From the NCBI RefSeq assembly GCF_900104745.1, contig NZ_LT629732.1, forward strand, positions 62,001 to 126,000: a DNA stretch of 64,000 bases. The letters are read 5' to 3'. Below are positions 1 through 64,000 of the stretch, piece after piece; position 1 is the stretch's first letter, and each line of letters starts with the position of its first letter. The position numbers were made by a program, and so were the translations under genes. The notes under the pieces were generated by a model. That model made no database searches. It worked only from the letters and a program-made list of their open reading frames with translations, and had not been told where the DNA came from. This stretch comes from Actinopolymorpha singaporensis. Lineage in GTDB: Bacteria > Actinomycetota > Actinomycetes > Propionibacteriales > Actinopolymorphaceae.

Positions 1-2
1 CG

Positions 3-206
3 ATCGTGCTGCAGCTCCTCGACGACGGACCGCTCACCATGCAACAACTCGTCGACGTACTGCAGGTCCACCAGAGCACGGTGTCCCGTCAGGTCGCCGC
101 CCTGCGGGAGGCGGGCTTGGTGGAGGTCGACGAACAGCGGCGCATCGTGGTCGACCGCGATCCCGTTCGCCAGGCGTGCCACACTCTCCTGGATGCGCTC
201 GAATAG
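3..206 (+). CDS. Winged-helix transcriptional regulator, C-terminal part
   Basis: The reading frame is open to the left edge of the window, so the gene is truncated at its 5' end. The visible part reads as the recognition half of a winged helix-turn-helix domain: 'LTMQQLVDVLQVHQSTVSRQ' is the helix-turn-helix and 'LREAGLVEVDEQRRIVV' the wing. It ends with a short amphipathic tail. This layout fits ArsR-like or MarR-like regulators, which bind DNA as dimers; the family cannot be fixed without the N-terminus. A GTG at position 6 could serve as a start but would leave too little protein for a normal domain. The ligand and target are unknown. Confidence 0.6.
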   Translation: MVLQLLDDGPLTMQQLVDVLQVHQSTVSRQVAALREAGLVEVDEQRRIVVDRDPVRQACHTLLDALE

Positions 207-341
207 CCGAGCCATCCGCCCCGCACGTACCGACCTAATTCCGTTGCCGAGGAATTCAAGCCTGGTTACGCTCACCGAGTCGTGTCCTACCGTTCGTCGG
301 AACGCGACATCGAATTCGGCGACCCATTCAGGAGATCCGCC

Positions 342-557
342 ATGGCTGGCGTGTGCGATATCTGCGACAAGCGCCCCGCGTTCGGAAACAAGGTTGCCCG
401 GCTGGGACACCGCGCACTGAAGCGCAAGGTCAAGGGTCGTTCCCGCCGTCAGTTCAAGCCCAACATCCAGACTGTGCACGCAGTGGTCGACGGCAAGCCC
501 AGGCGGCTGAACGTATGCACCGCCTGCATCAAGGCCGGCAAGGTGGAACGCCGATGA
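342..557 (+). CDS. rpmB: 50S ribosomal protein L28
   Basis: A 71-residue protein matching bacterial L28, a small basic protein of the large ribosomal subunit. It opens with 'MAGVCDICDKRPAFGNKVA' and ends 'RRLNVCTACIKAGKVERR'. The CxxC pairs near both ends mark it as the zinc-ribbon (C+) form rather than the zinc-independent paralogue. The ATG follows an AGGAGA ribosome-binding site by six bases; an in-frame upstream GTG would add a tail not seen in the family. The middle segment ('LGHRALKRKVKGRSRRQFKP') is a little longer and more basic than in many actinobacterial L28 proteins. It stands alone rather than with rpmG. Confidence 0.95.
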   Translation: MAGVCDICDKRPAFGNKVARLGHRALKRKVKGRSRRQFKPNIQTVHAVVDGKPRRLNVCTACIKAGKVERR

Positions 558-599
558 TCGGCCGCTCTTTGCTCTGGTCTTCGAATTGATCGAGACAGA

Positions 600-874
600 A
601 ACGCGCTGATTCCGGCAACCTCAGTACGGCCTGCTTTCACCGAACCGAAGAACAGACCGATGACCTCCTCCTGATTTCCGAGGATCACCCAGTGAAGTTG
701 GTTCAGCGCGGAGTGCGCCCAGTACATCCTCAACAACGCCGGCCCGATCAATTCCTGCAGTACTTCGTCGATCCGGTCGAACGCCGACCGCTGTACGCCG
801 TACTGACCACCAGCTGGCCCGAGCCTGCTCCGCCACAGGTCGACGCAGATCCGTACGCAGCAGACGCCAGTCGG
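600..874 (-). pseudogene. Possible gene remnant, unknown family
   Basis: No complete gene is visible between rpmB and the next methyltransferase gene. One minus-strand frame here has protein-like composition, including 'AFDRIDEVLQELIGPALL' and 'LNQLHWVILGNQEEVIGLFF', with hydrophobic and acidic residues spaced as in a helical protein. It is closed upstream by a TGA and has no ATG or GTG start, only a TTG in the middle, and it runs on into low-complexity sequence. I read it as a decayed fragment but do not recognise the family; chance is possible. The rest of the 558-1083 gap shows nothing. Confidence 0.25.
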
Positions 875-1083
875 TCACCGGACACCACAGCCTCCCGCCC
901 ATACCGACCCGCTCGCACCGGCCGAACTCGTTCGCAGAGACGACGCGGAGCGGGCCGGTGCCGCCCACCTGCAGCAGGTACGGGCCAACCGGGTCCGCGG
1001 CACAGAGGTGGCGCCGTCAAGAAATCCTTGACAAGAGTCGGACTGCCGCCAACCGGGCGCGAGGAAGCCGAAGACACCCGGGC

Positions 1084-2292
1084 CTACGCGTCCAGCAGCC
1101 GCGCCAGGGCAGGTCGTACATTCCATTGCTTGGTCATGTCGGCGTACTCCTCGCCGATGTTCTCGCCGGCCTCGGCGCCGGTACGGGTGGCGCGCAACAT
1201 GATGTTGCGGGGGGTGTGCTCGCTGCCGACGAACTGGATCGTGTCGACGCGGTAACCATGCTGGCGCAGGATCGAGGCGCGCAGCGCATCGGTCAGTACG
1301 TCCGCGAAACGCTCCCGCAGGATGCCGTGCCGGGTGATCATCGTGTACGGCTCGGGCGGCTCCACCTTGCTCAGCTGGGCCTGGATGTCGTGGTGGCAGC
1401 AGGGCGCCGCGAGGATCAACGGCGCCTGCCACCGCACCGCTCTGGCCAGCGCGTCGTCGGTCGCGGTGTCACAGGCGTGCAGGGACAGGACGAGGTCGGG
1501 AGCCTCCTCGAGTTCGGCGGCGGCGATGCTCGACGCTGCGAACGCCAGCTGGCCACCGAAGCCCAGATCCGTTGCCAGCTTGGTGTTCCGGTCGCGCGCC
1601 TGCGGACGCAGGTCGATCCCGGTCATCCGCAAGGGGAGCTTGCGGACGTTCGCGAGGTAGCTGGCGGCGGCGAAGGTGAGGTAGGCGTTGCCGCAGCCGA
1701 GGTCCACGACGCGCAGCGGCCGCTCGTCGGTCGGCAGCGGGACGAGTCCGGTGTCGAGCGCCCGGTCGAGCGCGGGCTCGAGCACCCGGAGGAACTCGTC
1801 CACCTGGCGGTACTTCGCCTGCCGGGTGGGCTTGATCCGCCCCTGGTGGTCGGCGATGCCGACGGCCTTCAGTACCGGGTCCTCCGCCGGCAGCAGGCGA
1901 GGCTTCTCCCGGTCGTGCTCACGGCTGACCGGCTGCTCGGCCACGCGCGGCCGGACGTGCAGCTGCGCGTCGCCCTTCTTGGTGACCCGAAGCTGCAGCG
2001 TCTCGTCCACGGAGTCGAGGTGCCAGTTGCCGAACGCCGTCGCGAGCAGGCCGTCGACCGCCTCCTCCGCCTCCGGCCCGAGGGCGGCGTTGCGGGTGTG
2101 CGCCTGGTGTTCGTCGTACGTCGTGACCTGCAGCACCCGCCCGGCCCGCACGTCGACGTACCTCAGTTCGGCCCGCCGCCAGGCCACCTCGTGCCCGCGA
2201 CGCCGGCCCGCGGCCACGGCACGGACGAGCCGCTCGGAGTCAAGGAGTTCCTCGCGTACGCGGGCCAGCGCCTGCGACAGTGGTTCGGGCAT
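1084..2292 (-). CDS. SAM-dependent methyltransferase (Methyltransf_32-like)
   Basis: A 402-residue protein with a class I methyltransferase core in its C-terminal half. Motif I is 'RVVDLGCGNAYLTF' at about residues 194-207, followed by 'GIDLRPQARDRN' and 'LVLSLHACDTATDDALA'. The 'APCCHHDIQ' stretch near residue 295 and the preceding 'KYRQVDEFLRVLEP' segment are typical of the GSTCD/Trm13-like Methyltransf_32 group found as one copy in many actinomycetes. The N-terminal about 190 residues ('DREKPRLLPAEDPVLKAVGI') form the conserved accessory region. The substrate is unknown, with RNA modification suspected for relatives. It ends the leftward gene run and is 76 bases from the DUF2332 gene behind it. 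Confidence 0.8.
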   Translation of the reverse strand: MPEPLSQALARVREELLDSERLVRAVAAGRRRGHEVAWRRAELRYVDVRAGRVLQVTTYDEHQAHTRNAALGPEAEEAVDGLLATAFGNWHLDSVDETLQLRVTKKGDAQLHVRPRVAEQPVSREHDREKPRLLPAEDPVLKAVGIADHQGRIKPTRQAKYRQVDEFLRVLEPALDRALDTGLVPLPTDERPLRVVDLGCGNAYLTFAAASYLANVRKLPLRMTGIDLRPQARDRNTKLATDLGFGGQLAFAASSIAAAELEEAPDLVLSLHACDTATDDALARAVRWQAPLILAAPCCHHDIQAQLSKVEPPEPYTMITRHGILRERFADVLTDALRASILRQHGYRVDTIQFVGSEHTPRNIMLRATRTGAEAGENIGEEYADMTKQWNVRPALARLLDA

Positions 2293-2368
2293 GCCTCCAA
2301 GAGTGTCATGCGCACTCCGCCGCCGACTCCGACCGGCCCGGCCGACACCATGCGTAGCCGGCCGGTCG

Positions 2369-3304
2369 CTACCCGAACCAGCGCACGGCCTGGCCGTGGG
2401 CCCTGGTCCAGGCCAGCGGCCTGCCGTCGAGGCCGAGCACGTTGTGGTGGGCGTGGTCGGGTGGATCGGGCAGGTCGTCGTACGGCAGCACCTCCGGGGC
2501 CTCGTTCGACACCCAGTGCCCGGGCAACCGACCGGCCAGTTCGGTGAACGCTGCCCGTCGGGGCGCCGGCACCTGATACAGCACCGAGGTGTGGAACACC
2601 ACCAGCGTCGCGTCAACCGGTGCCTGCGCGGCCAGGGCGGGCAGGTCGTCCACCAGGTCCCCGCGCAGCAGCGACGGTGGGTCGGCCGCGGCGACGGCCG
2701 CGGCCGCACGCAACCGGGCACGGCGATGCGCGTGCTCGGGCCAGATGAGCGCCTCGAGCCACGCAACGTCGGCGGGGTCGGTCACGTCGAGCGGATTGAG
2801 GTCGAGCCCGGCCCTCCAGACGACCTCCGGAAGCGTGGTCGGCGGAATCAACCCGGTCGCCTCGCAGTCCAGTACGGGTTCACCCTCACCGATCTTCCGG
2901 TCGCCGTAGCGGTAGGCGTACCGATCCGGGTACAGGCACAGCCCGGCGGACGCGCCGACCTCCAGCAGAGCAAGCGGTTGCGGCAGCATGGAGAGGACCG
3001 GAAGCAGGACAGCGCACCGGCCGGCCTCGTTGGTCTGCGTGGCGCGGGCACGCATCTGCACTTCGATCAACGGCCAGTTCGCCACCGTGTAGTCGTGGAA
3101 CGCGGCGGGATCCTCCACCGGACCGCCGAGGAACCGCACGACACCGAACAGCAGGTTCGGCTGCCGCTTCGCCGGTGGGAGGTTGTCGAGCAGGGCGAGC
3201 ATCTCGTCGTCGCCGGAGACCGCCGATGACAGGCGTTCGTACGCGTGCGAAACCCCACGCGCCTCACGGGCCGCGAACTCGGCGTACGTCTGAGCGGTCG
3301 TCAT
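2369..3304 (-). CDS. DUF2332 family protein
   Basis: A 311-residue protein of the DUF2332 family, widespread in actinobacteria and of unknown function. Family features seen are the N-terminal 'YAEFAAREARGVSHAYERLS', the 'FLGGPVEDPAAFHDYTV' segment, and a Rossmann-like 'LALLEVGASAGLCLYPDRYAY' followed by 'LDLNPLDVTDPADVAWLEAL'. The 'EVGASAGL' turn resembles a SAM-binding loop, so a methyltransferase-like role is a reasonable inference. Its ATG overlaps the stop of the upstream methyltransferase gene by four bases (ATGA), so the two are translationally coupled. No signal peptide or membrane segment is seen. Confidence 0.82.
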   Translation of the reverse strand: MTTAQTYAEFAAREARGVSHAYERLSSAVSGDDEMLALLDNLPPAKRQPNLLFGVVRFLGGPVEDPAAFHDYTVANWPLIEVQMRARATQTNEAGRCAVLLPVLSMLPQPLALLEVGASAGLCLYPDRYAYRYGDRKIGEGEPVLDCEATGLIPPTTLPEVVWRAGLDLNPLDVTDPADVAWLEALIWPEHAHRRARLRAAAAVAAADPPSLLRGDLVDDLPALAAQAPVDATLVVFHTSVLYQVPAPRRAAFTELAGRLPGHWVSNEAPEVLPYDDLPDPPDHAHHNVLGLDGRPLAWTRAHGQAVRWFG

Positions 3305-4143
3305 GGCAGCCGCCGACCGACGGTGAGGAGGGCGACGAAGCTGACCGTCAGCGGAGGCCGGCCGAGCGAGTCCAACCGGCGTTCGACCCGGGCGAGGAAG
3401 TCCGCGCCTCGCGCTTCTCCGAGAGCGTGCGTGCCGGACTGCGTGGCCAGGTTGGCGACGTAGTCCCCGGCGGTGTAGCGCACCTCGAAGGGGTACCGCA
3501 GGCTTGCCACCTCCTCGAAGTAGAGCTCTGTCTCGGGCGCGAAGTGCAGCGGAGCGACGTGTTCGGGGGCCGGCGGCGGGCCGCCCTCATAGCCCACCGC
3601 CCGATAGTCCTCCTGCACCTGAGTCCAGAACGCCTCGGCGTCCGCCGGCTGCGCCCGCACGCATGCGGCAACCGCCATGCAGGCTCCGGGGCGCAGCAGT
3701 TGATGCGGTTTCGCGTATCGGAGCGCGGGATCGACCCAGTGCAGGGAGTTGACGGCAACCACCGCGTCGAGCGGTGGATCGGTCGGCGGTGGCCGCCAGT
3801 CCTCGAAGGAGGATGTCACCACGTCCGCGGCGGGGAACCCGGCCAGCCGGACGCGGGCGAGGGCGGCGAGCTCGGGACCCAACTCCACACCGGTGACGGC
3901 CAGCCCCCGCTCGGCGAGCGGCACGGTCGCCTGCCCCGTGCCGCAACCGATCTCGACCACGCGGTCGCCGGGACCGAGCCCGGCGACGTCAACCAGGTCG
4001 TCGAACAACCGGGGCGGGCAGACCGGCCGAGTGCGTTCGTAGTCCGGCGCAGACCGGTCGAACCCGGCACGCAGCTTCTGACGTCTCAGTTCGTCCTTCA
4101 CGAAACACCTCTGGGAGGCGCGCAACCCACGCTTGCGGCCCAT
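3301..4143 (-). CDS. Class I SAM-dependent methyltransferase
   Basis: A 280-residue methyltransferase. Motif I 'DRVVEIGCGTGQATVPLAE' lies at about residues 60-78, the acidic ribose-binding residue follows in 'VTGVELGPELAALA', and the post-motif region 'LDAVVAVNSLHWVDPALRY' is typical of the UbiE/Methyltransf_11 fold. The first about 20 residues ('GRKRGLRASQRCFVKDELRR') look like a leader before the domain, so a later start is possible. It is first in a coupled pair with the DUF2332 gene. Nothing in the sequence identifies the substrate. Confidence 0.82.
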   Translation of the reverse strand: MGRKRGLRASQRCFVKDELRRQKLRAGFDRSAPDYERTRPVCPPRLFDDLVDVAGLGPGDRVVEIGCGTGQATVPLAERGLAVTGVELGPELAALARVRLAGFPAADVVTSSFEDWRPPPTDPPLDAVVAVNSLHWVDPALRYAKPHQLLRPGACMAVAACVRAQPADAEAFWTQVQEDYRAVGYEGGPPPAPEHVAPLHFAPETELYFEEVASLRYPFEVRYTAGDYVANLATQSGTHALGEARGADFLARVERRLDSLGRPPLTVSFVALLTVGRRLP

Positions 4144-4158
4144 GGAGTCAGTCCGGGA

Positions 4159-5055
4159 TCAGATCGACCGCCAGTCGATGCCGTCCGGCTGTGGGAGGCC
4201 AAGACAGGAAGCGGCCCAGGCCAGGTCGATGGCGATCAATCTGACGAAGACGCTGACCAGCCAGTCCGGCGTACCGGGTTCGTCGAGGACACGCCGGGCG
4301 AGCAAGGCGGCTCCGGCGGCTGCCCACCCTCCGGCCTTCGGCAGCACGTCGTACGGCGCCGGACCGCCTTCGAGGTGCAGCGTGGGAAGAAGGAGTGCCA
4401 GGTCGTGTTCGGCGCTGCCACGCGAGGCGTGCGACCAGTCGACGAAGATCACGCGGTCGTCCGCGACGCAGATGTTGTCGCTGCGCAGATCCCCGTGGAC
4501 CAGCGAGTCGCCGCTGTCATCGAGGCTCGCCTCAGCATCGGTGAGCACGGCGGCGGCCCTGGTCAGCCAGCCCACGGAGCACAGCCCGAGGTCGAGGAAC
4601 GCAGCCCGATCGGACCCCTTCCCCAGCAACGTCGGCCAGTACGCGGGCCGGCGCGGCGTCGGTTCGAACGCGTCCGGAGCCCGAACGGCCGACAGGGCCG
4701 CCACCGCGGCGAGCACCCGATCGATGTCGCCGTCCCGCCAGTCCACACCCTCGTGGCCGGCCGGCCAGTGCGCACGCCCCAGGTCCTCGACCACCAGCAC
4801 CGGATGCTTGCCGTGTTCGTCGAGCCACGCCACGACCTGCGGAGTGAAACGTTCGGGCGCGTGCCGGAGGGCGAGGTACTCGGTGCGAAGCCATCGTTCC
4901 GTCTCGTCGTCGGTCGCCGCCTTGACGAAGACACCACTTCCGTCCTTCAGCGTCACCAGGTAGCGCTCCGCGGCCGACAGTCCGGTGTCCGGCTTGATCC
5001 ACTCCGTGCTCGGTTGGTCGAGAGCGCGTTCCACCCGCGCGCGAATGTCCGTCAT
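4159..5055 (-). CDS. Aminoglycoside phosphotransferase-like kinase
   Basis: A protein of about 298 residues with the eukaryotic-like APH/choline kinase fold. The catalytic loop is 'LVHGDLRSDNICV' (HxDxxxxN) and the metal-binding loop is 'VIFVDWSHASRG'; an ATP-binding 'VFVKAATDDETERWLRTEYL' lies near the N-terminus. Such enzymes phosphorylate small alcohols or antibiotics, and the substrate here is unknown. The chosen ATG begins 'MTDIRARVERAL', where family similarity starts. ATG at 5121 or GTG at 5142 would add 22-29 residues, and neither start has a clear ribosome-binding site. It lies 15 bases downstream of the start of the methyltransferase gene, on the same strand. Confidence 0.8.
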   Translation of the reverse strand: MTDIRARVERALDQPSTEWIKPDTGLSAAERYLVTLKDGSGVFVKAATDDETERWLRTEYLALRHAPERFTPQVVAWLDEHGKHPVLVVEDLGRAHWPAGHEGVDWRDGDIDRVLAAVAALSAVRAPDAFEPTPRRPAYWPTLLGKGSDRAAFLDLGLCSVGWLTRAAAVLTDAEASLDDSGDSLVHGDLRSDNICVADDRVIFVDWSHASRGSAEHDLALLLPTLHLEGGPAPYDVLPKAGGWAAAGAALLARRVLDEPGTPDWLVSVFVRLIAIDLAWAASCLGLPQPDGIDWRSI

Positions 5056-5250
5056 CGAGCACGGACGTCGCTGTGCGTCTGCGTTCACCGTGGTCCCGCT
5101 CAGCCTGATGTTGTCCGACATCAGCGGATCACACCGCTCCACGGGTCTCGTCCAGTGCTCGCATCGCCCCGGTGATCTTCATCTACGCGCCCTCTTTCCG
5201 CAGAACCCCAACCAGTTACGTAGCCGCAAGGATACGTAAGAGCTGACACA

Positions 5251-5880
5251 TCAGAACCCGATTGCCTCGCGGAGGAGCAGGACGGTGCCACGCCCGGGCT
5301 GGTACTCCGCGTTGAGGACGAGCAGGCGGTTGACAGCGCTCGGGTATCCGTAGGCCGCCTGGGCGCGGACGCTCTCCAGTGGGAGGGCGTACTCATGCAC
5401 ACGACGCAGCGCCGTGTCCAGGTCGGGCACCACCTTCTGCGCCCCGACGACCCAGATCGCGTGGGCGGCTCCCCCGGCATAGGCGGGCAGCTGACTTCCG
5501 CTGCCGGAGGCGGCCACGAGGGAGCCGGTCTCGGTGACCGCGGCGACGCTGCCCACCACGACGTCGGGCGTGGCTGTCAGCCGCCGGATCTCGTCTGCAG
5601 AGGTGGCGCGGTCCATCGCGAGTACGCGTGGCTTGACGGCCCGATAGCGCCCACTGACATTGATGTCGTCCTGAATCCCCGACAGGCGCAGGGTCTCGCT
5701 GGCCCCGGTGAAGACGCTTGCACCTTCCGGAACGAGGTCGCGCACGCGGACCCGAGCGGCGGCGACATCGTCCAGAATCTCGACGTCGAAACCGTTCGCA
5801 GCAAGGGAAGCAGCCGCACGTTCCAGACTCTGCGCGGAAGCCGGGTCGGCGAAGGTCGTTGCCGGGACGGAGGTGGTCAT
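5251..5880 (-). CDS. LUD-domain protein (LutC/YkgG family)
   Basis: A 209-residue protein with the LUD fold of LutC/YkgG. LutC works with LutA and LutB in lactate oxidation, but many stand-alone members exist. Landmarks are 'FDVEILDDVAAARVRVRDLVPEGASVFTG', 'DVVVGSVAAVTETGSLV' with the conserved TGS, and 'AHAIWVVGAQKVVPDLDTAL'. No lutA or lutB lies nearby, so a lactate role is not supported. It is transcribed away from an ECF41-type sigma factor with 176 bases between them, and a 25-bp element in that gap recurs at the second sigma-factor locus. Control by the neighbouring sigma factor is therefore a reasonable inference. Confidence 0.85.
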   Translation of the reverse strand: MTTSVPATTFADPASAQSLERAAASLAANGFDVEILDDVAAARVRVRDLVPEGASVFTGASETLRLSGIQDDINVSGRYRAVKPRVLAMDRATSADEIRRLTATPDVVVGSVAAVTETGSLVAASGSGSQLPAYAGGAAHAIWVVGAQKVVPDLDTALRRVHEYALPLESVRAQAAYGYPSAVNRLLVLNAEYQPGRGTVLLLREAIGF

Positions 5881-5932
5881 GGCACTCCTGAACTCCTCGT
5901 GGCGGCACGTTGTCTACTTGTCACGTGCCCTG

Positions 5933-5957
5933 CTCACGAGTACGACGAGACAGCCCC
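5933..5957 (-). promoter_or_regulatory. Candidate sigma-factor-dependent promoter element, copy 1
   Basis: On the minus strand this reads GGGGCTGTCTCGTC, three variable bases, then CTCGTGAG. The same layout with 19 of 25 identical positions occurs at 25835-25859 beside the other ECF41 sigma gene. It lies 53 bases before the LUD start codon. It could be a promoter element or an operator. Published ECF41 promoters have TGTC near -35 but usually CGTC near -10 about 16 bases on, and that second half is not clear here. Confidence 0.35.
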
Positions 5958-6056
5958 GCGGAAGGTCAGGGGACTCGCCGCCCGGACCTCACGTTTCGGC
6001 CCGCCGGCTCGTCGAACCAGCAAGGGCAGAACCTACGTCAGGGAGCCGTCGACGAC

Positions 6057-7001
6057 ATGAGCACACCCCCAGAGTCGGGAAGCAGCCGAACCGGGCCGGG
6101 ACCGGACGCGATCATGAGCGAGCGGCGCCAGTTGATCAGTCTCGCGTACCGGCTGCTCGGCTCGCTGGCCGACGCCGAGGACGCAGTACAGGAGACCTAT
6201 GCCCGCTGGTACGCCATGCCCGAAGGGCAGCGTGAAGACATCGCCTCCCCTGGCGCCTGGCTGACGACGGTCGCGAGCCGCATCTGCCTCGACCTGCTCG
6301 GCTCGGCGCGTGCCCGGCGGGAGAAGTACGTGGGCGAATGGATCCCCGAACCAGTGCCCGAGTCCACGGACTGGATCAGCGGGCGGCGCAGCGCCGGCGA
6401 CGCCGCTGTCGACCCGGCCGACCGGATCACCCTCGACGAGTCGATCAGCATGGCCTTCCTCGTCGTACTCGACTCGATGACTCCCGCCGAGCGTGTCGCC
6501 TTCGTCCTGCACGACGTCTTCGCCTACCCCTTCGCCGACATCGCCGAGATCGTCGGCCGCACACCTGCGGCATGCCGGCAACTGGCCTCCTCGGCCCGCC
6601 GCCGCGTCCGCGCCTCGCAGGCCCCACCGACCCCGGCAGCCCGACAGGCCGGCATCGTCAGGGAGTTCAGCCGGGCATGGGAGGCAAAGGACGTCGACGC
6701 CCTCATCGGCCTCCTCGATCCCGACGCCACACTCGTTGCCGACGGTGGCGGTCTCGCGCTCGCCGCCCTGCACCCCATCGAGGGCGGCGAACTGATCGCA
6801 CACCTGCTCGCCGACCTCGCCGACAGGACGCCCGGCAACGTGACCTTCGTCGAGCATGTCGTCAACGGCCAACCCGGCCTGGTCGCACAGGAGGACGGCG
6901 TCACGATCTCGGTGTACGCGTTCGAGATGGTGGCCGACCGGATCAGGCACATCTGGGCGGTTCGCAACCCCGAGAAGCTGCGCCCCTGGACGGGCGGCTG
7001 A
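6057..7001 (+). CDS. sigJ: ECF41-type RNA polymerase sigma factor (SigJ family)
   Basis: A 314-residue sigma factor. Region 2 ('LISLAYRLLGSLADAEDAVQ', about residues 26-45) and region 4 ('AFVLHDVFAYPFADIAEIVG', about residues 148-167) are joined by a linker with WIPEP at 95-99, the ECF41 hallmark (WLPEP). The C-terminal third is a SnoaL-like domain with DGGG at 229-232 and 'RNPEKLRPW' at the end, matching the other two conserved ECF41 motifs. In this group the extension acts in cis in place of an anti-sigma factor. The ATG starts after the intergenic gap; upstream in-frame codons would run into the divergent promoter region. The target is probably the divergent LUD gene or itself; no COE oxidoreductase gene adjoins it. 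Confidence 0.88.
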   Translation: MSTPPESGSSRTGPGPDAIMSERRQLISLAYRLLGSLADAEDAVQETYARWYAMPEGQREDIASPGAWLTTVASRICLDLLGSARARREKYVGEWIPEPVPESTDWISGRRSAGDAAVDPADRITLDESISMAFLVVLDSMTPAERVAFVLHDVFAYPFADIAEIVGRTPAACRQLASSARRRVRASQAPPTPAARQAGIVREFSRAWEAKDVDALIGLLDPDATLVADGGGLALAALHPIEGGELIAHLLADLADRTPGNVTFVEHVVNGQPGLVAQEDGVTISVYAFEMVADRIRHIWAVRNPEKLRPWTGG

Positions 7002-7047
7002 CACCTCGGCAGGGTCGGTTCCGACCACCGCGACGATCGGCACCAGC

Positions 7048-7581
7048 TCAGTCGCTCGGCGCGGTTTCGACAGATGCCAACAACTTCCCGAGCAACGAGG
7101 CGAGCTGGTCTCGCTCGCTGCCGTCAAGCCCCTCGAGGACGGCCGCCTCGTTCGCCATGTGGGTGCGAACGAGCTTGTCGACGAGACGCCGGCCCGCTCT
7201 GGTCAAGGTGGCGACCCGCCCCCGGGCGTCGTCTCGGGCGCGAGCCCGCGTCACCAGGCCCGCGGCGGCGAGCCGGTCGATCCGTTTGGTCATCGCCCCG
7301 GGAGTGACCAGCGTCGCCCGGGCGAGCTCGCCGTTCGACAGGGCATGAGGTGGGGCGCTTCGGCGCAGCGCGGCCAGTACGTCGAAGTCGCCGGGCGCGA
7401 GTCCCGCGGCGGCGAACGGCGGCCGGAGAATCGGGTCGCACACCGCTGCCAGTCGTTCGATCCTTCCCAGGATCAGCATCGGCGAAGGATCCAGGTCCGG
7501 AAGTCGCGCCCGCCACTGGTCGACGATCGCCTGCACGGCGTCGCTGTCGGGGAGTACGCCCCGCTCACCGGGTAGGGCCAT
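7048..7581 (-). CDS. MarR family transcriptional regulator
   Basis: A 177-residue MarR-type repressor. The winged helix runs from 'GDFDVLAALRRSAPPHALSN' through the recognition helix 'LVTPGAMTKRIDRLAAAGLV' to the wing 'ARDDARGRVATLTRAGRRLV', flanked by dimerisation helices. MarR proteins bind palindromes and release them on contact with phenolics, oxidants or metabolites. The gene is divergent from a DsbA-fold gene 39 bases away, and this gap holds two inverted repeats, so it very likely controls both. No cysteine is present in the central helices, which argues against the one-cysteine OhrR-type sensor. Confidence 0.88.
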   Translation of the reverse strand: MALPGERGVLPDSDAVQAIVDQWRARLPDLDPSPMLILGRIERLAAVCDPILRPPFAAAGLAPGDFDVLAALRRSAPPHALSNGELARATLVTPGAMTKRIDRLAAAGLVTRARARDDARGRVATLTRAGRRLVDKLVRTHMANEAAVLEGLDGSERDQLASLLGKLLASVETAPSD

Positions 7582-7591
7582 GTTGACAGGA

Positions 7592-7628
7592 TACTTTCCG
7601 CGTCAAGTAAACTCGTTTCCATGGAAAC
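7592..7628. promoter_or_regulatory. Two inverted repeats between marR and the DsbA-fold gene
   Basis: First, TACTT-N8-AAGTA at 7592-7609 is an 18-bp dyad of the size MarR dimers bind. Second, GTTTCCATGGAAAC at 7615-7628 is a perfect 14-bp palindrome containing the ATG of the DsbA-fold gene. Binding at the second site would block transcription of that gene directly. It could also arise by chance around the start codon. Confidence 0.45.
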
Positions 7629-8241
7629 TAGCGCGTGTCCTCCGAGGGTGGCTGTCTACGTCGACCCGACCTGTCCCTTCGCGTGGATCACCAGCAAGTG
7701 GCTCGCCGAGGTCGAGCAGCACGCCGGCCTCGAGGTGCGCCGTGAGCTGATGAGCCTCTCCGTGGTCAACGAGGGGCGTGAGCTCGACGCCTGGTACCGG
7801 GACTACAACGAGGGCGCGTGGCGGCCCGCTCGGGTCGCGGCTGCCCTCCTCGCTTCCGCCCATGCGGAACGCTGGACCGACTTCTACGAGACGTTCGGAC
7901 AGCGGCGCCACGTAGGTGGCCTTCGCGACGATGCGCAGAACATCGCACTCACCCTGGACGAACTACAGCTCCCGGCCGGGCTGGCCGGCGCGTCCGAGGA
8001 GACCTCGTGGGACGCCGATCTGCGCGCCCGTACCAAGATCGCCACCGCACTCCTGAGCGACGACGACGGCGGGACCCCGATCGTTCGGATCGGCGACCGC
8101 GGATTCTTCGGGCCCGTACTCACGGCCGTCCCCCGCGGTGATGCTGCCGTCCGACTGTGGCACGCGGTGTCGACCCTCGCGACGATCCCGTCGTTCAGCG
8201 AACTCAAGGGAGCACGCGACGAGCATCTACAGACGAACTGA
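7621..8241 (+). CDS. DsbA-family protein, mycothiol-dependent nitroreductase-like
   Basis: A 206-residue thioredoxin-fold protein. The N-terminal 'VYVDPTCPFAWITSKWL' closely resembles the active site of the mycobacterial Rv2466c group, where the motif is CPWC. Here it is CPFA: Cys18 is kept and the second cysteine is alanine, so the protein should work by a one-cysteine (mixed mycothiol disulfide) mechanism. The DsbA insertion is helical ('ERWTDFYETFGQRRHVGGL') and the cis-proline loop is 'DDGGTPIVRIGDRGFFGPVL'. No signal peptide, so it is cytosolic. The divergent MarR gene is its likely regulator. The function is probably reduction or detoxification of electrophiles. Confidence 0.8.
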   Translation: METSACPPRVAVYVDPTCPFAWITSKWLAEVEQHAGLEVRRELMSLSVVNEGRELDAWYRDYNEGAWRPARVAAALLASAHAERWTDFYETFGQRRHVGGLRDDAQNIALTLDELQLPAGLAGASEETSWDADLRARTKIATALLSDDDGGTPIVRIGDRGFFGPVLTAVPRGDAAVRLWHAVSTLATIPSFSELKGARDEHLQTN

Positions 8242-8352
8242 CAGCGGGAGCCACACGTTGCATGCCGCACCTGGGCGCCGGCATGGCCCTCGCAGGTGGG
8301 TCTTCCGGTGCCCCCACCTCGGCAGGGTCGACCGGCGGGTTCTGAATTGGTT

Positions 8353-8387
8353 CTGAATATCCGGCACGACACGCCGGTGTAATTCAG
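8353..8387. repeat. Imperfect hairpin downstream of the DsbA-fold gene
   Basis: Arms CTGAAT/ATTCAG and CCGGC/GCCGG surround a 7-base loop, with short unpaired bases between the two stems. It sits 111 bases after the stop codon. It may be a weak terminator or a protein-binding dyad. The left part also resembles sequence at 14641-14670. The remaining 8242-8559 gap shows no gene. Confidence 0.35.
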
Positions 8388-8559
8388 CAGACGGTTCAGA
8401 CTTATCGAGTGCGGACCGCCTGCACAAACCGAACAGGTGCGCACCGCTCCTTGTTGCGACGCCAGGAAAGGCCGTACGCAATTCCGGAAGCCGTCGATCA
8501 ACCAACGAGAAAGGTTGCGCGCCTCCACAACCGGGCAGGAATTCCCGCGCCCGAAAAAC

Positions 8560-8760
8560 TGCGTCGCCCAGGCGTGGATCGCGAAGTTCAGCCTGGCGCT
8601 TCGGCCCTACGTGGACGGCGCGTACGTCAACGTGCCGAACATCGGCATGGCCGAGTGGGAGACCGCCTACTGGACGTCGAACTTCTGCCGACTGCGCAGG
8701 ATCAAGTCGAAGTACGACCCCACGAACCTCTTCCACTGTCCTTGGGTACCGTCAGCCCGC
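8560..8760 (+). pseudogene. FAD-linked oxidoreductase remnant (BBE domain)
   Basis: Only the C-terminal berberine-bridge-enzyme region survives: 'LRPYVDGAYVNVPNIGMAEW' followed by 'NFCRLRRIKSKYDPTNLFHC'. These are hallmarks of the last about 60 residues of BBE-type FAD oxidoreductases, where the final segment folds over the flavin. The FAD-binding PCMH domain, about 400 residues, is absent upstream, and the normal stop after 'NLFHCP' is lost, so the frame runs into unrelated sequence. A non-functional remnant is the best reading. Confidence 0.78.
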
Positions 8761-8891
8761 CGCACAGGAGGGCACCCGCGTCGCCGGGTGCACTTCCACG
8801 TCGCGCCGCGGTCCGCCGAGGAGATGGCCACGTGGAGCCCGGCGAGCGATCGGTGGAGCGGCCGGCACGCCGGGTGACTTCCCAGCCTTAC

Positions 8892-8916
8892 GTGTTAAGC
8901 CGCCGACCCGGGGTAG
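8892..8916 (+). promoter_or_regulatory. SigB-like promoter of the holin/DUF3618 operon
   Basis: GTGTT, a 14-base spacer and GGGTAG match the actinobacterial general-stress consensus (GTTT, 14-16 bases, GGGTAT) with one mismatch in each half. It lies 65 bases before the first gene of the operon. The products look like stress or envelope proteins, which fits SigB-type control. Confidence 0.45.
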
Positions 8917-8981
8917 ACCGGCACGACATGCGACCGAGGGCCGTTGTTCGGCCCCTCGCACCTACGACGGTTGGAGGAAGC

Positions 8982-9908
8982 ATGTCGACCCCTAGCTACG
9001 GTGGGCCGGCCGGTTCGGAGCCGACAGGCGCCAGCGGTGGCAAGGAGCAGGCACGGCAGGTCGCGGGGAACGCCGCACAGGAGGGCACCCGCGTCGCCGG
9101 GGTTGCCAAGGACCAGGCACAGCAGGTCGCGTCCGAGGCTCAGCACCAGGCCAGAAATCTCTTCCATGACGTCCGTGGACAGGTCGAGGAGCAGTCCCGC
9201 GCACAGCGCGACCGGCTGGTCAGCACGTTGCAGAACTTCAGCGACGACGTCGAGCAGATGGCGAGCGGCCAGGACGGCAACGGCGGGCTCGCCCACGACG
9301 TCGCCCGGCAGGTTGCCGGTCGGGTGCGGGAGTTCAGCTCCCGGATCGACGGCCGCGAGCCGGCCGAACTCCTCGACGAGGTTCGCCGCTTCGCTCGGCG
9401 TCGGCCGGGCGCGTTCCTCGCGGGCGCTCTCGCGGCCGGCGTGGTGGCCGGCCGACTGACCCGCGGCGCCAAGGAAGCGAGCAGCAGTGGTTCCGGTGCC
9501 GCGACGGGCACCAGCGGTTCGGCCGGATACGGCGACGGATACGGCAACGGCAGTGGAGTCGGCCACTACACCGGCCCCTACACAGGGCCCGGCGCCACGG
9601 ACTCCGACACGGTTGGAGACGCCGCGGCCAACTACGGCCCGAGCAGCCAGTACGAAACGTCCAGCACCGCGGACCCGACGAGCACCACCGGCTACAGCGG
9701 CGGCACCACGGCCCCGGCCGCCGGCCCCGGCTGGTCCGAGCAGGACAACCCGTACACGCCTTCGGGCACAGGCGCGGGCTCGGGTGGTTCGGGCGGGGTC
9801 GCCCCGCTGGATCCGGCGGCGGACGAGTACGCCCCGCCAACCGAGCGGCCGCAGCCCGGCGGCGGTCGGATCGCTGACCGGCGCGGAACCACCGGGGAGG
9901 CGCCGTGA
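8982..9908 (+). CDS. Low-complexity LEA/apolipoprotein-like protein with one membrane helix
   Basis: 308 residues in three parts. Residues about 20-150 are amphipathic helix with repeated Gln/Ala/Val heptads ('AGVAKDQAQQVASEAQ', 'FHDVRGQVEEQSRAQRDRL'), like LEA or apolipoprotein-A helices. A short hydrophobic segment 'AFLAGALAAGVVAGRL' follows 'ARRRPG', as in DUF883-type proteins. The last about 140 residues are a disordered Gly/Ser/Tyr/Thr/Pro tail ('TGSAGYGDGYGNGSGVG'-like). It heads a three-gene operon with DUF1469 and DUF3618 proteins. The role is unknown; membrane or envelope protection in stress is inferred. The ATG has a GGAGGAAG ribosome-binding site. Confidence 0.75.
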   Translation: MSTPSYGGPAGSEPTGASGGKEQARQVAGNAAQEGTRVAGVAKDQAQQVASEAQHQARNLFHDVRGQVEEQSRAQRDRLVSTLQNFSDDVEQMASGQDGNGGLAHDVARQVAGRVREFSSRIDGREPAELLDEVRRFARRRPGAFLAGALAAGVVAGRLTRGAKEASSSGSGAATGTSGSAGYGDGYGNGSGVGHYTGPYTGPGATDSDTVGDAAANYGPSSQYETSSTADPTSTTGYSGGTTAPAAGPGWSEQDNPYTPSGTGAGSGGSGGVAPLDPAADEYAPPTERPQPGGGRIADRRGTTGEAP

Positions 9909-10372
9909 GCGGTACCGACCCGTTCAGCCCTTCCGGCACGTACCGTACGACGGATGCCTCCGGCACGACGGCCGGCGGTCACAGAGCGGAGGACAACCGT
10001 TCGCTGGGCGAGATCGTGGGCGCCATCGCCGGTGACCTGACCACCCTGGTTCGCGCCGAACTCGACCTCGCGAAGACGGAACTCAAGCGGGAAGCGACCC
10101 ACGCGGGCAAGGGCGCGGGTCTGCTCGGAGGGGCCGGCGTCACCGGGCTGCTCGCGTTGGTGTTCGTGTCGTTGGCACTGATGTTCCTGCTCGACAACTG
10201 GATGCCCATCGGCCTGGCGGCGCTCATCGTCGCTGCCATCTGGGGCATCGTCGCCGCGGTGCTCGCCGCCCGCGGCAAGAAGGAACTCAAGCAGCCCATG
10301 CCTCCCCTGGAGGCCACACAGCGCACCCTGAAGGAGGACGTGCAATGGGCCAAAGCACAGAAGGGCAGTTGA
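9905..10372 (+). CDS. Phage-holin-family (DUF1469) membrane protein
   Basis: A 155-residue protein. An N-terminal soluble stretch leads to 'SLGEIVGAIAGDLTTLVRAE' and 'LDLAKTELKREATHAGKGAG', the conserved amphipathic part of the actinobacterial holin-X/DUF1469 family. Two membrane helices follow, around 'GLLALVFVSLALMFLL' and 'AALIVAAIWGIVAAVLAA'. Despite the family name it is not phage-linked here. The GTG start overlaps the previous stop by four bases, so translation is coupled. Such proteins co-occur with DUF3618 proteins in actinomycetes, as here. Confidence 0.85.
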   Translation: MSGTDPFSPSGTYRTTDASGTTAGGHRAEDNRSLGEIVGAIAGDLTTLVRAELDLAKTELKREATHAGKGAGLLGGAGVTGLLALVFVSLALMFLLDNWMPIGLAALIVAAIWGIVAAVLAARGKKELKQPMPPLEATQRTLKEDVQWAKAQKGS

Positions 10373-10998
10373 CCGACCAGATCGCCGACACGCGTGAGGA
10401 CCTCTCGCGCAACCTCGACGCTCTCGCCGACAAGGTGAGTCCGAGCCGGGTGGTCGAACGCCGCAAGCAGGCCGTACGCGGCCGGTTCGGTCGGATGCGG
10501 GACCGCTTCATGGGCACCGCCCACGACGTGCGCGGCATCGCGGGTCACGCCACCAGCCACGCGGGCGGCTCGGTGAGCGACCGCGCTTCGCAGGTCGGAA
10601 GCTCGGCCAGTGACGCGGCGTCCGGCGCCGTCGACACCGTGTCCAGCACCGCACACGGAGCTGCCCACACGGTGCAGGAGCGGACCGAGGGCAACCCGTT
10701 GGCGGTCGGCCTGATCGCCTTCGGAGCCGGTGCGCTGATCGGATCGCTGCTGCCGGCGACCGAGAAGGAAACCCGAGCGGCCCAGCAGGTGGTGGAAACC
10801 GCCAAGGAGAAGGGCCAGCCGGTGGTCGAGGAAGCGAAATCCGTCGGCCAGGAGGTCGGGCAGAACGTCCGCGAACACGCCACCGAAGCCGCACAGGAAG
10901 TCCGCGGCACAGCCGAGGAAGGCGTACGCCAGGTCAAGGACCAAGGTCAGTCCTCGGCGCAGAACGTCAAGGACGACGCCAGGTCGCGTACCCAGTAG
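10345..10998 (+). CDS. DUF3618 domain protein
   Basis: A 217-residue protein with the DUF3618 N-terminus 'LTDQIADTREDLSRNLDALADKV', a mid-protein membrane segment 'NPLAVGLIAFGAGALIGSLL' and long charged helices either side. The C-terminal half repeats Glu/Lys/Gln/Val heptads ('VVETAKEKGQPVVEEAKS'), as in LEA-like proteins. It begins 28 bases inside the DUF1469 gene in another frame, showing tight coupling. The function is unknown; a membrane-linked partner of the DUF1469 protein is inferred from constant co-occurrence. Confidence 0.85.
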   Translation: MGQSTEGQLTDQIADTREDLSRNLDALADKVSPSRVVERRKQAVRGRFGRMRDRFMGTAHDVRGIAGHATSHAGGSVSDRASQVGSSASDAASGAVDTVSSTAHGAAHTVQERTEGNPLAVGLIAFGAGALIGSLLPATEKETRAAQQVVETAKEKGQPVVEEAKSVGQEVGQNVREHATEAAQEVRGTAEEGVRQVKDQGQSSAQNVKDDARSRTQ

Positions 10999-11036
10999 GT
11001 CGCGCTACCAGACGAATCCCGTTTCGCCCGAACGTA

Positions 11037-11078
11037 CGGCGCGTGGATGCGGCTCATGGCGAGCGCATCCACGCGCCG
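11037..11078 (+). terminator. Strong hairpin terminator after the DUF3618 operon
   Basis: A perfect 15-bp stem (CGGCGCGTGGATGCG pairing with its complement) encloses a 12-base loop, starting 39 bases after the stop codon. There is no clear T tract, which is usual in actinomycetes. Confidence 0.7.
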
Positions 11079-11105
11079 TTCGTCGTTACGTGAAAGCCTT
11101 GCACC

Positions 11106-11870
11106 ATGAGGGGCGAACCACTGCCGGCTGCTGATCCACCGCCGATCGGCGGGCCGGTCCTTGTGGCCCAGCGATGGCGCGAGGTCGTTCTCGTCCACTG
11201 GGCTGTCGATCCCCGCGCCGTCACGCCACTCCTACCGGCCGGCACCTGGCCCGACACGTTGGACGGGCAAGCCCACGTTGGCATCGTGGCGTTCGGGATA
11301 CCCGGCACGTACGCGTTCGGGCGGGCGCCCGTCGGATCGGCGTACGAGGTGAACGTTCGCGTCTACTGCGTCGACGAGGAAGGCCGGCACAGCACGGTCT
11401 TCCTGCGGATGGATGTCTCGCGCCCCGACATGGTTCTACTCGCCCGGATGCTCGCCCGGATGCTCGCCTGGCTGCCGTACACCTGGTCGAAGATCAGCTT
11501 CCTGAACGCCGGAGGCACCGACTCCGGATCGCGTTCCGACTTCGGCTACCGGTGTCGACCTCGCCTCGCGCGGGGCGCTCCTTTCGCGGATCTGGTTGTG
11601 GAACCCGGACCTGCCATCGAGGCTCCCACGGCGTTGGAGCAGTTCGTCACGGCGCGCTGGTACCTCCATCAGGGACATCCACTCGGGACGTATCGGCTAC
11701 CGGTCGCGCACCGGCGGTGGCCTCTCCACCGAGCTCGTCCCGTGAAGATCGACGATTCCCCTGTCCGAAGGACCGGCCTGACTCCCCTCGACCCGTCCCC
11801 GCTCTCCGTGCTCTGGTCGCCCGGTGTCGATGCGGAGTTCGGTCCACCACGCTTCTGCAAGGCTCCGTGA
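11106..11870 (+). CDS. DUF2071 (YqjF family) protein
   Basis: A 254-residue member of the DUF2071/YqjF family, related in fold to acetoacetate decarboxylase. Typical segments are 'LVAQRWREVVLVHWAVDP', 'VTPLLPAGTWPDTLDGQAHV', 'AYEVNVRVYCVDEEGRHSTV' and 'TARWYLHQGHPLGTYRLPVAH'. A small in-frame duplication (LARMLARMLAW) comes from the repeat of a 12-base unit. The function is unproven. It lies alone between two terminator-like hairpins, convergent with an AraC gene. Confidence 0.82.
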   Translation: MRGEPLPAADPPPIGGPVLVAQRWREVVLVHWAVDPRAVTPLLPAGTWPDTLDGQAHVGIVAFGIPGTYAFGRAPVGSAYEVNVRVYCVDEEGRHSTVFLRMDVSRPDMVLLARMLARMLAWLPYTWSKISFLNAGGTDSGSRSDFGYRCRPRLARGAPFADLVVEPGPAIEAPTALEQFVTARWYLHQGHPLGTYRLPVAHRRWPLHRARPVKIDDSPVRRTGLTPLDPSPLSVLWSPGVDAEFGPPRFCKAP

Positions 11871-11937
11871 TCCGTAGGGTTTGGGATTCCGGGCTGAGGC
11901 GTGCTGGTTTCAGAACGGCGGCAATGCAAGGCGGGAT

Positions 11938-11956
11938 GCTCCGCAGGCCGCGGAGC
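11938..11956. terminator. Short hairpin between convergent genes
   Basis: A 7-bp GC-rich stem (GCTCCGC/GCGGAGC) with a 5-base loop lies between the ends of the DUF2071 and AraC genes. It could end transcription from either side. Confidence 0.45.
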
Positions 11957-11980
11957 TGCAGTCGCCGGGACCTCCGTCGC

Positions 11981-12916
11981 TCACCCGGCGCGCTGGTTGC
12001 GACGCCACCGCTCGGGGGTGACGCCGTAACGATCCCGGAAGCGGCGTACGAGATAGGTGGCGTCGCGCAGGCCGGTCCGTGCGGCCACCACGCCGAGCGG
12101 CAGGTCGGTCTCACGCAGCATCCGCCGGACCTCCGTCATGCGCCGTTCGGTGATCCATTCGAGCAGGGGCCGACCGGTCCGCTCCCGTACGACCGTCGTG
12201 AGATGCCCCGGCGTGTAGCCGAGCGCGCGGGCGACATCTCCTACGGTGATGGGTCCCCGGAAAGTCGCCTCGATCTCGTCGAAGACCTGTTCCACCAGCG
12301 GATCCGGTGTTCCCGCGGACGCATCGGGAGCCAGCCTCGCGGCCGCGACCAGGACGCGGGTGAGGAGTCCGGCAACGACCTCGCCGGCACCGAGACGATG
12401 CGGATCGGCGAGTTCCTCGGAGAGTTCGGCCAGCCATCCCGACCACCGGGCACGGTCGGGTTCGGCGACCAGGCCATGCCCCGCTTCGGTCGCGAACATC
12501 GCGAGCAGCGGATGAGTGGCCCAGGCCAACGGAGAGACCGCCGCCAGGGCCGGCACAGCGTCCGGCGTGAAGGCGACCGACCAAGCACGGCAGCGGGCCA
12601 TCGCGATGACGGCCGACACGTCGATCACCTGGCCCGGTGGCACCGCATGGACCTGGCCAGGACGCAACGGCCACTCCGTGCCGTCGACCGAGAACGAGCC
12701 CACGCCGTCCTCGACGTACACCAGGACGAGGAAGTCATGGGCGTGCCGGTGGACCGGCGGAAACCCCGCGTGCTCACCCTCGGCGTCGAAGCACACGACC
12801 GAGACCGGTGGCACGCCCGGACGATTGTCGTAGCGGTAGACAGGCGTCCCGTCCGACCGCAGCGTACGCAGGCGCGAGGAAGTTCCGGGCGAGACCTCGA
12901 CCGAAGGATGTGCCAT
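11981..12916 (-). CDS. AraC family transcriptional regulator with cupin sensor domain
   Basis: A 311-residue regulator. The N-terminal half is a cupin-type sensor with 'FPPVHRHAHDFLVLVYVEDG' and 'WPLRPGQVHAVPPGQVIDV'. The C-terminal 100 residues contain two helix-turn-helix units: 'ITVGDVARALGYTPGHLTTV', then 'LPLGVVAARTGLRDATYLVR', ending 'RFRDRYGVTPERWRRNQ'. The effector is unknown. It is divergent from a methyltransferase gene 117 bases away, which is its best candidate target. Confidence 0.88.
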   Translation of the reverse strand: MAHPSVEVSPGTSSRLRTLRSDGTPVYRYDNRPGVPPVSVVCFDAEGEHAGFPPVHRHAHDFLVLVYVEDGVGSFSVDGTEWPLRPGQVHAVPPGQVIDVSAVIAMARCRAWSVAFTPDAVPALAAVSPLAWATHPLLAMFATEAGHGLVAEPDRARWSGWLAELSEELADPHRLGAGEVVAGLLTRVLVAAARLAPDASAGTPDPLVEQVFDEIEATFRGPITVGDVARALGYTPGHLTTVVRERTGRPLLEWITERRMTEVRRMLRETDLPLGVVAARTGLRDATYLVRRFRDRYGVTPERWRRNQRAG

Positions 12917-13033
12917 GGATACCGACTCCTGTGCTGTCCTGGAACCGAAGAATATCCAAGGCTTGGAGGTGACGACACCAATCCGGCACGGGGCCCCGGC
13001 TCCCGACCGGGCGAACAGACCTGGGGAGCAACC

Positions 13034-13783
13034 ATGACGTCCTCGACCAACGTACGCATCACCGACCAGCGCGCGCCGGAGGACCGCGGCCGCCCGTTCC
13101 TGCCAGGAGCCGGAAAGACCTGGCTCCTCCCCTTCTACGACATCTTCAGCCGGGTGGCCGGGGTCCGGCACCTGCACGAGCGCACGGCCCAACTCGCCGG
13201 CATCGCGCCGGGCCAAACCGTGATGGATGTCGGCTGCGGCACCGGCAACCTGTCGCTCGCCGTGCTCGCGGCTCAGCCGGACGCCCGCGTCACCGGTCTG
13301 GACCCAGACGACGATGCCCTGCGCAGGGCGGCTCGCAAGGCGGTCCGGCGTGGCGTGTCCCTGAGCCTCGTCCAGGGATACGCCGACCGGATCCCGGCCG
13401 AGGACGCCTCGCTGGACCACGTGGTCTCCGCACTTGCGCTGCACCACGTCGACGACGACGGCCGGGCCGGGTTCGGGTCCGACGCTCTGCGAGCTCTCCG
13501 ACCAGGAGGCAAGGTCACGATCGTCGACTTCGGCAGCCCCGCGTCCGGTAACGACGACGCTCAGCACTCGACGCACGGCGGCGGTCACGGGCCGGCCCAC
13601 GCCCTCCGGCACCTGCCTCGCATGCTGCGGTCACGAACAGTTCGAAACCCAGCCGTGGCCCGCAACCTCGACGGCGGCATCGTCAGGCTTCTCGCCGATG
13701 CAGGATTCACCGACGTCCGGGAGGTCGAACATCTCGACCACAGGTTCGGCCCGGTCACCTTCGTGCAAGCGACCCGCGCCTAG
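13034..13783 (+). CDS. Class I SAM-dependent methyltransferase
   Basis: 249 residues. The family start 'LPFYDIFSRVAGVRHLHERT' is followed by motif I 'TVMDVGCGTGNLSLAVLA', 'VTGLDPDDDALRRAARKA' and the post-motif 'LDHVVSALALHHVDDDGRAG'. A His/Gly-rich insert ('STHGGGHGPAHALRH') precedes the last strand. This pattern fits UbiE/MenG-like methyltransferases acting on lipophilic substrates, but the substrate is unknown. The ATG is preceded by GGGGAGCA. It is divergent from the AraC gene, which may control it. Confidence 0.82.
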   Translation: MTSSTNVRITDQRAPEDRGRPFLPGAGKTWLLPFYDIFSRVAGVRHLHERTAQLAGIAPGQTVMDVGCGTGNLSLAVLAAQPDARVTGLDPDDDALRRAARKAVRRGVSLSLVQGYADRIPAEDASLDHVVSALALHHVDDDGRAGFGSDALRALRPGGKVTIVDFGSPASGNDDAQHSTHGGGHGPAHALRHLPRMLRSRTVRNPAVARNLDGGIVRLLADAGFTDVREVEHLDHRFGPVTFVQATRA

Positions 13784-13841
13784 ACCCTCAGGCTGACCGG
13801 CCGGACGGGTCGTCAACTGGAACTTGCCCACCGCACAGTCC

Positions 13842-13882
13842 GATCGGCGGCCGCCGCGGTTGTCCCGCGCCGGCCGCCGATC
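13842..13882. terminator. Bidirectional hairpin between convergent genes
   Basis: A perfect 12-bp inverted repeat (GATCGGCGGCCG and its complement) encloses a smaller CCGCG/CGCGG-like pairing. It lies between the ends of the methyltransferase and repeat-protein genes and probably ends transcription in both directions. Confidence 0.65.
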
Positions 13883-13894
13883 TCCGTCGCCTCG

Positions 13895-14434
13895 TCAGGC
13901 GAGCGTCTCGGTGCGACGCCGCCTCACGAGGAACATGCCGCCGAAGGCAGCTGCCGCCAGCGCACCGGCGCCACCCGCCGCGAGTCCCGGGTTGGCGACC
14001 GTCGAAGAGCCTCCGTCACCGCCGTCGACCCCGCCAGATGGCTTCCCGCAGGGGCCGGGGTCGGAGAGTCGGTCGCCCATCTTGCCGTGCTCCGATCCGT
14101 AACCCCAGTCACCCTTCTTGCCGTGCTCCGATCCGTAACCCCAGTCGCCCTTCTTGCCGTGCTCCGACCCGTAACCCCAGTCGCCCTTCTTGCCGTGCTC
14201 CGATCCGTAACCCCAGTCGCCCATCTTGCCGTGCTCCGACCCGTAACCCCAGTCGCCCTTCTTGCCGTGCTCCGACCCGTAGCCCGCGTCGTCCTTCTTG
14301 CAGTGGTTGTCCCAGGCTGCCACCTGGCCAGTGGGCGCGACGCTTGCGGACGCGATTCCGGGCGCCGCCACCAACAAAGTCGCGCTTGCGAACGCCGCTC
14401 CGGCAGCGAGCTTTCCGAGGTGCTTTTTCGACAT
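13895..14434 (-). CDS. Secreted repeat protein with C-terminal membrane anchor
   Basis: 179 residues. A Sec signal peptide ('KLAAGAAFASATLLVAAPGIASA') is followed by six near-identical 12-residue repeats, consensus YGSEHGKKGDWG, with Met replacing the second Lys in two units. A Gly/Ser linker, a hydrophobic C-terminal helix ('AGGAGALAAAAFGGMFLV') and an RRRR tail complete it. This order resembles surface proteins held at the membrane; no LPxTG motif is seen, so sortase attachment is not supported. The repeats are rich in His, Glu, Lys and Trp and could bind metal or polysaccharide. No family recognised. An upstream in-frame start would break the signal peptide. Confidence 0.7.
   Translation of the reverse strand: MSKKHLGKLAAGAAFASATLLVAAPGIASASVAPTGQVAAWDNHCKKDDAGYGSEHGKKGDWGYGSEHGKMGDWGYGSEHGKKGDWGYGSEHGKKGDWGYGSEHGKKGDWGYGSEHGKMGDRLSDPGPCGKPSGGVDGGDGGSSTVANPGLAAGGAGALAAAAFGGMFLVRRRRTETLA
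14072..14287. repeat. Six tandem 36-bp repeats inside the secreted protein gene
   Basis: The core CTTGCCGTGC recurs at 14081, 14117, 14153, 14189, 14225 and 14261, exactly 36 bases apart. Units differ by only a few bases, implying recent expansion or gene conversion. Copy number is probably variable between strains. Confidence 0.9.
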
Positions 14435-14920
14435 GCGTTGCGTCACTCCTTTTGTGCGCCTTCTCAGCATCCGCTGACGCCTTGGAAGCTCCCCCTGCGC
14501 TGGGCAGACAACCGGAAATCAAGATGGCGGCGAACCGCGGGAATGAGGTTCTTCAGGCTTGGTAGAGTCCGCGACCGATATCCCCCACACACCTCGCGGC
14601 CGCATCAATCCGGGCCGAGGTTGTTGCCGGGGTCGAGGGCGGTTCGGAATTTCCGGCACGACGATCCGGTCGCGCACCGGGATCGAGTTTTGGCCCGCGT
14701 GCGGCAGCGGCCGCGGCCACGCCGGCCACGTTGAATTACAGATCCCGCGGCTTCGGCTTTCACCGGACCGAAGGAACTTGAAATGTCTGCGCACGGCGCA
14801 AATTCGAAGATGGGAATTCCCGGCACGTCACGGGAAGGGCATTCTGAAGGAAATGCAGGTGGTTTGGAGGCTCGCCCTCCTCCGCTCACCTCTTTGTCGG
14901 CTTTGCCCCGTATACGACAG
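14435..14920. other. Gene-free region, lower GC than surroundings
   Basis: I find no frame here with coding character on either strand. It must hold the promoter of the repeat-protein gene at its left end. It contains short AT-rich stretches and a 30-base segment (14641-14670) that shares 25 bases with 8349-8378. Confidence 0.5.
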
Positions 14921-14950
14921 GGCGCCCCGACAGCGGCCTGTCGGGGCGCC
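14921..14950 (-). terminator. Terminator of the small ATPase gene
   Basis: A perfect 13-bp stem (GGCGCCCCGACAG with its complement) and a 4-base loop start 16 bases past the stop codon of the ATPase gene. Confidence 0.75.
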
Positions 14951-14965
14951 TCGGTGGCGGTGCGA

Positions 14966-15544
14966 CTACCGCGATGCCGATTGCGGAGCCCACCGGTAAA
15001 GCACTGAGTACGCCGGACCGTGGGCGCCGAACCCCGTGACCTCGTTGATGTGCTCGACGACCCGCCGGGTAGCGGGATCCGCCAGGTCACCGAGGCCACG
15101 GACCTTCACCAGGTAGCGGATGCCGGCCGCGGCGTCGGCGGAGATCCCGTTGCGGGCAAGAACCTCGAACACCTCGGCGACCGAATCGGCGTGCAGGCTC
15201 GAGGCGAGGCGATACCCGTCCGCGACCAGGCCGAACGCACGCTCCACCTCATCGCCGGCCAGGTAACCGGGCCGGCCCCGGTGTCCGATCTCGCCGACGA
15301 CCAGGAATCCCCGATCCGGATGCGCGCTCAACTCGGCCACCTCTTCCCGGGTCCCGAGAAACTCGCGCCGCGGCACGTTCGCGGGCGCCTCGGCGAGGAT
15401 GGCGTTCGTCAGCGTGCTCTTGCCCGCGTTCCGCGGGAGCGCGTAGACCAGGAACGACTCACCGGACGCCGCGATCCGCCGCAGGAGATCGGCGCCCTCG
15501 TCCGTGACGGACCCGTTCGCAACCATGTCGGCCAGCGTGATCAC
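14966..15544 (-). CDS. Stand-alone type II/IV secretion ATPase-like domain protein
   Basis: 192 residues matching only the RecA-like core of secretion ATPases of the GspE/VirB11/CpaF class. Walker A is 'ALPRNAGKSTLTNAIL' (about residues 33-48), the Walker B-like strand is 'RGFLVVGEIGHRG', and the His-box-like segment is 'ASSLHADSVAEVFEVLARNG'. The usual N-terminal domains and the zinc or arginine-finger regions are missing, and no pilus or secretion genes adjoin it. The GTG start follows a GAGGGGGG ribosome-binding site; an upstream TTG is less likely. A role as a soluble NTPase is inferred; the partner is unknown. Confidence 0.62.
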   Translation of the reverse strand: MITLADMVANGSVTDEGADLLRRIAASGESFLVYALPRNAGKSTLTNAILAEAPANVPRREFLGTREEVAELSAHPDRGFLVVGEIGHRGRPGYLAGDEVERAFGLVADGYRLASSLHADSVAEVFEVLARNGISADAAAGIRYLVKVRGLGDLADPATRRVVEHINEVTGFGAHGPAYSVLYRWAPQSASR

Positions 15545-15743
15545 AGCAACCCCCCTCAAAAGATATACCGGCAGAGTATCGCCGGATGCCGCCGAGGAGG
15601 ACCCTCCGTACGACCGGTGAACGGCCAGAGCAGGACACCTCCGCGGTCCTCGGCAGATACCTCTGGAGGGTCACGGCGCGTCGGGGGCCGGCACGTCGAC
15701 AGTTCGGACCGACCTGCGGCGTAGAGGAGTCGCGAGGCAGTCC

Positions 15744-16613
15744 TCACACCCCGCTGCGGGTGAGGGTCTCGTCGAGCCAGTGCTCATAGCGGCGGCCGAA
15801 GTACAGCACGTGCATGATCGCCGTGTAGACCTGGTAGACCGGCGCACGGACCTCGAAGAAGTCCTTCTCGATCGGATGGAACCTCCGGTACGACTCGAAC
15901 ACGGCGTCGGCGTACGGCTGGCCGACGACATGTGACAGGTCGAGCTCCGGGTGGCCGTAGACGACAGACGGATCGAGCAGACCCGTTATCTTGTTGCCGT
16001 CCGCGAGAATGTTCGCGCTCCACAGGTCACCGTGCAGCAACGTCGGGGCGGCGGGCTCGGTCAGACGGTCACCCAACTGCTCGCAGAGCCTCTCGACCCG
16101 TGCGCGAAAGCCGACGTTCAGTGTTCCGTTCGCGACTGCCGCGTCGGCGCAGTGACGCAGCCGTCGATCCCTGAAGAACGGCACCCAGGCGCTGGACCAT
16201 CCGTTGGGTAACAGGAACCAGCCGTTCAGGGTCGGGCCGTCGAAGCCGAAGGCGTCGGCGTGCCGTCCGTGCAGGATCGCCAACTCCTCGCCGAGAGAGG
16301 TCGCTGCGGCGCCGGTCAGGTGCACCCCGGGCATGAAGGTCTGCAGGAGGAGCTCCGGATCGGCGTAGATCACCTCCGGCACGATGCGGGGGTGCGCGTC
16401 GTGGAGATGACGCACCATCGTCGCCTCGATGTCAAGGCGCGCTTGCTCCCCGAACGCCGCCTTGCAGACGACCGTACGCCCGTCGGCCAGGTCCAGCCGC
16501 CGCACGTCCGCCACCATGCCACCGACGAGGGGTACCTGCCCGGCCACCGTCAGCCCGGCGCGATGGCGTACGGCGTCGAGGATGCGTTCCACGGCAACGC
16601 GATCTTCAGCCAC
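15744..16613 (-). CDS. Fructosamine kinase family protein
   Basis: A 289-residue kinase of the fructosamine-3-kinase/ketosamine kinase family, which phosphorylates sugar-amine adducts so that they break down. The ATP-binding N-lobe has 'LADGRTVVCKAAFGEQARLD' and the catalytic loop is 'LLHGDLWSANILADGNKITG', exactly the family signature, followed by 'LDPSVVYGHPELDLSHV'. Other segments ('LGEELAILHGRHADAFGF', 'WVPFFRDRRLRH') also fit. It is 13 bases downstream of a sugar-efflux-type MFS gene on the same strand, suggesting an operon dealing with glycated or modified sugars. Confidence 0.88.
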   Translation of the reverse strand: MAEDRVAVERILDAVRHRAGLTVAGQVPLVGGMVADVRRLDLADGRTVVCKAAFGEQARLDIEATMVRHLHDAHPRIVPEVIYADPELLLQTFMPGVHLTGAAATSLGEELAILHGRHADAFGFDGPTLNGWFLLPNGWSSAWVPFFRDRRLRHCADAAVANGTLNVGFRARVERLCEQLGDRLTEPAAPTLLHGDLWSANILADGNKITGLLDPSVVYGHPELDLSHVVGQPYADAVFESYRRFHPIEKDFFEVRAPVYQVYTAIMHVLYFGRRYEHWLDETLTRSGV

Positions 16614-16626
16614 GATGTTTCTCCCT

Positions 16627-17916
16627 TCACGCCCTTCCTGCGAAGGCGGAGTCGTCCGGCCGGAAGCGGCGGCCGGTGAGGAGGAAGCCGACGAAGCCCA
16701 GGGCTGTCAGGGCGGCGGGGATGACGAACAGCGCAGGTATGCCGAGCCAACCGACGCCGAAGGCCCCGATGGACCCGCCGACGGCTCCGGCGAGCGGGAT
16801 ACAGCTGCTGAACATCGAGGAGGCGAGTCCGATCCTTTCCGGGCAGAGCTGTTGAGCAACGGTGATGCCCAGGCCCGCGACCGCCGCCCAGACGCCGGAC
16901 ATCAGGACCTGGCCGGCGAACAGCCCCACGACCTGACTGCTGGTGGCGTACGCGAGGTGGGCACCGACTCCGAGCACCGCCGCCATCGCGAGCACCCGGA
17001 TCGGGGTGAACCTGTCGGCGAGCCGGGCGAAGACAGGCATCAGAAGGAGTTCCAGGAACGGCTGTACGGCGATCACGGCCCCGCGCATGGCGTCACCGAC
17101 GTGCAGTTGGTTCGCCATGTACAGCGGCAGGAACGCGAACTTCATGGTGTCGCCGTTCATCACCAGTACGCAGCATCCGAGGAACACCAGCAGCGGTGTC
17201 AGCCTGTTCTTCGTTCCGTACTTGGTGGTTCCCCTGTGATCATCGGGCCGGCGAACTGTCGACCTCGTGGCCGCATCCGGCTTGGCGGTCTCCACCCTGA
17301 AGCGTTCGACGCGGCGGGTGCCGAGCGGAACCAGCTGCGCGACCAGGCAGGCGGCGTTGGCCATGAGCAGCGGCCGCAGGCCGAAGGTCGCGCCGAACCA
17401 GCTCCCGAGAACCGGGCCGACGATCCAGCCGGCCGTGAAGCTCATGCGGACCGCGGCGACGATCCGGTTGGTGGCCGGGGATGGGTGCCGGCTGAGTTCG
17501 TCGCGAGTGGCGGCGAAGAGTTGCCCCATCGCTCCGCCGCCGAAGCTCAGGACGAACGCCCCGATGACGAACGGCATCCAGGGCCGGTCGGCCAGCGCCA
17601 TCGCGGTCCAGCCGAGTGCGGCGATCACAGCGCACGCGCGGTACAGGAACAGCCGGTTGGTGAGCCGCTCGGACAACGTGCCGACCAGGAAGCCTGCGAC
17701 CGGCGCAGTGAGGTTGACGAGGTAGTACAGGCCGGCGGCCTGGATCGGGATGTGCAGTTCCGTGACCAGGTACAACGTCATCTGGGGCATGGTCGCCGAC
17801 GTGCCGATCCCGGCGACGAACAGGCTGATGCAGGCGGCCCGCAGGAATGGCGTACGCCAGACGATCCGTACGACGGACGTGCCCGTCGGGCTATGGTCCC
17901 CCTCGGCGTTTCCCAA
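16627..17916 (-). CDS. MFS transporter, sugar efflux (Set)-like
   Basis: 429 residues with about 12 membrane helices in two halves, separated by a charged cytoplasmic loop ('VETAKPDAATRSTVRRPDDH'). Motif 'GLYYLVNLTAPVAGFLVGTLSER' near the start and 'NRLFLYRACAVIAALGW' resemble the SetA/SetB sugar-efflux group of the major facilitator superfamily. The chosen start is a TTG, as no ATG or GTG lies between it and the first helix; the true start may differ. The tight link with a fructosamine kinase suggests an amino-sugar or glycated-sugar substrate. Confidence 0.78.
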   Translation of the reverse strand: MGNAEGDHSPTGTSVVRIVWRTPFLRAACISLFVAGIGTSATMPQMTLYLVTELHIPIQAAGLYYLVNLTAPVAGFLVGTLSERLTNRLFLYRACAVIAALGWTAMALADRPWMPFVIGAFVLSFGGGAMGQLFAATRDELSRHPSPATNRIVAAVRMSFTAGWIVGPVLGSWFGATFGLRPLLMANAACLVAQLVPLGTRRVERFRVETAKPDAATRSTVRRPDDHRGTTKYGTKNRLTPLLVFLGCCVLVMNGDTMKFAFLPLYMANQLHVGDAMRGAVIAVQPFLELLLMPVFARLADRFTPIRVLAMAAVLGVGAHLAYATSSQVVGLFAGQVLMSGVWAAVAGLGITVAQQLCPERIGLASSMFSSCIPLAGAVGGSIGAFGVGWLGIPALFVIPAALTALGFVGFLLTGRRFRPDDSAFAGRA

Positions 17917-18013
17917 CCTGGCTCACAACCATCCTCTGGTCCGGCATGATCAGGCTGATGGTACGAGCGATACCGCCCCGGATCGGCGCGAGGTCTGACC
18001 CGAACGGAGTCCG

Positions 18014-18408
18014 ATGCACGCTGCGCTCGCTGTCCACCGGGTGGTTGCCGACCAGGCTGCCAATCTGACCAGCATCACGAGGTTGACCAGGGAGGCTGCG
18101 GACAGGGGTGCGGGTCTGGTCGTCTTCTCCGAGACGGCACTGACCGGCTTCGTCGGCAACGACGATCCCGTACACGATCGGCTCCTGGCGCAGCCCGTGT
18201 CCGGCCCGGTCACCGAGCAGCTTGGCGCTCTGTCAAGCGAGAGCGGCATATGGATCGCCATCGGCCTGTACGAATGGTGAACCACCTGGCAGAGCCCGAC
18301 GTGGGCGGCTGCTTCGGCGCCGCTCTGGCGGTGGGTCCTGACGGCACGATCATCAGCGAACTTCCGCCGGGCAACGAAGGTCTCCTCCTGGTAGACCTCT
18401 CCCGTTGA
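18014..18408 (+). pseudogene. Nitrilase/carbon-nitrogen hydrolase, internally deleted
   Basis: The first 88 codons match the N-terminus of a nitrilase-superfamily hydrolase: 'VVADQAANLTSITRLTREAA' and 'GLVVFSETALTGFV' with the catalytic-Glu strand. They stop at 18278-18280. The next about 43 codons, in another frame, match the extreme C-terminus ('GAALAVGPDGTIISELPPGNE', 'GLLLVDLSR'). The middle about 130 residues, carrying the catalytic Lys and Cys, are gone. The gene is clearly inactive. It lies just before the orphan ectB. Confidence 0.82.
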
Positions 18409-18535
18409 CGACACCTCGCACCGTCGCGTCCGGGTGCGGCCTACCTGGCTCGTCGGAGGTTTTCGCATCCGCCCCAGGGTAGACAGCGCCGCAGGGAAGC
18501 CGGAGTTGCCCTCGACTTCCCTCTGATTCGGCGAC

Positions 18536-19804
18536 ATGGCACTAAGGAACCGATTCGTGGACATCTTCCAGACCCTCGAATCCGACGTACGCAGCTACTG
18601 CCGAGGATGGCCGGCGACGTTCGATCGGGCTGTCGGCAGCCGTCTGTACGACGAGAGTGGAAGGGCATACCTGGACTTCTTCGCGGGCGCGGGCGTACTC
18701 AACTACGGCCACAACAATCCCGTACTCAAACGAGCCCTGATCGAATACCTGGAACGCGACGGAATCACCCACTCGCTGGACATGAACACCGTGGCGAAGC
18801 GGGATTTCCTGCAGGCGTTGCGCGACCTCGTGCTGAGGCCGCGCAACCTGGACTACAAGGTGATGTTCCCCGGACCGGCGGGTGCCAATGCAGTCGAGGC
18901 CGCGCTGAAGCTCGCCTGCAAGGTGACCGGGCGCCACTCCGTGGTCAGCTTCACCAACGGCTTCCACGGCATGACACTCGGCGCGCTCGCCGTGACGGGC
19001 AACTCGGTGAAGCGCGCCGGCGCGGGCGTACCACTGGCACACACCGCGCCGATGCCCTACGACGGCTACCTCGCGAACTCACCGGACTTCGAACTCCTGA
19101 CCAAGCTGCTGGACGACCGCGGAAGCGGACTCGACCTGCCAGCGGCCTTCATCGTGGAAACGGTGCAGGGAGAAGGCGGACTCAACACGGCCAGGATCGA
19201 GTGGCTCCAGGAACTCGCGGAGCTGTGCAGGCGGCGCGACATCCTGTTGATCGTCGACGACGTGCAGATGGGCTGCGGCCGCACAGGGCCGTTCTTCAGC
19301 TTTGAGATCGCCGGCCTCAGGCCGGACATCGTGTGCCTTTCCAAGGCCATCGGTGGGTACGGGCTGCCGCTCGCGCTGACCCTGTTCAGGCCGGAGCTGG
19401 ACATCTGGACACCCGGGGAGCACAACGGCACTTTCCGCGGCATCAACCCCGCCTTCGTCGCCGCGGCCGAGGCTCTGCGTACCTACTGGCGCGATGACAA
19501 CCTCGAGAAGAGCACGGTGGCGAAGGGCGAGCAGGCCGAAAGAGTCCTGGCCGACGTAGCCGCCGCCCACCCCGGGATCCCGATGCAGGTCAGGGGAAGG
19601 GGTCTCGCGCGCGGCCTGGCCCTGCCCAGCGGAGACCTGGCGGAACGGGTCTGCCGCAACGCGTTCGAGCGCGGACTACTCCTGGAAACCTCCGGTCCCG
19701 AAGGAGAGGTGGTCAAGTTGCTGCCGCCGCTCACCGTGACCGACGACGAACTCGACGAGGGACTGTCGCTGCTCGAGGAGTCCGTGAAGGAAGCATCGAG
19801 GTGA
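18536..19804 (+). CDS. ectB: Diaminobutyrate-2-oxoglutarate transaminase (EctB), orphan
   Basis: A 422-residue class III PLP aminotransferase matching EctB, which converts aspartate semialdehyde and glutamate to 2,4-diaminobutyrate, the first ectoine-specific step. Signature segments are 'LDFFAGAGVLNYGHNNPVL', 'YLERDGITHSLDMNTVAKRD', 'SFTNGFHGMTLGALAVTGN' and 'VETVQGEGGLNTA'. The PLP lysine is K270 in 'CLSKAIGGYG', with D241 binding the pyridinium nitrogen. Neither ectA nor ectC lies nearby. Diaminobutyrate is also a precursor for peptides and siderophores, so the real pathway cannot be told from here. The ATG lacks a strong ribosome-binding site. Confidence 0.9.
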   Translation: MALRNRFVDIFQTLESDVRSYCRGWPATFDRAVGSRLYDESGRAYLDFFAGAGVLNYGHNNPVLKRALIEYLERDGITHSLDMNTVAKRDFLQALRDLVLRPRNLDYKVMFPGPAGANAVEAALKLACKVTGRHSVVSFTNGFHGMTLGALAVTGNSVKRAGAGVPLAHTAPMPYDGYLANSPDFELLTKLLDDRGSGLDLPAAFIVETVQGEGGLNTARIEWLQELAELCRRRDILLIVDDVQMGCGRTGPFFSFEIAGLRPDIVCLSKAIGGYGLPLALTLFRPELDIWTPGEHNGTFRGINPAFVAAAEALRTYWRDDNLEKSTVAKGEQAERVLADVAAAHPGIPMQVRGRGLARGLALPSGDLAERVCRNAFERGLLLETSGPEGEVVKLLPPLTVTDDELDEGLSLLEESVKEASR

Positions 19805-19842
19805 CCGTAGTCGAACTGTCGAGGTCGTCCTCGCGACGGCGG

Positions 19843-22035
19843 TCAGGACGCCCGAACGGCCGGTCCAGGTGGTGCACCAACCTCGCCGGTGCGCCTGAGC
19901 TTGTGCCAACGCAGGCGATTTCCGGTCAGGGCGGTGATGCACGAGTGCAGCAGCACGAGATACATGACCTGCCGGTAGGCCACCTGCTGTAGAGGCAACG
20001 CCCAGAGGCTGCGCAGGTCCTCGCGATCGAGCCGGAAGGCGTAGGCCGCGGATATGGCTTGTACGCCCAACAGCCCTGCCCATACCAGCAGGGTCCGCCA
20101 GGGGTTGTGGGACACCAGCCCGTAGACAGCAGCGATGTCGACCAGTGGTGCGAGCAGTGGGGCCAGAACCTGGAACACGGAGATCAGTGGCAGCCCGACC
20201 CGCCCGAAGCGGCCCGAGGGTCCGCGTTCGATCAGCGAGCGGCGGTGCTTCCAGATCGCCTGCATGGTGCCGTAGCTCCAGCGGTATCTCTGCCGCCACA
20301 GTTGGGTCATCGTGCCCGGCGCCTCCGTCCACGCCAAGGCGTTCTCCTGGTACGCCACGTCCCAGCCGGCGCGGTGGAGCGCCATGGTGATGTCGGTGTC
20401 TTCGGCAAGCGTGTCTTCGGTCATCATCCCGGCATCCCGCAGGGCAGTGCGACGGAACGCTCCGACGGCACCCGGGATGGTGGGCATGCAGCGAAGCAGG
20501 TCGTACATGCGCCGGTCGAGGTTGAAGCCCATGACGTACTCGATGTGCTGCCATTTGCCGATCATGCGATCGCGGTTGCCGACCTTCGCGTTGCCGGCCA
20601 CTGCCCCGACTCGCGGGTTGGCGAAGGGCTGTACCAGGTTGTGCACCGTCGCGGGCTCGAAAACGGTGTCGCCGTCCATCATCACGATCAGCTCGTACGA
20701 AGCCCAGGCGACGCCGGTGTTGAGCGCGGTTGCTTTGCCACTGTTGGGCTGCCGTACGAGCGTGACCCCGGGCAGGCCGAGGGATTTCACGATCTCGGCG
20801 GTGTCGTCGGTCGATCCGTCGTCCACCACGATGATCTCGACCGGATGATTGCTCGCCGCCAGTGAACGCACCGTGTTGGCGATGCACTCGCGTTCGTTGT
20901 ACGCGGGAACCACGACGCTGACCGGTTCGATGACGTCAGGTCCCCAGGAGAAGTCCGGGTCGTTGCGTACGCGGGCGTGGCGCCGGGCAAACACCAGCAT
21001 CATCACAAGCCGGAAGAGCACCAGCAGGCCGGTGACTGCCAGGAGAACGAACAAACCTCGTACGGCCACCTGGGAAAGCTGGACCGCGGCGACGAATGCC
21101 CTGCCCTTCCAGAGCCCGGCGCTGGTGGGGGGATGGTCGAAGCTCTCGGCTCCCATGGCCTTGCTGAGGGTGGTGAACCGGTAGCCTCTGGCCTGCAGTC
21201 TGGGGATCAGCACATCCAGTGCATGGACCGTCTGCGCCACCTTGTCGCCGGATTCGTACATGAGCACCACGGCGCTCCGGCCGGTCGGCTCGGGGACTGG
21301 ACGATTCGCGGCGCCGTGAACGGCGGTGCGTAGCCAGTGCTCGCTGCCGGTGTCGTTCAGGACGGTGAGGTATCCCTTGGACCCAAGGTATTGGACGGCC
21401 GGCCAGGAGAGGTTGTCCAGCCTGCTCGGGACGGACGAATCCGCCGGGCGGACAAGTGAACTGGTGATTCCGGCGGCACCGGCCAGCGCCAGTTGGGAAC
21501 GCGCAAGCTCGCCGTCGATGTCCGCCTTCGAGCCGCGAAGGATATCCGGGCGAGAAAAGGTGTGCAGCCCGACATCTTGTCCTGAATTGACCAGATCACG
21601 GACAACGCCGGGGTACCGAACGGTCAGCTGACCGACGACGAAGAAGGTGCCGTGCACCTTGTGTTTCTTCAGGACCTTGAGAATTTTCGGTGTCCACATC
21701 GGGTCCGGGCCGTCGTCGAAGGTAAGGACGATGGTCTTCTTCGGGACGCGGTACGTACGAACTGTGGATCCGGTCGCGTCGAGGACGGGGCCGCCTCTCA
21801 GGACCTTCTCGGGCACCCAGTCGGAGGCCACCATGTAAGGCAGGTGCTCGGTGGCCGGGACTTTGTGTACGTAGCCGTCGAGGAGAAGAACGCAGAGGAG
21901 GACCGCGAGCAGGAACACCGGGACGATCGGCAGGCGTCGAGCCCTCCCTGGCCGGGACGGCGTCCGGGCGCGACCAGTTCCCTGGTTCGACTTCGGGTTC
22001 GCACGTACCGGCGACTTGCTGCTGGCGTTCACCAT
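19843..22035 (-). CDS. Bifunctional polysaccharide deacetylase / family 2 glycosyltransferase
   Basis: 730 residues. A basic cytoplasmic tail and one helix (about 36-53) lead to an extracellular NodB domain with 'VLTFDDGPDPMWTPKIL' (105-111 catalytic Asp pair). The second metal motif is 'GLHTFSRPDI': His158 is kept but the expected second His is Arg162. A further helix near 320 leads to a cytosolic GT2 domain ('SVVVPAYNERECIANTV', 'VDDGSTDDTAEIV', 'MMDGDTVFEPAT', 'EDTDITMALHRAG', 'QRYRWSYGTM'), a processive-synthase QxxRW pattern, then several helices. It should polymerise a beta-linked polysaccharide and modify it outside. It overlaps the HTH gene by seven bases. Confidence 0.88.
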   Translation of the reverse strand: MVNASSKSPVRANPKSNQGTGRARTPSRPGRARRLPIVPVFLLAVLLCVLLLDGYVHKVPATEHLPYMVASDWVPEKVLRGGPVLDATGSTVRTYRVPKKTIVLTFDDGPDPMWTPKILKVLKKHKVHGTFFVVGQLTVRYPGVVRDLVNSGQDVGLHTFSRPDILRGSKADIDGELARSQLALAGAAGITSSLVRPADSSVPSRLDNLSWPAVQYLGSKGYLTVLNDTGSEHWLRTAVHGAANRPVPEPTGRSAVVLMYESGDKVAQTVHALDVLIPRLQARGYRFTTLSKAMGAESFDHPPTSAGLWKGRAFVAAVQLSQVAVRGLFVLLAVTGLLVLFRLVMMLVFARRHARVRNDPDFSWGPDVIEPVSVVVPAYNERECIANTVRSLAASNHPVEIIVVDDGSTDDTAEIVKSLGLPGVTLVRQPNSGKATALNTGVAWASYELIVMMDGDTVFEPATVHNLVQPFANPRVGAVAGNAKVGNRDRMIGKWQHIEYVMGFNLDRRMYDLLRCMPTIPGAVGAFRRTALRDAGMMTEDTLAEDTDITMALHRAGWDVAYQENALAWTEAPGTMTQLWRQRYRWSYGTMQAIWKHRRSLIERGPSGRFGRVGLPLISVFQVLAPLLAPLVDIAAVYGLVSHNPWRTLLVWAGLLGVQAISAAYAFRLDREDLRSLWALPLQQVAYRQVMYLVLLHSCITALTGNRLRWHKLRRTGEVGAPPGPAVRAS

Positions 22036-22910
22036 CGTCGCGACTGGTCGTACGTCGGCGGGGCATAGTCTTCGGATCCGACGGGGAACGCGGCGTCATC
22101 TGTCCCCGGGCTGTCCGACCACCGGCTGGGAGGCCGTTTCCTGCTCTCTGGCCGGGAACCCCGTCCTGAGGCCGGAGAGCCGGAAGCGGTTGGTGTGGGA
22201 CCTGAGGGTTCGGGGAGGGGCCGGCTCCTTGACTGCCCTCTCCGGTCGGAGCGGTCGGTGGCGGACGAGGTGCGATCCCTCGCTCCAGAACGGACTTCTT
22301 GCATCCGCGCGAGCGACGCGGAGGGGGACGGGGCCGCGGAGGCCCCAGCGGGAGGTGCCGCCCGGCTGGGAGCCATCGGGGTGACTCCAGTGAGGCTGAC
22401 GCCCAGCACGGCCGTGCACGCGGCGCACAGGCCGGCCACAAGGTAGCCGGCGCGCCGAACGTTGCGGGCCCGGCGGCCGGTCGAGTCGACGAAGATCGGA
22501 TCGACAGAGACGTCGACGCCGGTCGCGACGTCGGTCTCCCCTCTGTCCGCATCCTCGCTGGTCTTCTCGGGTCCCCCCACTGCGGCCAGCGCGCGAGGTT
22601 CGGGGACGGACCTGCCGAACGGCTCGACCACGTTGACCGCGTAGACCCGTGCGCTTCCGGTAGCGGGAAGCGACTCCTGCACGTAGGCGACTCCCGACGC
22701 GGTGACAGGCGCCGACTCAAAGATGCGGACGATCTGTGCCAGGTGATCGTCGGTGAACCGGTAGCAGTCGCCGAGCATGGTGAAGGGGACCCTGCGCGCT
22801 GCTGCCTGCTGCTCCAGCCAACCCGGCGCGACTCGGAGGACTTCCGCGGCTTCCTCAGGCGTGTAGACCGTGAGCACCGCGTTCACTCGGCCCCTCGCCC
22901 TGTGTGACAT
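22029..22910 (-). CDS. Membrane-anchored excisionase-like HTH protein
   Basis: 293 residues. An N-terminal MerR/excisionase-type DNA-binding fold ('YTPEEAAEVLRVAPGWLEQQ', 'VPFTMLGDCYRFTDDHLAQI') is followed by an acidic linker, one membrane helix ('AGYLVAGLCAACTAVLGVSL', about residues 154-173) and a long Ser/Pro/Arg-rich extracytoplasmic tail. A cytosolic DNA-binding domain tied to an outside tail suggests surface-to-gene signalling, or simply tethering of the synthase it overlaps. Such HTH genes accompany deacetylase-GT2 fusions in other actinomycetes as far as I recall. No catalytic domain is seen. Confidence 0.65.
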   Translation of the reverse strand: MSHRARGRVNAVLTVYTPEEAAEVLRVAPGWLEQQAAARRVPFTMLGDCYRFTDDHLAQIVRIFESAPVTASGVAYVQESLPATGSARVYAVNVVEPFGRSVPEPRALAAVGGPEKTSEDADRGETDVATGVDVSVDPIFVDSTGRRARNVRRAGYLVAGLCAACTAVLGVSLTGVTPMAPSRAAPPAGASAAPSPSASLARMQEVRSGARDRTSSATDRSDRRGQSRSRPLPEPSGPTPTASGSPASGRGSRPESRKRPPSRWSDSPGTDDAAFPVGSEDYAPPTYDQSRRW

Positions 22911-23484
22911 GCCGGTCGCGCCCGAGCGGCTACGTACGTTTCGAGGTTCTTCATTGGAATAGCCGTATTCGCAAAGTCATTTCCGGATAGCTATGCTTGA
23001 TTCCCTTTCAGGAATACCCAAACTGGCCGGGGGCAAAACTGCCGGAACTCTGCACCGACCAGTTCCGGCCTGGGGCTTTTGGTGCATTGATGCTGTCCCA
23101 GTCAGCCAGTGAATATCCAAGAAGGCGCAGGCCGAGACAACCGTTGCAACTGGTACGAACATCCGCCTCGGGCAGGCGATTGTGCCGGACGAAATCCGTC
23201 AGGCGAGGCGGAGAACAACGGCCAGGAAAACAAAGGTGGACGCGAAACGCGTCGGTCTCCATCACCCAAACGGATAGGCATTCCGTCGACAAGCAATGAG
23301 AGGAAATCGGCGGAGGTGAAAGTGCCCGTTCCGAAGTCGCCGACGGCACCTCCTGCGAGGCCACACGGGTGGAGAATTTCAGTGAGCAGGTACGGGGAGA
23401 TTCGGATAAGCGCCGTAAGGGTTCGGACGCGCCGCTCTACCGACTGGCCGTTCCGTCGTGCACCCTCGGCCAGCCGTCCGCTCC

Positions 23485-23610
23485 TCAGGTGAGGACGTCC
23501 ATCATCAGCGCTCGCGGCGCCGGGCTCGAGAGCGGGTTTCCGGCCGGGTCGCGCAGCGGGTAGGCGTGGTAGAAGAGCACGTCGGTACGCCGCCCGTCGA
23601 CCGTCGCCTG
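23485..23610 (-). pseudogene. Short C-terminal gene fragment abutting the tRNA-Gln copy
   Basis: A minus-strand frame reads 'VDGRRTDVLFYHAYPLRDPA' and ends 'RALMMDVLT' at a stop. It has ordinary actinobacterial codon use and a glycoside-hydrolase-like 'YHAY' turn. Coding sense is lost at the tRNA fragment, where a stop enters the frame. It is probably the tail of a gene cut by integration or deletion at that point; the family is uncertain. Confidence 0.3.
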
Positions 23611-23640
23611 GGACTCGGACCCCCATCATCGGATCCAAAA
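23611..23640 (-). repeat. Partial tRNA-Gln copy (candidate attachment site)
   Basis: These 30 bases match positions 28771-28800 inside the tRNA-Gln gene at 28 of 30 positions, in the same orientation. They cover the anticodon loop to the T loop, the part commonly used as an integrase crossover site. The two copies are 5,160 bases apart. Such partial tRNA copies normally mark the far end of an integrated element. Confidence 0.7.
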
Positions 23641-23844
23641 GGGCGATGAGCGGCTCCAACACCGTGCTGACCTGCGACGATGCGTCCGCCATGGCACCGA
23701 TAGGCGAGAGGTCGCATCGTCCGAGACCGGGACCAAAAGCTGATTTTGTGGCAGGCTCCGGGGCCATGCCAGGAATCGCGACGATCGGAACGCGGTGTGG
23801 CCGCGGCCACACACGCTTGCCTACCCCGAGCCGCTGGAACAGGG

Positions 23845-24078
23845 GTGTTCGAGGTTGGCCATGAGCTTGCCTTCTACTCAGCATGTGAATGCGGCGTGTT
23901 CCACTTCGTTGTCATCTGGGCCGGCGACAGGACCCGAGTCATGCAGACTGGCGGCCCTGAGCTCGCGCAGCGACTCGAGGATCAGGGGTGGCCAGAAGAG
24001 ATCTACGCGGATGAGAACGGGACCTTCTTCTACAAGGTGGTCCCATCCCTGGATGTCGCCATGTTCATGTCGGGCTAG
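23845..24078 (+). CDS. Hypothetical small protein
   Basis: About 77 residues from a GTG start: 'HELAFYSACECGVFHFVVIW' then 'GGPELAQRLEDQGWPEEIYA' and 'NGTFFYKVVPSLDVAMFMSG'. The mix of hydrophobic strands and charged turns looks like a real small alpha/beta protein, with a CxC near the N-terminus. The family is not recognised. The start is uncertain and the ribosome-binding site weak (CAGGGG). It may be a partial gene, given its place beside the island boundary. Confidence 0.45.
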   Translation: MFEVGHELAFYSACECGVFHFVVIWAGDRTRVMQTGGPELAQRLEDQGWPEEIYADENGTFFYKVVPSLDVAMFMSG

Positions 24079-24268
24079 TCTCCGCCGCCGCCTCGAACTC
24101 GGCCGGCGGGGTCAGCTCCGCAGGTGCCACAGGTCCAGGAGTGGGACGAGGACACGTTCCCTCTGTAGCTACTTCACTTCGGTCCATTGGCCGCGTTCCT
24201 TGCTGGCGAACCCCGGGGCAGTGAGTTCGTGCAGGCGCGTTGCCGTCCACTGCGTAAGGTAAGACGGG

Positions 24269-24733
24269 CTACGACCGCGGGTCGTCGACCTTGATTTTGT
24301 CTCCGGTGTTGGAGACGAAGACGATCAGGAGCTTGGCCGGTTCGGTCCGGCTGGTGTTCTCGGTGAGGATGTGGTGGGCGCCCGGCGGCTCGACCCAGTT
24401 TTCGCCTTGGTGGTAGGCGTGCACGGGCTTGCCGGCAAGTTCGCTGCGCACGGTGCCTTCGAGCACGTAGGCGTAGACGAACGCCTCGCCGTGCCGGTGC
24501 GGCTTCGCACGTGCGTTGGGCGGGAAGGCGACGACCGCCGAGGTGAATGTCTTGCCCTTCACGTCCGGGAGGCTCTGCTTGAGCAGTGGCGTGAGGGTTT
24601 CGGTGGGGTGCTTCGATGTCGCGGCCGCGGTCGGCGTCCTGGCGTTGGCAGGCTGGTCGGCGGTGGAGCAGCCCGTGGCCAAGGTCAGCGTAGCGACGGC
24701 CAGTAGGCCGCCGGCGATCCGCATTCCGATCAT
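24269..24733 (-). CDS. Cupin-domain lipoprotein
   Basis: 154 residues. An N-terminal signal ('GGLLAVATLTLATGCSTADQ') with Cys after LATG suggests a lipoprotein, though Ala at -3 is a weak lipobox match. The rest is a single cupin barrel: 'AKPHRHGEAFVYAYVLEGTV' and 'GENWVEPPGAHHILTENTS' supply the metal-binding His residues. Similar secreted cupins follow oxidoreductases in ECF41-controlled operons. It begins 14 bases after the oxidoreductase stop, so they are one transcript. It is probably a metal-dependent enzyme or binding protein outside the membrane. Confidence 0.8.
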   Translation of the reverse strand: MIGMRIAGGLLAVATLTLATGCSTADQPANARTPTAAATSKHPTETLTPLLKQSLPDVKGKTFTSAVVAFPPNARAKPHRHGEAFVYAYVLEGTVRSELAGKPVHAYHQGENWVEPPGAHHILTENTSRTEPAKLLIVFVSNTGDKIKVDDPRS

Positions 24734-24747
24734 GATTGGTCTCCTGC

Positions 24748-25668
24748 TCAGCCTTCCGTGACGCCGATGATCGTCTTGCCGGGGGTGCGCGTGGCAGGGG
24801 CGAACGCGGCGGCCGTTTCGGCGAGCGGCCGTACCTCGCCGACGACCGGTTTGAGTCGGCCGTCCCTCACCCGTGTGACGAGCTCGGAGAGCCGCACGCG
24901 GTCGGGCTCGACGACGAAGAAGACCGCGCGCCCGTCCTTGGGCCGGGCCTTGGGCGGCAAGGTGATGCTCACAAGCGTTCCCCCGGCCCGTACCACCGTG
25001 GCGGATCGTTCGAGGATGTCTCCGCCGATCACATCGAACACGACGTCAACCTCGGCGCTGTCCTCCAGCTTCTCCGCCTGCAGGTCCAGGAACATGTCGG
25101 CGCCCAACGCAAGCACCTGGTCACGGTCGGCGGCCCGTCCGGTGCCGATGACACGTGCGCCGGCCTCGCGGGCGAGCTGTACCGCGATCGAGCCGACCCC
25201 GCCCCCGGCGCCGTTGATCAGCACGGTCTGGCCCGCCGCCAGGCGGCCGTGGTCGAACAGGCCCTGCCATGCGGTAAGTCCGGAGATCGGCAACGCGGCA
25301 GCCAGGGTATGGTCGACGTCCGCCGGCAGCGGCGCGAGATTGCGGGCTTCGACAGCGCAGTATTCGGCGAGCGAGCCGTTGCGGGCCCAGTCGGCCATGC
25401 CGAACACCCGCTGGCCGACACTCACGCCGGTCGTGCCGAACCCCAACTCTTCGACGACACCCGACAACTCGTGTCCGGGCACGCTCGGCGTCCGGTCGCG
25501 GCCCGCGCGATCGGTCCACGTGGCCGGCCAGTCCAGCTCTCCACGGGTGAAGCCCGCGGCGTGCACCCGCACGATGACGTCATTCTCGGCCGCGTGGGGG
25601 TAGGGCATGTCCGTCAGCGACAGCCCGCCGAGACCGGCTTCACGGTCTCGGACAGTGATGGCTTGCAT
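24748..25668 (-). CDS. NADP-dependent quinone oxidoreductase-like (MDR family)
   Basis: A 306-residue zinc-free medium-chain dehydrogenase. The N-terminal GroES-like part has 'VIVRVHAAGFTRGELDWP' and 'PSVPGHELSGVVEELG'; the nucleotide-binding motif is 'TVLINGAGGGVGSIAVQLAR' with the alternative AxxGxxG loop used by quinone reductases. It lacks the structural-zinc cysteines of alcohol dehydrogenases. It lies downstream of an ECF41 sigma gene, and oxidoreductases are one of the three COE classes ECF41 factors control. A shared 25-bp element sits in the gap before it. Confidence 0.88.
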   Translation of the reverse strand: MQAITVRDREAGLGGLSLTDMPYPHAAENDVIVRVHAAGFTRGELDWPATWTDRAGRDRTPSVPGHELSGVVEELGFGTTGVSVGQRVFGMADWARNGSLAEYCAVEARNLAPLPADVDHTLAAALPISGLTAWQGLFDHGRLAAGQTVLINGAGGGVGSIAVQLAREAGARVIGTGRAADRDQVLALGADMFLDLQAEKLEDSAEVDVVFDVIGGDILERSATVVRAGGTLVSITLPPKARPKDGRAVFFVVEPDRVRLSELVTRVRDGRLKPVVGEVRPLAETAAAFAPATRTPGKTIIGVTEG

Positions 25669-25834
25669 AAATGTCCTTACTGGGGAAGGGAGCGCTCGAG
25701 CGCGCAGCCCGCTCACACGCAGGACTCAGCGCGGCTCGTCGTCGGAGGAACGCAGCAGGTGGACGCATGCCGTCCGGCATGATCGATCTCATCTGCTCAC
25801 GAGCGCGCGCTCCTTCGTCTGTCCCGTTTTGGTT

Positions 25835-25859
25835 CTCATCAGGGAGACGAGGCAGCCCC
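25835..25859 (-). promoter_or_regulatory. Candidate sigma-factor-dependent promoter element, copy 2
   Basis: On the minus strand this reads GGGGCTGCCTCGTC, three variable bases, then CTGATGAG, matching the element at 5933-5957 at 19 of 25 positions. It lies between the sigma-factor stop and the oxidoreductase start, 167 bases before the latter. A second shared stretch, CTCGTGAGCAG, occurs a little further on. Confidence 0.35.
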
Positions 25860-25874
25860 TCGGGATGTGACGGC

Positions 25875-26765
25875 TCAGACGTGAGAAAGCTTGTCCGGGT
25901 TGATGACCCTGCGGTACGTGGTGATCAGACCGTCTGCGATCTCCAGCGTGTCCACGGAGTAGACACGGCCCTCCCGGCGGAACACCAGGGCGAGCTCGCC
26001 GCCGACCTCGACGAGATCGATGCGGTCCGGACGCCACTGGCGTCCCACGCGCACCATTACCTCAGCGACACGCTCCCCACCATGGATGAGCTTGCGCGCC
26101 GCGAGGGCCTCGCCGCCGCCGTCGGTGACGTAGACGACGTCCGGGTGTAACAGCCTGACCAGGCCAGCCAAATCCCCCACCTCGTAGGCGGCGCGAAAGG
26201 CCGCCAGCACACGTTCACGCTCCGCCTTCGACGCCTGCGGCGAAGACTGCTTCGCCTTGGCCACCCGCCGCCGCGCCCGCGAGGCCAGCTGCCGGGCACC
26301 CGGCACCGAGACATCCAGTACTCCGGCGATCCGGTCGAACTCAAGGCCGAACACATCGTGCAGCACGAAGGCCACCCGCTCCGGCGGACTCAACTCCTCC
26401 ATGATCAGGAGCATCGCCGTGCCGACGGCCTCATCCACGAGGACCGGCTCGGATGCGTCCGGCCCAGTCAGCAGCGGCTCCGGCAGCCACGGCCCGACAT
26501 AGGTCTCCCGGCGGAAACGGGCACTCTTCAGAATGTCGTACGACCGCCGCGCGGCCACCGTCACCAGCCAGGCCCGCAGATCATCGACGTCCTGCAGATC
26601 TGTTCCGGCCGCCCGCAGCCACACATCCTGGGTCACGTCCTCGGCATCGGCCACCCCGCCCAGCAGCCGGTAGGCCACACCGAAAACCGCGGGCCGGTGC
26701 CTCTCCCATTCGGCTGCGAGCGTGTCCTCCTGCTCACACCGTCCAGGCACGCGCCCGTCGTCCAT
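25875..26765 (-). CDS. ECF41-type RNA polymerase sigma factor (SigJ family)
   Basis: 296 residues. Regions 2 ('VFGVAYRLLGGVADAEDVTQ') and 4 ('AFVLHDVFGLEFDRIAGVLD') are joined by the linker motif WLPEP at 93-97; the SnoaL-like extension has DGGG at 215-218 and NPDKL near the C-terminus. All three ECF41 hallmarks are exact. The ATG follows GGAGGAGG by ten bases and is preferred over a TTG seven codons upstream. No anti-sigma gene is present, as is usual for this group. The downstream oxidoreductase-cupin pair is the likely regulon. Confidence 0.9.
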   Translation of the reverse strand: MDDGRVPGRCEQEDTLAAEWERHRPAVFGVAYRLLGGVADAEDVTQDVWLRAAGTDLQDVDDLRAWLVTVAARRSYDILKSARFRRETYVGPWLPEPLLTGPDASEPVLVDEAVGTAMLLIMEELSPPERVAFVLHDVFGLEFDRIAGVLDVSVPGARQLASRARRRVAKAKQSSPQASKAERERVLAAFRAAYEVGDLAGLVRLLHPDVVYVTDGGGEALAARKLIHGGERVAEVMVRVGRQWRPDRIDLVEVGGELALVFRREGRVYSVDTLEIADGLITTYRRVINPDKLSHV

Positions 26766-27293
26766 ACAGAACGCAACCTCCTCCAACTTGCGAATCCAGC
26801 GTAGTCATCCGAGCTCGGGATCTACGCAGACAGGCCCGGAAGCGAGCCGGCGTGCGTTCTTCCGGCCCAGCTCGACGCGGAGACGGGTCAGGTGACTGAT
26901 GTGAGCCTTGGTAGGTGAGTAGATGGAGAGGTTTCTCCAGGATCCCCCCGGGGCGGCTCACCCTCCGGCGATGACGGACCACAGGGCTCGGAGGCGGTGT
27001 TGGCGCTCGGGGGCAAGGTACTGACTGGACCACGAACACCTTTGTTCAGCCTGTGTCGACCCGAGATGCATGCTGGATCGGCGCCTTCGTCGCCGCCCTG
27101 GGCCGGCACGGACTGGTCGGTCTCTACCGGAAAAGTGCGGACGAGGCCAACGACTAGCGGGGGGTCGGTCAGGCTCGTCGAAGGGGCAGGGAACAGGTCG
27201 CATGGGGACGGCGGTGACTTCGTGGGTCGGTCTCGGGCTCATGGGCGCACCCGCGCGTCTGGGGCTTTGTCGCTCGGGCGTAGCGTCGCATCT
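26766..27293. other. Intergenic region without a visible gene
   Basis: This lies between two divergent genes (sigma factor and MASE1 protein), so it should hold both promoters. I see no frame with clear coding character and no strong repeat. Confidence 0.5.
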
Positions 27294-28361
27294 ATGGCGA
27301 AGGGCCAGCCCTCTCGTCGGCGTCACCTGTGGACCGTGCTTGCGATCATTGCGACCGGGGCGGCTTATCTGCTGGCGGCGCAGCCCGGTGTACTCAAGAG
27401 GCTCGGCGAGTCGGGCAAGGCGACCCTTGTGTGGCCGGCAAGCGGGGTTGCCCTGGCGGCCCTTCTGATCTTCAGGCTGCGGGCCTTGCCCGGAGTTGCG
27501 TTGGGGGCCTTTGTGGCCACCTGGGTGGCATTCGACCGGCCCCTGTTGGTCGCGCTGGGGATAGCGGTCGAGGCCACGGTTGCGGCCCTGCTTGCCTACG
27601 CTCTGCTGCGTCGGGCGGGCTTCCGGAACGATCTTGCCCGGCTGCGTGACGCCGTGGCGCTGGTGGTGTGCGGTGCGGGGGCTGGCATGCTGACCGGCGC
27701 GGCCATCCGCAGCGGCGTCCTGGTGCTGGCCGGCATCGAGCCGGCCCGTGAGTACGGGGCGGTGATGCTTCGTGGTTGGCTCGGGTCCGCACTCGGAATC
27801 CTGGTTGTCACGCCGTTCCTTCTGGTGCTCTACAGAATCTCGCTGCGTCGGGCGCTTCCTGACGTGTGGCGCCTGGTGGAGGCCGTCGGCCTGCTTGTGT
27901 GCACGCTGGGCGTGACATGGTGGGTGATCACGGGAAGCACCGGCGGGCAAGAGCTGTTCCTGGTCTTCCCGCTTCTGATCTGGGCCGCGTGGCGGTTCCA
28001 GCTCGAGGGTGCCGCACCCTGCATCGTCGTCGTTTCGGTTGTCACTGTCTACGCGACGGTGAGGGGTCTCGGTCCGTTCAACGGGACCGATCCACAGGCG
28101 GCGCTGATGACAGCCCAGACGTTCGTCGCCGCAACCACCCTTGCCACCCTCTTCCTCGCCGTCGCGGTGACCGAACGCAACGATGCCCGCGACGAGATGG
28201 ATCTGGCCGCCCGCGAGCTCGTGAGAGCGGTGAATATCCTCGGCGAGCGCCTACGACCGGACAAGACCATCAGCGCCGACTCTGGTGAAGCAGCACCGGA
28301 GCCCCCCGATCCGCGCACCCGCGTACGCCGCGAACGTATCCAACCTCCACCGGATGGATGA
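27294..28361 (+). CDS. MASE1-domain integral membrane protein without output domain
   Basis: 355 residues with about eight membrane helices. The MASE1 signature is clear: 'TLVWPASGVALAALLIFRLR', 'LPGVALGAFVATWVAFDRPL', 'RLRDAVALVVCGAGAGMLTG', 'GWLGSALGILVVTPFLLVLY'. MASE1 is normally an N-terminal sensor fused to GGDEF, kinase or PAS domains. Here only about 60 residues follow the last helix: a short helix ('DLAARELVRAVNILGERLRP') and a disordered Pro/Arg tail. It is either a natural short form or has lost its output domain. The start chosen is the ATG before the first helix; earlier in-frame codons have no coding bias. Confidence 0.8.
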   Translation: MAKGQPSRRRHLWTVLAIIATGAAYLLAAQPGVLKRLGESGKATLVWPASGVALAALLIFRLRALPGVALGAFVATWVAFDRPLLVALGIAVEATVAALLAYALLRRAGFRNDLARLRDAVALVVCGAGAGMLTGAAIRSGVLVLAGIEPAREYGAVMLRGWLGSALGILVVTPFLLVLYRISLRRALPDVWRLVEAVGLLVCTLGVTWWVITGSTGGQELFLVFPLLIWAAWRFQLEGAAPCIVVVSVVTVYATVRGLGPFNGTDPQAALMTAQTFVAATTLATLFLAVAVTERNDARDEMDLAARELVRAVNILGERLRPDKTISADSGEAAPEPPDPRTRVRRERIQPPPDG

Positions 28362-28759
28362 CTTGCCTGACCCGCACGGGAACGCGGCGGGGCCGATTGA
28401 AGGGCCGGAGGGTTTGGCCGGTGTCCTGGCTTGGTCCGGGAGAGTGGCAGCCCGTAGCCTCGTCCGGCGCGGTGGGCAGCTTGGCTGCCTGCCGGTAACC
28501 GCCCACCGTGGACCGCCGCTCTTGGGGTCCCGGGCCAAGCGAGGCGGCTGAAGCCTCCGGGCCGGCACGTCGGCAGGCGGCGGGTACGGCGGAGGTCTTC
28601 GCCGCTGTTGTCGAGGACCAGGCCGAGGAGCCTGGACCGCGTGGTGCGGCGGTGCCTGTTAGCAAGGGTGTTAGCAATCGTCAGGTTGAGCATGGCCGCC
28701 GACTCGCCTCGGCCCCTTCTGGGACGTTGGTGCTGGTCAGGGGCCGTTTCTGTGGCTTG
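28362..28759. other. Intergenic region before tRNA-Gln
   Basis: No gene or strong repeat is seen. If the island hypothesis holds, this would be its right inner end, adjoining the 3' end of the tRNA. Confidence 0.4.
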
Positions 28760-28830
28760 CTGGGGTGGGAGGACTCGAACCCCCATCATCAGATCCAAAA
28801 TCTGAGGTCTTGCCCTTAGACGACACCCCA
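28760..28830 (-). tRNA. tRNA-Gln (anticodon TTG)
   Basis: A 71-base cloverleaf on the minus strand. Acceptor TGGGGTG pairs with CACCCCA; the D arm is GTCT-AAGGGCA-AGAC; the anticodon arm is TCAGA-TTTTGGA-TCTGA with anticodon TTG; the variable loop has four bases; the T arm is GGGGG-TTCGAGT-CCTCC, with one G-T pair. The discriminator is G and CCA is not encoded. Anticodon TTG reads CAA and, by wobble, CAG. Confidence 0.95.
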
Positions 28831-28928
28831 AGGCGCCCACAGCCTACGCGGGAGCCGATCAGTCTCCACACCCGGCTGAGGGCGTCCGGCGGGTCGGCGA
28901 GACCCGCCGGACGGCCGCGTACGACCCC

Positions 28929-30341
28929 TCAGTACGACCGGCCGACGATCGCGATCAGGTCCGGTTCGTCCTCAGTTTCCGGCACGCTTCCGTCGGGGCG
29001 GAGCAGGCATCGCACGGTCATCGCGCTCTCCGCCAGCCGGGCCTCGCCCTCCTCGCCGACCGCCGACCACGGGATCCGCGCCCAGCCCGTCCCCGCCGCC
29101 TCGGTGGCCTCGTCGATCGTCGTCGCGTCGACCGTACGGGAGTCGCGGAACGCCTCCGCCTCCCGCAGCAGCGCCGCCTGATCGGCGGAAAGCGCCTCGC
29201 CGACGGCCGCGACCACCTCGGCGACCGGCGTCGGCGTCTTCGTACCCGGGATCCGACGCACCACGGTGACCGTCCCGGCCGACACGTCGCGCGGACCGAT
29301 CTCGATCCGTACCGGAACGCCCTTCAGCTCCCAGTCGACGGCGCGACGGCCGTACGCCACCGCCACCTGGTCGTCCAGGTCGACCCGTACGCCGGCAGCC
29401 CGCAGGTCGGCCACCAACCCACCGGCGAGCTCCGCGACACCCTCACCGGCCTTGACCATGGTCACCACGGCCTGGGTGGCGGCCAGGCGCGGCGGGATCC
29501 GCAGACCGGAGTCGTCGCCGTGGGTCATGATCAGCCCGCCCACCATCCGCGTGGACGCACCCCAGGACGTCGTCCAGGCGTACGGCCGCTCCCCCTCGGC
29601 GTCGAGGAAGCGGATGTCGAACGCCCGGGCGAAGTTCTGCCCCATCTCGTGGCTGGTGCCCATCTGCAGCGCCTTGCCGTCCCGCATCATCGCCTCGCAG
29701 GTCAGCGTGTGCGCGGCACCGGCGAAGCGCTCCTTCGGCGTCTTCAGCCCGGGTACGACGGGGATGGCGAGAACGTCGACCATCATCGCGGCGTACACCT
29801 CGTGCAGGATGCGGCGCGTGTACGCGGCGGCGTCCGCCTGCGTCGCGTGCACCGTGTGCCCCTCCTGCCACAGGAACTCACTCGTCCGCAGGAACACCCG
29901 CGGCCGCAGCTCCCACCGAACGACGTTGGCCCACTGGTTGAGCAGCAGCGGCAGGTCGCGGTAGCTCTGCACCCACTTCGCCATGTACTCGCCGAAGATC
30001 GTCTCGCTGGTGGGCCGGACGACGATCGGCTCCTCGAGATCCTTCCCGCCGGCGTGGGTGACCACGGCGAGCTCGGGGCTGAACCCCTCGACGTGCTCGG
30101 CCTCGCGCTGGAGGTAGCTCTCCGGGATGAACAGCGGGAAGTAGGCGTTCTGGGCGCCCGCGTCCTTGATCCGGGCATCCAGCTCGGCCTGCATCCGCTC
30201 CCAGATCGCGTAGCCGTACGGACGGATGACCATGGTGCCGCGGACGGGGCCGTTGTCTGCCAGCTGGGCCTTGGCCACGACGTCCTGGTACCACCGGGGG
30301 AAGTCGCTCACCTGGGAGGTGAGCACCGCTGCTCTGCTCAT
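28929..30341 (-). CDS. proS: Prolyl-tRNA synthetase (archaeal/eukaryote-like type)
   Basis: 470 residues, the short ProRS form without the bacterial editing insertion. Class II motif 2 is in 'VVRWELRPRVFLRTSEFLWQ' (RxxxFLRTxEFxWQEGHT), motif 1 around 'GTMVIRPYGYAIWERMQAE', and motif 3 near 'ASTRMVGGLIMTHGDDSGLR'. The C-terminal anticodon-binding and zinc-like domains end with 'IVGRSY'; the final aromatic residue is typical of this type. It charges tRNA-Pro. It is monocistronic, 98 bases from the tRNA-Gln gene. Whether another ProRS exists elsewhere in the genome cannot be told. Confidence 0.95.
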   Translation of the reverse strand: MSRAAVLTSQVSDFPRWYQDVVAKAQLADNGPVRGTMVIRPYGYAIWERMQAELDARIKDAGAQNAYFPLFIPESYLQREAEHVEGFSPELAVVTHAGGKDLEEPIVVRPTSETIFGEYMAKWVQSYRDLPLLLNQWANVVRWELRPRVFLRTSEFLWQEGHTVHATQADAAAYTRRILHEVYAAMMVDVLAIPVVPGLKTPKERFAGAAHTLTCEAMMRDGKALQMGTSHEMGQNFARAFDIRFLDAEGERPYAWTTSWGASTRMVGGLIMTHGDDSGLRIPPRLAATQAVVTMVKAGEGVAELAGGLVADLRAAGVRVDLDDQVAVAYGRRAVDWELKGVPVRIEIGPRDVSAGTVTVVRRIPGTKTPTPVAEVVAAVGEALSADQAALLREAEAFRDSRTVDATTIDEATEAAGTGWARIPWSAVGEEGEARLAESAMTVRCLLRPDGSVPETEDEPDLIAIVGRSY

Positions 30342-30392
30342 GGGGCGACACTAGTGTGACGCCCGACGGCGGTGCGAGCGAGAATGCCCTCC

Positions 30393-30872
30393 ATGACCGC
30401 CGCCGCCCCGCGCGACCCCCGTGAACCCGGTGATCCGAACGACCCCGGTGACCGCCGAGACCCAGGCGACCCCCGAGACCCCGGTGAACCCCGAGCCGCT
30501 GGTGAACCCCGCGATCCTCGCGATCAGTACGAGCCGGTCGAACCGCCGCGACCCGAACGCCCGCCGCGCAACCGGTCCGGCTGGTTGGGGCTGGCGCTGG
30601 CAGGTGCGGCGTTCCTCGCCTCGCTGCTGGTCGCCTGGACCGGCGCGGTACTCCTCGCCGCCCTCGGTCTGGCACTGTCGGTGACCGGCCTGGTCCGCGC
30701 CTACCGGGGTCGGGCCACCAACGGCGCGGCGTCCGCGGGCGGCCTCGTGCTGGCGATCCTCACCATCGCGCTCGGCTTCTTCTGGGCCCACCAGGCGCAG
30801 CCGTGCCTGCCGCTCTCCCAGGACACCAAGAAGTTCAGCCAGTGCTACGAGGAGCACACCGGGCTGCTCTGA
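30393..30872 (+). CDS. DUF4190-like membrane protein
   Basis: 159 residues. The N-terminal about 65 residues are a disordered tract with Asp-Pro and Glu-Pro repeats ('GDPNDPGDRRDPGDPRDPGE'). Two membrane helices follow ('GLALAGAAFLASLLVAWTG' and the next, then 'SAGGLVLAILTIALGFFWA'), typical of DUF4190 proteins, and a short tail with two Cys ('QPCLPLSQDTKKFSQCYEE') likely disulfide-linked outside. The function is unknown. It is divergent from proS. Confidence 0.75.
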   Translation: MTAAAPRDPREPGDPNDPGDRRDPGDPRDPGEPRAAGEPRDPRDQYEPVEPPRPERPPRNRSGWLGLALAGAAFLASLLVAWTGAVLLAALGLALSVTGLVRAYRGRATNGAASAGGLVLAILTIALGFFWAHQAQPCLPLSQDTKKFSQCYEEHTGLL

Positions 30873-30883
30873 CAGGTGCGAGC

Positions 30884-31696
30884 TCAGCGCAGCCAGCTCA
30901 CGTGGCCCCGCAGCAGCGCGTACCCCACGAACGCCACCACGTCCAGGAATGTGTGCGCGACGACAAGGGGCCACAGCCGGTTGGTGCGCTGCCAGAACCG
31001 CCCGAAGATCAGCCCCATGACGACGTTGCCGACGAAGCCGCCGAACCCCTGGTAGAGGTGGTAGGACCCGCGCAGCACCGCCGACACGACCAGCCCGGAG
31101 TTCTCGCTCCACCCGAACTGCCGCAGCCGGGTGAGCAGGTAGCCGACGACCAGCACCTCCTCGGCCCAGGCGTTACCGGCCGCGGACAGGATCAGCACCG
31201 GCGTACGCCACCAGTGCTCACCCAGGGTGGACGGCTGCACGTTGAGGCTCAGGCCGAGCGCCTGGGCGAGGAAGTACAACCCGAGCCCTGGTATGCCGAT
31301 CACCGCGGCCAGTACGGCACCCGCACCGAGGTCACCCGGCCAGCGGCGCAGGCCGAGTCCGACCAGCCGGGGCCCGATGCCCGAACGCCACAGCAGGTAC
31401 GCCCCCAGCCCGCCCCACGCGAGCAACTGCAGCACACCGGTGAGCTGCAACGCGAAGTCGATCAGCTGCTGCGCGGCCTGGGAGACGTTGAGCGCCACCG
31501 ACTGCTTGCTCAGCGGCTCCGGCTTCAGCAGCGAGTCGATCAGCGACAGCAGGCTGCGCAGGCCGGACAACCCCAGCGTGACGCTGAAGACGAGCAGCAG
31601 TTCGACGAGCAGGGCGCGGCGTTCGCGGGGGTCGGTGACCACCTCGGGCCGGTCGGGCCGTTGGGGCGCCAGCCACCCGCGCACGCCGTATCGCAC
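30884..31696 (-). CDS. CPBP-family intramembrane metalloprotease
   Basis: 270 residues with about seven membrane helices. The CPBP/Rce1 active-site motifs are present: 'GNAWAEEVLVVGYLLTRLRQ' (EExxxxxY-like; Glu-Glu), 'VSAVLRGSYHLYQGFGGFVG' (motif 2 with His) and 'WPLVVAHTFLDVVAFV' (motif 3, HxxxD). Members cleave prenylated or membrane peptides or protect against bacteriocins. It is nine bases downstream of the epimerase gene on the same strand and may be cotranscribed. Confidence 0.85.
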   Translation of the reverse strand: MRYGVRGWLAPQRPDRPEVVTDPRERRALLVELLLVFSVTLGLSGLRSLLSLIDSLLKPEPLSKQSVALNVSQAAQQLIDFALQLTGVLQLLAWGGLGAYLLWRSGIGPRLVGLGLRRWPGDLGAGAVLAAVIGIPGLGLYFLAQALGLSLNVQPSTLGEHWWRTPVLILSAAGNAWAEEVLVVGYLLTRLRQFGWSENSGLVVSAVLRGSYHLYQGFGGFVGNVVMGLIFGRFWQRTNRLWPLVVAHTFLDVVAFVGYALLRGHVSWLR

Positions 31697-31705
31697 AGCG
31701 GAACG

Positions 31706-32623
31706 CTACCTGTTGTCGCCGTGAAGCAGGCGGGCGATGTCGGCGGCGAACCGGCGTTCGGAGTCGTCCTGCGGCGCGTAGCCGATGACCTCGCGGGCGT
31801 TGGTGATCGACCAGAACTTCCGCGCGTTGTCGGAGACGCCGTAGAAGATGTGGAACGGCACACCGTGCTCGTCGGCGATGTCCGGTGTCTCGATCGACCG
31901 TACGAACAGCTGGCGCAGGTCGCGTTCGCTGATGTAACCGGCGAGCTCGCGAACGTAGCGGTGCGCCGGCTGGTCGACGAAGTTCGCCGGGTCGATCTCA
32001 CGCGGCACCACGATCCGCACCTGGATCACCTCAAGCGCCCGGCCGATGCTGCCGCAGGCGTAGAGGAAGCCCAGCGACTCGTACGCCGCCTTCGCCCAGC
32101 CGTAGAAGTTGTCCGGCCGCGGGTAGTCCTCCGGGGTCACCCGGTCGCGCCGCCCGGCGAAGTAGGGCTGTTCGTACCACTTGGCGGCCTGGTTCGTGCT
32201 GGCGGCGACCACCCGGCGCACGCCGTGGTCGAGCGAGAGCTGGTAGACCCGCTGCATCAGGTCGACGTTGCGGCGTTCGCCTTCGTAGCGGGCCTGCGGG
32301 TCCTCACCGTCGGGCCGGTGGTACGCGAGGTGCACAACGGTGTCCACGCCCTCGAAGTACTCCGCCAGCTCGCTTGCCGGGGTGTCGAGCAGGTCGACAA
32401 CCTCCACGTCGGGACCAGGGCGTACGTCGAGGGCTCGCACGTCGTAGCGCTCCCGGAGCTCGGGAACGAGCTGGCCGGCGATGTAGCCGGTGGCGCCGGT
32501 GACCAGGACCCGGCGGCGGGCACCGAGGCCGGCGTCGCTGGCGGTGGAGGTGGCGGAGGTGGCGGCGTCGGCGGTCGCGTCGGTCAGCGTGTCGGTGTAG
32601 TTCGCAGGGGATTCGGTCGGCAT
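31706..32623 (-). CDS. NAD-dependent epimerase/dehydratase
   Basis: A 305-residue extended short-chain dehydrogenase. The NAD-binding motif is 'RVLVTGATGYIAGQLVPELR' and the catalytic pair is in 'FYGWAKAAYESLG' (YxxxK). The strand 'VDTVVHLAYHRPDGEDPQ' also fits the family. A 33-residue Thr/Ala/Asp-rich leader ('DATADAATSATSTASDAGLG') precedes the fold, so translation may start later. The substrate, a nucleotide sugar or related molecule, is unknown. Confidence 0.83.
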   Translation of the reverse strand: MPTESPANYTDTLTDATADAATSATSTASDAGLGARRRVLVTGATGYIAGQLVPELRERYDVRALDVRPGPDVEVVDLLDTPASELAEYFEGVDTVVHLAYHRPDGEDPQARYEGERRNVDLMQRVYQLSLDHGVRRVVAASTNQAAKWYEQPYFAGRRDRVTPEDYPRPDNFYGWAKAAYESLGFLYACGSIGRALEVIQVRIVVPREIDPANFVDQPAHRYVRELAGYISERDLRQLFVRSIETPDIADEHGVPFHIFYGVSDNARKFWSITNAREVIGYAPQDDSERRFAADIARLLHGDNR

Positions 32624-32664
32624 TCTCCCAGCCTCGCACCACCGCGTTCCGTCACCGCACCCCG

Positions 32665-33027
32665 TCACCGCACCGGCGTGAGGATCTCCACTCGGTTGCC
32701 GTTGCCGTCCGCGGTGTGAAACCGCCGGTAGCCCGGAAAGAGCTCGTCCCAGCTCACCTGGAATCCGGCCGACGCGGCCCGCGCCGCCAGTTCGTCGATG
32801 TCGTCGACACAGAACGCCGGATGGGCCTTACGCGCCGGTGCGAAGTCGGCCTCCACACCGACGTGCACCTCGACCTGCCCGTCCGCGGACCGGAACCACG
32901 CCCCGCCCCGGGCAGCGAGCGCCGGCGGCTTGTCCACCTCGGGCAGGCCGAGCACCCCGCCGTAGAACGCCCGCGCCGGGTCCTCCCCACCGGGCGGGCA
33001 GGAAACCTGGACATGGTGAAGCCGCAT
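32665..33027 (-). CDS. VOC/glyoxalase family protein
   Basis: 120 residues of the vicinal-oxygen-chelate fold: 'MRLHHVQVSCPPGGEDPARA' opens strand one, 'WFRSADGQVEVHVGVEADF' and 'HPAFCVDDIDELAARAASAG' follow, and the end 'RRFHTADGNGNRVEILTPVR' is classic. The ATG has a GGAG five bases upstream. A second start at 33117, coupled to the GNAT stop, would add 30 residues encoded by 15-bp repeats; that part looks like leader rather than fold. Last gene of the tam-GNAT-VOC operon, probably a dioxygenase, lyase or resistance-type binding protein. Confidence 0.82.
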   Translation of the reverse strand: MRLHHVQVSCPPGGEDPARAFYGGVLGLPEVDKPPALAARGGAWFRSADGQVEVHVGVEADFAPARKAHPAFCVDDIDELAARAASAGFQVSWDELFPGYRRFHTADGNGNRVEILTPVR

Positions 33028-33117
33028 GCCTGCTCCGTTCCTTTGCTCTGCGCTCATCGGTTCTCCGCTCATCGGTTCTGCGTTCACGCGGTCTGCGTTC
33101 ACGCGGTCTGCGTTCAT
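33028..33117 (-). repeat. Six 15-bp tandem repeats with overlapping start/stop codons
   Basis: On the minus strand, units ATGAACGCAGACCGC, GTGAACGCAGACCGC, GTGAACGCAGAACCG, ATGAGCGGAGAACCG and ATGAGCGCAGAGCAA are followed by a degenerate sixth, then the VOC ATG. The first unit contains the GNAT stop codon. Each of the first five begins with ATGA or GTGA, in frame with the VOC gene. It is either an N-terminal extension or a re-initiation ladder. Confidence 0.85.
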
Positions 33118-33590
33118 GCGTCCTCCCCCAGGTAGCGCTTCATCCCGACGTGGCTGGCGACGAAGCCGAGCCGTTCGTAGAACCGGTGTGCGTCCACCCG
33201 CGCGGCATTGGAGGTGAGCTGCAGCCGTACCGCGCCACGCCGCCGGCACTCGGCCAGCACCCAGCGCATCAGCGCGGTCCCGAGTCCCCGCCCCCTCAGG
33301 CCGGCGGCGGTGCGGACCGACTCGACCTGGCCGACCAGGCCGCCGTGGTACATCAGGTGGCGCAGGAAGTTGACCTGGCAGGTGGCCACGACCTCGCCGT
33401 CGAGTACGCCGACGAGCAGCAGTGCGTTCGGGTCGGAGCTGATTTCCTCGTACGCCGCGACGTAGCCCGGCGCCGGTTCTCCGGCGTGGCCCACGTCCTC
33501 CGCGACCTCGCGGATCGCGTCCGCGGCAACCAGCGCGAGCACCGCGGGCAGGTCCGCGCGGGTGGCCTCCCGTACGACCAGGTCGCTCAC
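33114..33590 (-). CDS. GNAT family N-acetyltransferase
   Basis: 158 residues. The acetyl-CoA site is 'SVRTAAGLRGRGLGTALMRW' (RxxGxG) and the C-terminal part 'AARVDAHRFYERLGFVASHV' is typical of GNAT enzymes. The GTG start overlaps the tam stop by four bases, so translation is coupled. The substrate is unknown. With tam and the VOC gene it forms an operon divergent from a MarR gene, which suggests a small-molecule detoxification or modification role. Confidence 0.85.
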   Translation of the reverse strand: MSDLVVREATRADLPAVLALVAADAIREVAEDVGHAGEPAPGYVAAYEEISSDPNALLLVGVLDGEVVATCQVNFLRHLMYHGGLVGQVESVRTAAGLRGRGLGTALMRWVLAECRRRGAVRLQLTSNAARVDAHRFYERLGFVASHVGMKRYLGEDA

Positions 33591-34444
33591 GACGCGGCCC
33601 GGTGCGCGACCGCGAACACCCGCCGGAACGGCAGGACGGTCCCGTAGTCGCGCCGCGGGTAGGCGGCGGCGAGGCGTTCCTTGTAGACCTTCTCGAACTC
33701 CGGGCGCACGTCGTCGGGCAGCGCCTGCAGCACCGGCCGGGCGCCGGTGCCCCGGATCCACTCGAAGACGGCGTTCTCGCCGGGCAGGACGTGCAGGTAC
33801 GTCGTCTCCCAGGCCTCCACCTCGCAACCGGCGCCGGCAAGGAGGGCGAGGTACTCCTCAGCGCCCGGTGCGGCGGCCCGCTGCCGGACCCGCCCGGCCA
33901 GGTGCGTCGCCCACGGCTCCTCGGCGGCCAGGTCGAACAGGATGCGGTGTGTGGGGCTGTCGAAGTTGCCCGGCACCTGCAGGGCCAGCCAGCCACCGGG
34001 GGCGAGGTGGCCGACCCAGGTGGGCAGCAGCGCCTCGTGGCCGGGCACCCACTGCAAGGTCGCGTTGGTGACCAGGACGTCGACCGGCCGGTCCGGCACC
34101 CACGAGTGCGCGTCGCCGAGCCGGAACGACAGCCGGCCGGAGGTCTCCCCCGCCAGGCCCCGCGCCAGATCCTGGGCCCGGTCGATCATCTCCGGCGAGG
34201 AGTCGATGCCCTCGATCCGCGCGTCCGGCCAGCGGCCGGCCAGGGTGGCGGTCAGGTTGCCCGGCCCGCAGCCGAGATCGACGACGTACGCCGGTGCCGG
34301 TGCGGCCACCCGGGCGACGAGATCGGCGAACGGCCGGCCGCGCTCGTCGGCGTACTTCAGGTACTGCCGGGGATCCCACCTGAGGCCGCCGGCCCCGGCC
34401 GCCTGCTCGGCGCCGCCCGTGACCGGCCGATCGTCGGTTCCCAT
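33587..34444 (-). CDS. tam: Trans-aconitate 2-methyltransferase
   Basis: 285 residues. Family features are 'LRWDPRQYLKYADERGRPFA', motif I 'AYVVDLGCGPGNLTATLAGR', 'IEGIDSSPEMIDRAQDLA', 'VLVTNATLQWVPGHEALLPT' and 'GGWLALQVPGNFDSPTHRIL', all typical of Tam, which methylates trans-aconitate, an inhibitor formed from cis-aconitate. The ATG has a GGGAGG ribosome-binding site six bases upstream; an earlier start 11 codons upstream is less likely. It heads the operon and its promoter region contains two MarR-type palindromes. Confidence 0.85.
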   Translation of the reverse strand: MGTDDRPVTGGAEQAAGAGGLRWDPRQYLKYADERGRPFADLVARVAAPAPAYVVDLGCGPGNLTATLAGRWPDARIEGIDSSPEMIDRAQDLARGLAGETSGRLSFRLGDAHSWVPDRPVDVLVTNATLQWVPGHEALLPTWVGHLAPGGWLALQVPGNFDSPTHRILFDLAAEEPWATHLAGRVRQRAAAPGAEEYLALLAGAGCEVEAWETTYLHVLPGENAVFEWIRGTGARPVLQALPDDVRPEFEKVYKERLAAAYPRRDYGTVLPFRRVFAVAHRAAS

Positions 34445-34502
34445 CCGCTGCCTCCCGCGAGTCTCGTGCCCACCCACCAGGGTGTGTCCTCGGCACGCGA
34501 TT

Positions 34503-34553
34503 TATCTTGACGTCGAGATAGCTTGCCCGAGTTGGTATCTCGACGTCAAGAGT
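34503..34553. promoter_or_regulatory. Two MarR-type operator palindromes
   Basis: Site 1, TATCTTGACGTCGAGATA at 34503-34520, is an 18-bp near-perfect palindrome. Site 2 at 34536-34553, TATCTCGACGTCAAGAGT, is its inverted copy with two end changes. Their centres are 33 bp apart, about three helical turns. This sequence type is known for MarR regulators in actinomycetes. The second site overlaps the expected -35 region of the MarR gene; the first faces tam. Confidence 0.8.
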
Positions 34554-34578
34554 CTTGACACCCCCTAGGCTGGGCGTC

Positions 34579-35145
34579 GTGGAGAGCAACGAGGTGGCGG
34601 GCCGGGAAACGGGCGCGAAGCCCGCAGACCAGGAGGCAGAGGGCAGGTCGGCGCAGGACGAGGTCGACCGGCTGGTGACCGCGTGGCGGCGGGAGCTGCC
34701 CGACCTCGACGTGTCGCCGTTCGAGGTGCTGTCCCGGGTGACCCGGCTGGCCCGCCACCTCGACCGTGCCCGGCGGCTGGTCTTCGCCACGCACGACCTG
34801 GAGTCGTGGGAGTTCGACGTCCTCACCGCGTTGCGCCGCGCCGGTACGCCGTACGAGCTCTCCCCCGGCCGGCTGCTCACCCAGACCCTCGTCACCAGTG
34901 GCACCATGACCAACCGGATCGACCGGCTGGCCGCCAAGGACCTGGTCGAACGCCGGCCGGACCCCGCCGACCGCCGCGGCGTCCGGGTCCGGCTCACCGC
35001 GAAGGGCCGCGATCGGGTGGACACCGCCCTCGCCGACCTGCTCGCCCACGAACGCGAACTGCTGGCCGGGCTGCCGGCCGCCGACCGTGACCAGCTCGCC
35101 GGCCTGCTGCGCCGGCTGCTCGGCCCGTTCGACGAGCGCAGCTGA
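34579..35145 (+). CDS. MarR family transcriptional regulator
   Basis: 188 residues. The winged helix includes 'ESWEFDVLTALRRAGTPYEL', the recognition helix in 'LVTSGTMTNRIDRLAAKDLV' and the wing 'RRPDPADRRGVRVRLTAKGR'. It resembles the other MarR protein in this window in layout. The GTG lies about 8 bases after a TAGGCT -10-like hexamer, with no ribosome-binding site, so the transcript is probably leaderless; an upstream TTG is part of the promoter. It likely represses itself and the divergent tam operon through the two palindromes. Confidence 0.85.
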   Translation: MESNEVAGRETGAKPADQEAEGRSAQDEVDRLVTAWRRELPDLDVSPFEVLSRVTRLARHLDRARRLVFATHDLESWEFDVLTALRRAGTPYELSPGRLLTQTLVTSGTMTNRIDRLAAKDLVERRPDPADRRGVRVRLTAKGRDRVDTALADLLAHERELLAGLPAADRDQLAGLLRRLLGPFDERS

Positions 35146-35216
35146 CTCGGGGCTCGACACGCTCAGCGCAGGGGCGGGCCGCCCGAGCGTCCAGGCAGGC
35201 ACGGCATGATGAACCC

Positions 35217-35669
35217 GTGCAGATCTCGGCCCGCGCCGACTACGCCGTCCGCGCCATGCTCGAACTCGCCGCGGCACCCCGCACGGTCACCGCGCAGGCG
35301 CTCGCGGACGCCCAGGGGCTGCCGCACAAGTTCCTCGAGGCGATCCTCGGCGACCTGCGGCGGGCCGGGCTGGTCCGCAGTCTCCGCGGAGCCGAGGGCG
35401 GCTACCGGCTCGCCCGCCCCGCCGAGGACATCGCGGTCGGCGACGTCATCCGGGCCGTCGACGGTCCGCTCGCCGGAGTACGTGGCATGCGTCCGGAGCA
35501 GGCGTCGTACGAGGGAGTGGCGGCCAACCTGCAGACGGTGTGGGTGGCCACCCGTGCGGCCGTGCGCGGCGTCCTCGACGAGACCAGCCTGGCCGACGTG
35601 GTCAGTGGCAAGCTCTCACCGCACCTGCGCCGGCTGGTGAACAGCCCGCAGGCGTGGGAACCCCGCTGA
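35217..35669 (+). CDS. Rrf2 family regulator lacking Fe-S cysteines
   Basis: 150 residues. The Rrf2 signature 'MQISARADYAVRAMLELAAA' and helix-turn-helix 'VTAQALADAQGLPHKFLEAI', 'LRRAGLVRSLRGAEGGYRLA' are exact. IscR- and NsrR-type members bind an Fe-S cluster with three Cys in the region after the wing; here that region ('LAGVRGMRPEQASYEGVAA') has none, and the protein has no Cys at all. It must sense something else or nothing. The GTG gives the family N-terminus directly, so it may be leaderless. Confidence 0.88.
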   Translation: MQISARADYAVRAMLELAAAPRTVTAQALADAQGLPHKFLEAILGDLRRAGLVRSLRGAEGGYRLARPAEDIAVGDVIRAVDGPLAGVRGMRPEQASYEGVAANLQTVWVATRAAVRGVLDETSLADVVSGKLSPHLRRLVNSPQAWEPR

Positions 35670-35697
35670 GGACGGGACCCCACCCGGACGCCGCGGG

Positions 35698-37608
35698 CTA
35701 CGCCGTTCCCTCCAGCAGCTCGGCGAGTTCCAGCCAGCGCGTCTCGACCTCGTCCTTCTCCGCCTGGACGCCGCGGAGTTCGCCGTCCAGCTCCATCAGG
35801 CGTTCGTAGTCGCTGGCGTGTTCAGCCTGCGCGCTGTGCAGCTGGTCGACCCGGGCGGTGAGCCGGGAGAGCTGGCGTTCGAGCTTGGCCAGCTCCTTCT
35901 TCGCCGCCCGCTGGTCGGCGGCCGACGCCTGCCGCGCGCCGGCGTCCGGCGACGGCGCCGGGGACGGCGGCCCGGCGGTTCCGGGCGTGGAAGCAGCCGA
36001 CGCCTCGGCCGCGTTCGCCTGCGCTCCGAACGCGTTTCCGGCGGCCGGCCCACCCGCCGCACCGGCTCCGTCCCGGCGCCGCTGGAGGTACTCCTCCACA
36101 CCGCCGGGCAGCAACGCGAACCGGCCGTCACCCAGCAGGGCCCAGACCGTGTCGCAGGTGCGCTCCAGGAAGTACCGGTCGTGCGTCACCACGACCAGCG
36201 AACCCGGCCAGCCGTCCAGGAAGTCCTCGATCACCTGCAGGGTGTCGATGTCCAGGTCGTTGGTCGGCTCGTCCAGCAGCAGCACGTTCGGCTCGGTGAG
36301 CAGCAGGCACAACAACTCCAGCCGGCGGCGCTCGCCACCGGACAGCTCACCCACCCGGGTGCGCAGCCGGTCACCGCGGAAGCCGAAGCGTTCGAGCAGC
36401 GAGATCGCGGTGACCTCCGGCCCGACGGTCGGCACCGGGCGGCGCCCGACCGCACCCGGCCGGATGTTGTCGGGGGCCAGCTTGACCACCCGCTTGATCT
36501 CCTCGGCCGCGGCGGCCACGGTCACGTCCGGGTCAAGCGTGCCGAGTTCCTGGGACAGGTGGCCGAGCTGAACGGTCTGGCCCCACGCCACCTTGCCGTG
36601 GTCGGGTTCGGTCTCGCCGGCGAGCAGCCGCAGCAGGGTCGTCTTGCCCGCACCGTTCACGCCCACGACGCCGATGCGTTCACCCGGGCCGAGCTGCCAG
36701 CTCACCTCCCGCAGCAGCTCGCGCGTGCCCCGGCGTACGTCGACGTCCTTCAGGTCCACCACGGTCTTGCCGAGCCGGGCGGAGGCGAACTTCGCCAGCG
36801 CCGGCTTGTCCCGCGGGTCGGGCTCGTCGGCGATCAGTGCGGACGCCGCGTCCAGCCGGAACTTCGGCTTGGACGTACGGGCCGGCGCACCGCGCCGCAG
36901 CCAGGCCAGCTCCTTGCGCAGGAGGTTCTGCCGCCTGGACTCGGAGGCGTCGGCCATCCGGTCGCGTTCGGCCCGGGCCAGCACGTACGCCGCGTAGCCG
37001 CCCTCGAACGAGTTCACCCGCGCGTCGGCCAGCTCCCAGGTCGTCGTACACACCGCGTCCAGGAACCACCGGTCGTGCGTCACCGCCACCAGGGCCTCCG
37101 ACCGCGCGCGGAGGTGCTGCGCCAGCCAGTCGGTGACCTCGATGTCGAGGTGGTTGGTCGGCTCGTCGAGCAGGACGAGATCGTGCTCGCGGACCAGCAG
37201 CCGGGCCAGCGCCGCCCGCCGCCGTTCGCCACCGGACAGTCCGTCGACGGTGCGTTCGAGGGGTACGTCGGCGAGCAGGCCGGTGAGCACGTCGCGGGCC
37301 CGGCGGTCCGACAGCCAGGTGTGTGCGGGCAGGTCGCCGAGTACGACGTCGGAGACGGTGCGGCCCGGCTCGAACTCGTCGCGCTGGTCCAGCACACCGA
37401 CCCGCAGCCCGCGGTTGTGGGTGACCCGCCCGGCGTCGGCCTCCTCGGTGCGCGCGAGCAGCCCGAGCAGCGTGGTCTTGCCCGCGCCGTTGCGTCCGAC
37501 CAGGCCGATCCGCTCGCCCGCGGAGACGCCGAGGCTCACCTGCTCCAGCAGCGGCGTGATGCCGTAGGACTTGTCGACCCGTTCGAGGTTGACGAGGTTG
37601 GTCGCCAT
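35698..37608 (-). CDS. ABC-F family ATPase (Uup-like)
   Basis: 636 residues with two ABC domains and no membrane segment. Walker A motifs are 'GLVGRNGAGKTT' (about 36-47) and 'GVVGVNGAGKTTLLRLL'; signatures are 'LSGGERRRAALARLL' and 'LSGGERRRLELLCLL'; Walker B strands read 'LVLLDEPTNHLDI' and 'VLLLDEPTNDLDI'. An Ala/Pro/Gly-rich linker precedes a C-terminal coiled coil ('KKELAKLERQLSRLTARVDQ'), as in Uup/EttA relatives that act on the ribosome or on branched DNA. It is single-gene and convergent with the Rrf2 gene. Confidence 0.9.
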   Translation of the reverse strand: MATNLVNLERVDKSYGITPLLEQVSLGVSAGERIGLVGRNGAGKTTLLGLLARTEEADAGRVTHNRGLRVGVLDQRDEFEPGRTVSDVVLGDLPAHTWLSDRRARDVLTGLLADVPLERTVDGLSGGERRRAALARLLVREHDLVLLDEPTNHLDIEVTDWLAQHLRARSEALVAVTHDRWFLDAVCTTTWELADARVNSFEGGYAAYVLARAERDRMADASESRRQNLLRKELAWLRRGAPARTSKPKFRLDAASALIADEPDPRDKPALAKFASARLGKTVVDLKDVDVRRGTRELLREVSWQLGPGERIGVVGVNGAGKTTLLRLLAGETEPDHGKVAWGQTVQLGHLSQELGTLDPDVTVAAAAEEIKRVVKLAPDNIRPGAVGRRPVPTVGPEVTAISLLERFGFRGDRLRTRVGELSGGERRRLELLCLLLTEPNVLLLDEPTNDLDIDTLQVIEDFLDGWPGSLVVVTHDRYFLERTCDTVWALLGDGRFALLPGGVEEYLQRRRDGAGAAGGPAAGNAFGAQANAAEASAASTPGTAGPPSPAPSPDAGARQASAADQRAAKKELAKLERQLSRLTARVDQLHSAQAEHASDYERLMELDGELRGVQAEKDEVETRWLELAELLEGTA

Positions 37609-37866
37609 CCCTGCCCTTCTGTAGTGGAGGCGCCGGCCACACCGGCCATCACCGGACAGCACCCGACCGCCGCGCCGCTGTCGAGGCTATCCGCTCGCGG
37701 GAACCACCCCCACTCCCCGTCCGGGCCCTGGTCCGGCCCCTGGTCCGGGCCCCTTGTGCCGGTCGCCTGGCTGAGGCCGGACCGAGGCGTTCCGGCCGTG
37801 CCCGACCTGGGCAACGATGGACGGATACGCACCGAACGCCGTACGCCGAGCCGAGAAAGGGTGCCG

Positions 37867-39126
37867 ATGAGTGCGCCGCTGAAGATCACCGAGGTCGAAC
37901 GCATCGTCGTCAACGTGCCGTTCACTCCCCGCTGCCAGGAGTGGAACGCGCTCCTGGTGTGGGACTGGGGCGTCATCGAGGTGGTGAAGGTGACCACCGA
38001 CGCCGGCCTGGTCGGCTGGGGCGAGACGCTGCTGCACTACGGCTGGGGGCTCGTGCCCGAGGAGGCGGCCGCACGCGTACGCGGAGGCAACCCCGCCGAC
38101 TTCCTGGGTGACGACTCGCTCGGCCCCGGCCTGCAGATGGCGATGTACGACCTGGTCGGCAAGGCGCTCGGCGTACCGGTGTCCGCCCTGCTCGGCCGGA
38201 AGGTGCGCGAACGCTGCCCGATCGCCTGGTGGAACACCAAGATGGCGCCGGAGGCGCTGGCGGAGGAGGCCAAGGAGGCGGTAGCGGCCGGCTACGTCTT
38301 CCACAAGTTCAAGGCGCGCCCGTGGCTGGACGTCTACGCCCAGGTCGACCAGGTGGGCGCGGTGACCCCGCCGCACTACCGGCTGGACATCGACTGGAAC
38401 GGCATGCTGCTGTCGGCCGGGGACGCCGTACCGGTGCTGCGTGAACTCGACCGCCGCGAGCGGGTCGCGATCTACGAGACGCCGATCCCGCACGAGGACC
38501 TGGAGGGCTACCGCCACATCCGCGACCGGGTCGCCCGGCCGGTGGCGGTCCACCTCGCCGCACAGCCGTTCCAGGCCGTCGTACGGCAGGAGACCTGTGA
38601 CGGCTTCGTCGTCGAGGGCGGCGTCGCGAGGGCCCTCCATCGGGGCGCGATCTGCGCGGAGTTCGGCAAGGCGTTCTGGCTGCAGTGGGTCGGCGCGGGA
38701 CTCACCACCGCGCTGGTCGCACACCTCGGCTCTGTGCTCACCCACGCCCGCTGGCCCGCGGTGACCGCACTCAACAACTACGCCGACGACCTGATCGTCG
38801 ACCCGCTGCGTGTCGAACAGGGTTACCTCGTGGTGCCGGACGGTCCGGGCCTGGGCGTCGAGGTCGACCAGGACGCGCTGGAGCGCTACCGGATGTCGGC
38901 ACCGCACACCCTGCCCGAACGCCGGCACGTCCTCTCGGTCGTCTGGCCGTCCGGTCGCGCCGTGCACTACGCCCGGATGGCCGACATGTGGACCGACTTC
39001 CTGGCCGGCAACCATCCCGTCCAGGAGCCGGGCGTGCGGATGGACGTGTGGCCGGACGACGGGTCCGCGGAGTGGCGGGAGCTGTTCGCCCGGGCCCAGC
39101 GCGGGCCGGTGCACGCGTCCGCCTGA
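37867..39126 (+). CDS. Enolase-superfamily enzyme (mandelate racemase/muconate lactonizing type)
   Basis: 419 residues. The barrel carries a KxK motif in 'YVFHKFKARPWLDVY', metal ligands in 'YRLDIDWNGML' (Asp), 'RVAIYETPIPHED' (Glu) and 'CDGFVVEGGVARA' (Glu), and a catalytic His candidate in 'VAHLGSVLTHARWP'. This is the D-E-E order of mandelate racemase itself. The N-terminal capping domain contains 'LVGWGETLLHYGWGLVPEEA'. The C-terminus is longer than usual, ending with an Asp/Trp-rich tail ('RMDVWPDDGSAEWRELFARA'). It is probably an acid-sugar dehydratase or racemase. Confidence 0.85.
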   Translation: MSAPLKITEVERIVVNVPFTPRCQEWNALLVWDWGVIEVVKVTTDAGLVGWGETLLHYGWGLVPEEAAARVRGGNPADFLGDDSLGPGLQMAMYDLVGKALGVPVSALLGRKVRERCPIAWWNTKMAPEALAEEAKEAVAAGYVFHKFKARPWLDVYAQVDQVGAVTPPHYRLDIDWNGMLLSAGDAVPVLRELDRRERVAIYETPIPHEDLEGYRHIRDRVARPVAVHLAAQPFQAVVRQETCDGFVVEGGVARALHRGAICAEFGKAFWLQWVGAGLTTALVAHLGSVLTHARWPAVTALNNYADDLIVDPLRVEQGYLVVPDGPGLGVEVDQDALERYRMSAPHTLPERRHVLSVVWPSGRAVHYARMADMWTDFLAGNHPVQEPGVRMDVWPDDGSAEWRELFARAQRGPVHASA

Positions 39127-39164
39127 GCCGTCGTGCGGGGTCGCGCCGGCAGTCGCGTACGACA

Positions 39165-39199
39165 CACGAAACCCCCGGCGGGAGGCCGGGGGTTTCGTG
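39165..39199. terminator. Strong bidirectional terminator
   Basis: A perfect 15-bp stem (CACGAAACCCCCGGC and its complement) with a 5-base loop lies between the convergent ends of the enolase-superfamily gene and the DUF397 gene. Confidence 0.88.
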
Positions 39200-39268
39200 C
39201 TGTCACCCGATCATCTGCTCGGGGCGGTGCCTGTTCAGTGCCCGCGGAGGGCCCGTTCAGGGCCCTGC

Positions 39269-39472
39269 TCAGCGCAGGTCGAACTCGCCCTTCTTGGCGC
39301 CTCCGACGAAGCTGGACCACGAGCCCGCACCGAAGACCAGCTTCGGGCCCTGCCGGTCCTTGGAGTCGCGGACGGCCAGCTGCGCACCGAGGTCGGCGAC
39401 CTCCACGCAGTTCGACATCCCGACCGAGGCAGATGCCTTACGCCATCGTGCTCGGGACAGGTCAACTTTCAT
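39269..39472 (-). CDS. DUF397 protein
   Basis: 67 residues of the actinomycete DUF397 family: 'LSRARWRKASASVGMSNCVE' then 'LGAQLAVRDSKDRQGPKLVF' and 'WSSFVGGAKKGEFDLR'. It overlaps the stop of the XRE regulator by 11 bases, the usual pair arrangement in Streptomyces and relatives, where the two act together in development or as antitoxin-like partners. An earlier in-frame start would lie inside the XRE gene and is unlikely. Confidence 0.9.
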   Translation of the reverse strand: MKVDLSRARWRKASASVGMSNCVEVADLGAQLAVRDSKDRQGPKLVFGAGSWSSFVGGAKKGEFDLR

Positions 39473-40352
39473 TTTCGCCTCCTTGTTGGGTGGCCATCTC
39501 CGATGCGATGGCCACGACTTTGCGGGCCGACTCGGTGGGGCTGAGCGCCACGGCGGCCATGTGCGCGAACGCGCGGTTACCTCGGTCGACGTCGGCCTCG
39601 GACTCAAGGAGCGCGATGCCGGCGTGTCCGTCGGTGAAGACAACGGGTGAGTGGACGTCCTCGTCGAAGTCGAAGATGGTGAACGGACCGGACGTGCCGG
39701 GATAGCTGCCGGCCTCGAAGGGCACCACCTGGAAGATGCAGCGTTCGGACAGCTCCAGCACCCGCAGCAGCTGGCCGCGCATGATGCTCAGGTTGCCGCC
39801 CACCGGACGGCGCAGTGCCGCCTCGTCGACGATCACCCACAGCCGGCTGCGGTCGTCGTCGGCACCCTCCGCCCAGAACTGCTCCTGGCGGGCCATCCGC
39901 ACCTTGACCGCCCGCGCCTGCTCATCGGCGGTGAGGAAGGTGCACATCGCGTCGAGCGCGCTGGCGTACTCCTCGGTCTGCAGCAGGCCCGGAAGCACGA
40001 GGGGTTCGAACTGCCGGATACGCAACGCCTCCGACTCCAGGCCGACAAACACGCTGTACTGCTTGGGGAGCGAGCCCAGCGGAGCCCACCATCCGCGCTG
40101 CTTCCCGAGCTTCTGCAGGTCGCGGAGGAGCGATGCGAGCTCCTCGTCGTCGACCTTGTAGAGGTCGAGCAGCGAATCCAGCTCCGCCTTCACGATTCCG
40201 ACCTCACCCGCCTCGATCTTGCGAATCTTCGAAGGAGAGCACCCGAGGAGCTCGGCCGCGTCGTCGAAGGAACGTCCCGCCTCCTCGCGCAGCCGCTTCA
40301 ACTCCTTGCTGAGCCGCCACCGCGAGATCGTGGGTCCGGTCACTCTGGGCAT
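39462..40352 (-). CDS. XRE family regulator with DUF5753 domain
   Basis: 296 residues. The N-terminal helix-turn-helix is 'LKRLREEAGRSFDDAAELLG' and 'CSPSKIRKIEAGEVGIVKAE'. The rest is DUF5753: 'QYSVFVGLESEALRIRQFEP', 'LVLPGLLQTEEYASALDAMC', 'VIVDEAALRRPVGGNLSIMR', 'VVPFEAGSYPGTSGPFTIFD'. It pairs with the DUF397 gene. Such pairs are abundant in developing actinomycetes and usually regulate nearby or own promoters. The divergent gene 40618-40914, with a large inverted repeat in its leader, is a possible target. Confidence 0.9.
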   Translation of the reverse strand: MPRVTGPTISRWRLSKELKRLREEAGRSFDDAAELLGCSPSKIRKIEAGEVGIVKAELDSLLDLYKVDDEELASLLRDLQKLGKQRGWWAPLGSLPKQYSVFVGLESEALRIRQFEPLVLPGLLQTEEYASALDAMCTFLTADEQARAVKVRMARQEQFWAEGADDDRSRLWVIVDEAALRRPVGGNLSIMRGQLLRVLELSERCIFQVVPFEAGSYPGTSGPFTIFDFDEDVHSPVVFTDGHAGIALLESEADVDRGNRAFAHMAAVALSPTESARKVVAIASEMATQQGGENES

Positions 40353-40504
40353 GCGAGCCTCCCCGGTGCGTAACTGCAGAAAAGTGTGGACCTTGGGCCT
40401 GATTGTGGCAAGTACTTATGCCACATCAGTCGGGAAATCCCGGAACGCGAAGATCAACTCGGTACATGAAAATTTACATTGGAAGTCTTACTTGACCATC
40501 CGTG

Positions 40505-40597
40505 GTGCTCCTGTCACTCTAGGAGTCCCTACGGGCCGCCGTAGACCCCGGCCCATTCCCTGCGCGGCGGCCCGTAGGACTCCACTTCGCGGAGCAC
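40505..40597 (+). repeat. Large nested inverted repeat in the leader of a small gene
   Basis: Inner arms 40522-40541 and 40565-40583 pair over 19 bp with one bulged C (GGAGTCCCTACGGGCCGCCG on the left), around a 23-base loop. Outer arms GTGCTCC (40505-40511) and GGAGCAC (40591-40597) add a further stem. It ends 20 bases before the ATG, too close for a simple terminator of an upstream gene. It could be an attenuator, an RNA hairpin or a small transposon-like element. Confidence 0.85.
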
Positions 40598-40617
40598 GTG
40601 ATGGAGAGGAAGGGCTC

Positions 40618-40914
40618 ATGCCCAGCAGCGCGACAACCATGCCGTGTCGCTTCCAGCTGTATCGACACCGTGACGCGACAGGCGTTTCCGGAACGGGTGT
40701 CGTGGCGTGGGGGACCGTGTACCCCAACGGGAAGGTCAGCCTCGCCTGGTGCGGGCCGCGACCCTCCATCAACGTCTACGAGTCACTCGCCGACGTCACC
40801 GCGATCCACGGCCACGACGGCCACACCCAGGTGGTGGTGTACGACGAGCTGCCGCACCCGGCGGCCATCGACCCTGCCCGGCTACTCAGCCGTTTCGACG
40901 CGCGCGCCGTGTGA
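40618..40914 (+). CDS. Hypothetical small protein
   Basis: 98 residues: 'PCRFQLYRHRDATGVSGTGV', 'VAWGTVYPNGKVSLAWCGPR', 'SINVYESLADVTAIHGHDGH', 'TQVVVYDELPHPAAIDPARL'. A small beta-rich protein seen as hypothetical in actinomycetes; I know no function. A GGAGAGGAAG purine run precedes the ATG. The 3' end overlaps the convergent pentapeptide gene by 33 bases. The leader contains the large inverted repeat, and the divergent gene is the XRE regulator. Confidence 0.7.
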   Translation: MPSSATTMPCRFQLYRHRDATGVSGTGVVAWGTVYPNGKVSLAWCGPRPSINVYESLADVTAIHGHDGHTQVVVYDELPHPAAIDPARLLSRFDARAV

Positions 40915-41490
40915 CTCCGCGAGCAGCACCGCACCGGCGAGGTCGAGCCGGGTGTCACCCAGCCTCGCCACACTCAGGTCCACCGCGTGCAGGTTTGCGC
41001 CGCGCAGGTCCGCCTCGGTGAGCACCGTGCCCCGCAGGCCGGCGAACGACAGGTCCGCGTCGCGCAGCACCGCTCGGTGCAGGTTGGCCTCGGACAGGTC
41101 GGCGTCACCGAGCCGAAGGCCGCGCAGGTCGAGCCCGCTCAGGTCGGCACCCCGCGCGGTGATGCCGCCCCACTGGCCGCCGCGGACGGTCAACGGCCGG
41201 AACACGCAGTCGACGAACGTGCTGCCGGTGAACTTGCAGCCGTCCAGGACCGCGGAGAAGAAGGAAGTACGCCGGAACTCACAGCCCGCGAACGCCGAAT
41301 CCCGGTGCTCGGAGGCGTTGAACCGGCAGTTGTGGAACTCGCACCGCTCGAACGACGCGCCGTGACTGCGGGACTCGGTGAGGTCGACCTCGCGGAACAC
41401 GCACTCGACGAACCGCTCCGCCTCGAAGTCGCGGGCGTACCAGTCGAGTTGGTCGAAGGTCTCCGCCGTGGTCTGCTCGTTCGCCGCCAT
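40882..41490 (-). CDS. Pentapeptide repeat protein
   Basis: 202 residues of pentapeptide repeats, A(D/N)LXX pattern: 'GADLSGLDLRGLRLGDADLS', 'EANLHRAVLRDADLSFAGLR', 'TEADLRGANLHAVDLSVARL'. The N-terminal half has looser F/C-containing units ('FERCEFHNCRFNASEHRDSA'), like QnrB or MfpA relatives. Such right-handed quadrilateral helices can mimic DNA and protect gyrase, but most are uncharacterised. A second pentapeptide protein lies at 57018-57719. No signal peptide. Confidence 0.88.
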   Translation of the reverse strand: MAANEQTTAETFDQLDWYARDFEAERFVECVFREVDLTESRSHGASFERCEFHNCRFNASEHRDSAFAGCEFRRTSFFSAVLDGCKFTGSTFVDCVFRPLTVRGGQWGGITARGADLSGLDLRGLRLGDADLSEANLHRAVLRDADLSFAGLRGTVLTEADLRGANLHAVDLSVARLGDTRLDLAGAVLLAESHGARVETAE

Positions 41491-41573
41491 CCCCCCATCA
41501 TGGCGATGGCCACCGACAACGCGACCGGAACCGGTGCGCCCGCCGGTGGCCATCACGTGGGAGGTGCGAGGCG

Positions 41574-42638
41574 TCAGCTCGCCCCGGCCTCCTCGAGGAC
41601 CTCCTCGGCCAGCCGGTCGGCGTCGGCGAGGTCGTGGTCCATGCCCCGGGCCACGAACCACTCGCAGATCCGCTTCACGTCCCGGCGCAGGAACTCCTGG
41701 CCCTGCGGGTTGGTCACCACGTCGACCAGCTGGGGCAGGTCGATCAGGATCAGCTCGCCGTCGTTCACCAGCAGGTTGTACGCCGACAGGTCGCCGTGGG
41801 CGTATCCGTTGCGACCGAGCAGGACCAGGGCGTCGTGCAGCTGCCGCCACAGGTCGGCCAGCTGGTCCGGCTCGGGACGTAGCTGTGCCAGCCTGGGCGC
41901 GGCCTGGCCGTCGGCGGAGCCGATGAACTCCATCAGCAGCTCGGTGCCGAGGTGCTGGACCGGGTAGGGCACCGGCAGCCCAGCCGTCCACAACTGACTC
42001 AGCGCGTCGAACTCGGCGACCGCCCACCGCTGGGCGATCAGGTTCCGGCCGAAGTTGGTGCGGTTCTCGACCGCCCGCTGGTCGCGGGTCCGGCGCGACC
42101 GACGGCCTTCGAGATAGCCGGCGTCCCGGTGGAAGAGCCGGTGGTCGGCCGAGCGGTACCGCTTGGACGCCAGCAGACACCGGCTGGGGCCGCCGGCGCC
42201 GGCCCCGCTGTCGGTGCTGTCGGTGCCGTTGGTGCCGTTGGTGCCGTCGAGGTCCGGCACGCCGCGTTGGATCAGGAACACGTCGGCTTCCTTGCCGGTC
42301 TTGAGGACACCGAACTCGGTGTCCACCGCGCCCAGGTCGGTGACCAACCACGACGGGTACGGCTCCGGGCCGTGGCCGCCGGGATCGTCCCAGGTGGTCC
42401 AGCGGTAGCCGGTCGGCGGACCGTCGTCGGCTTCGACGGCCTCGCGTTCGGCAGCCAGCCGGGCGCGGGCCTCCTCGGTCATCCGGCCCCGCGAGCGTGG
42501 CCCGGGCTCGGCGTCGGACCGCCGGCGCCGCATCCGGGCCGAGGCCGGCGCGTCGTCGTAACCGGGGCCGAGACCGTCGGCGAGGTCGTAGGCGGAAACG
42601 TCGATGTTGCGGTCGTACTTCAGGTTGCGCTTGCGCAC
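41574..42638 (-). CDS. RIO-type serine protein kinase
   Basis: 354 residues. The RIO core includes 'VLKTGKEADVFLIQRG' (glycine-loop region), 'LLASKRYRSADHRLF' (ATP Lys), 'NGYAHGDLSAYNLLVNDGEL' (catalytic HxDLSxYN) and 'LILIDLPQLVDVV' (metal Asp). The N-terminal about 95 residues are charged and disordered, and a GTNGTNGTDSTDS simple repeat sits in a loop. Bacterial RIO kinases are poorly known; the archaeal and eukaryotic ones act in ribosome maturation. GTG start with AAGGAG ten bases upstream. Single gene. Confidence 0.85.
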   Translation of the reverse strand: MRKRNLKYDRNIDVSAYDLADGLGPGYDDAPASARMRRRRSDAEPGPRSRGRMTEEARARLAAEREAVEADDGPPTGYRWTTWDDPGGHGPEPYPSWLVTDLGAVDTEFGVLKTGKEADVFLIQRGVPDLDGTNGTNGTDSTDSGAGAGGPSRCLLASKRYRSADHRLFHRDAGYLEGRRSRRTRDQRAVENRTNFGRNLIAQRWAVAEFDALSQLWTAGLPVPYPVQHLGTELLMEFIGSADGQAAPRLAQLRPEPDQLADLWRQLHDALVLLGRNGYAHGDLSAYNLLVNDGELILIDLPQLVDVVTNPQGQEFLRRDVKRICEWFVARGMDHDLADADRLAEEVLEEAGAS

Positions 42639-42940
42639 GGTGAGAGAGCTCCTTGGGAAGGATGCGGCCCTCCCGCCGTGCGCGGTGAGTTGTCGGCGCC
42701 TGTCAGCGGCCGGAGGGCTGCGCGAGAGGACGGGTACGAGACCACGCCCGGACGGCATACTTGGTCACTTCGCACACCTCCTCGATCGCGCCGGCCGACG
42801 GCCGGATGCCCTGGGTCGCCGCGACAGGCACCGCCCGCGGCTGACGACTGCCGACACTCTGGCGCAGGCCGGCGAAGGACCGCAACCGGTTTTTCTCGCG
42901 GCAGGACTTCGAGTCTCTCCGGGCGCAGCCGGCCGGGGAC
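42639..42940. other. Intergenic region without a visible gene
   Basis: This lies between the ispE stop and the RIO kinase start, both on the minus strand, and must hold the RIO promoter. It contains a loose 7-bp inverted repeat (GCCCTCC at 42667 and GGAGGGC at 42712) but nothing else clear. Confidence 0.45.
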
Positions 42941-43849
42941 TCAGGACTCGACGACCCGCGCACCCGGCACGGGCCCGGTTGCCCGGCGCACCGAGGCGCA
43001 CAGCCCCGTACCCGCCAGCCGCGCGGCCAGGTCGACCGCGTGCACATGGTCGCGGGCCAGGAACGCGCAGGTCGGCCCGGATCCGGAGACCACCGCGCCG
43101 ATCGCGCCGTAGTCGCGGCCCGCGTCCAGCACCTGGCCGAGCCGGGGCCGGATCCGCAGGGCGGCCGGCTGCAGGTCGTTGACCAGCGTCGCGCCGAGCT
43201 CGGTCGCCGAGCCGGACGCCAGCGCGGCCATCATCGGCTCCGGGATCCGCGGCGGCAGGACGGCGAGGTCGTCGCGGATCCGGTCCAGCCGGGCGTAGAC
43301 CGCGGGCGTGGACATGCCCTCACCGTCCAGCGCGAACACCCACTCGTACGTCCCCCTCGCCAGCGCCGGGGTGACGATCTCGCCGTGCCCGGCGCCGATC
43401 GCGGTGCCGCCCAGCAGGCAGAACGGCACGTCGCTGCCGAGCCGGGCGGCCAGGCCGAGGAGTGTGTTCCGGTCGGTCTTGGTTCCCCACAGCGCGTCGC
43501 AGGCGACCAGGGCGGCCGCCGCGTCGCTGCTGCCGCCGGCCATGCCGCCGGCCACCGGGATGCCCTTGGTGATGTCGATGGCCACACCGGCGTCGACCCC
43601 GGCATGGTCGGCGAGCAGCCGGGCCGCGCGGATCGCGAGGTTGCCGTTGTCGAGCGGCACCTTGCCGGCCTCCCGGCCGCTGACCCGGACGGTGAACTCC
43701 CCCGGTGGCGCGAGCGTCGCCGCCACCTCGTCGTACAGGCCGACCGCCTGGTAGACCGAGGCGAGCTCGTGGAAGCCGTCGGTGCGCAACGGGCCGACCA
43801 TCAGGGCCAGATTGACCTTGGCCGGTGTCCTCACCACTACAGCGCTCAC
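42941..43849 (-). CDS. ispE: 4-diphosphocytidyl-2-C-methyl-D-erythritol kinase
   Basis: A 302-residue GHMP kinase of the MEP isoprenoid pathway, phosphorylating the 2-hydroxyl of CDP-methylerythritol. The N-terminal '[20 protein letters not shown]' carries catalytic Lys11, the ATP loop '[16 protein letters not shown]' spans 98-113, and the catalytic Asp is D139 in '[12 protein letters not shown]'. The motif '[15 protein letters not shown]' near the C-terminus is motif 3. The GTG start overlaps the rsmA stop by four bases, matching the conserved actinobacterial order rpfB-rsmA-ispE. Confidence 0.96.
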
Positions 43850-44808
43850 CGGGCCGGCTTCCCTTCTCTGCGTTCCGATCCGCGTTTCGCTTGCGTACGT
43901 TCCGATCCGCGTTCCCGCCTCGAGGCCCGGACGTTGCCGGGCAGCGCCTCCGCGATCCGGGCAAAGGCGGTGACGTCCAGGCGTTCGCCGCGCTCACCCG
44001 GGTCGACGCCCGCCGCCCGCACCGCGCTCTCGGCCGCGGCCGGCGAGCCGGCCAGCCGGGACAGCGCCGACCGCAGCGTCTTGCGGCGCTGGGCGAACGC
44101 CGCGTCGACGACCGCGAACACTTGCTCCCGGGACGCGGTGGTCGGCGGTGGCTCACGGCGGGTGAAGCCCACCAGGCCGGAGTCGACGTTCGGCTGCGGC
44201 CAGAACACCGTCCGGCCGACCAGCCCGGTCCGGGCGACCTCGGCGTACCACGCGGCCTTCACGCTGGGCACGCCGTACACCTTGGAGCCGGGTGCCGCGG
44301 CCAGCCGGTCGGCCACCTCCAGCTGCACCATCACCAGGCCGCGCCCGACAGACGGGAAGTGCTGGAGTACGCCGAGCAGGACCGGGACGGCGACGTTGTA
44401 CGGAAGGTTGGCCACCAGCGCGGTCGGCGGCGGCCCGGGCAGCGAGCGGAGATCCATCGCGTCGGCGTGGACCACGTCCAGCCGGTCGGCCTGCTCCGGC
44501 GCGAACCGCGCGACCGTACCCGGAAGCGCTCCGGCGAGCGTGTCGTCGATCTCCACCGCGACCACCCGGGCCGCCGCGCCGAGCAGGGCGAGGGTCAGGG
44601 AGCCGAGCCCGGGGCCGATCTCCAGCACCACGTCGCCGGCCCCGACGTCCGCGGTCCGCACGATCCGGCGGACGGTGTTGGCGTCGGTGACGAAGTTCTG
44701 CCCCCGCTGTTTGGTGGGGCGCAGGCCGAGGTCCGCCGCCAGCACGCGAACGTCCGCCGGGCCGAGGAGACTCGGCCCGGCGGACGCACCTTCGAACGCG
44801 TTACCCAC
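43846..44808 (-). CDS. rsmA: 16S rRNA dimethyladenosine transferase
   Basis: 320 residues. RsmA (KsgA) dimethylates two adjacent adenines near the 3' end of 16S rRNA. Seen here are '[20 protein letters not shown]', motif I EIGPGLGS at 63-70, the catalytic 'NLPYN' at 134-138, and '[20 protein letters not shown]'. A basic C-terminal tail ('[20 protein letters not shown]') carries a short repeat (RGSER) and is longer than in E. coli. GTG start. It is coupled to ispE and lies 77 bases after rpfB. Confidence 0.96.
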
Positions 44809-44885
44809 ACCGGAACGCTATCTGGCACCTACCGGTGCCCGGACGCGCACTCAGCTGTCAGGGGTGGGCACTGACTTTGTGACCG

Positions 44886-46103
44886 TCAGTCGTACAGGTG
44901 GCTGCCGCAGCTCCACTGGCCCGCGCCGTCCCTCTTGTACAGGAGCTTGGCGCGGTAGGTCTGCTCCGCCGACGAGTTGTCGATCGGGTTGCCCGAACCG
45001 CCCACGGAGTGCCAGGTGGACAGCGAGAACTGGTACAGGCCGTAGTAGCCGGAGGGGTTGACCGCCCGCGGGTTGCCGCTGGACTCGCACTGCGCCAGCG
45101 CCGCCCAGTTGAGGCTGTCCACGCCGCCGCCGACGTTGCCGCCCCCACTGGAGCTGCCGCCGCCACTGCTGCTACCGCCACCGCCGCTGCTGCTTCCGCC
45201 GCCGCTGGACGTGGAGGTCTTGCGTACCTTGATCCCGTCCAGCACGATCTTGTCCACCGGCTGGCGGACGATCTTCTGGGACAGCAGCTGGGACTTGACC
45301 TTCTTGCCGTCGACGTAGGTCGTACGGAAGATCTGGGCCTTCTCGCCCCTGCGGCCCACGCGGTCGACCTTGCTGTGACCCTTGTACAGGGACGCCGTCT
45401 TCCGGTGGATGGTGTCGTAGGACAGCACGACCTTGCGGGTCGACTTGCGGACGTCGACCCGGTTGACGGTGATCGCGGTCCCGTCCTTGACCTCGGTGGA
45501 CAGGCTCGGCTTCACCCGGTCGTCGGCGTCCACCTTGACCTGGGCCTTGGCGAGCGCGTCGGAGACGGTCCGCAGCGGCTCGTCCAGCGGTGTCTTCTTG
45601 CCGTCGTGGCTGATCACCACGGACTTGCGGGTGAGGATGTCGACCGTGAGGCCCTTCCGCGCGATGCCGACCGAGCGGCTGGCGGAGGTGCGGGCGCCGT
45701 CGAAGCGGCCGCCCAGGTTGTTCAGCGCCTCGCCCAAGCTCATCGCGGTCACCCAGTGGGTCTGCTTGGAGCCGTCGACGTTGAGGGTGAGCGGCTTGGC
45801 GTACCGGACGGCGATCCGGGTGCCGTCGGTGACCCTCGCCGTCCTCGCCGGCGCCACCACGTCACGCGGGCCGACCTTGATCTTCTGCGACGCCAGCACG
45901 TCACCGACGGTGGAGTCGAAAGTGTGGAGATTACGAGCCTTACCGTCGACCGAGACGGTGACGGACTTGTCCAGCGACGCATAAGCGGTCGTGCCGCCGA
46001 TTCCCAGCGCGCCGACCACTCCGATGCCGACGGCACCGATAAGTACCTTCTTGTGCACGGTGCTCCGATGGTCGTGCTTTCCGGGCACGGACACAGACGG
46101 CAC
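44886..46103 (-). CDS. rpfB: Resuscitation-promoting factor RpfB
   Basis: A 405-residue secreted peptidoglycan hydrolase. A basic N-terminus and membrane anchor ('KVLIGAVGIGVVGALGIGG') lead to three DUF348 units ('VTVSVDGKARNLHTFDSTVG', 'LTLNVDGSKQTHWVTAMSLG', 'VVISHDGKKTPLDEPLRTVS'), a G5 domain ('DTIHRKTASLYKGHSKVDRV' onward), a Gly/Ser linker and the lysozyme-like RPF domain ('WAALAQCESSGNPRAVNPSG', 'YYGLYQFSLSTWHSVGG'). The catalytic Glu is in 'CESSG'. The Gly/Ser linker is a run of short repeats. It acts outside the cell on walls during growth resumption. Confidence 0.95.
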   Translation of the reverse strand: MPSVSVPGKHDHRSTVHKKVLIGAVGIGVVGALGIGGTTAYASLDKSVTVSVDGKARNLHTFDSTVGDVLASQKIKVGPRDVVAPARTARVTDGTRIAVRYAKPLTLNVDGSKQTHWVTAMSLGEALNNLGGRFDGARTSASRSVGIARKGLTVDILTRKSVVISHDGKKTPLDEPLRTVSDALAKAQVKVDADDRVKPSLSTEVKDGTAITVNRVDVRKSTRKVVLSYDTIHRKTASLYKGHSKVDRVGRRGEKAQIFRTTYVDGKKVKSQLLSQKIVRQPVDKIVLDGIKVRKTSTSSGGGSSSGGGGSSSGGGSSSGGGNVGGGVDSLNWAALAQCESSGNPRAVNPSGYYGLYQFSLSTWHSVGGSGNPIDNSSAEQTYRAKLLYKRDGAGQWSCGSHLYD

Positions 46104-46404
46104 GCCTCAATGGAGGGTCAGGGTCCGCGCGACTCGACGGTGAGCCCTTGACCAGCGCGAACACACGCTGATGCCGGGCGCGGATGACGCCCCCCTCTGC
46201 GCCGTCCGAGGCTTCCCCGACCCCGGCCAACGACACGGGACGATAACGAACAATGCACCCGCTATCAACTCCAGGCGCATTAGAAGCTTATTCCGGACAG
46301 CCCGCAGAGGCGGTCGGAGTGACCACGGATTGTCAGAAAAGCGGAAATGCGCTGGGCAAATACGAATCCCGGGATCGGCGAATTCCGCTGGTGTGATTCG
46401 TTCG
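46104..46404. promoter_or_regulatory. rpfB upstream region
   Basis: About 300 bases separate tatD from rpfB on the same strand, long for this otherwise tight block, so rpfB probably has its own promoter and a structured leader. The part furthest from rpfB is AT-rich; the part nearest is G-rich on the transcribed strand (GGGGTCGGGGAAGCC). c-di-AMP riboswitches precede rpf genes in some actinomycetes, but the conserved core of that class could not be recognised here. Confidence 0.4.
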
Positions 46405-47301
46405 TCACCAGGTGCCGAAGACAGCCTCTGTGGCCTCCGCCACGGCCGCGCACATGGCCTCCTCCGAGACCCCCTTCACCTCGGCCATGCACCGGACGGT
46501 GAGGGGTACCAGGTAGCTCGCGTTCGGCCGGCCGCGGTGCGGCGTGGGAGCGAGGTAGGGCGCATCGGTCTCGACCAGGATGCGGCCAAGGGGCACCTCG
46601 GCGAGTGCCTCGCGCAGCGGTGCGGCGTTCTTGAAGGTCACCGTGCCGGCGAAGGAGAGGTAGTAGCCGCGGCGTACGCACTCGCGGGCCATCTCGGCGT
46701 CCCCCGAGAAGCAGTGCATCAGCACCCGCTCCGGTGCGCCCTCCTCGGCGAGCACCCGGAGGACGTCGTCGTGGGCGTCGCGGTCGTGGATGGCCAGCGC
46801 CTTGCCGTGCTTCCTTGCCAGCGCGATGTGGGCCCGGAAACCGTCCTCCTGGACCTTCCAGCCCTCCTCGCCGGTACGGAAGTGGTCCAGCCCGGTCTCC
46901 CCCACCGCCCGCACGCGCGGGCTGGACCCGGCCAGCCGGTCGATCTCGGCCAGGGCCTCGTCGAGTTCACCAGCGGCCGCGAGGACCGGCACCTCGTTGG
47001 GGTGCAGGGCCACCCCGGCCACCAGCGCGGGGTGCTCCTCGGCGGCGCGTACCGCCCAGCGCGCGCCGGGCAGGTCGCAGCCGATCTGCACGATCCTCGG
47101 TACGCCGACCGCGGCCGCCCGGGCCACGGCCTCCTCGACCGGGAGCCACTGGCCGCCCGGACCGTCGGGGATGTCGAGGTGGCAGTGGGAGTCCGCGACC
47201 GGGACGGCCAGCGGTGGCGGCGGCTCCGGCCGGCTGCGGTCGCGGCGGTCCTGCCCGCCTGCCCGCTGCGGGGTCGGGCCCCCGCCCGGTTGGGGCGTCA
47301 C
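46405..47301 (-). CDS. tatD: TatD family metal-dependent DNase
   Basis: 298 residues. Metal-ligand motifs of the TatD TIM barrel are present: 'VADSHCHLDIPDGPGGQ' (HxH at 39-41), 'RAVGETGLDHFRTGEEGWKV' (Glu), 'KALAIHDRDAHDDVL' (His), 'ERVLMHCFSGDAEMA' (His) and 'RILVETDAPYLAPTPHRG' (Asp). About 30 Pro/Gly/Arg-rich residues precede the fold. TatD is a 3'-5' exonuclease linked to DNA repair and quality control. The GTG start overlaps the metG stop by four bases. Confidence 0.93.
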   Translation of the reverse strand: MTPQPGGGPTPQRAGGQDRRDRSRPEPPPPLAVPVADSHCHLDIPDGPGGQWLPVEEAVARAAAVGVPRIVQIGCDLPGARWAVRAAEEHPALVAGVALHPNEVPVLAAAGELDEALAEIDRLAGSSPRVRAVGETGLDHFRTGEEGWKVQEDGFRAHIALARKHGKALAIHDRDAHDDVLRVLAEEGAPERVLMHCFSGDAEMARECVRRGYYLSFAGTVTFKNAAPLREALAEVPLGRILVETDAPYLAPTPHRGRPNASYLVPLTVRCMAEVKGVSEEAMCAAVAEATEAVFGTW

Positions 47302-48902
47302 GACGCCTCCGGCTCCTCGATCCGCGGGAACAGCGGCGCCCCCTTCGTGAGCACCGACCCCTCGGGCAGCTGACCCCAGTTGCCCGCCTCGGTGAGCGAC
47401 TGCTCGGCCAGCGCGCCGACACTCTGCTCGGCGCCGAGCATCTCCCACAGCGCCGCCGCGCTGCGCGGCATCACCGGGTTGTAGAGAACGGCCACCGCGC
47501 GCAACGCCTCGGCGGCGGTGTAAAGGATGGTCGCCAGCCTGGCACGCGCCTCCGGGGAGTCGTCCTTGGCGACCTTCCACGGAGCCTGCTCCGTCAGGTA
47601 TCCGTTGACGACGCCGACGAACGCCTCGACCGCGGCCAGCGCCTCGTGGAAGCGCAGCGACACCGCGGCCTGGTCGGCCACCCGTACGGTCTGCGTGAGG
47701 CGTTCGGCGATCACCTGCTCGGCCGGGCCGGCGTCGGCGGGAGCGGGCAGGCTGCCGTGAAAGTAGCGGCCCACCATCGCCGCGACGCGGGAGGCGAGGT
47801 TGCCCAGCCCGTTGGCGAGCTCGGAGGTGTAGACGGCGCTGAGGTGTTCCCAGGAGAACGATCCGTCGGAGCCGAACTGGATGGCCCGCAGGAAGTAGTA
47901 GCGGAAGGCGTCCGAGCCGAAGGTGTCGATGATCTGGCTGGGCGCGATCCCCGTCAACTTCGTCTTGCTCATCTTCTCACCGCCGACCAGCAACCAGCCG
48001 TGCGCGAACACCGTGGTCGGCAACGGAAGTCCAGCGGCCATCAGCATGGCAGGCCAGATGACCGCGTGGAAGCGCAGGATGTCCTTGCCCACAAGGTGGA
48101 CGTCGGCTGGCCAGACCTGCTTGAACAGCAGGGGATCCGTGCGGTAGCCGGCCGCCGTGACGTAGTTGAGCAGCGCGTCGATCCAGACGTAGAGGACGTG
48201 CTCGTCGTCCCACGGGACCGGGATGCCCCAGTCGAAGGTGGACCGGGTGATCGACAGATCCTGCAAGCCCTGCTTGACGAACGCCACGACCTCGTTGCGG
48301 GCGCTTTCGGGCTGTACGAACTCCGGGTGCTCCTCGTACAACCTGAGGAGCTTGTCGGTGTAGGCCGACAGCTTGAAGAAGTAGTTGGTCTCCGAGAGCA
48401 TCTCCACCGGCCGCCCGTGCACCGGACACAGCTTCTGGCCGTTCTCCCCGTCGATCAGCTCGGCCGGGAGCTTGAACTCCTCACAGCTCACGCAGTAGGG
48501 ACCTTCGTACGTGCCGGGGAAGACCTCGCCGGCGTCGTACAGATGCTGCCAGAACTCCCGAACCCGCTCGGTGTGCCGTGATTCGGTCGTACGGATGAAG
48601 TCGTCGTTGCTGGCGTCGATCGTCTCCAGCACCGGCTTCCACGCCGTCTCCACCAACTGGTCGGCCCACTCGCGGGGCGTCACGCCGTTGGCCTCGGCGC
48701 TGCGCATGACCTTCTGGCCGTGCTCGTCGGTGCCGGTGAGGAACCACACCTTCTCGCCGCGCTGGCGGTGCCAGCGGGCCAGGACGTCGGCCGCGACCGT
48801 GGTGTAGGCGTGCCCGATGTGCGGCTTGTCGTTGACGTAGTAGATCGGCGTCGTGACGTAGAACGCCTTGCCGTCCTGACGGCTTGTGGTGGCATCGACC
48901 AT
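47298..48902 (-). CDS. metG: Methionyl-tRNA synthetase
   Basis: 534 residues, class I synthetase. HIGH is at 28-31 in 'DKPHIGHAYTTVAADVLARW' and the KMSKT loop at 310-314. The connective domain has 'YCVSCEEFKLPAELIDGENG', with a reduced zinc knuckle (CVSC and a lone later Cys). The C-terminal tRNA-binding extension of E. coli MetG is absent, so this is the short form, usual in actinobacteria. The stop is coupled to tatD; the start is ten bases after rsmI. Confidence 0.96.
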   Translation of the reverse strand: MVDATTSRQDGKAFYVTTPIYYVNDKPHIGHAYTTVAADVLARWHRQRGEKVWFLTGTDEHGQKVMRSAEANGVTPREWADQLVETAWKPVLETIDASNDDFIRTTESRHTERVREFWQHLYDAGEVFPGTYEGPYCVSCEEFKLPAELIDGENGQKLCPVHGRPVEMLSETNYFFKLSAYTDKLLRLYEEHPEFVQPESARNEVVAFVKQGLQDLSITRSTFDWGIPVPWDDEHVLYVWIDALLNYVTAAGYRTDPLLFKQVWPADVHLVGKDILRFHAVIWPAMLMAAGLPLPTTVFAHGWLLVGGEKMSKTKLTGIAPSQIIDTFGSDAFRYYFLRAIQFGSDGSFSWEHLSAVYTSELANGLGNLASRVAAMVGRYFHGSLPAPADAGPAEQVIAERLTQTVRVADQAAVSLRFHEALAAVEAFVGVVNGYLTEQAPWKVAKDDSPEARARLATILYTAAEALRAVAVLYNPVMPRSAAALWEMLGAEQSVGALAEQSLTEAGNWGQLPEGSVLTKGAPLFPRIEEPEAS

Positions 48903-48912
48903 GTCCGCGATC

Positions 48913-49860
48913 CTAGGGAACCCGTCGGTCACCGGCGACGGCGGCGGCGTAGACGACCCGCTTCGCCACTCCGGACTCCCGTGCGACCGCCGCGATCGCG
49001 TCCCTCCTGGACGAGCCGCCGTCCACCCGCTCGGCGACCATCCGGGCCAGCTCCGCCGGCGCCAGGTCCCGCGCCGCGGCCGCCGGGGCACCGCCGACCA
49101 CGAGCGTGATCTCCCCGCGTACGCCCTCCTCGGCCCAGGCGGCCAACTCGCCCAGGCTGCCCCGGCGTACCTCCTCGTAGGTCTTGGTGAGCTCCCGGCA
49201 CACCGCGGCGGCGCGATCCTCGCCGAACACCTCCGCCATCGCCGAAAGGCTCGCGGCCAGCCGGTGCGGCGCCTCGAAGAACACCATCGTCCGCCGTTCC
49301 TCGGCGAGCTCGCGCAGCCGGGCCGAACGCTCGCCGGCCCTGCGCGGCAGGAAGCCCTCGAAGCAGAACCGGTCGACCGGCAGCCCGGACACCGCCAGCG
49401 CGGTGAGCACGGCCGACGGCCCGGGTACGGCGGTGACCCGGATCCCCGCCTCCACCGCCGCGGCGACCAGGCGGTAGCCGGGGTCGGAGACCGACGGCAT
49501 GCCCGCGTCGGTGACCAGGACGACTCTGCGGCCGGCGAGCAGCGCCTCGACGAGTTCGGGGGTACGACGGGCCTCGTTCCCCTCGAAGTACGACACCACC
49601 CGGCCGGTGGGGTGGACGCCGATGGCGGAGGTGAGCCGGTGCAGGCGCCGGGTGTCCTCCGCGGCGATCACGTCGGCGGCGGTCAGCTCGGCGGCCAACC
49701 GCGGCGGGGCGTCGTCGAGGGAGCCGATGGGCGTGGCGGCGAGGACGAGCACCCCGGCCTCCGCACCCGTCTCGCCGCCTGCCTCGGGGCCTGCGTCACG
49801 ACTTGTCCCGGGGCCTGTCACGGGGCCTGTCCGACGGGGGGTTTGCGCACGGGCCGACAC
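48913..49860 (-). CDS. rsmI: 16S rRNA 2'-O-methyltransferase RsmI
   Basis: A 315-residue tetrapyrrole-methylase-fold enzyme that methylates the ribose of C1402 in 16S rRNA. Motifs: 'LVLAATPIGSLDDAPPRLAA' near the start, 'AAEDTRRLHRLTSAIGV', 'VVLVTDAGMPSVSDPGYRLV', 'VTAVPGPSAVLTALAVSGLP' and 'FCFEGFLPRR'. About 35 Gly/Ala/Thr-rich residues precede the fold, a common actinobacterial extension. The GTG start is divergent from pmt with 63 bases between, so the promoters lie back to back. Confidence 0.95.
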   Translation of the reverse strand: MSARAQTPRRTGPVTGPGTSRDAGPEAGGETGAEAGVLVLAATPIGSLDDAPPRLAAELTAADVIAAEDTRRLHRLTSAIGVHPTGRVVSYFEGNEARRTPELVEALLAGRRVVLVTDAGMPSVSDPGYRLVAAAVEAGIRVTAVPGPSAVLTALAVSGLPVDRFCFEGFLPRRAGERSARLRELAEERRTMVFFEAPHRLAASLSAMAEVFGEDRAAAVCRELTKTYEEVRRGSLGELAAWAEEGVRGEITLVVGGAPAAAARDLAPAELARMVAERVDGGSSRRDAIAAVARESGVAKRVVYAAAVAGDRRVP

Positions 49861-49923
49861 GCGCTCATCCTCGCATCGCGCCGGTCAGGCCGTTCCCACC
49901 TGGTGTCCGTACCATGAACCCCG

Positions 49924-51573
49924 ATGACGACGACGGCCTCCGAGCGCGCCGCCGACGGGTCGCCCGGGCGGGCCGGCGACGCCCCCGCCGTCCCCGCCGC
50001 TGTGATGGGACGCGACCCAGACGGCAGACCCATTCCCCCGCTGCGCCAGCGGCTGTGCCCACCCCTGCCCGGCGACGGGTGGCGGGGCTGGATCGGGCCG
50101 TTGCTGATCACGGTGTTCGCCGCGGCGCTGCGGCTGTGGAACCTCGGCCGGCCGGCGAAGTTCGTCTTCGACGAGACCTACTACCCCAAGGACGCGTTCA
50201 GCCTCCTACGCTTCGGGGTCGAACACCAGTTCGTGGACAAGGCCAACGAGCGCATCCTGGCCGGGGACCTGAACGTGTTCGGCGAGCCCGCGTTCGTCGT
50301 CCACCCGCCGGCGGGCAAGTGGCTGATGGCGGTCGGCGAGTGGATGTTCGGCATGACGCCGTTCGGCTGGCGCTTCTGCGTGGCCGTGGCCGGTGCCCTG
50401 TCCGTGCTGGTGATGGCCCGCATGGTCCGGCGGCTCACCCGGTCCACGCTGCTCGGCTGCGTCGCGGCGTTCCTGTTCGCCGTCGACGGGCTGCATCTGG
50501 TGGAGAGCCGGATCGCGCTGATCGACCTGCCGGCGATGTTCTGGCTGCTGCTCGCGGTGGCCGCGCTGCTGATCGACCGCGACTGGGTTCGCACCCGGCT
50601 CGCGGACGCGGCCGAGCCGCTCGGTCGGGTCGCGCCCGGCACCTGGGGACCACGGCTGCTGTGGCGGCCGTGGCGGCTGGTGGCCGGGCTGTGCTTCGGG
50701 CTGGCCGCCGCCACCAAGTGGAACGCCGCCCTCGCGCTCGCGGCGTTCGGCCTGCTCACGTGGGCCTGGGACGTCGGCGCGCGGCGGGCGGTCGGTGCGG
50801 CGTTCGCGCACTGGATCGGGGTGGCCCGGCTGGCGCTGGACGCGGCGGTCGCTTTCGTCACGGTGGCCGGCACCGCCGCGGTCGTCTACGTCGCGTCCTG
50901 GGCCGGGTGGTTCGCCTCACCGGACGGCTGGGACCGCACCTGGGCGGCGTCCAACCCGGCGAGTGGCCTGGCCCGGCTCGTCCCCGACGCGGTCCGCTCG
51001 CTGTGGCACTACCACGCCGAGATCATGTACTTCCACACCCACCTGACGGAGAAGCACCAGTACGCCTCCTCGCCACTGGGGTGGCTGGTCATCGCCCGGC
51101 CGGTGTCGTTCGACTGGGCCGACAACATCGGCCCGAAGCAGGGCTGCCCGACCGATCGCTGCGTCCAGGAGATTCTCGGCATCGGTACGCCGGTCCTGTG
51201 GTGGCTCGCGGTGATCGCCCTGGCCGGCTGCCTGGTCTGGTGGGTCCTGGGCCGGGACTGGCGCTTCGGCATCCCCGTGGTGGGTGTGGCCGCGACCTGG
51301 CTGCCGTGGTTCCAGTACGCCAACCGGCCGATCTTCTACTTCTACGCGATCATCATCCTGCCCTGGATGGTCATCGGCCTGACCCTGATGCTCGGCAAGA
51401 TGCTGGGGCCGCGGGACGCCTCGCCGCGACGCCGGATGTGGGGCGCCGCGGTGCTGGGCGGGGTGACGCTGCTGGTGCTGCTGAACTTCGCGTACGTCTA
51501 CCCGATCCTCACCGACCAGGTGATCCCGTACGACACCTGGCTGCGGAGGATGTGGTTCCGCTCCTGGGTCTGA
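49924..51573 (+). CDS. pmt: Protein O-mannosyltransferase (dolichyl-phosphate-mannose type)
   Basis: 549 residues, GT39/GT-C fold with about ten membrane helices. The catalytic acidic pair is in 'FVFDETYYPKDAFSLLRFGV' (FDExYY). Other features are 'VVHPPAGKWLMAVGEWMFGM' and a MIR-less extracellular loop with two Cys ('GPKQGCPTDRCVQEILG'). It transfers mannose from polyprenyl phosphate to secreted proteins during Sec export, as for Mycobacterium Rv1002c, which has the same rsmI-metG-rpfB neighbourhood. Its ATG is near the rsmI promoter. Confidence 0.95.
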   Translation: MTTTASERAADGSPGRAGDAPAVPAAVMGRDPDGRPIPPLRQRLCPPLPGDGWRGWIGPLLITVFAAALRLWNLGRPAKFVFDETYYPKDAFSLLRFGVEHQFVDKANERILAGDLNVFGEPAFVVHPPAGKWLMAVGEWMFGMTPFGWRFCVAVAGALSVLVMARMVRRLTRSTLLGCVAAFLFAVDGLHLVESRIALIDLPAMFWLLLAVAALLIDRDWVRTRLADAAEPLGRVAPGTWGPRLLWRPWRLVAGLCFGLAAATKWNAALALAAFGLLTWAWDVGARRAVGAAFAHWIGVARLALDAAVAFVTVAGTAAVVYVASWAGWFASPDGWDRTWAASNPASGLARLVPDAVRSLWHYHAEIMYFHTHLTEKHQYASSPLGWLVIARPVSFDWADNIGPKQGCPTDRCVQEILGIGTPVLWWLAVIALAGCLVWWVLGRDWRFGIPVVGVAATWLPWFQYANRPIFYFYAIIILPWMVIGLTLMLGKMLGPRDASPRRRMWGAAVLGGVTLLVLLNFAYVYPILTDQVIPYDTWLRRMWFRSWV

Positions 51574-51934
51574 GTGCCTGAGCGCCTGACCGTCCGGCTC
51601 GCCGTCCGCCTGATACCGGCCCCGTCCGTACCCGACGAGGCCGACGCGGCGGTCCGCGGCCTGCTCCCACGTGCCGACCTCGACCTCCTGCACGATCTCG
51701 CCGGGAGCCGGCGGCGGACCCCTACCCTCCAACGTGTTCTGGCCGGTGACCAGGTTGGAGGTGACAGCAGTCGAGGCATCGGAGCAGGTCGGCCGCGCCT
51801 GGTCGAAAGCGGTGGCTCTCGCGGGTAGGCGCCGGACCTGAGGGAACGCGATCGAGGAGGGCCAGCGAAAACCGACTGCGGACGTGGGCGTCCGGGTGAC
51901 ATGATCCCCGCGAGTTGACGATCGGGGAGGTGCA
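51574..51934. other. Intergenic region after pmt
   Basis: No convincing gene is seen. A hairpin at 51726-51761 (8-bp stem CCTCCAAC/GTTGGAGG plus an inner CTGG/CCAG) may end pmt transcription. The last bases carry the promoter and ribosome-binding site of the DinB gene. Confidence 0.5.
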
Positions 51935-52582
51935 GTGGCCGGGAATTCGAACACGCATGGCGAACCGCGGATCGCGCTGCTGCACTGGCAGCTCGACGTC
52001 GCGTGGTCCCTGCTCGAGGTCCACCTGAGCGACCTCGACGATGCGGCCTACCTGTGGGAGCCGGCTCCCGGAGCCTGGACCGTACGCCGGGGACCGGACG
52101 GGCGGTGGACCGCCGACCGCCCGATGACCGACCTTTCCGTTCACCCCGAGCCGGCCCGCACGATCGGCTGGCTGACCTGGCGGCTCGGTTCCTGGTGGGC
52201 CGAGACGTCGGTCCGGTGCTTCGGCTCGGGGTCCGGCGGCCTCCGCTGCCCCGACGGGCCGGCCGACGACCGAGCCTCCGACGGCGACTGGCCCGGAGAC
52301 GGCGAGGCGACGCTGGACTGGCTGCGCTCGGTCCGGGCCGGCTGGTGCAGCGGCCTGAGCGCCCTCGACGACGCCGACCTCGACTCCACCGCACGGGCGG
52401 AGTGGCTGCAGCGGGGAACCCGGCCGTTCGGGTACGTCGCCGCCTGGGTCAACACCGAGGTCACCCGCTACGCCGCCGAGATCGGCCTCCTCAGGAGCCT
52501 GCACCGGGCGGCCACCGATCCGTGGCACCGGCCGCGAACCGGTCGCCGCCCCGGGCCGGGCTGGCACCGGCACACCGCCTGA
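51935..52582 (+). CDS. DinB superfamily protein
   Basis: 215 residues of the DinB-like four-helix bundle. 'RIALLHWQLDVAWSLLEVHL', 'EPAPGAWTVRRGPDGRW', 'ARTIGWLTWRLGSWWAETSV' and 'WVNTEVTRYAAEIGLLRSLH' carry the family's His and Trp pattern. Metal ligands are less complete than in BstDinB, with the His of 'ARTIGWLTW' absent. Members include mycothiol-dependent enzymes. GTG start with GGGGAGG ribosome-binding site. Confidence 0.8.
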   Translation: MAGNSNTHGEPRIALLHWQLDVAWSLLEVHLSDLDDAAYLWEPAPGAWTVRRGPDGRWTADRPMTDLSVHPEPARTIGWLTWRLGSWWAETSVRCFGSGSGGLRCPDGPADDRASDGDWPGDGEATLDWLRSVRAGWCSGLSALDDADLDSTARAEWLQRGTRPFGYVAAWVNTEVTRYAAEIGLLRSLHRAATDPWHRPRTGRRPGPGWHRHTA

Positions 52583-52671
52583 CGCGTACGGGACCTTCGG
52601 CTCTACGACCTGCCCGGTGGCCCTCGTGACAGTGAGACCAGCCCGCGCATCCGAGGTCCGGCTGGAGTGAG

Positions 52672-53316
52672 ATGACCGTCCACGTCGGCGACCGCATCGT
52701 CCTGGCCCACGAACCCCACCGTGCGCGCCGCCGGCACGGGACCGTACGCGAGGTGCTGGGCACCCCCGAGTCGCCGGAGTACCGCGTGGCCTGGGACGAC
52801 GGGCACGAGTCGTTCATCTGCCCGGGGCCGGAGGCCATCGTCCTGCCCGCGGGGACCGACGACACCGACGACACCGCGCGCATTCCTGAGGCGAGAAGCG
52901 AGGAGGGCCAGGGCTCGGTAAGAGTGGGCCGGCACGATCCGGTCGAGCGGATCATGCGTTCTCCCGTACGCACCGTCGACGCCACGAGCACGCTGCGGAC
53001 GGCCGCCGAACTCCTCGCCGAGGCCGAGGTGGGCGCGCTCGTCGTGAACCGGAACGGCGTACCCGTGGGCATCCTGTCCGAACGCGACATCGTCCGCGCC
53101 CTCGCCGGTGGCGGCGACCCGGACGAGGTGTGGTCCGCGGACGTGATCGGCATGGACACCGTGTGGGCCAGCCCGAGCGACCCGATCCTGCAGGTCGCCG
53201 GGCTGATGCGCCGGCACTACGTACGCCATGTGCCCCTGCGTACGCGAGTGCATCCGGCGGTCGTGGGCATCGTGTCCGCGCGCGACGTTCTCGCCGTGCT
53301 CTACGACAGCCGTTGA
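52672..53316 (+). CDS. DUF1918 plus two CBS domains
   Basis: 214 residues. The N-terminal DUF1918 domain ('VGDRIVLAHEPHRARRRHGT', 'YRVAWDDGHESFICPGPEAI') is an SH3-like fold usually encoded alone. It is joined by a charged linker to two CBS units ('MRSPVRTVDATSTLRTAAEL', 'VLSERDIVRALAGGGD'-like and 'LRTRVHPAVVGIVSARDVLA'), which bind adenosine nucleotides. The fusion suggests control of something by energy state. No membrane segment; the partner is unknown. Confidence 0.88.
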   Translation: MTVHVGDRIVLAHEPHRARRRHGTVREVLGTPESPEYRVAWDDGHESFICPGPEAIVLPAGTDDTDDTARIPEARSEEGQGSVRVGRHDPVERIMRSPVRTVDATSTLRTAAELLAEAEVGALVVNRNGVPVGILSERDIVRALAGGGDPDEVWSADVIGMDTVWASPSDPILQVAGLMRRHYVRHVPLRTRVHPAVVGIVSARDVLAVLYDSR

Positions 53317-53338
53317 GTTTCAGGCCGACCGCCGAGCA

Positions 53339-53854
53339 CTACGCCGGCCGCTGTGCCCCGTCCAGCCGGCGAATCTCGGCGATCACCAGGTCGAACACCT
53401 CGTCGACCGCGCGGTCGGCGAGCACGCTGGTGGCCTCGCCGGCTTCCTCGGCCCCCGCCTCCACGGAGAAGACCACGACCCGGGGCGGCAGGTGCAGGGA
53501 CGTGAGCACGCCCATGACCCCGCCGGGCCCCGTCGTTCCCGGCTCGGGCAGACCGGGCCCGTGGGTCTCCATCACCGACTGCCGGATCGAACCCGGCGTG
53601 CCACCGGCTCTTGTCGACTCGACCATGATCAGCTCGGCCAGGCCGCTGTCCGCGCTCAGCAGGCGTACGGGAAGATCGGTGCTGGCCAGTACCTGCACTC
53701 CCTCGACGCTCGTCCGCTCACCGGACGCCCGCTGACCCGGGACCGGCTGCCCCCCGGTCAGCCGGTCTCCGGTCAGCCGCGCCACGATCCGCGGGCCGAC
53801 GTCCCAGACAGCAGGCCCGGTGCCCCCACTTCCCACGACTGCGACGGTCAACAT
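53339..53854 (-). CDS. Hydrogenase-maturation-protease-like protein, partly degenerate
   Basis: 171 residues. The fold of HycI/HyaD endopeptidases is visible: 'MLTVAVVGSGGTGPAVWDVG' (normally GxGNxLxGDDxVG), 'LAELIMVESTRAGGTPGSIR' (usual DA.R.G...PG) and 'VVFSVEAGAEEAGEATSVLA'. His in 'VMETHGPGLPEP' may be a nickel ligand, and Asp is kept in 'VWDVG'. The first loop has lost the canonical GNxLxGDD. No hydrogenase gene is near. A protease of unknown substrate is possible. Confidence 0.6.
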   Translation of the reverse strand: MLTVAVVGSGGTGPAVWDVGPRIVARLTGDRLTGGQPVPGQRASGERTSVEGVQVLASTDLPVRLLSADSGLAELIMVESTRAGGTPGSIRQSVMETHGPGLPEPGTTGPGGVMGVLTSLHLPPRVVVFSVEAGAEEAGEATSVLADRAVDEVFDLVIAEIRRLDGAQRPA

Positions 53855-53903
53855 CGGACCCTCCCCCGGCTTCGGGCCGCTGCTGGCGCAACTTCACAAC
53901 GCG

Positions 53904-53990
53904 GCAAGGGAAACCCCTCTCGCCCGCGGCGCGGCACTGCATCGTTCACCCCCGCTGCCGTGCCGCTGCGCCGAAGGGTTTCCCTTGCCA
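53904..53990. repeat. Large nested inverted repeat after guaB1
   Basis: Outer arms GGCAAGGGAAACCC (53904-53917) and its complement (53977-53990) match perfectly over 14 bp. Inner arms GCGGCAC (53932-53938) and GTGCCGC (53961-53967) match over 7 bp. The total is 87 bp. It lies 160 bases beyond the guaB1 stop and 50 bases before the protease-like start. The layout resembles the repeat at 40505-40597, but the sequence differs. Confidence 0.85.
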
Positions 53991-54149
53991 CCTCACTTCA
54001 GCATCGGGCGGGACGGCTCAGGAGAGTCGTTGGTCACCGCGCCGAGGGACGTTCGGCTGGCGCGTCCCGGTTTGCCGGAACGCTCACGCTTGCCCGCCTC
54101 GTCACGCCGGAGCTTCCGCCATCGGGCCCGTGATCGCCGCTCGCGAAGA

Positions 54150-57003
<2,854 letters not shown>

Positions 57004-57017
57004 CGTACCCCGTCTCC

Positions 57018-57719
57018 TCAGCCGCCGTCGGGTTCTTCGCCGGTCCCGATGACGATCCCAAGGGCCCCGGCCAGGGCGTAGCTCAACGCCACCAGGTCGT
57101 CGGGATCGATCACGGCTCCGCGCAGGTTGGCCACGCCGCGCACGCCGGCGAGTACGCAGTTGCGCAGCCTGGCGCCGGTCAGGTCCGCCTGGGCGAACTG
57201 CGCACCGGACAGGTCGCAGTCGTCGAAGCGCGCGTTGCGCAGGTCGGCGTTGGTGAAGTCGACCTGGGTCAGCCGGCAACCGACGAAACGCACCGCGGTC
57301 AGCGTGCAGAACCGGAACGCGGACAGGTCCAGCCTGCACTGGTCGAACACGACGTCGCGGATCGTGCCGTCGGTCCAGTGCAGGCCGGTGGTGCGCAGAC
57401 CCCGCAACTCGCATCTGATCAGCGAGGAGTTCGTCGTGACGAGGTTGGCGAGGTCGCAGCGTTCGAACCGGCAGTCGGCGAACGTCGACTTCGTGAGCAC
57501 GCCACCGCGGAGTTCGACGCCTTCGAAGAGACACTCCTCGACGTCGCAGGAGGTGACGTCGCGCTCGGCGAGGTCGAGGTCGGTGTAGACGAGCCGGCGC
57601 AGGTGGCCCTCGTCGGCCAGGTCGTGGTCCGGCAGCACCGCGGGGGTCAGGTTCTTCGGCAGCCGGGGCCTCGCCGGCCGGCGGCGGGCGGGGCGCCCGG
57701 ATCGGGCAGGGGGCGGCAT
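57018..57719 (-). CDS. Pentapeptide repeat protein
   Basis: 233 residues. After a basic Pro/Arg-rich leader, pentapeptide repeats run from about residue 45: 'LVYTDLDLAERDVTSCDVEE', 'FADCRFERCDLANLVTTNSS', 'FTNADLRNARFDDCDLSGAQ', 'FAQADLTGARLRNCVLAGVR'. It ends with a hydrophobic helix ('LVALSYALAGALGIVIGTG') that could insert in the membrane or dimerise, as the C-terminal helices of Qnr/MfpA do. It converges on the esterase gene with 14 bases between. Confidence 0.88.
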   Translation of the reverse strand: MPPPARSGRPARRRPARPRLPKNLTPAVLPDHDLADEGHLRRLVYTDLDLAERDVTSCDVEECLFEGVELRGGVLTKSTFADCRFERCDLANLVTTNSSLIRCELRGLRTTGLHWTDGTIRDVVFDQCRLDLSAFRFCTLTAVRFVGCRLTQVDFTNADLRNARFDDCDLSGAQFAQADLTGARLRNCVLAGVRGVANLRGAVIDPDDLVALSYALAGALGIVIGTGEEPDGG

Positions 57720-57797
57720 GCGCCGACCCTACGAGTCACCACCCCCGGAATCGGCCGGGACACCAGGGCTGGTCCAGCCTCTGTATGCCGTACTGGC

Positions 57798-57820
57798 AAT
57801 ATACCCTGCCGGTGATATAT
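57798..57820. promoter_or_regulatory. Candidate PadR-type operator
   Basis: AATATACCC, then TGCC and GGTGATATAT form a 22-bp dyad with AT-rich ends (ATATA/TATAT) around a GC core, similar to known PadR sites. It lies 58 bases before the SRPBCC start, likely over its promoter. No regulator gene is next to it. Confidence 0.4.
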
Positions 57821-57877
57821 GGTGACGCACGTCAGAGCCCGCAACCTCGCGCCAAGCGCCGAGAGACAGGAAGAGCG

Positions 57878-58330
57878 ATGTCCGCAGACCGTGTACGAAC
57901 AGCGAACGGCGAGATCAGCTCCCGGGCGGACGGGACGGCGACAGTGCGGTTCGAGCGTCGGCTGGCACATCCGGCAGCTGCGGTGTGGCGGTCGCTGACA
58001 CGTACTGAGCATCTTCGGGTGTGGTTCGTGGAGATCCTGGACTACGACGCGTCACGGCTGCACTTCGCCGAGGGCGCGGAGCTTCGATTCGTTCCCAAAC
58101 CTGACACCGGGCTGCCCGAGGGACACGGCGAAGTCCTCCGATGCGACCCACCACGCCTGCTGGAATACACCTGGGATCAGGAGACGCTGCGGTGGGAGAT
58201 CCATCCCGACGGCGACTCCGCCTGCGTGCTGGTGTTCGTCAACACGGTCCCCGGTCCGGAGATCGCGGCGCAGGTCGCGCCAGGTTGGCAGACCGGACTG
58301 GACCGGCTTGCCGACTCACTGGACGCGTAG
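57878..58330 (+). CDS. SRPBCC (AHSA1-like) protein
   Basis: 150 residues with the START/Bet v1-like fold of the AHSA1 group: 'VRFERRLAHPAAAVWRSLTR', 'HLRVWFVEILDYDASRLHFA', 'GHGEVLRCDPPRLLEYTWDQ' and 'GWQTGLDRLADSLDA'. The family often pairs with an ArsR or PadR regulator; here there is none, only an upstream operator-like dyad. The ligand is unknown. The ATG has AGGAAGAG upstream; an earlier in-frame ATG would put the dyad inside the gene. Confidence 0.87.
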   Translation: MSADRVRTANGEISSRADGTATVRFERRLAHPAAAVWRSLTRTEHLRVWFVEILDYDASRLHFAEGAELRFVPKPDTGLPEGHGEVLRCDPPRLLEYTWDQETLRWEIHPDGDSACVLVFVNTVPGPEIAAQVAPGWQTGLDRLADSLDA

Positions 58331-58407
58331 AGAGTCACGTGTGGCGGCGACGAGCGCCTGGTCCCCGTTCCCCTCGCCGCGGACGCCGTGTCCACAGGCG
58401 GAACCAC

Positions 58408-58701
58408 TCAACATCCACCGCCGTCGCCACCTCCACCGCCGTCGCCACCTCCACCGCCGCAGTCCCCGCCCCATCCCCCACCGCCATCCACGCCGCCCAC
58501 GTAGCCACCGCCGGTGTCCAGACCCCCGTGTCCCGAAGGCGAGCCGCGTGGCGTCGCGCGGGTGAGCGGCCGGCTCGCGCCACCGCCGTGCTTGTGTCTC
58601 GGCCCACGGTGTTTCCGATCGTGACGCGGCTTGCGGCCACGCGTGAGCAGGAGCACCACGATCGCCGCCGCGATCCCCACGCCCACCCAGTAGAGGCTCA
58701 T
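58408..58701 (-). CDS. Small membrane protein with Gly-rich tail
   Basis: 97 residues. One N-terminal membrane helix ('YWVGVGIAAAIVVLLLTRG') is followed by a basic Arg/His/Lys stretch and a Gly-rich tail with Asp and two Cys ('GGWGGDCGGGGGDGGGGGDG'). Similar Gly/Cys tails occur on small actinobacterial membrane proteins of unknown function. The tail is low-complexity and copy number may vary. The ATG overlaps no other gene; the divergent kinase gene starts 152 bases away. Confidence 0.6.
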   Translation of the reverse strand: MSLYWVGVGIAAAIVVLLLTRGRKPRHDRKHRGPRHKHGGGASRPLTRATPRGSPSGHGGLDTGGGYVGGVDGGGGWGGDCGGGGGDGGGGGDGGGC

Positions 58702-58853
58702 GGCAATGAGAGTGAGCGCACGTGACGGCGATGTCCATGGCCGGACGAGACGGGCCGAGGTGGTTGCCACCCGGTGACCGGTGCCTTGTCGGTGTCGGCG
58801 GCAGCTGGGAGGCTTCGTCCGTAGCGTTCCTCCGGCGTCAGGAACAGGCATCG

Positions 58854-59843
58854 ATGGAGAGCATCACCAAGAACCGCCAGTCCCCCCGGACCCTCAAGGC
58901 GATGGTCGCGCGCGCCTACGGTCCGGACCAGGTGCCGGCGGACGGCGACGGCTGGGTGAGTGAGCTGGGGCACGGCTGGTTCAACGTGGCGTACCGGATC
59001 CGTCTGCGTGACGGCTCCAACGTCGTCGTCAAGATCGCGCCTCCGGCCGGGGTCGAGGTGATGACGTACGAACGCGGTGCGATGGCCGTCGAGCTGGCGG
59101 CGCTGCGCCTCATCCGGGAGCAGACCACCGTGCCGGTGCCGACGGTCGACTTCGCCGACAGCAGTCACGAGCTCTGCGACGCCGACTACTTCTTCATGCC
59201 GTACATCGACGCCGACAACCTCGGCATCGTCAAGGAGAACTTGACACCGGCCTGTCTGGGCACGTACCAGGAGGCGCTCGGTGCGGCCAACCGCGAGCTC
59301 AACTCGATCCGTGGCAGGGCGTTCGGGCCGCTCGCCGGGCCTGGTGAGCCGAGTTGGCGCGTGGTGTTCACCGGGATGTTCGAGGACGTGCTCGGCGACG
59401 GCGAGCGCCGCCAGGTCGACCTCGGATGGGACTACGACGTCGTGCGCGAGGTGTTCGCCGACAACGCCGGCTCGCTCGAGGAGGTTGTCGAACCGCGGTA
59501 CGTCGAGTGGGACCTGTGGGACAGCAACGTCATGGTCCGCGACGGGAAGATCATCAGCATCATCGACCACGAGCGCGCCTTCTACGGCGACCCGCTGATC
59601 GAGGCGGGTTTCGTGCCCACCCAACTCGCGGCGTTCGGTGACGCGACGGCGTTCATGCGCGGTTACGGGCAGGGCAAGCTCACCGAGACCGAGCAGGTTC
59701 GCCGGCGGCTGTACTGCCTGCACCTGGCGCTCATCATGGTGATCGAGACCGTCTACCGCGGGCACACCGACAGCGGTCAGTACGACTGGGCGCGCGAGCA
59801 GGTCGCGGAGCTCATGGGCCGGTTCGGCCACCGTTCCCGGTGA
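58854..59843 (+). CDS. Aminoglycoside phosphotransferase-like kinase, atypical catalytic loop
   Basis: 329 residues. The N-lobe has 'LGHGWFNVAYRIRLRDGSNV' and Lys in 'VVVKIAPPAGVEVMTYERGA'. The catalytic loop is 'YVEWDLWDSNVMVRDGKIIS', where the usual His of HxDxxxxN is Glu-Trp before Asp; the metal Asp is in 'IIDHERAFYGDPLIEAGFVP'. The substitution is shared by some antibiotic-kinase relatives, so it need not be inactive. It lies seven bases before a MATE transporter gene, suggesting a phosphorylate-and-export or resistance pair. Confidence 0.83.
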   Translation: MESITKNRQSPRTLKAMVARAYGPDQVPADGDGWVSELGHGWFNVAYRIRLRDGSNVVVKIAPPAGVEVMTYERGAMAVELAALRLIREQTTVPVPTVDFADSSHELCDADYFFMPYIDADNLGIVKENLTPACLGTYQEALGAANRELNSIRGRAFGPLAGPGEPSWRVVFTGMFEDVLGDGERRQVDLGWDYDVVREVFADNAGSLEEVVEPRYVEWDLWDSNVMVRDGKIISIIDHERAFYGDPLIEAGFVPTQLAAFGDATAFMRGYGQGKLTETEQVRRRLYCLHLALIMVIETVYRGHTDSGQYDWAREQVAELMGRFGHRSR

Positions 59844-59850
59844 GGGCGCG

Positions 59851-61230
59851 GTGACCGCACCCCCGGACAGGCGTTCGCGGATCGACCACGCGTCAGCGCT
59901 GGGCGCCGCGCCCGTCGGCCGACTGCTGTGGCACGCGTGCTCCCAGACCACGCTGTCCGTGGGTGTCTACGGGATCTACGCGCTGACCAACGCGTGGTTC
60001 GTCGCGCGCGGGGTGGGCGCGCTCGCCATGGCCGCGGTCAACCTGGTCACTCCCGTGTTGCTGGTGCTCGGGGCGGTGTCGACGACGGTCGGGGTCGGCG
60101 GCGCCTCGCTGGTGTCACGCAGCCTCGGGGCGAACGATCCGCGGACCGCCGCGCGGGCTGCCGGCAACGCGTTCGTGGTGTTCTGGACGACCGCCGTCGC
60201 GGTGACCGTCGTGGGGCTGGTCGCGCTGGGTCCCCTGCTGACGCTGCTCGGCGCGGTCGGGAGCACGCGCACCCTGGCAGCCGAGTACGCGGTCGTCATT
60301 CTCGCCGGGGCGATCTTCTCCACCGGATTCTCCAGCCTGGTAAGGGCCGAGGGACGGATGCGCTTCTCGACCATGCTGTGGCTGGTTCCGATCCTGGTGC
60401 AGATCACGCTCGACCCGCTGCTGATCTTCGGAGTTCACCTCGGTGTGCGCGGCGCGGCGCTCGGCACCGTCGGCGGGCAGGCGGTGTCCGCGGTGATGAG
60501 CATGTGGTTCTTCTTCGTACAGCGGCACCGGCCTTACCGGATCGGCCTGGCCGACCTGCGGCCGCATCCCCCGACCATCCGCGCCCTGCTCGGCGTCGGC
60601 GCTCCGTCGTTCCTCGCGGGCTTCGGTGCCACGATGCTGGCGGTGCTGGTCAACACGACGCTCTCGCGGACGGGCGGCGCGACGGCGCTGGCGGCGTTCG
60701 CCGTGTGCGCGCGGATCCAGACGTTCGCGATGATGCCCCAACTCGGCATCAGCCAGGGCCTGCAACCGGTGGCCGGCTACAACGCCGGGCGCGGTTTGTA
60801 CGACAGGGTGCTGCGCGCACGGACTCTTTCCCTGCGCGCCACGGTCGGCTACGGCGTACTCGTCCTCGTCGCGGTCGTCGTGTTCGCCGGCCCGCTCGTG
60901 GCGGCGTTCGTCGACGACGCAGGCGTCGCGGCGACGGCCCGCAACGCCCTGCGCATCATCGCGCTCGGGTTCGCCGTCGCCGGGGTGGCGCCACTGGTGT
61001 CGGCGTACTTCCAGTCACTGGGGCGACCGCGGCCGTCGTACCTGATCTCGATCGGGACCATCCTGGCGATCAAGGTCCCGCTCGTGCTCGCGCTCAGCCA
61101 CGCAGGTTCGTCGGGCGTGTGGGTCAGCCTGGCCGCGGGCGAACTCGTGTCGGCCCTGGCCGCGCTGGTCGTCCTGCGACGGGTCCGACTCGATGGTCGA
61201 GGGTACTGGACACGCTCGCCGGATGGCTGA
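59851..61230 (+). CDS. MATE family efflux transporter
   Basis: 459 residues with 12 membrane helices in two equal halves. 'TNAWFVARGVGALAMAAVNL', 'LVSRSLGANDPRTAARAAGN' and 'PQLGISQGLQPVAGYNAGRG' are MATE signatures of the NorM/DinF/MepA type. It exports cationic drugs or metabolites with sodium or protons. GTG start seven bases after the kinase stop; the two are probably one transcript. Confidence 0.92.
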   Translation: MTAPPDRRSRIDHASALGAAPVGRLLWHACSQTTLSVGVYGIYALTNAWFVARGVGALAMAAVNLVTPVLLVLGAVSTTVGVGGASLVSRSLGANDPRTAARAAGNAFVVFWTTAVAVTVVGLVALGPLLTLLGAVGSTRTLAAEYAVVILAGAIFSTGFSSLVRAEGRMRFSTMLWLVPILVQITLDPLLIFGVHLGVRGAALGTVGGQAVSAVMSMWFFFVQRHRPYRIGLADLRPHPPTIRALLGVGAPSFLAGFGATMLAVLVNTTLSRTGGATALAAFAVCARIQTFAMMPQLGISQGLQPVAGYNAGRGLYDRVLRARTLSLRATVGYGVLVLVAVVVFAGPLVAAFVDDAGVAATARNALRIIALGFAVAGVAPLVSAYFQSLGRPRPSYLISIGTILAIKVPLVLALSHAGSSGVWVSLAAGELVSALAALVVLRRVRLDGRGYWTRSPDG

Positions 61231-61289
61231 GGCAATGTCTGGTGGCCTCGCGAAGCCGGTGCGCCGGGGAGACACGGTGGAACGCGGGC

Positions 61290-61744
61290 TTCGGCGTGGA
61301 AGCCCCAACGCGCATGCTCTGCTGCGGCACCTCGTTCGACGGCAACCGGGACGTCGGCATCCTCGACTGGGACAGCATCGGGCCTTCCGACCGGGTGTGG
61401 GATCTGGCCTACGCGGCGCACCAGTTCGTGCCCTTCCACCCTCCCGCGGGCCTGAAAGCGTTCGGCTGGCACACCGAGCCGGACCGCGCCGCCCGGCTGA
61501 GGATGTTCGCGGAGGCCTACGGCTGTGGGTGACGCCCGAGGAGATCGTCGACCTCGCGGCACTCAGGTTGCTCTCGACAGGGGCCTACATCGAACACCAG
61601 GTTCGCGCCGGTGACCCGAGCTTCGAGGTACACCGCGAGGAGGACCACGCGCGGGGCTACCGGATCGCGGCCGAGTTCGTGCTGGCCAACCGGCAAGCAC
61701 TGCTCGGCCGAACGCGATCTGCTCAGTCCCTGACCACCTCGTAG
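61290..61744 (+). pseudogene. Phosphotransferase (APH family) remnant with frameshift
   Basis: The metal-binding part of an APH-family kinase is readable ('VGILDWDSIGPSDRVWDLAY', 'AAHQFVPFHPPAGLKAFGW', 'PDRAARLRMFAEAYG'). Near 61527 the frame shifts and the tail continues in another frame ('TPEEIVDLAALRLLSTGAYI', 'HQVRAGDPSFEVHREEDHAR', 'GYRIAAEFVLANRQALL'). The N-lobe and HxDxxxxN loop are missing. The remnant lies between the MATE gene and the convergent reductase gene, overlapping the latter by 22 bases. Confidence 0.85.
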
Positions 61745-62328
61745 GTGAGGTGCGTCGCCCGCGGTGATGCGGTGACCTCCCGCTGGATCAGAGTCATCGG
61801 ACCGACGAGTTCGAACAGCCGCGTGCCGCCGCCGAGCACCAGCGGCGACAGGTGGATGCGGAGCTCCTCGACCAGCCGCGCCGCCAGGCACTGGTCGATG
61901 ACGTTCGCGCCACCCATGACCACGACATCCTTCTCGCCTGCGGCCCCCCGGGCCTGTTCGACGGCGGCCGCCACTCCCTCGGTCACGAACCGGAACCTGG
62001 AGGTGAGCCGCACCTGCGCAGGCTCTTCGTGGGTGACGACGTAGCACGGCGGTGCGGCCGACTGGTCCTGGTCGTGTCCGTACCCGACGTCGTCGCTCCA
62101 GCCGTGAGGCCCGTCCACGATGTCGTACAGCCGACGGCCCATCACCACCGCACCGGTCTGCTCGAAGCTGCGCACCAGCACCGCCTCGTCGGTGGCTGAA
62201 CGGGGCTCCTCGAGCACCCACGCGTGGATCGCCTCGCCACCGATGCCGAGGCCGTGCTCCAGGTCCACACCGCCCGCGGTCACGTATCCGTCCAGCGACA
62301 TGGAGATGTCGGCGATCACCTTGCTCAT
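61723..62328 (-). CDS. Dihydrofolate reductase-like (RibD C-terminal) protein
   Basis: 201 residues of the RibD_C/DHFR fold: 'VIADISMSLDGYVTAGGVDL', 'QTGAVVMGRRLYDIVDGPHG', 'KDVVVMGGANVIDQCLAARL' and 'EELRIHLSPLVLGGGTRLFE'. Such stand-alone proteins bind NADPH; the substrate is unknown. The ATG follows GAGGAG by six bases; a GTG two codons upstream is less likely. No other riboflavin gene is near. Confidence 0.88.
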   Translation of the reverse strand: MSKVIADISMSLDGYVTAGGVDLEHGLGIGGEAIHAWVLEEPRSATDEAVLVRSFEQTGAVVMGRRLYDIVDGPHGWSDDVGYGHDQDQSAAPPCYVVTHEEPAQVRLTSRFRFVTEGVAAAVEQARGAAGEKDVVVMGGANVIDQCLAARLVEELRIHLSPLVLGGGTRLFELVGPMTLIQREVTASPRATHLTYEVVRD

Positions 62329-62499
62329 GTTCACTCCTCAGGGTCCGTTGCGGGCGTAGACCCGCCAGGTGTGCACAACTCATCGGTCGCGGTCAGGCTG
62401 TGCCGCGCGATGCCGAGCGCCGACCGATCCCGGTCGTCGGAAGGAAACCGGGACGGCATCGCTGTAACGTCGCCGGGCCGCGTTCTCAGGGGGCTTCGG

Positions 62500-63723
62500 G
62501 TGTCGGTGCAACAGCTCAGTGTGCGGGGACATCGAGACTTCCAGCGACTGTGGGCCGGCATGGCCGTCAGCCAGCTCGGCTCGGCAGTGGGCGGAGTGGC
62601 TCTTCCGATCGTCGCCGTCACGGACATGCACGCGTCGACCTTCCAGATCTCCCTGCTCGCGGCGTTCACCGCGGTCACCACCGCCCTGCTCGCGTTTCCG
62701 ATGGGCAACTTCGTGGAGTTCCGGCGCAAGCGCCCGGTGATGATCGCAGCCGACGTGGCCCGTTTCGTGAGCCTGGCGAGCGTCCCGCTGGCCGGCCTGT
62801 TGCACGCTCTGACGTTCGCCCAGCTGTGTGTGGTCGCGGTGATCAACGCCACCAGCGGTATCGCCTTCGGCGGCGCGGCCCAGGCACACCTGAAGGCCCT
62901 GGTGTCACCGGAGCGTCTCGTCGACGCCAACGGACGACTGGAGTCCACCAACTGGCTGCGCATGTCGGTCGGTCCCTCACTGGGGGGTGCGCTGGTCGGC
63001 CTGCTCACCGCGCTCGGCACTCTCCTGATCGACGCCGTGTCGTTCCTCGCCAGCGCGCTGGCCGTCCGCCTGATCCGTCAACCCGAGCCTGCGCCGCCCG
63101 TCCGCGACGGCGAGCGGTCCCGGCGCAGCGAACTCGCGGGAGGACTGCACTTCGTCTGGGGACACCAGGCCCTGCGCAACATGCTGATCAGCTGGGTCTG
63201 TTTCGCGGGCGCGACAGCCATGTCAGGGCCCGTCACCACGATCTTCTACCTGCGCGAACTGCACTTCACGGCTTTCCAGTACGGCCTGCTGATGGGGTTG
63301 CCGTCCCTGGGCGGTGTCGCCGGAGCCCGGCTCGCCCGGAGGATGGTCGCCCGTTTCGGCCCGGTGCGCGTCCTGTGGTGGGCCAGCCTGCTCCGAGGGC
63401 CGTGGAACTTCCTGATCCCGCTGGCCACACCCGGCCTGGCCGGTCTGGTCCAGTGCGGGATCGGCTTCGCGGGCCTGCTGTTCTTCGCCGCGATGGCGAA
63501 CTCCACCATGGCGAGCTACCGCCAGCTCACGACCCCGAACCACCTGATGTCACGCGTGTCCACGCTCTGGGTCTTCGCCACCACAGTTGCGCAGCCGCTG
63601 TTCATCCTCGTCGGCGGGCTGATGGCCGCCCAGCTCGGCTCGCGGGTGACCCTGGTCGTCTCCGCGATCCTGGTGTGCGGTACGGCGTTCCTGCTGCCAC
63701 GGCAGGAGATCACCGGCCCGTGA
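62500..63723 (+). CDS. MFS transporter (DHA3/macrolide efflux-like)
   Basis: 407 residues with 10-12 membrane helices: 'FQRLWAGMAVSQLGSAVGGV', 'VDANGRLESTNWLRMSVGPS', 'LGGALVGLLTALGTLLIDAV', 'HFVWGHQALRNMLISWVCF' and 'AANSTMASYRQLTTPNHLMS'-like. The pattern is that of the DHA3/MefA-like efflux group common in actinomycetes. GTG start with CAGGGGGC before it. Monocistronic by spacing. Confidence 0.88.
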   Translation: MSVQQLSVRGHRDFQRLWAGMAVSQLGSAVGGVALPIVAVTDMHASTFQISLLAAFTAVTTALLAFPMGNFVEFRRKRPVMIAADVARFVSLASVPLAGLLHALTFAQLCVVAVINATSGIAFGGAAQAHLKALVSPERLVDANGRLESTNWLRMSVGPSLGGALVGLLTALGTLLIDAVSFLASALAVRLIRQPEPAPPVRDGERSRRSELAGGLHFVWGHQALRNMLISWVCFAGATAMSGPVTTIFYLRELHFTAFQYGLLMGLPSLGGVAGARLARRMVARFGPVRVLWWASLLRGPWNFLIPLATPGLAGLVQCGIGFAGLLFFAAMANSTMASYRQLTTPNHLMSRVSTLWVFATTVAQPLFILVGGLMAAQLGSRVTLVVSAILVCGTAFLLPRQEITGP

Positions 63724-63772
63724 ACGACGACGTAGCTTCCCGGCTCGTGCACGGTGCCTCTATGGTGAGCCG

Positions 63773-64000
63773 ATGACGTCGGTCAGGCAGGTCCAGGTCA
63801 CCTTCGACTGCGCGGAACCCGAGCGTGTCGCTCGCTTCTGGTGCGAGGTGCTGGGGTACGTCGTACCGCAGCCACCGGAGGGGTTTGCCAGCTGGGACGA
63901 CTTCGACCGCACGCTGCCGGCTGAGCATCAGGGTTCGGCGTTCGCGTGCGTCGATCCCTCGGGGGTGGGCCCTCGGCTGTTCTTCCAGCGCGTCCCCGAA
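63773..64000 (+). CDS. VOC/glyoxalase family protein, truncated by window end
   Basis: The first 76 codons are visible: 'VRQVQVTFDCAEPERVARFW', 'CEVLGYVVPQPPEGFASWDD', 'GSAFACVDPSGVGPRLFFQR'. This is the opening of a VOC protein of the glyoxalase-like type seen in actinomycetes. The gene continues beyond the right edge. ATG 49 bases after the MFS stop. Confidence 0.85.
   Translation, partial: MTSVRQVQVTFDCAEPERVARFWCEVLGYVVPQPPEGFASWDDFDRTLPAEHQGSAFACVDPSGVGPRLFFQRVPE

Follow-up and report, generated by a model that had tools for sequence, protein, structure and literature searches.

The window, i.e. the whole stretch of 64,000 nucleotides analysed here (G000:C1:62001-126000), belongs to a single-contig genome of 6.40 Mb. 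The comparison set consisted of this one strain of the host species (G000) and five congeners (G001-G005), among which the nearest named relatives, judged by ProRS, are Actinopolymorpha rutila (G004) and A. pittospori (G003). A tRNA-Gln gene and the sequences lying to its left in the window comprise the following features.

18493..28758, no strand: whole variable region, from tRNA-Gln to the next segment in common with the G005 site
19804..23612, minus strand: strain-variable block common to G004, made up of the GH43 stump, an HTH gene (22029-22910) and a deacetylase-glycosyltransferase gene (19843-22035)
23437..23611, minus strand: stump of a GH43 glycosidase gene (C-terminal part), which meets the core copy at a presumed deletion scar (junction 23611/23612, 2-bp CC microhomology)
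23611..23640, minus strand: truncated displaced copy of the tRNA-Gln 3' half (putative attR core; 28/30 identical, last 12 bp of the tRNA absent)
23641..23683, minus strand: putative element-side arm of attR, 43 bp, recurring beside tRNA-Gln core copies in the genus
24269..24733, minus strand: cupin lipoprotein gene (PF07883; paralogue at 3.69 Mb, 88%)
24748..25716, minus strand: zinc-binding-type quinone oxidoreductase gene (PF00107/PF13602, TIGR02824; paralogue at 3.68 Mb, 91%), probably starting at an ATG near 25670
25846..25872, minus strand: candidate ECF41-type promoter CGTCACA-N16-CGTC upstream of the oxidoreductase-cupin pair, one mismatch to TGTCACA-n16-CGTC
25875..26786, minus strand: ECF41/SigJ-type sigma factor gene with a SnoaL-like C-terminal domain (PF04542, PF08281, PF12680; NF007214 SigJ above cut-off)
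26997..28361, plus strand: MASE1 membrane-sensor gene without an output domain (PF05231, 4e-42)
28401..28568, plus strand: truncated member of a dispersed palindromic repeat family (unit length about 355 bp; complete at, e.g., L149 301-655)
28657..28676, minus strand: candidate integrase site of the arm type, TGCTAACA-CCCT-TGCTAACA, located 82 bp beyond the tRNA 3' end
28759..28830, minus strand: tRNA-Gln(TTG), the putative integration target (ARAGORN, Rfam agrees), complete and kept at the putative attL end

Direct sequence comparison bore out the same-orientation repeat reported in the initial annotation: on the plus strand, positions 28771-28800 read GGACTCGAACCCCCATCATCAGATCCAAAA and positions 23611-23640 read GGACTCGGACCCCCATCATCGGATCCAAAA, with 28 of the 30 bases identical. 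The copy spans the sequence between anticodon loop and T-arm, leaving out the final 12 bp of the tRNA. The broken minus-strand gene tail that had been placed beside it is the GH43 stump, whose intact counterpart is present in G004 (L012 12416-13525; PF04616, 1e-32), and the gene calls made at that stage (cupin, oxidoreductase, sigma factor, MASE1) are upheld by PF07883, PF00107/PF13602, the SigJ model and PF05231, respectively. In Rfam searches with the window and the dispersed repeat, the tRNA was the sole match. A search of the whole 6.4-Mb genome of G000 returned the two window copies and one more at 2.064 Mb, and its reversed-pattern control returned none.

When the surroundings of the copy were used as a query, the matches split exactly at 23611/23612. 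The right part (23612-23683, core plus 43 bases) recurs in G000 at 2.06 Mb and in G001, G002, G003 and G004, while the left part (23489-23612) matches the GH43 gene of G003 and G004 at 96-98%. Identity over the arm and core together (71-74 bp) amounts to 88% for the 2.06-Mb site of G000, 83% for G002, 84% for G003, 78-81% for G004 and 79% for G001. The recurrence of this 43-bp flank beside copies of the tRNA-Gln 3' half indicates that the copy is a recombination end (attR arm plus core), and the sharp split indicates that a core copy with its conserved arm became joined to an unrelated gene. Since the copy falls in an open frame, it might be seen as a chance or functionless likeness of a coding stretch to a tRNA, but a 30-mer with up to two mismatches is, by our estimate, expected only about 5e-8 times on both strands of a 6.4-Mb genome, and other loci show the same core linked to the conserved arm. 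The probability of such a coincidence is negligible, and the recurrences of arm plus core had already refuted it.

Further arm or arm-plus-core copies were observed away from tRNA genes at L019, L020, L022 and L023 (G003, G004), some of them near integrase fragments. At L018 9500-10717 (G001) an integrase gene, with a probable frameshift near its N terminus, adjoins tRNA-Met, and a tRNA-Gln-type arm with a truncated core lies inverted just past the integrase end.

Comparing the tRNA-Gln locus among relatives, as the initial annotation had suggested, revealed both an uninterrupted and an occupied site. In G005 the tRNA is directly followed by an alcohol dehydrogenase gene and then by sequence collinear with the window from 18492 down to about 4500; homology with the window ends exactly at the tRNA 3' end (window 28759 aligns to L017 3082, and 18492 to L017 4403). 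The region between these shared segments thus measures 1.3 kb in G005 and 10.3 kb in the window. In G002 a 12-kb insert separates tRNA-Gln from a full 42-bp core (L013 14708-14749), 100% identical to the tRNA 3' half at window 28759-28800 and joined to the arm, after which comes the same dehydrogenase as in G005 (92% over 1.1 kb). A tyrosine-integrase gene, whose N- and C-terminal parts are fused across an internal deletion, lies about 150 bp past the tRNA-Gln of G002. In G004, what is left within about 440 bp of tRNA-Gln is a relic of the integrase N terminus and an arm whose core is truncated. At 25 of 30 loci of the order, relatives of the G002 integrase have a tRNA gene (Lys, Thr, Met or Arg) as their immediate neighbour; in a phage search with this integrase all matches were below 60% identity, with 26-30% among the matches listed. 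A literature search on Actinopolymorpha integrative elements found none.

The G002 insert carries its own cargo (L013 3297-10834), namely large NTPases (NPHP3_N, NACHT) and a protein of 1001 aa that has an ArgRS N-terminal domain. A plasmid search with the insert matched the ArgRS-like stretch only, for which similar DNA was found on Microbacterium and Tsukamurella plasmids.

Taken together, the orientation of the core copy, its conserved arm, the uninterrupted and occupied sites of congeners, and the integrase remnants of a tRNA-targeting family found there argue for a decayed integrative element (genomic island) that entered the tRNA-Gln 3' half at this site through site-specific recombination by a tyrosine integrase; we give this reading a probability of about 0.87. 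The core used for integration would begin in the anticodon loop and continue up to the tRNA 3' end, whereby the element would restore the tRNA at one end (28759-28830) and move the original 3' half to the other (23611-23640). The integrase would later have been lost in the window lineage, and a deletion would have brought the downstream GH43 gene up against the core copy at a point 12 bp before the end of the core. The 2-bp CC overlap at which the core copy meets GH43 suggests that this deletion removed the native flank together with the terminal 12 bp of the core and the greater part of GH43. With the integrase lost and the core cut, excision is no longer expected. The window thus represents a third state, in which the tRNA end and one arm-repeat pair are kept, the integrase is gone and the far end is cut inside the core. 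This is an ordinary kind of event, unusually well documented by relatives: uninterrupted, occupied and eroded states within one genus show a tRNA-Gln hotspot gaining cargo and then losing its machinery.

Several observations count against the island reading. No integrase or excisionase trace was found within the window, and a single strain of the species was compared. The initial annotation was right to call the segment stabilised and devoid of an integrase; as the latter is missing from the window, with remnants at the same site in G002 and G004, we classify the locus as a decayed island, not an active element. At the left end, neither the outer 12 bp of the core nor the dehydrogenase expected downstream is present. 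In G003 the sequence beyond the tRNA remains alignable to the window over about 100 bp (79%); some of this flank might accordingly belong to the host. The GC profile says nothing for or against foreignness, as GC is lower across the entire left flank than across the right one and the segment is not distinctive relative to the left flank.

The flank next to the tRNA also holds the candidate arm-type site. In 10 of 31 loci, the window among them, the sequence immediately 3' of the tRNA contains exact 8-mer repeats with a 12-bp period, and none were found in the same 31 loci at other periods from 9 to 19; the G002 insert has such repeat pairs at both ends. Judged from their sequence and placement, these pairs may be arm-type integrase sites, in which case they would offer an easy way to recognise relics left by this integrase family. 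A further point against the island reading is that the window repeat is TGCTAACA, not TGTCAATG, and lies at +82, not at about +50.

The left boundary requires correction. It is best read not as an att junction but as a deletion scar within the core, joined to GH43. The tRNA-Gln gene and its partial copy do stand as the ends of the 5.2-kb island proposed initially, but the variable region beside tRNA-Gln reaches to about 18493, i.e. about 10.3 kb. Its left part, the block at 19804..23612, is 96.8% identical to G004 over 3.8 kb, and four-fold-site identity to G004 is 0.97 for the deacetylase-glycosyltransferase gene versus 0.83 for the flanking ProRS gene, from which we conclude that this block also moved recently. 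Direct reading of the sequences places a TGA in the GH43 stump of the window where G003 has a TGG codon.

The third core copy of G000 (L021 9573-10734, at 2.06 Mb) lies far from tRNA genes and consists of the arm and the full core, followed by the dehydrogenase found beside tRNA-Gln in G005 and G002. The core copy of the window might have come as a pre-existing remnant, through recombination between dispersed attR-like copies that shuffled the tRNA-Gln flank with this locus, where arm, core and a G005-type dehydrogenase follow one another on the opposite strand. We consider such shuffling quite improbable: the 2.06-Mb arm is merely 88% identical to that of the window, and four-fold-site identity to G005 is 0.93 for the dehydrogenase versus 0.80 for ProRS (G000 against G005), which together suggest a separate import rather than one inversion. 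It is conceivable, though doubtful, that imprecise excision from tRNA-Gln captured the host dehydrogenase, which is now found attached to a full arm-plus-core end at 2.06 Mb; if so, such elements may carry chromosomal genes adjoining their site to non-tRNA locations.

One part of the cargo is the sigma factor with the two genes next to it. The sigma factor has SigJ as its best NCBIfam model, is 93% identical (aa) to its G003 counterpart and combines sigma2-sigma4 with a SnoaL_2-like C-terminal extension, as in the ECF41 group, whose SnoaL-like tails restrain the sigma factor (PMC8999054). ECF41 factors recognize the promoter signature TGTCACA-n16-CGTC, and in two organisms the neighbouring enzyme gene was the only detectable target (PMC3426412). 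The G003 counterpart of the window promoter, TGTCACG-N16-CGTC, also has one mismatch, against a background rate of about 10 motifs per Mb-strand. Judging by these motifs, the sigma factor probably drives the oxidoreductase-cupin promoter. The system resembles ECF41 factors with an oxidoreductase target (PMC3426412) in its SnoaL-like domain, adjoining oxidoreductase and near-consensus promoter, and in that no anti-sigma gene was noticed; it differs in that its oxidoreductase is of the zinc-dehydrogenase type, outside the Pfam types listed there, and in that the unit adds a cupin lipoprotein and sits in an island.

The complete unit (24212-26947) forms one contiguous block in G003, 90-93% identical, whereas the chromosome segment beside tRNA-Gln is only 75-78% identical between G000 and G003; relative to the backbone, this cargo is therefore foreign. 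The self-contained regulon envisaged in the initial annotation is supported for the sigma factor, oxidoreductase and cupin genes by the promoter match and the conserved unit in G003, and can be regarded as a portable ECF41 regulatory unit tied to the tRNA-Gln hotspot. MASE1 is a separate acquisition with its own paralogue (85%) at 1.976 Mb. Both MASE1 copies have the dispersed repeat beside them. Full copies of this repeat have sharp ends and are strongly palindromic (fold z about -7.6); it gave 13 matches in G000 and 18 in G003, occurs in each of the six genus members as well as in one further genus of the family, and showed no Rfam family match and no obvious target-site duplication.

The cargo is missing from tRNA-Gln in all five congeners examined and resembles other genomic places more closely than the backbone does, which agrees with the accessory character originally assigned to it. 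It is a mosaic drawn from the genus gene pool, and may have entered in one piece with the element. Alternatively, the core copy could be a true relic of a tRNA-Gln element around which the cargo was put together afterwards, the region being permissive and the recombination homologous or illegitimate. The cargo pieces differ in their nearest relatives and their paralogues lie apart (at 1.98 Mb for MASE1 and at 3.68-3.69 Mb for oxidoreductase and cupin), the repeat adjoins both MASE1 copies, and the neighbouring GH43 block is also recently shared; the entire cargo nevertheless lies between the two ends, and its ECF41-oxidoreductase-cupin part is a single unit in G003. Later assembly is hence a genuine possibility, though one that we tend to doubt.

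In elements of the pSAM2 and SLP1 type, the core extends from the anticodon loop to the tRNA 3' end, the tRNA is restored at one end, and a tyrosine integrase gene lies near the tRNA, with arm sites beside the core. The decayed tRNA-Gln island shares with them, and with tRNA islands in general, the core extent, the tRNA restored at one end, an integrase near the tRNA (in relatives) and arm sites. The tRNA 3'-end direct repeat at the far boundary is likewise present, at 28/30 with the last 12 bp of the core deleted in the window and as the full 42 bp in G002. Unlike those elements, neither AICE replication genes nor FtsK-like transfer genes were seen among the Pfam-scanned genes of the window and the G002 insert, the copy in the window lacks an integrase and its attR carries a deletion, and the gene of this integrase family starts beside the tRNA and reads away from it. 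A close counterpart is the tRNA-Gln element of G002, which has the same site, core and arm family, but differs in its size (12 kb), its NACHT/large NTPase/ArgRS-N-terminal-domain cargo, its full core copy and its integrase remnant.
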